A stretch of DNA of 5,911 nt from positions 1 to 5,911 of the forward strand of contig JAFGBW010000153.1 in the NCBI GenBank assembly GCA_016932965.1. The letters run 5' to 3'. Every line of letters starts with the position of its first letter. Within the stretch, counting starts at the first letter, position 1. Origin of the DNA: Candidatus Auribacterota bacterium. GTDB taxonomy: Bacteria; Auribacterota; JAFGBW01. Under the pieces are notes generated by a model. The model was not told the origin of the DNA and made no database searches. It saw only the letters and a list, made by a program, of their open reading frames with translations. The position numbers were made by a program, and so were the translations under genes. Shown piece after piece: positions 1 to 5,911 of the stretch.

Positions 1-242
1 GACATCACGGCTGCCACCGGAGGATAAAAGGGAGGCATGCCCGTGGCCAGGGCTGAGATGAGCGGGATAATAAAGGAAGTGATCCCGGCTGCAGCCGGAC
101 CCACGTAAAAACCGAGCAATACAAGCGGAAGATACATCGGCATGAAGATATGTCCCAGGTGGAAAAGATGAAACACAAGCGGCAGAAGCAGGGCAACCGC
201 CCCTAAAATAGCGCAATAAGCGATTTCATTTGTTTTGATCAT
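1..242 (-). CDS. ECF-transporter S-component-like membrane protein, 3' part beyond the window
   Basis: This is the first 80 codons of a hydrophobic protein reading out of the left edge of the window. The start is the ATG at 242-240; a TAA lies directly upstream in frame (245-243), so no longer start is possible. No good Shine-Dalgarno is visible, and the gene begins 8 nt after the receptor stop, which suggests translational coupling in one operon. Two to three membrane helices are visible (about residues 7-24, 36-56, and from 57). The stretch GHIFMPMYLPLVLLG (30-44), followed by GP (48-49), P60 and TGMPP (67-71), resembles the amino-terminal half of S components of energy-coupling-factor transporters, the inner-membrane substrate-binding subunits. 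It lacks the MHI.(E/D)G start usual for the Ni/Co S components NikM and CbiM. A role in nickel or nickel-chelate import is inferred only from the NikR and receptor context; a vitamin-type substrate is possible. The family call is from memory of sequence patterns. Confidence 0.68.
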   Translation of the reverse strand, partial: MIKTNEIAYCAILGAVALLLPLVFHLFHLGHIFMPMYLPLVLLGFYVGPAAAGITSFIIPLISALATGMPPFYPPVAAVM

Positions 243-250
243 TTAAACGC

Positions 251-2149
251 TTAAAATTTCCATTTGATTCCGGCTGAAAAATTTCTTCCTGCCATCGGAT
301 AACCGGGAAGGTATTCGTATGTTTCATCCGTCAAGTTTTCTACGGCCATATAACATTCACCCTGAATTCCGGAAAATACCGACAGATCACAGCTCATTTT
401 CAGGTTTGCAGTCAGGTAATCAGAGATCTCTTCCATGTCCGTTTGGGACAAGGACCCTGACCGACCGTTATAGGCATACTGGGAACCGACATACTGCGCA
501 TCAATTGACAGATTCAAATGATCCATGAATTGAGACGAAATTCCTGCGCTGGCGCTGAATCCAGGCATTCGGGGGGAGAGTTCATCATCTGGTTTTAAAA
601 ACGTCAATCCCAAAAATATAACCAGATTCTCTCCCGGGAAGAAATGGACCGATGTTTCGCCCCCGTTGGTTTTGATCCGTCCGATATTCAGTAATCCGTT
701 TGGAGTGGATTGAAGATGATTGCTGCTGTCATAACGGAACACCGAAGCCTGCAGGGCGATTTTATCGGAGTGAGTCCAGTGAAATCCCAATTCCACGCTG
801 TCGAGCACCTCGGCATCCAGCCGGCTCAGCGTAGAAGCGGATACTCCCTTGGCATAGACACCCGGATAATTGACTCCTCTGGCATACAGTACATAGATTT
901 TCCCCCCATTTTTTTCAGCGGTAACGGAAAGGCAAGGCGCTGTTTCAGAATCAAAGTCGCTGTTTTTATAAAACCGGATGCCTGCGGAAGGAATGAGTTT
1001 CAGCTCATTCAATTCCAACAGATACCGCGTTCCTGCATAAGGAGCAATGGTGTTAAATCTGCCTTTGAAGCTGAACGGAACCATGCCTGTTACCGTGACA
1101 TTTTGTGATTCACCGCCCTTGGATTCATAGTCGAGGCTTCCGGTCAGCGTGAAGTTTCCGATCAGCATATCATAAGAAGACCGAAAACCATAATTGGTCC
1201 AATCCGTATTCGAATTGCCGGGCGGGGTTCCCATTCCGTTCAGGTTGTCCTTGGCCCAGCGGATTGTTCCGTCCTCGGCATAGAAAAGGGAAAAGCCGTT
1301 TACCTGTTTTCCGCTTTTGTCCATGCGCAGCACATGAGAGACTGTTCTGGTGGTGAATTTATCGCGCACGGGTATGGGACGGTCTATGCGTCCCGGGTCA
1401 CGGCTCCAGTTATCCGTGGCCTGCACGATATAGGACAGGTGGTTTTCTTCAGATATATCCGCGCCCAGTCTTAAATACTCAGCGTTGAGACTCGCGTCGG
1501 CATGAGGCCTGTGCCCTTCAGACTGTTTATGAGAAGCCCCGATATAATAATTAAAACCGGATATTTTTCCGCCGTGGGTCAAATTTCCGATAACGGTGTC
1601 GAACTCGCCGTATCCAAGATTGATTTTGGTTTCAAATCCTGGCAAATTTCTCTCCAGGGTGCTGATGTTAACAGAACCGAACGTGCCGGAGTAAGTTTGG
1701 GGTTGCGGCCCTTTGAAAACAGTGATTTTTTCTGCAAAATCCACCGGAACCGTATCCATGAGGGGATGTCCCCATACGCCGGATTCTAAGGGTGCCCCGT
1801 TCACATAAATTCTGATTTCGCTGCCGGGGCGACCGGAGCCGTGGCCGCGGATATACACGCTGCCTCCGTCAGCTCCGCCGTATGATCCAAGGGGATTATA
1901 CCGGGAGATTGTCACTCCCGGCACGCGTCTCAAGGCCGAGGTCAATTCCTGGGCATTTAATTTATCGATCTGTTCCTCACCCACTACGCTTGTGACGCTT
2001 CCGTCGTCGCCGATTTCTTCTTTCTCCGTGACCGTGGACAACGGCAGATCAATCCGGACCCGTATGGGGCGGTCTGCGGCATAGGTGCATGGAAGCGAGG
2101 CCAGGCAGAATAAAAACAGGCATAAAATTTTTTGTTGGTTCGAAAACAT
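251..2149 (-). CDS. TonB-dependent outer-membrane receptor, probable nickel/metal-complex receptor
   Basis: This is a complete 632-residue receptor, about the size of BtuB, that would import a scarce ligand across the outer membrane using TonB-ExbBD energy. Residues 1-24 form a signal peptide (basic NQQK, then a Leu/Phe/Cys-rich core, ending TYA). TVTEKEE (39-45) is a possible TonB box. The plug domain spans about 51-166, with LTSALRRVPGV, VYIRGHGSGRPGSEIRIYVNG and VDFAEKITVFKGPQP as its recognisable blocks. The rest alternates like a beta barrel and ends NLTDETYEYLPGYP...KWKF, with the terminal Phe expected for outer-membrane insertion. I chose the ATG at 2149 because GGAG lies 6 nt upstream; an in-frame ATG at 2161 (4 residues longer) has no comparable site. 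It lies 77 nt downstream of nikR behind a NikR-like operator, and the S-component gene follows 8 nt later. The ligand is inferred from this regulation to be nickel, cobalt or a chelate; the sequence alone does not prove it. A His-bearing segment (HRPHAD, about 213-218) is probably in or near a loop. Confidence 0.93.
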   Translation of the reverse strand: MFSNQQKILCLFLFCLASLPCTYAADRPIRVRIDLPLSTVTEKEEIGDDGSVTSVVGEEQIDKLNAQELTSALRRVPGVTISRYNPLGSYGGADGGSVYIRGHGSGRPGSEIRIYVNGAPLESGVWGHPLMDTVPVDFAEKITVFKGPQPQTYSGTFGSVNISTLERNLPGFETKINLGYGEFDTVIGNLTHGGKISGFNYYIGASHKQSEGHRPHADASLNAEYLRLGADISEENHLSYIVQATDNWSRDPGRIDRPIPVRDKFTTRTVSHVLRMDKSGKQVNGFSLFYAEDGTIRWAKDNLNGMGTPPGNSNTDWTNYGFRSSYDMLIGNFTLTGSLDYESKGGESQNVTVTGMVPFSFKGRFNTIAPYAGTRYLLELNELKLIPSAGIRFYKNSDFDSETAPCLSVTAEKNGGKIYVLYARGVNYPGVYAKGVSASTLSRLDAEVLDSVELGFHWTHSDKIALQASVFRYDSSNHLQSTPNGLLNIGRIKTNGGETSVHFFPGENLVIFLGLTFLKPDDELSPRMPGFSASAGISSQFMDHLNLSIDAQYVGSQYAYNGRSGSLSQTDMEEISDYLTANLKMSCDLSVFSGIQGECYMAVENLTDETYEYLPGYPMAGRNFSAGIKWKF

Positions 2150-2155
2150 TGCTTT

Positions 2156-2159
2156 CTCC
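2156..2159 (-). promoter_or_regulatory. Shine-Dalgarno site that decides the receptor start
   Basis: GGAG on the minus strand lies 6 nt before the ATG at 2149. It overlaps the other possible start codon (ATG at 2161-2159), so a ribosome bound here could only use the downstream ATG. The upstream ATG is preceded only by the weak AACCAAG. Confidence 0.6.
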
Positions 2160-2175
2160 ATCTTGGTTGTTAAAT

Positions 2176-2202
2176 GTATTACGAATTTTATATTCGTGCT
2201 AC
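2176..2202. promoter_or_regulatory. NikR-like operator in front of the receptor gene
   Basis: This 27-bp imperfect inverted repeat has left arm GTATTAC (2176-2182), 13 bp, and right arm GTGCTAC (2196-2202). Extended by three bases into the spacer, the arms read GTATTACGAA and, on the other strand, GTAGCACGAA, matching at 8 of 10 positions. The layout equals that of the stronger site before nikR, and both resemble the GTGTTAC-N13/14-GTAACAC signal I recall for deltaproteobacterial NikR. The left arm matches that consensus 6/7 but the right arm only 4/7, so it may be a weaker operator. It lies between nikR and the receptor and covers a possible -10 box. Confidence 0.6.
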
Positions 2203-2215
2203 GATTTAAGTTAAA
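2187..2215 (-). promoter_or_regulatory. Tentative receptor promoter inside the operator
   Basis: On the minus strand TATAAA (2192-2187) is a 5/6 match to the -10 box, lying in the spacer of the NikR-like operator. With 17 bp spacing the -35 would be the poor TTTAAC (2215-2210). A better -35-like TTGACT (2226-2221) starts right after the nikR stop but has no -10 at a suitable distance. If the TATAAA box is right, repressor binding would block polymerase directly. Confidence 0.35.
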
Positions 2216-2226
2216 AAAATAGTCAA

Positions 2227-2637
2227 TTAAAATTCGTTCCCTTTGGTCGTCAGGCTGAGTGTTCCGTGCTTGACGCCTTTGACGGATTTGAGACTGTCGG
2301 ACAATTTTTGGATCAGTTTTGCGCTGCCGTGTACGGCGATGATTTCAAGACAGTTGTCATGGTCCAGGTGCATATGCTGGGAAGCCAGGATGAGATGGCC
2401 GAAATCATGCTGGATATTGGTCAATTGATTGACGAGGCTCCTTTTATGGTGATCGTAAACAAGAGTTATCGCGCCGGCGATTTTTTTATTGGTACGGAAT
2501 TGTTTTCTGACCAGATCTTCCCTGATGAGGTCCCTGATCGCTTCCGAGCGGCAGGTGTACTTTTGTTGACTGATCAGGGAGTCGAACTGTTTGAGGAGGT
2601 CCTTTTCCAGTGAAACGCCAAATCGGATCAGGGGCAT
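2227..2637 (-). CDS. nikR: NikR, nickel-responsive ribbon-helix-helix repressor
   Basis: At 136 residues this is the usual NikR length (E. coli 133). The amino-terminal ribbon-helix-helix DNA-binding domain spans about 1-47, with beta strand LIRFGVSL and the near-invariant RSEAIRDLIRE (30-40). The carboxy-terminal ACT-like nickel-binding and tetramerisation domain spans about 53-131. The four residues that form the square-planar Ni site in E. coli NikR (H76, H87, H89, C95) align with H77, H88, H90 and C96, inside QHD and QHMHLDHDNCLE. All are present, so the protein should sense Ni(II). The closing GVKHGTLSL matches the GVRHG block of the family. The start ATG has AGGAG (2650-2646) 8 nt upstream. 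It is the first gene of the left-reading metal-uptake locus, and the operator over its own promoter suggests autoregulation. The identification is firm; the regulon is inferred from the operators. Confidence 0.96.
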   Translation of the reverse strand: MPLIRFGVSLEKDLLKQFDSLISQQKYTCRSEAIRDLIREDLVRKQFRTNKKIAGAITLVYDHHKRSLVNQLTNIQHDFGHLILASQHMHLDHDNCLEIIAVHGSAKLIQKLSDSLKSVKGVKHGTLSLTTKGNEF

Positions 2638-2659
2638 GATACGGTCTCCTGTGAATTAA

Positions 2660-2686
2660 GTGTTACAATTTTAATAAAGATAACAC
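2660..2686. promoter_or_regulatory. NikR operator in front of nikR
   Basis: This 27-bp inverted repeat has GTGTTAC (2660-2666), 13 bp, and ATAACAC (2680-2686); the arms are complementary at 6 of 7 positions. It nearly equals the GTGTTAC-N13/14-GTAACAC pattern known to me for NikR of Desulfovibrio- and Geobacter-like bacteria, and differs from the E. coli GTATGA-N16-TCATAC. It overlaps the candidate nikR -10 box, as expected of a repressor site, and lies 23 bp upstream of the nikR start. Confidence 0.8.
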
Positions 2687-2704
2687 GATGAAATATACCT
2701 TCAA
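2677..2704 (-). promoter_or_regulatory. Candidate nikR promoter
   Basis: On the minus strand TTGAAG (2704-2699) and TATCTT (2682-2677) are separated by 16 bp; each matches the sigma-70 consensus at 4 of 6 positions. The -10 lies inside the NikR operator, so nickel-bound NikR would exclude polymerase. Transcription would start near base 2670, leaving a leader of about 30 nt containing the AGGAG site. Confidence 0.5.
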
Positions 2705-3021
2705 TAAAAAAAATAAAATATTTTTTGATGCTGGCCGGGAAAAAATATCATTGAGGCATGGTAACGGAGGATTCTCGCGTCATGTCTAAATATAATTCCT
2801 AGATTAAATACCTCAGAAATCAAAAGTATGAGACCATCATTGAAAATATCCCCGGCACCCATGGAGCCCTCTCCAATATCTTTATTACAATTGAGTAATA
2901 TTCATGTTACCTAAAAGTAATGAAAATTCCTTCCAGGATTTTTTCTCATCAATTATTTTAATTTATTTATTCTTAACTATCAAAAATAAAGCGGGTTAGA
3001 AATATAATTGCTTATTGGATT
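2705..3021. other. AT-rich intergenic region with no intact gene
   Basis: This stretch runs between the nikR promoter and the PilZ gene region. It holds A/T runs, a weak all-A/T 9-bp hairpin (arms 2718-2726 and 2740-2748 around a 13-nt GC-rich loop), and the interrupted short ORF described separately. Near 2903-2924 a small imperfect inverted repeat (TTAC-CTAAAA-GTAA) is present but lacks the NikR spacing. I see no tRNA, riboswitch core or long repeat. Confidence 0.5.
2782..2898 (+). pseudogene. Short ORF interrupted by an in-frame TAG, possible gene relic
   Basis: An ATG at 2782 opens a frame of 38 codons that ends at TAA (2896-2898) but has a TAG as its seventh codon (2800-2802). GGAGG (2766-2770) lies 11 nt before the ATG, further than usual. 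After the TAG the frame reads IKYLRNQKYETIIENIPGTH, then GALSNIFITIE. The IENIPGTHGALSNIF part loosely resembles the start of an ACT-type domain (IENRPG.L..V..I..), which suggests a decayed remnant, but the match is short and may be chance. Its G+C content is higher than that of the surrounding intergenic DNA, which supports former coding. TAG readthrough as pyrrolysine cannot be excluded, but nothing here favours it. Confidence 0.25.
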
Positions 3022-3045
3022 TGTATGGCCTGTATGGCCTATAAT
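3015..3045 (+). promoter_or_regulatory. Possible promoter of the PilZ gene
   Basis: A perfect -10 box, TATAAT (3040-3045), lies 35 bp upstream of the PilZ start. The best -35 is TTGGAT (3015-3020), at a longer than ideal 19 bp spacing, so the promoter may be weak or need an activator. The spacer is formed almost wholly by the tandem repeat. Confidence 0.4.
3022..3039. repeat. Two tandem copies of a 9-bp unit before the PilZ gene
   Basis: TGTATGGCC occurs twice without a gap (3022-3030 and 3031-3039) and abuts the TATAAT box that follows. Its position means a change in copy number would move any upstream promoter element relative to the -10. Confidence 0.8.
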
Positions 3046-3080
3046 ATGCGGTTTAATGTGTTAAATCAGAGGATCTCCTT

Positions 3081-3401
3081 ATGTTAAACAGAAGAAAAAT
3101 TCCCAGAAATCATTTATATGAATTTTTCAAAACTGTTGACAGAAATACCAATCAGTTAATAGGACACTTAACTGATATTTCTGTAGAAGGAATCAATTTA
3201 ATAACCAATCAAAAAATTGAACCTTATCAGGTCTATGAATTAAAAGTATTATTACCTGAATATATGAAATATGAGAGTATATCCTTAGATGTGATATGCG
3301 TGTGGTGTAATACGGAACTCCCTGATTATGTGTATCGCGCCGGATTTCAGTTGCTAAAAATATCTATCAAAGACAAAGAAGTCATTGAATCCGTATTCTG
3401 A
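3081..3401 (+). CDS. Small PilZ-domain protein, predicted c-di-GMP receptor
   Basis: This 106-residue cytoplasmic protein consists of a single PilZ domain. Both parts of the c-di-GMP binding signature are present: RKIPR (residues 5-9, the RxxxR motif) and DISVEG (32-37, the [D/N]xSxxG motif), 22 residues apart. The rest is predicted beta barrel ending in YRAGFQLLKIS, like the closing strand of PilZ domains. The start ATG has AGAGGA (3068-3073) 7 nt upstream. Stand-alone PilZ proteins usually pass a c-di-GMP signal to flagellar, pilus, exopolysaccharide or other machinery by protein contact; the partner here is unknown. A PAS/HD-GYP gene 1.7 kb away could lower the same second messenger. The gene is about 31% G+C by hand count, clearly lower than the sampled parts of the HD-GYP gene (about 50%), suggesting a different history or relaxed composition. 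It appears to be a single-gene transcription unit. Confidence 0.87.
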   Translation: MLNRRKIPRNHLYEFFKTVDRNTNQLIGHLTDISVEGINLITNQKIEPYQVYELKVLLPEYMKYESISLDVICVWCNTELPDYVYRAGFQLLKISIKDKEVIESVF

Positions 3402-3464
3402 ATCCCTAAAGTCGAAGACGTTCCTTCTGAATTCTTCATTCTCAATTCTGCACCGGAGCAGAGA

Positions 3465-3496
3465 TCGTTTCTGAGGAGCGCTCCTTTCGTTTCAGA
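3465..3496. repeat. 12-bp perfect palindrome flanked by direct repeats
   Basis: AGGAGCGCTCCT (3474-3485) is a perfect palindrome. TCGTTTC(T/A)GA occurs on both sides, at 3465-3474 and 3487-3496, starting 22 bp apart (about two helical turns). It lies in the gap between the PilZ and methyltransferase genes. No T run follows, so a terminator is unlikely; a protein-binding site is possible but unproven. Confidence 0.45.
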
Positions 3497-3567
3497 TAAT
3501 GTCATTACCTGAAAAAAATATGGAGAATCTCAATTTATTTTTATGGATTTTTGTTTTCCGGGGGTGT

Positions 3568-3585
3568 AATGATTTCAGGATCATT
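3568..3585 (+). repeat. Small hairpin upstream of the methyltransferase start
   Basis: AATGAT (3568-3573) and ATCATT (3580-3585) can pair around a 6-nt loop (TTCAGG), ending 23 nt before the ATG. It would lie in the 5' untranslated RNA just before the GAGGA ribosome site. The stem is short and A/T-rich, so any effect would be modest. I find no convincing promoter in the 207-bp gap. Confidence 0.35.
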
Positions 3586-3608
3586 TAACTTTCAATGAGG
3601 AAAAAATC

Positions 3609-4382
3609 ATGCCAAACCAAACGATTTCCATTAAGCGGATAGCTCTTACTCTGATCATTGCATCGCTCGTTATTGGGAACATCGCCCAGTATCTGTTACT
3701 GAAGGATGCACAATCAAAGGAATACACCATCACGTTTTCCCAGGTTATCGATTTATTCCATCAAATTTCCTATCAAGATCCCAATACCTGGATGAAAAAC
3801 ACATGGATGGGGATACCCACCCTGCAGAATCCAAACGATGTCTGGATCATTCAGGAAACCATTTCCGAATTAAAACCCGATTTCGTCATTGAGGCAGGCA
3901 CTTATCACGGCGGAAGCGCCATCGTCTGGGCCAGTATTCTAAGCCAGGTCAATCCCAATGGAAGAGTCATCACGGTTGATATCGAAGACCATACGGAAGA
4001 GGCGAGAAAGGTTCCCATTTTCCAGGAAAAAGTTGATTTTCTCCTGGGTAGTTCAACCTCACCTGAAATAATTGACGCCATCAGGAAAGAAATTGAAGGA
4101 GCCAAGGTCGTGTTGGTTATTCTGGATTCCCTGCATACCAAGGACCATGTTTTGAAAGAGATGGAATTATATTCCCCCCTGGTGACCCCTGGAAGTTATC
4201 TCATTGTGCAGGATACCAATATGCACGGTCATCCGGCGATTACGGAATGTTATCCCGGCCCAGGTCCCTGGGAAGCGGTCCACGATTTTTTAAAACAGAC
4301 TGACCAGTTCAAGATAGACAAGTCAAAGGAACGGCTGTTATTCACCATGCATCCGGACGGATACCTCAAAAAGGTCAAATAA
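3609..4382 (+). CDS. Membrane-anchored CmcI-family SAM-dependent methyltransferase
   Basis: This 257-residue protein has one amino-terminal transmembrane segment (about 11-31) after a basic start, then a globular domain. The domain looks like the CmcI/rhamnosyl O-methyltransferase family (annotated cephalosporin hydroxylase), a class I Rossmann methyltransferase group. Visible motifs are VIEAGTYHGGSA (93-104, the SAM-binding Gly-rich loop), RVITVDIED (119-127, with the acidic residue after strand 2), VVLVILDSLHTKDHVLKEM (167-185) and YLIVQDTNMHG (197-207). D173 and D202 are candidate metal or catalytic residues, since CmcI is a Mg-dependent enzyme with acidic ligands in this half. The start has GAGGA (3597-3601) 7 nt upstream. 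Relatives methylate sugars or secondary metabolites, often in glycan or antibiotic clusters, but no such genes are visible here, so the substrate is unknown. The segment could be an uncleaved signal anchor; with no helix after it, the domain orientation is unclear. It ends before a strong terminator. Confidence 0.82.
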   Translation: MPNQTISIKRIALTLIIASLVIGNIAQYLLLKDAQSKEYTITFSQVIDLFHQISYQDPNTWMKNTWMGIPTLQNPNDVWIIQETISELKPDFVIEAGTYHGGSAIVWASILSQVNPNGRVITVDIEDHTEEARKVPIFQEKVDFLLGSSTSPEIIDAIRKEIEGAKVVLVILDSLHTKDHVLKEMELYSPLVTPGSYLIVQDTNMHGHPAITECYPGPGPWEAVHDFLKQTDQFKIDKSKERLLFTMHPDGYLKKVK

Positions 4383-4408
4383 AATAATCGGACGCAAAAA
4401 TTCAATGC

Positions 4409-4451
4409 AATTAAAAAAGGGAAAAACGTTAAGTTTTTCCCTTTTTTAATT
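4409..4451. terminator. Strong bidirectional intrinsic terminator
   Basis: This is a perfect 19-bp stem (4409-4427 with 4433-4451) around the 5-nt loop GTTAA. Each arm has A6-GGG-A5 or T5-CCC-T6, so RNA from either strand forms a hairpin ending in U-rich sequence. It lies 27 bp after the methyltransferase stop and 35 bp after the stop of the convergent periplasmic gene, and should serve both. Confidence 0.9.
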
Positions 4452-4485
4452 AAAGCCGAAAGGATTGAATAAAGAAGAAAGCCCT

Positions 4486-4971
4486 TTATTTGTGTTTTCC
4501 CTCATGATGTTTAGGGACTTTTAATTTTTTCTTCTGATCGTCCGTCAGAAGGCTCTGCAGTTCAACATAGGCATTGATCAGGGCCTTGGTCTTGGCTTTT
4601 TTCACTTCGTATTTTTCATCGATCAGTTTATCCAGGCCTTCCTTGTCGATTTTGTCTTCCCAGAGTTTGGACTTGATATCAATCGCCAAAATATCGATTT
4701 CAGCCTGTTTTCTGATCAGTTCCTTCTTTATATTGTGCTTGAGGTCCTTGATCTTTGTGAACTGCTCATCGGAAATTTTCAAATCTTCTTTGTCCATGAT
4801 GATTCTATGGAGTTTATTGAAAAGTTTTCCCTCCAGCTCGACCCCCTTCTGCTTCATCATGTGGCACTGGCAGGATCCTTTTTTAGCCATGTCACCCGCG
4901 TAACCGGTTGCCATGAACACAAGGCACAGGATAAAAACCAGCCATTGGTTGATTTTGAGATTTTTTTTCAT
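4486..4971 (-). CDS. Periplasmic Spy/CpxP/ZraP-like protein, possible metal or stress sensor
   Basis: This 161-residue exported protein has a signal peptide of about 1-25 (MKKNLK, a hydrophobic core, then GYA before G26). There is no lipobox, so the mature protein should be soluble in the periplasm. The mature part is long charged alpha helix with two LTxxQ-like motifs, ISDEQ (66-70) and LTDDQ (142-146), the mark of the Spy/CpxP/ZraP family of chaperone-like or metal-binding periplasmic proteins. Potential metal ligands cluster at the new amino end, C34-x-C36-H37-MM, and at the carboxy end, HHEGKHK. The start is the ATG at 4971, with GGAGGAG ending 2 nt before it and AGGAGG at usual distance. 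The frame stays open upstream to 5415 but that part lies opposite the HD-GYP gene and is not coding. It is divergent from the HD-GYP gene and stands alone. Binding of nickel, zinc or copper is a guess; family membership is fairly secure, but the exact role is not. Confidence 0.8.
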   Translation of the reverse strand: MKKNLKINQWLVFILCLVFMATGYAGDMAKKGSCQCHMMKQKGVELEGKLFNKLHRIIMDKEDLKISDEQFTKIKDLKHNIKKELIRKQAEIDILAIDIKSKLWEDKIDKEGLDKLIDEKYEVKKAKTKALINAYVELQSLLTDDQKKKLKVPKHHEGKHK

Positions 4972-5096
4972 TTCTCCTCCTTTCAATTTTTTCGGGACAT
5001 CCCATATGATCCGGGTGGATGTGTGATGTATAATTGTAAAAAAATTGCATTCATATTCAAACAATAAAATAAGGGGAAATTCATGAAATGATTCTA

Positions 5097-5125
5097 TTGA
5101 GAAACAGCGCGAAATAGGATATAAT
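5097..5125 (+). promoter_or_regulatory. Strong sigma-70-like promoter of the HD-GYP gene
   Basis: TTGAGA (5097-5102), 17 bp, and TATAAT (5120-5125) match the consensus at 5/6 and 6/6 positions with ideal spacing. Transcription would start near 5132, only a few bases before the ATG at 5135, so the mRNA would be nearly leaderless. Confidence 0.65.
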
Positions 5126-5134
5126 TTTTTCAGC

Positions 5135-5911
5135 ATGAATGCCTCATTAAAAACTGATAAGGCCGATCTTACCCAAATCCGCAGGCTTGAAAATGAATTG
5201 CGGCAGCTGAGAAAAAAAGAAAAGAAACACGCCCTGGTTGAAAAAACACTGGCCATCAGCCAGGCCAGCATCAACGAGCTTGCCAACCTTCTTCCGAATT
5301 CGGTTTTTGAATTGGACATGAAAGGCAATGTGGTTTTTGCCAACACAGCCGGCCTCAATGTGTTCGGCTTGACCCAGAAAGACCTGAAAAAGGGTTTCAC
5401 CGCATTTGATGTCATCGCACCTGAAAGTCATGAGGACGTGAGAAAAAACATGCAGAAGGTTTTGAAGGGTGGACAGGAACACATGCCGCATCAGTACCTG
5501 GGGCTCAAAAAGGACGGGACTAAATTTCCCGTGCTGCTTCAATCCTCTTCCGTCATTAAAAACGGCAAAGCAGTCGGGATCCGCGGAGTCATTCTGGACA
5601 TCACCAAAATGCAGGAGGCCCATGACCTCATCAGCAAGGCAAAGAGCGAACTGGAACATACGGTTGAGATGCGGGATATTGAACTGAAGATATCCGTTGA
5701 AAAGCTGCACCGGATTCTGGAACAAATCATCAGCGCCTTTGCCTCAACCATAGAGAAGAGGGACCCTTATACTGCCGGGCATCAGCAGAGAACAGCCACA
5801 CTGGCGCAGGCCATAGCCCACAAAATGGGACTTTCCGTAGAGACCATTAAAACCATTTACATGGCCTCCCTGATCCATGATATTGGGAAAATATATGTTC
5901 CGGCTGAAATA
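5135..5911 (+). CDS. PAS/HD-GYP signalling protein, predicted c-di-GMP phosphodiesterase, 3' part beyond the window
   Basis: The 259 visible codons run open to the window end. A charged coiled-coil start (about 8-45) leads into a PAS sensor domain (about 46-160: LPNSVFELDMKGNVVFANTA, LKKDGTKFPVLLQ, GVILDITKMQEA), then a helical linker (160-195). The HD-GYP domain then begins with EKRDPYTAGHQQRTATLA (207-224) and LIHDIGK (246-252), which holds the H248-D249 metal pair. HD-GYP domains hydrolyse cyclic di-GMP to pGpG or GMP; the GYP loop and the remaining metal ligands lie beyond the window, so activity cannot be judged here. No receiver domain or membrane helix is visible, so it should be a cytosolic sensor. 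The only plausible start is the ATG at 5135: the next in-frame Met is residue 62, inside the PAS domain. The nearest Shine-Dalgarno-like TAGGAT lies 14 nt upstream, too far and inside the promoter -10 region. Confidence 0.93.
   Translation, partial: MNASLKTDKADLTQIRRLENELRQLRKKEKKHALVEKTLAISQASINELANLLPNSVFELDMKGNVVFANTAGLNVFGLTQKDLKKGFTAFDVIAPESHEDVRKNMQKVLKGGQEHMPHQYLGLKKDGTKFPVLLQSSSVIKNGKAVGIRGVILDITKMQEAHDLISKAKSELEHTVEMRDIELKISVEKLHRILEQIISAFASTIEKRDPYTAGHQQRTATLAQAIAHKMGLSVETIKTIYMASLIHDIGKIYVPAEI

Follow-up and report, generated by a model that had tools for sequence, protein, structure and literature searches.

The window analysed here, the whole 5,911-nucleotide contig C228 of its genome (G000), ends at base 1 inside what is likely, judging from sequence, to be a NikR-repressed operon for nickel acquisition across two membranes, in which a cargo of chelate type would enter through an ECF S component and an EcfT-EcfA motor. 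As an earlier sequence-only reading had described, nikR, a TonB-dependent receptor gene and the gene of an ECF S component lie on one strand (the minus strand, in that order in the ORF map), the last two separated by 8 nt (243-250); the gap between nikR and the receptor gene is 65 nt. The further suggestion of that reading, a new nickel-linked class of S component with a dedicated outer-membrane receptor, is supported by recurrent linkage to nikR, by a NikR operator and by the clade that these S proteins form. Nickel ECF importers are known with S components of the NikM type, and the vitamin-fold S class is most likely a transporter type not previously linked to nickel.

In the mechanism that we propose, low cytosolic nickel would release NikR from an operator at 2660-2686, so that nikR, the receptor, the S component and the genes past the contig end would be expressed. 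The receptor, driven by TonB (often encoded in the operons of relatives), would bring a scarce nickel complex over the outer membrane. At the inner membrane, nickel, probably within a small chelate, would be bound by the vitamin-fold S component and passed to the EcfT-EcfA motor for ATP-driven import. The probable role of the methyltransferase encoded after the S gene in other genomes is to synthesise the nickel ligand or to alter it. Within this scheme nickel is the most likely cargo and a chelate probably the form in which the S component takes it rather than the free ion; the role of the methyltransferase, and the presence of EcfT, EcfA and the methyltransferase in the source organism, are likewise predictions.

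The regulator is the best defined element of the locus. The nikR gene (2227-2637, minus strand) encodes a nickel-responsive ribbon-helix-helix repressor of 136 aa that matches NCBIfam NF003381 (E=7.7e-52, score 175 against a cut-off of 105) and Pfam NikR_C (E=2.5e-31), and that aligns to the Pyrococcus horikoshii NikR structure 2bj1 (E=7.1e-36). Its C-terminal nickel domain retains all the nickel ligands, namely His, His-x-His and Cys (within QHDF, HMH and NC). The published NikR operator consensus, derived from nickel regulons, is GTGTTAC-N13-GTAACAC (PMC545781). Searching with a spacer of 13 or 14 nt, the sequence GTGTTACAATTTTAATAAAGATAACAC at 2660-2686, about 23 nt ahead of the nikR start codon, matches 13/14 consensus positions; it is the top match across the whole window, where the runner-up reaches 10/14, and none of 100 shuffles was equally good. 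A NikR operator also precedes the S operon of locus L105, in a genome where nikR lies elsewhere (0/300 shuffles as good). The operator search revealed no convincing site at L098, L100, L103, L046 or L106, nor ahead of the S genes of the other S clade or of most ZnuABC-methyltransferase operons lacking an adjacent nikR; nickel is therefore not claimed for these last two groups on operator grounds. A possible second, weak site in the gap between nikR and the receptor gene (2176-2202, 10/14) was suggestive only and was rejected as chance-level, as 106 of 2000 shuffles were equally good; it overlaps a promoter-like -10 element on the minus strand, and the promoter-like site in this gap likewise scores no better than chance.

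The receptor gene (251-2161, minus strand) encodes 636 aa as read from 2161, although a start at 2149 is likelier because GGAGAAAG sits just before that ATG. The product contains a Plug domain (E=2.9e-19), is 47% identical to the receptor of the Kiritimatiellota locus L040, and groups with receptors whose partners are either S components or ZnuABC. The order nikR-receptor is found here as well as in relatives, placing a TonB-dependent receptor inside a NikR operon. The library of solved structures yielded only generic relatives for the receptor and the methyltransferase.

The S component (3-242, minus strand) is represented by its N-terminal 80 aa, from the ATG to the contig end, where the protein is cut. 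It matches PF12822 (ECF_trnsprt) with E=1.6e-5 and 25.4 bits, below the curated cut-off of 30.7; among its homologues, the L040 protein also stays below it (22.4) and the L046 protein exceeds it (36.6). The match to the S profile A1 is far stronger (E=1.5e-31). Moreover, the fragment is 57% identical to the full-length S component of L040, whose gene follows the corresponding receptor gene just as here, and it is therefore not a chance ORF. The two are partners in the tree (support 100/95), within one clade comprising the S proteins of these loci (96/98), most of whose members are linked to NikR, the methyltransferase or the receptor. Given the length of the fragment, the fold, with its roughly six helices, was judged on an AF2 model of the L040 homologue (pLDDT 95.3). 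The model has an S-component fold, its best structural matches are all S components (Z 14.7-16.1 over nearly full length), and the nearest are RibU (Z 16), HmpT and ThiT, in agreement with the earlier description of a vitamin-type protein. The NikM start motif MHIPDG, already said to be missing, is indeed seen neither in the first 80 residues nor in the full-length homologues. The protein does not group with NikM/CbiM: none of the 41 family members matches PF01891, and a profile-profile comparison gives no link to NikM (hhalign probability 0.7%). Within the clade, His24 and Met68 are invariant and Met35 is nearly so, all three being possible metal ligands, and an invariant TGMPPxxPP motif is specific to the NikR-linked S clade.

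Related operons are spread over more than 10 GTDB families. The complete version lies on one contig at L045 (NikR-EcfT-EcfA-TonB-TBDR-S-methyltransferase, TBDR being the TonB-dependent receptor), and matching halves occur on contig pairs in G009, G017, G028 and G020. Shorter versions are NikR-EcfT-EcfA-TBDR-S-methyltransferase at L106, NikR-TBDR-S-methyltransferase at L046 and L101, and NikR-S-methyltransferase at L096 and L099. NikR and S are linked in 12 of 20 clade members, counting contig pairs; two members, L121 and L122, have neither NikR nor the methyltransferase nearby. At genome level, nikR is present in 16/20 S-clade genomes vs 112/384 (p=1.9e-6), and outside the phylum of the window in 10/13 (p=1.6e-4). 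Where a context of vitamin synthesis was looked for, these neighbourhoods show NikR, EcfT, EcfA, TonB and receptor genes instead. EcfT and EcfA, whose presence next to the S gene the sequence-only reading had raised, lie within the operon at L045, L050, L126, L128, L106, L103, L098 and L040. That part stands for relatives and not for G000, where the contig ends inside the S gene and no EcfT was found either by PF02361 or by a profile of the operon EcfTs. The window contig does not continue on contig C227 (L055), and there is no second S fragment in G000. EcfT and EcfA of this genome are probably located in the gap beyond the contig end, and the absence of a methyltransferase from G000 may likewise be due only to the contig gap.

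G000 has a gene for the large subunit of a [NiFe] hydrogenase, in which RICGIC and DPCISCSAH are present, and no PF01891 (NikM) gene; NikM is missing from 14 of 16 core S-clade genomes. If true, a second, NikM-unrelated S class under NikR would explain the nickel supply of genomes that have NikR and hydrogenase without NikM, and would correct annotations that read 'ECF transporter S component', perhaps also those that read 'zinc ABC transporter'.

A class I SAM methyltransferase accompanies S in 15/20 clade members and carries three invariant His residues in 38/38 members; its conservation would point to a pathway for a nickel ligand that has yet to be described. Elsewhere this receptor family and this methyltransferase are paired with ZnuABC-like importers, so that S and ZnuABC look interchangeable as import partners. 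No plasmid record carrying the methyltransferase was found. Our more specific proposal, offered tentatively and with slightly less than even confidence, is that a NikM-unrelated S class brings in nickel as a chelate, with this dedicated enzyme building or processing the ligand, and with receptor and methyltransferase forming a portable nickelophore module fitted to ECF and ZnuABC-type importers across lineages. It could instead be, with a lower but still substantial probability, that in the same nickel operon S transports the bare ion, Ni2+, that the receptor supplies, the methyltransferase having an unrelated or regulatory role. ZnuA-type binding proteins take bare ions as a rule, so their pairing with this receptor family and methyltransferase fits a chelate less well, and His24, Met35 and Met68 could serve a bare ion. 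On the other hand, the methyltransferase is too regular a companion for an unrelated role, His24 is also kept in the other S clade, the one without NikR, and L062 pairs a NikR-receptor locus with an importer of the FecBCD/BtuCDF type, which is typical for chelates.

The remaining explanations dispute nickel itself. Import of an organic compound, either a vitamin or the precursor of a cofactor (of riboflavin, thiamine, folate or queuosine type), with no functional nickel link, is improbable. It could draw on the resemblance to RibU, HmpT and ThiT, on weak matches of some S family members to riboflavin and FolT models, on the PTPS/QueD-like gene closing the L040 operon, a hint of pterin or queuosine chemistry, and on QueA near L097, a more distant family member. 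The S-component fold is common to all S components and hence uninformative on cargo. In addition, profile searches of the window protein and 40 homologues, directed at the non-metal assignment that the sequence-only reading had named as contrary to its idea, gave no confident named vitamin family (ThiT, RibU, FolT or ThiW), and the window protein scores far below cut-offs (FolT 17.2 bits of 60, ThiT 14.8 of 108). The FolT, riboflavin and ThiW models match the other family members only weakly, the best values being 8.9e-9 for FolT and 1e-6 for riboflavin. None of the 12 loci carries a riboswitch, NikR linkage recurs across unrelated families, and at L105 a NikR operator stands ahead of the S operon, of which nikR is not a part. 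A cobalt or corrinoid cargo, with NikR sensing Co/Ni, is a shade less probable still. The operon EcfT genes score above the CbiQ cut-off, and for some NikKMLQO systems a switch to cobalt has been predicted (PMC2667541). Against it, the operator is of the nickel-regulon type (PMC545781), the 12 loci have no cobalamin riboswitch, no B12 genes were noticed in the mapped neighbourhoods (without a family-by-family search), and most of these genomes encode [NiFe]-hydrogenase-type sequences, part of which are complex I relatives. Least probable of all is that nikR and the receptor-S pair are separate units and chance neighbours, the latter serving iron, zinc or haem. The 65-nt gap, the existence of an ECF transporter able to carry haem (LhaSTA, PMC7299338) and the fact that, among solved receptors, the PQQ receptor YncD/PqqU is nearest in sequence (E=2e-8) would be compatible with it, but the recurrent NikR-S linkage cannot be chance, and in several genomes EcfT and EcfA sit between nikR and the receptor.

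Among known systems, NikMNQO and NikKMLQO share the ECF architecture, in which a CbiQ-type EcfT works with an ABC ATPase, regulation by NikR at the same operator and, at some loci such as L061, a nearby TBDR/TonB; they differ in that the present S lacks NikM profile similarity and MHIPDG, and no NikN, NikK or NikL was noticed. RibU, HmpT, ThiT and BioY (PF12822) share its fold, whereas the present S has no confident named family, carries TGMPPxxPP and stands in a nickel context. The closest published case comprises the Caldithrix abyssi loci Cabys_1316-1319 and 2622-2627, which combine nikR, a NikR-like motif, a TonB-dependent receptor and ECF parts (PMC5317091). They are annotated there as nikMNQO, and the accessible part of that account describes neither a separate S class nor a methyltransferase; they are probably an example of the present system, and beyond them no description of this operon was found in the literature accessible to us. 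LhaSTA of Staphylococcus lugdunensis resembles the proposed system in being a metal-regulated ECF transporter for a metal chelate, but it is Gram-positive, Fur-controlled and specific for haem, with no outer-membrane receptor (PMC7299338). Finally, the Helicobacter pylori receptors FrpB4 and FecA3 are NikR-controlled outer-membrane TonB-dependent receptors for nickel (cited in PMC11247825), resembling the present receptor, for which nickel transport is predicted; their inner-membrane partners are NixA and NiuBDE (PMC7840056), not an ECF transporter.

The nikR locus of the Candidatus Auribacterota genome (G000; 3.14 Mb, 93% complete, 300 contigs, one of which, C228, is the whole 5911-bp window) is real and conserved, and is best read as encoding a variant form of ECF nickel uptake whose new parts are the S-component class and a methyltransferase partner. 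The open reading frames confirm that nikR (2227-2637; NF003381, 7.7e-52), a TonB-dependent receptor gene (TBDR; 251-2161, with a start at 2149 more likely; Plug, 2.9e-19) and an ECF S-component gene (3-242; PF12822, 1.6e-5, below the cut-off) all lie on the minus strand, with 8 nt between the last two, as the sequence-only reading had it when proposing a two-membrane nickel uptake locus. The S reading frame comprises 80 amino acids and is ended by the contig end.

The window NikR matches that of P. horikoshii (E=7.1e-36), and the residues that bind nickel (His, His-x-His and Cys) are all retained. The NikR operator published for delta-proteobacteria is GTGTTAC-[N13/14]-GTAACAC (PMC545781). The window's best match to this consensus, at 2660-2686, about 23 nt upstream of the nikR start codon, agrees at 13 of 14 positions; the second-best site reaches 10, and none of 100 shuffles of the region was as good. 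On the coding strand it reads GTGTTAT-N13-GTAACAC, and its half-sites are identical to those of the D. vulgaris nikMQO site in the same work. Upstream of nikR, sites scoring 12-14/14 are also present at L050, L063, L096, L099, L101 and L128, as well as at several NikMNQO loci (L058, L061, L129, L130 and L133). At L105, a TBDR-S-methyltransferase locus with nikR elsewhere in the genome, the receptor gene has a 13/14 site some 60 bp upstream (0/300 shuffles as good).

The S protein and the S profile were searched in 98 and then 384 genomes, and the flanks of the matches were compared. L045 carries NikR-EcfT-EcfA-TonB-TBDR-S-methyltransferase on a single contig, the last gene running off its end and continuing at G024:C159. 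The same set is found on contig pairs in G009 (L126 + L049), G017 (L125 + L047) and G028 (L128 + L048), and the operon of G020 (L050 + L095) is likewise on a pair, where the methyltransferase was not found; these pairs are broken within the operon, and we infer the joins from the order of genes at the contig ends. Shorter or rearranged versions are NikR-EcfT-EcfA-TBDR-S-methyltransferase (L106), NikR-TBDR-S-methyltransferase (L046, L101), NikR-S-methyltransferase (L096, L099), TBDR-S-methyltransferase-EcfT-EcfA (L103 and L040, from Kiritimatiellota, WRJS01000001.1) and methyltransferase-EcfT-EcfA-S-TBDR (L098). EcfT of L040, L045, L103, L106 and L050 scores above the CbiQ cut-off. The expected EcfT and EcfA partners are therefore present in the relatives' operons, but a search of G000 found neither EcfT nor the methyltransferase. 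As the missing part of the S gene did not turn up there either, an assembly gap is the simplest, if unproved, reason for both absences. In the Kiritimatiellota operon a PTPS/QueD-like gene (L040:5860-6336) overlaps the EcfA end and is unexplained under the nickel reading.

In the S family tree, a 20-row clade (support 96/98) unites the window S with members linked to NikR, the methyltransferase and TBDRs (in the locus in 12/20, contig pairs counted, 15/20 and 14/20, respectively); the window and L040 proteins are sisters (support 100/95). PF12822 matches 36 of the 41 family members and CbiM none, and profile-profile comparison with NikM gave no similarity (probability 0.7%). The placement in a known vitamin family that would have spoken against a metal role did not emerge with confidence; named vitamin models match the 41 members only weakly. 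For the L040 homologue, AF2 modelling from a 41-row alignment (pLDDT 95.3) gave the fold of an S component, with Z 16.1 to RibU, 15.6 to the HmpT complex, 15.4 to ThiT, 14.7 to BioY and 11.8 to the metal S component entry 4m5b. P20, H24, G29, P34, P38, P59, S62, TGMPP and PP73-74 are invariant in the 16 core clade members; H24 alone is no mark of nickel, because the other S clade keeps it too. In two different families, NikR, a type IV pilin-like gene, S and an FmdE-family gene (PF02663) adjoin (L113:7383-9867, L120:6859-9025), and an FmdE gene is also next to S in L097 and L116, which belong to the other S clade.

NikR is present in 16/20 clade genomes versus 112/384 overall (p=1.9e-6) and in 10/13 outside the window's phylum (p=1.6e-4), counts of genomes that are not independent events, and in only 1/20 genomes of the other S clade. 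CbiM/NikM was looked for in G000 and is absent; it occurs in 2/16 core-clade genomes versus 8/20 other NikR genomes, the latter chosen rather than random. G000 encodes a [NiFe] hydrogenase whose large subunit (L199:2527-3852) has both nickel-binding Cys motifs. In G028, a second nikR (L127:369-743) beside NikMNQO is broken by a stop codon, and the intact copy heads the S-type operon.

The methyltransferase (METHYLTRANSFERASE; A2) is a class I SAM enzyme whose model (pLDDT 96) matches generic Rossmann methyltransferases; Pro112-His113, His138 and His149 (numbered without the first Met) are invariant in 38/38. It occurs in 38/384 genomes (E<=1e-35), 26 of them with NikR (p=1.4e-7). Outside S loci, it follows NikR-TBDR alone (L165, L180) or ZnuA-ABC-ZnuB genes, the latter in L063 (with NikR and TBDR), L177 (with NikR), L167, L168 and L175 (with TBDR), L172, L173, L178 and L181; the ZnuA and ABC-3 identities were confirmed. 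In the receptor tree, S-type and ZnuABC-type partners are intermixed: the window receptor has the S-type L040 as a relative and, at a greater distance, the ZnuABC-type L175 and L044. Read plainly, this would make S-EcfTA and ZnuABC-like importers alternatives to each other at the inner membrane, both serving a single module of receptor and methyltransferase. The importers at L167:7687-13289, L168:460-5999, L175:7205-12352, L172:4704-7869 and L178:7179-10101, several of which come with TonB and TBDR, likely carry a zinc-transporter annotation, but methyltransferase and receptor tie them to the NikR module. At L062:8534-13880, the genes after NikR-TBDR are Peripla_BP_2, FecCD and ABC, which make up a FecBCD/BtuCDF-like inner-membrane importer of the chelate type.

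In the proposed mechanism, receptor and TonB would bring a nickel complex into the periplasm, the S component would bind it for import by EcfTA, and NikR would close the regulatory loop. Regulation, linkage and NikM absence suggest nickel as the cargo. A small chelate is favoured as its form on three grounds: the receptor is a dedicated one, the fold is of the vitamin type, and a methyltransferase of the small-molecule type is regularly present. ZnuA-type proteins, however, usually bind bare ions.

NikR-controlled TBDRs are already known in H. pylori (cited in PMC11247825), and PMC5317091 describes Caldithrix abyssi NikR-motif loci with TBDR and ECF genes annotated nikMNQO, probably an example of the present system. 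Zhang et al. 2009 (PMC2667541) list NikMNQO and NikKMLQO, and no S class of the present type was found in the portion available. LhaSTA shows that a metal chelate can be the cargo of an ECF transporter (PMC7299338). A literature search, with most subscription papers outside its reach, found nothing on a NikR-tied S class other than NikM or on the methyltransferase.

The plus-strand genes right of nikR (PilZ, CmcI-like methyltransferase and PAS-HD) and an LTXXQ protein have no evident tie to the nickel locus. The PilZ gene and its upstream region (3035-3397) have an 81%-identical second copy at G000:C154:13918-14281, a duplication, and the ~50 bp right after it (3394-3449) recur at C231, C205, C105 and C111 as a dispersed repeat. 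Between two convergent genes, an inverted repeat at 4409-4451 (93% match to its own reverse complement) is probably a bidirectional terminator.
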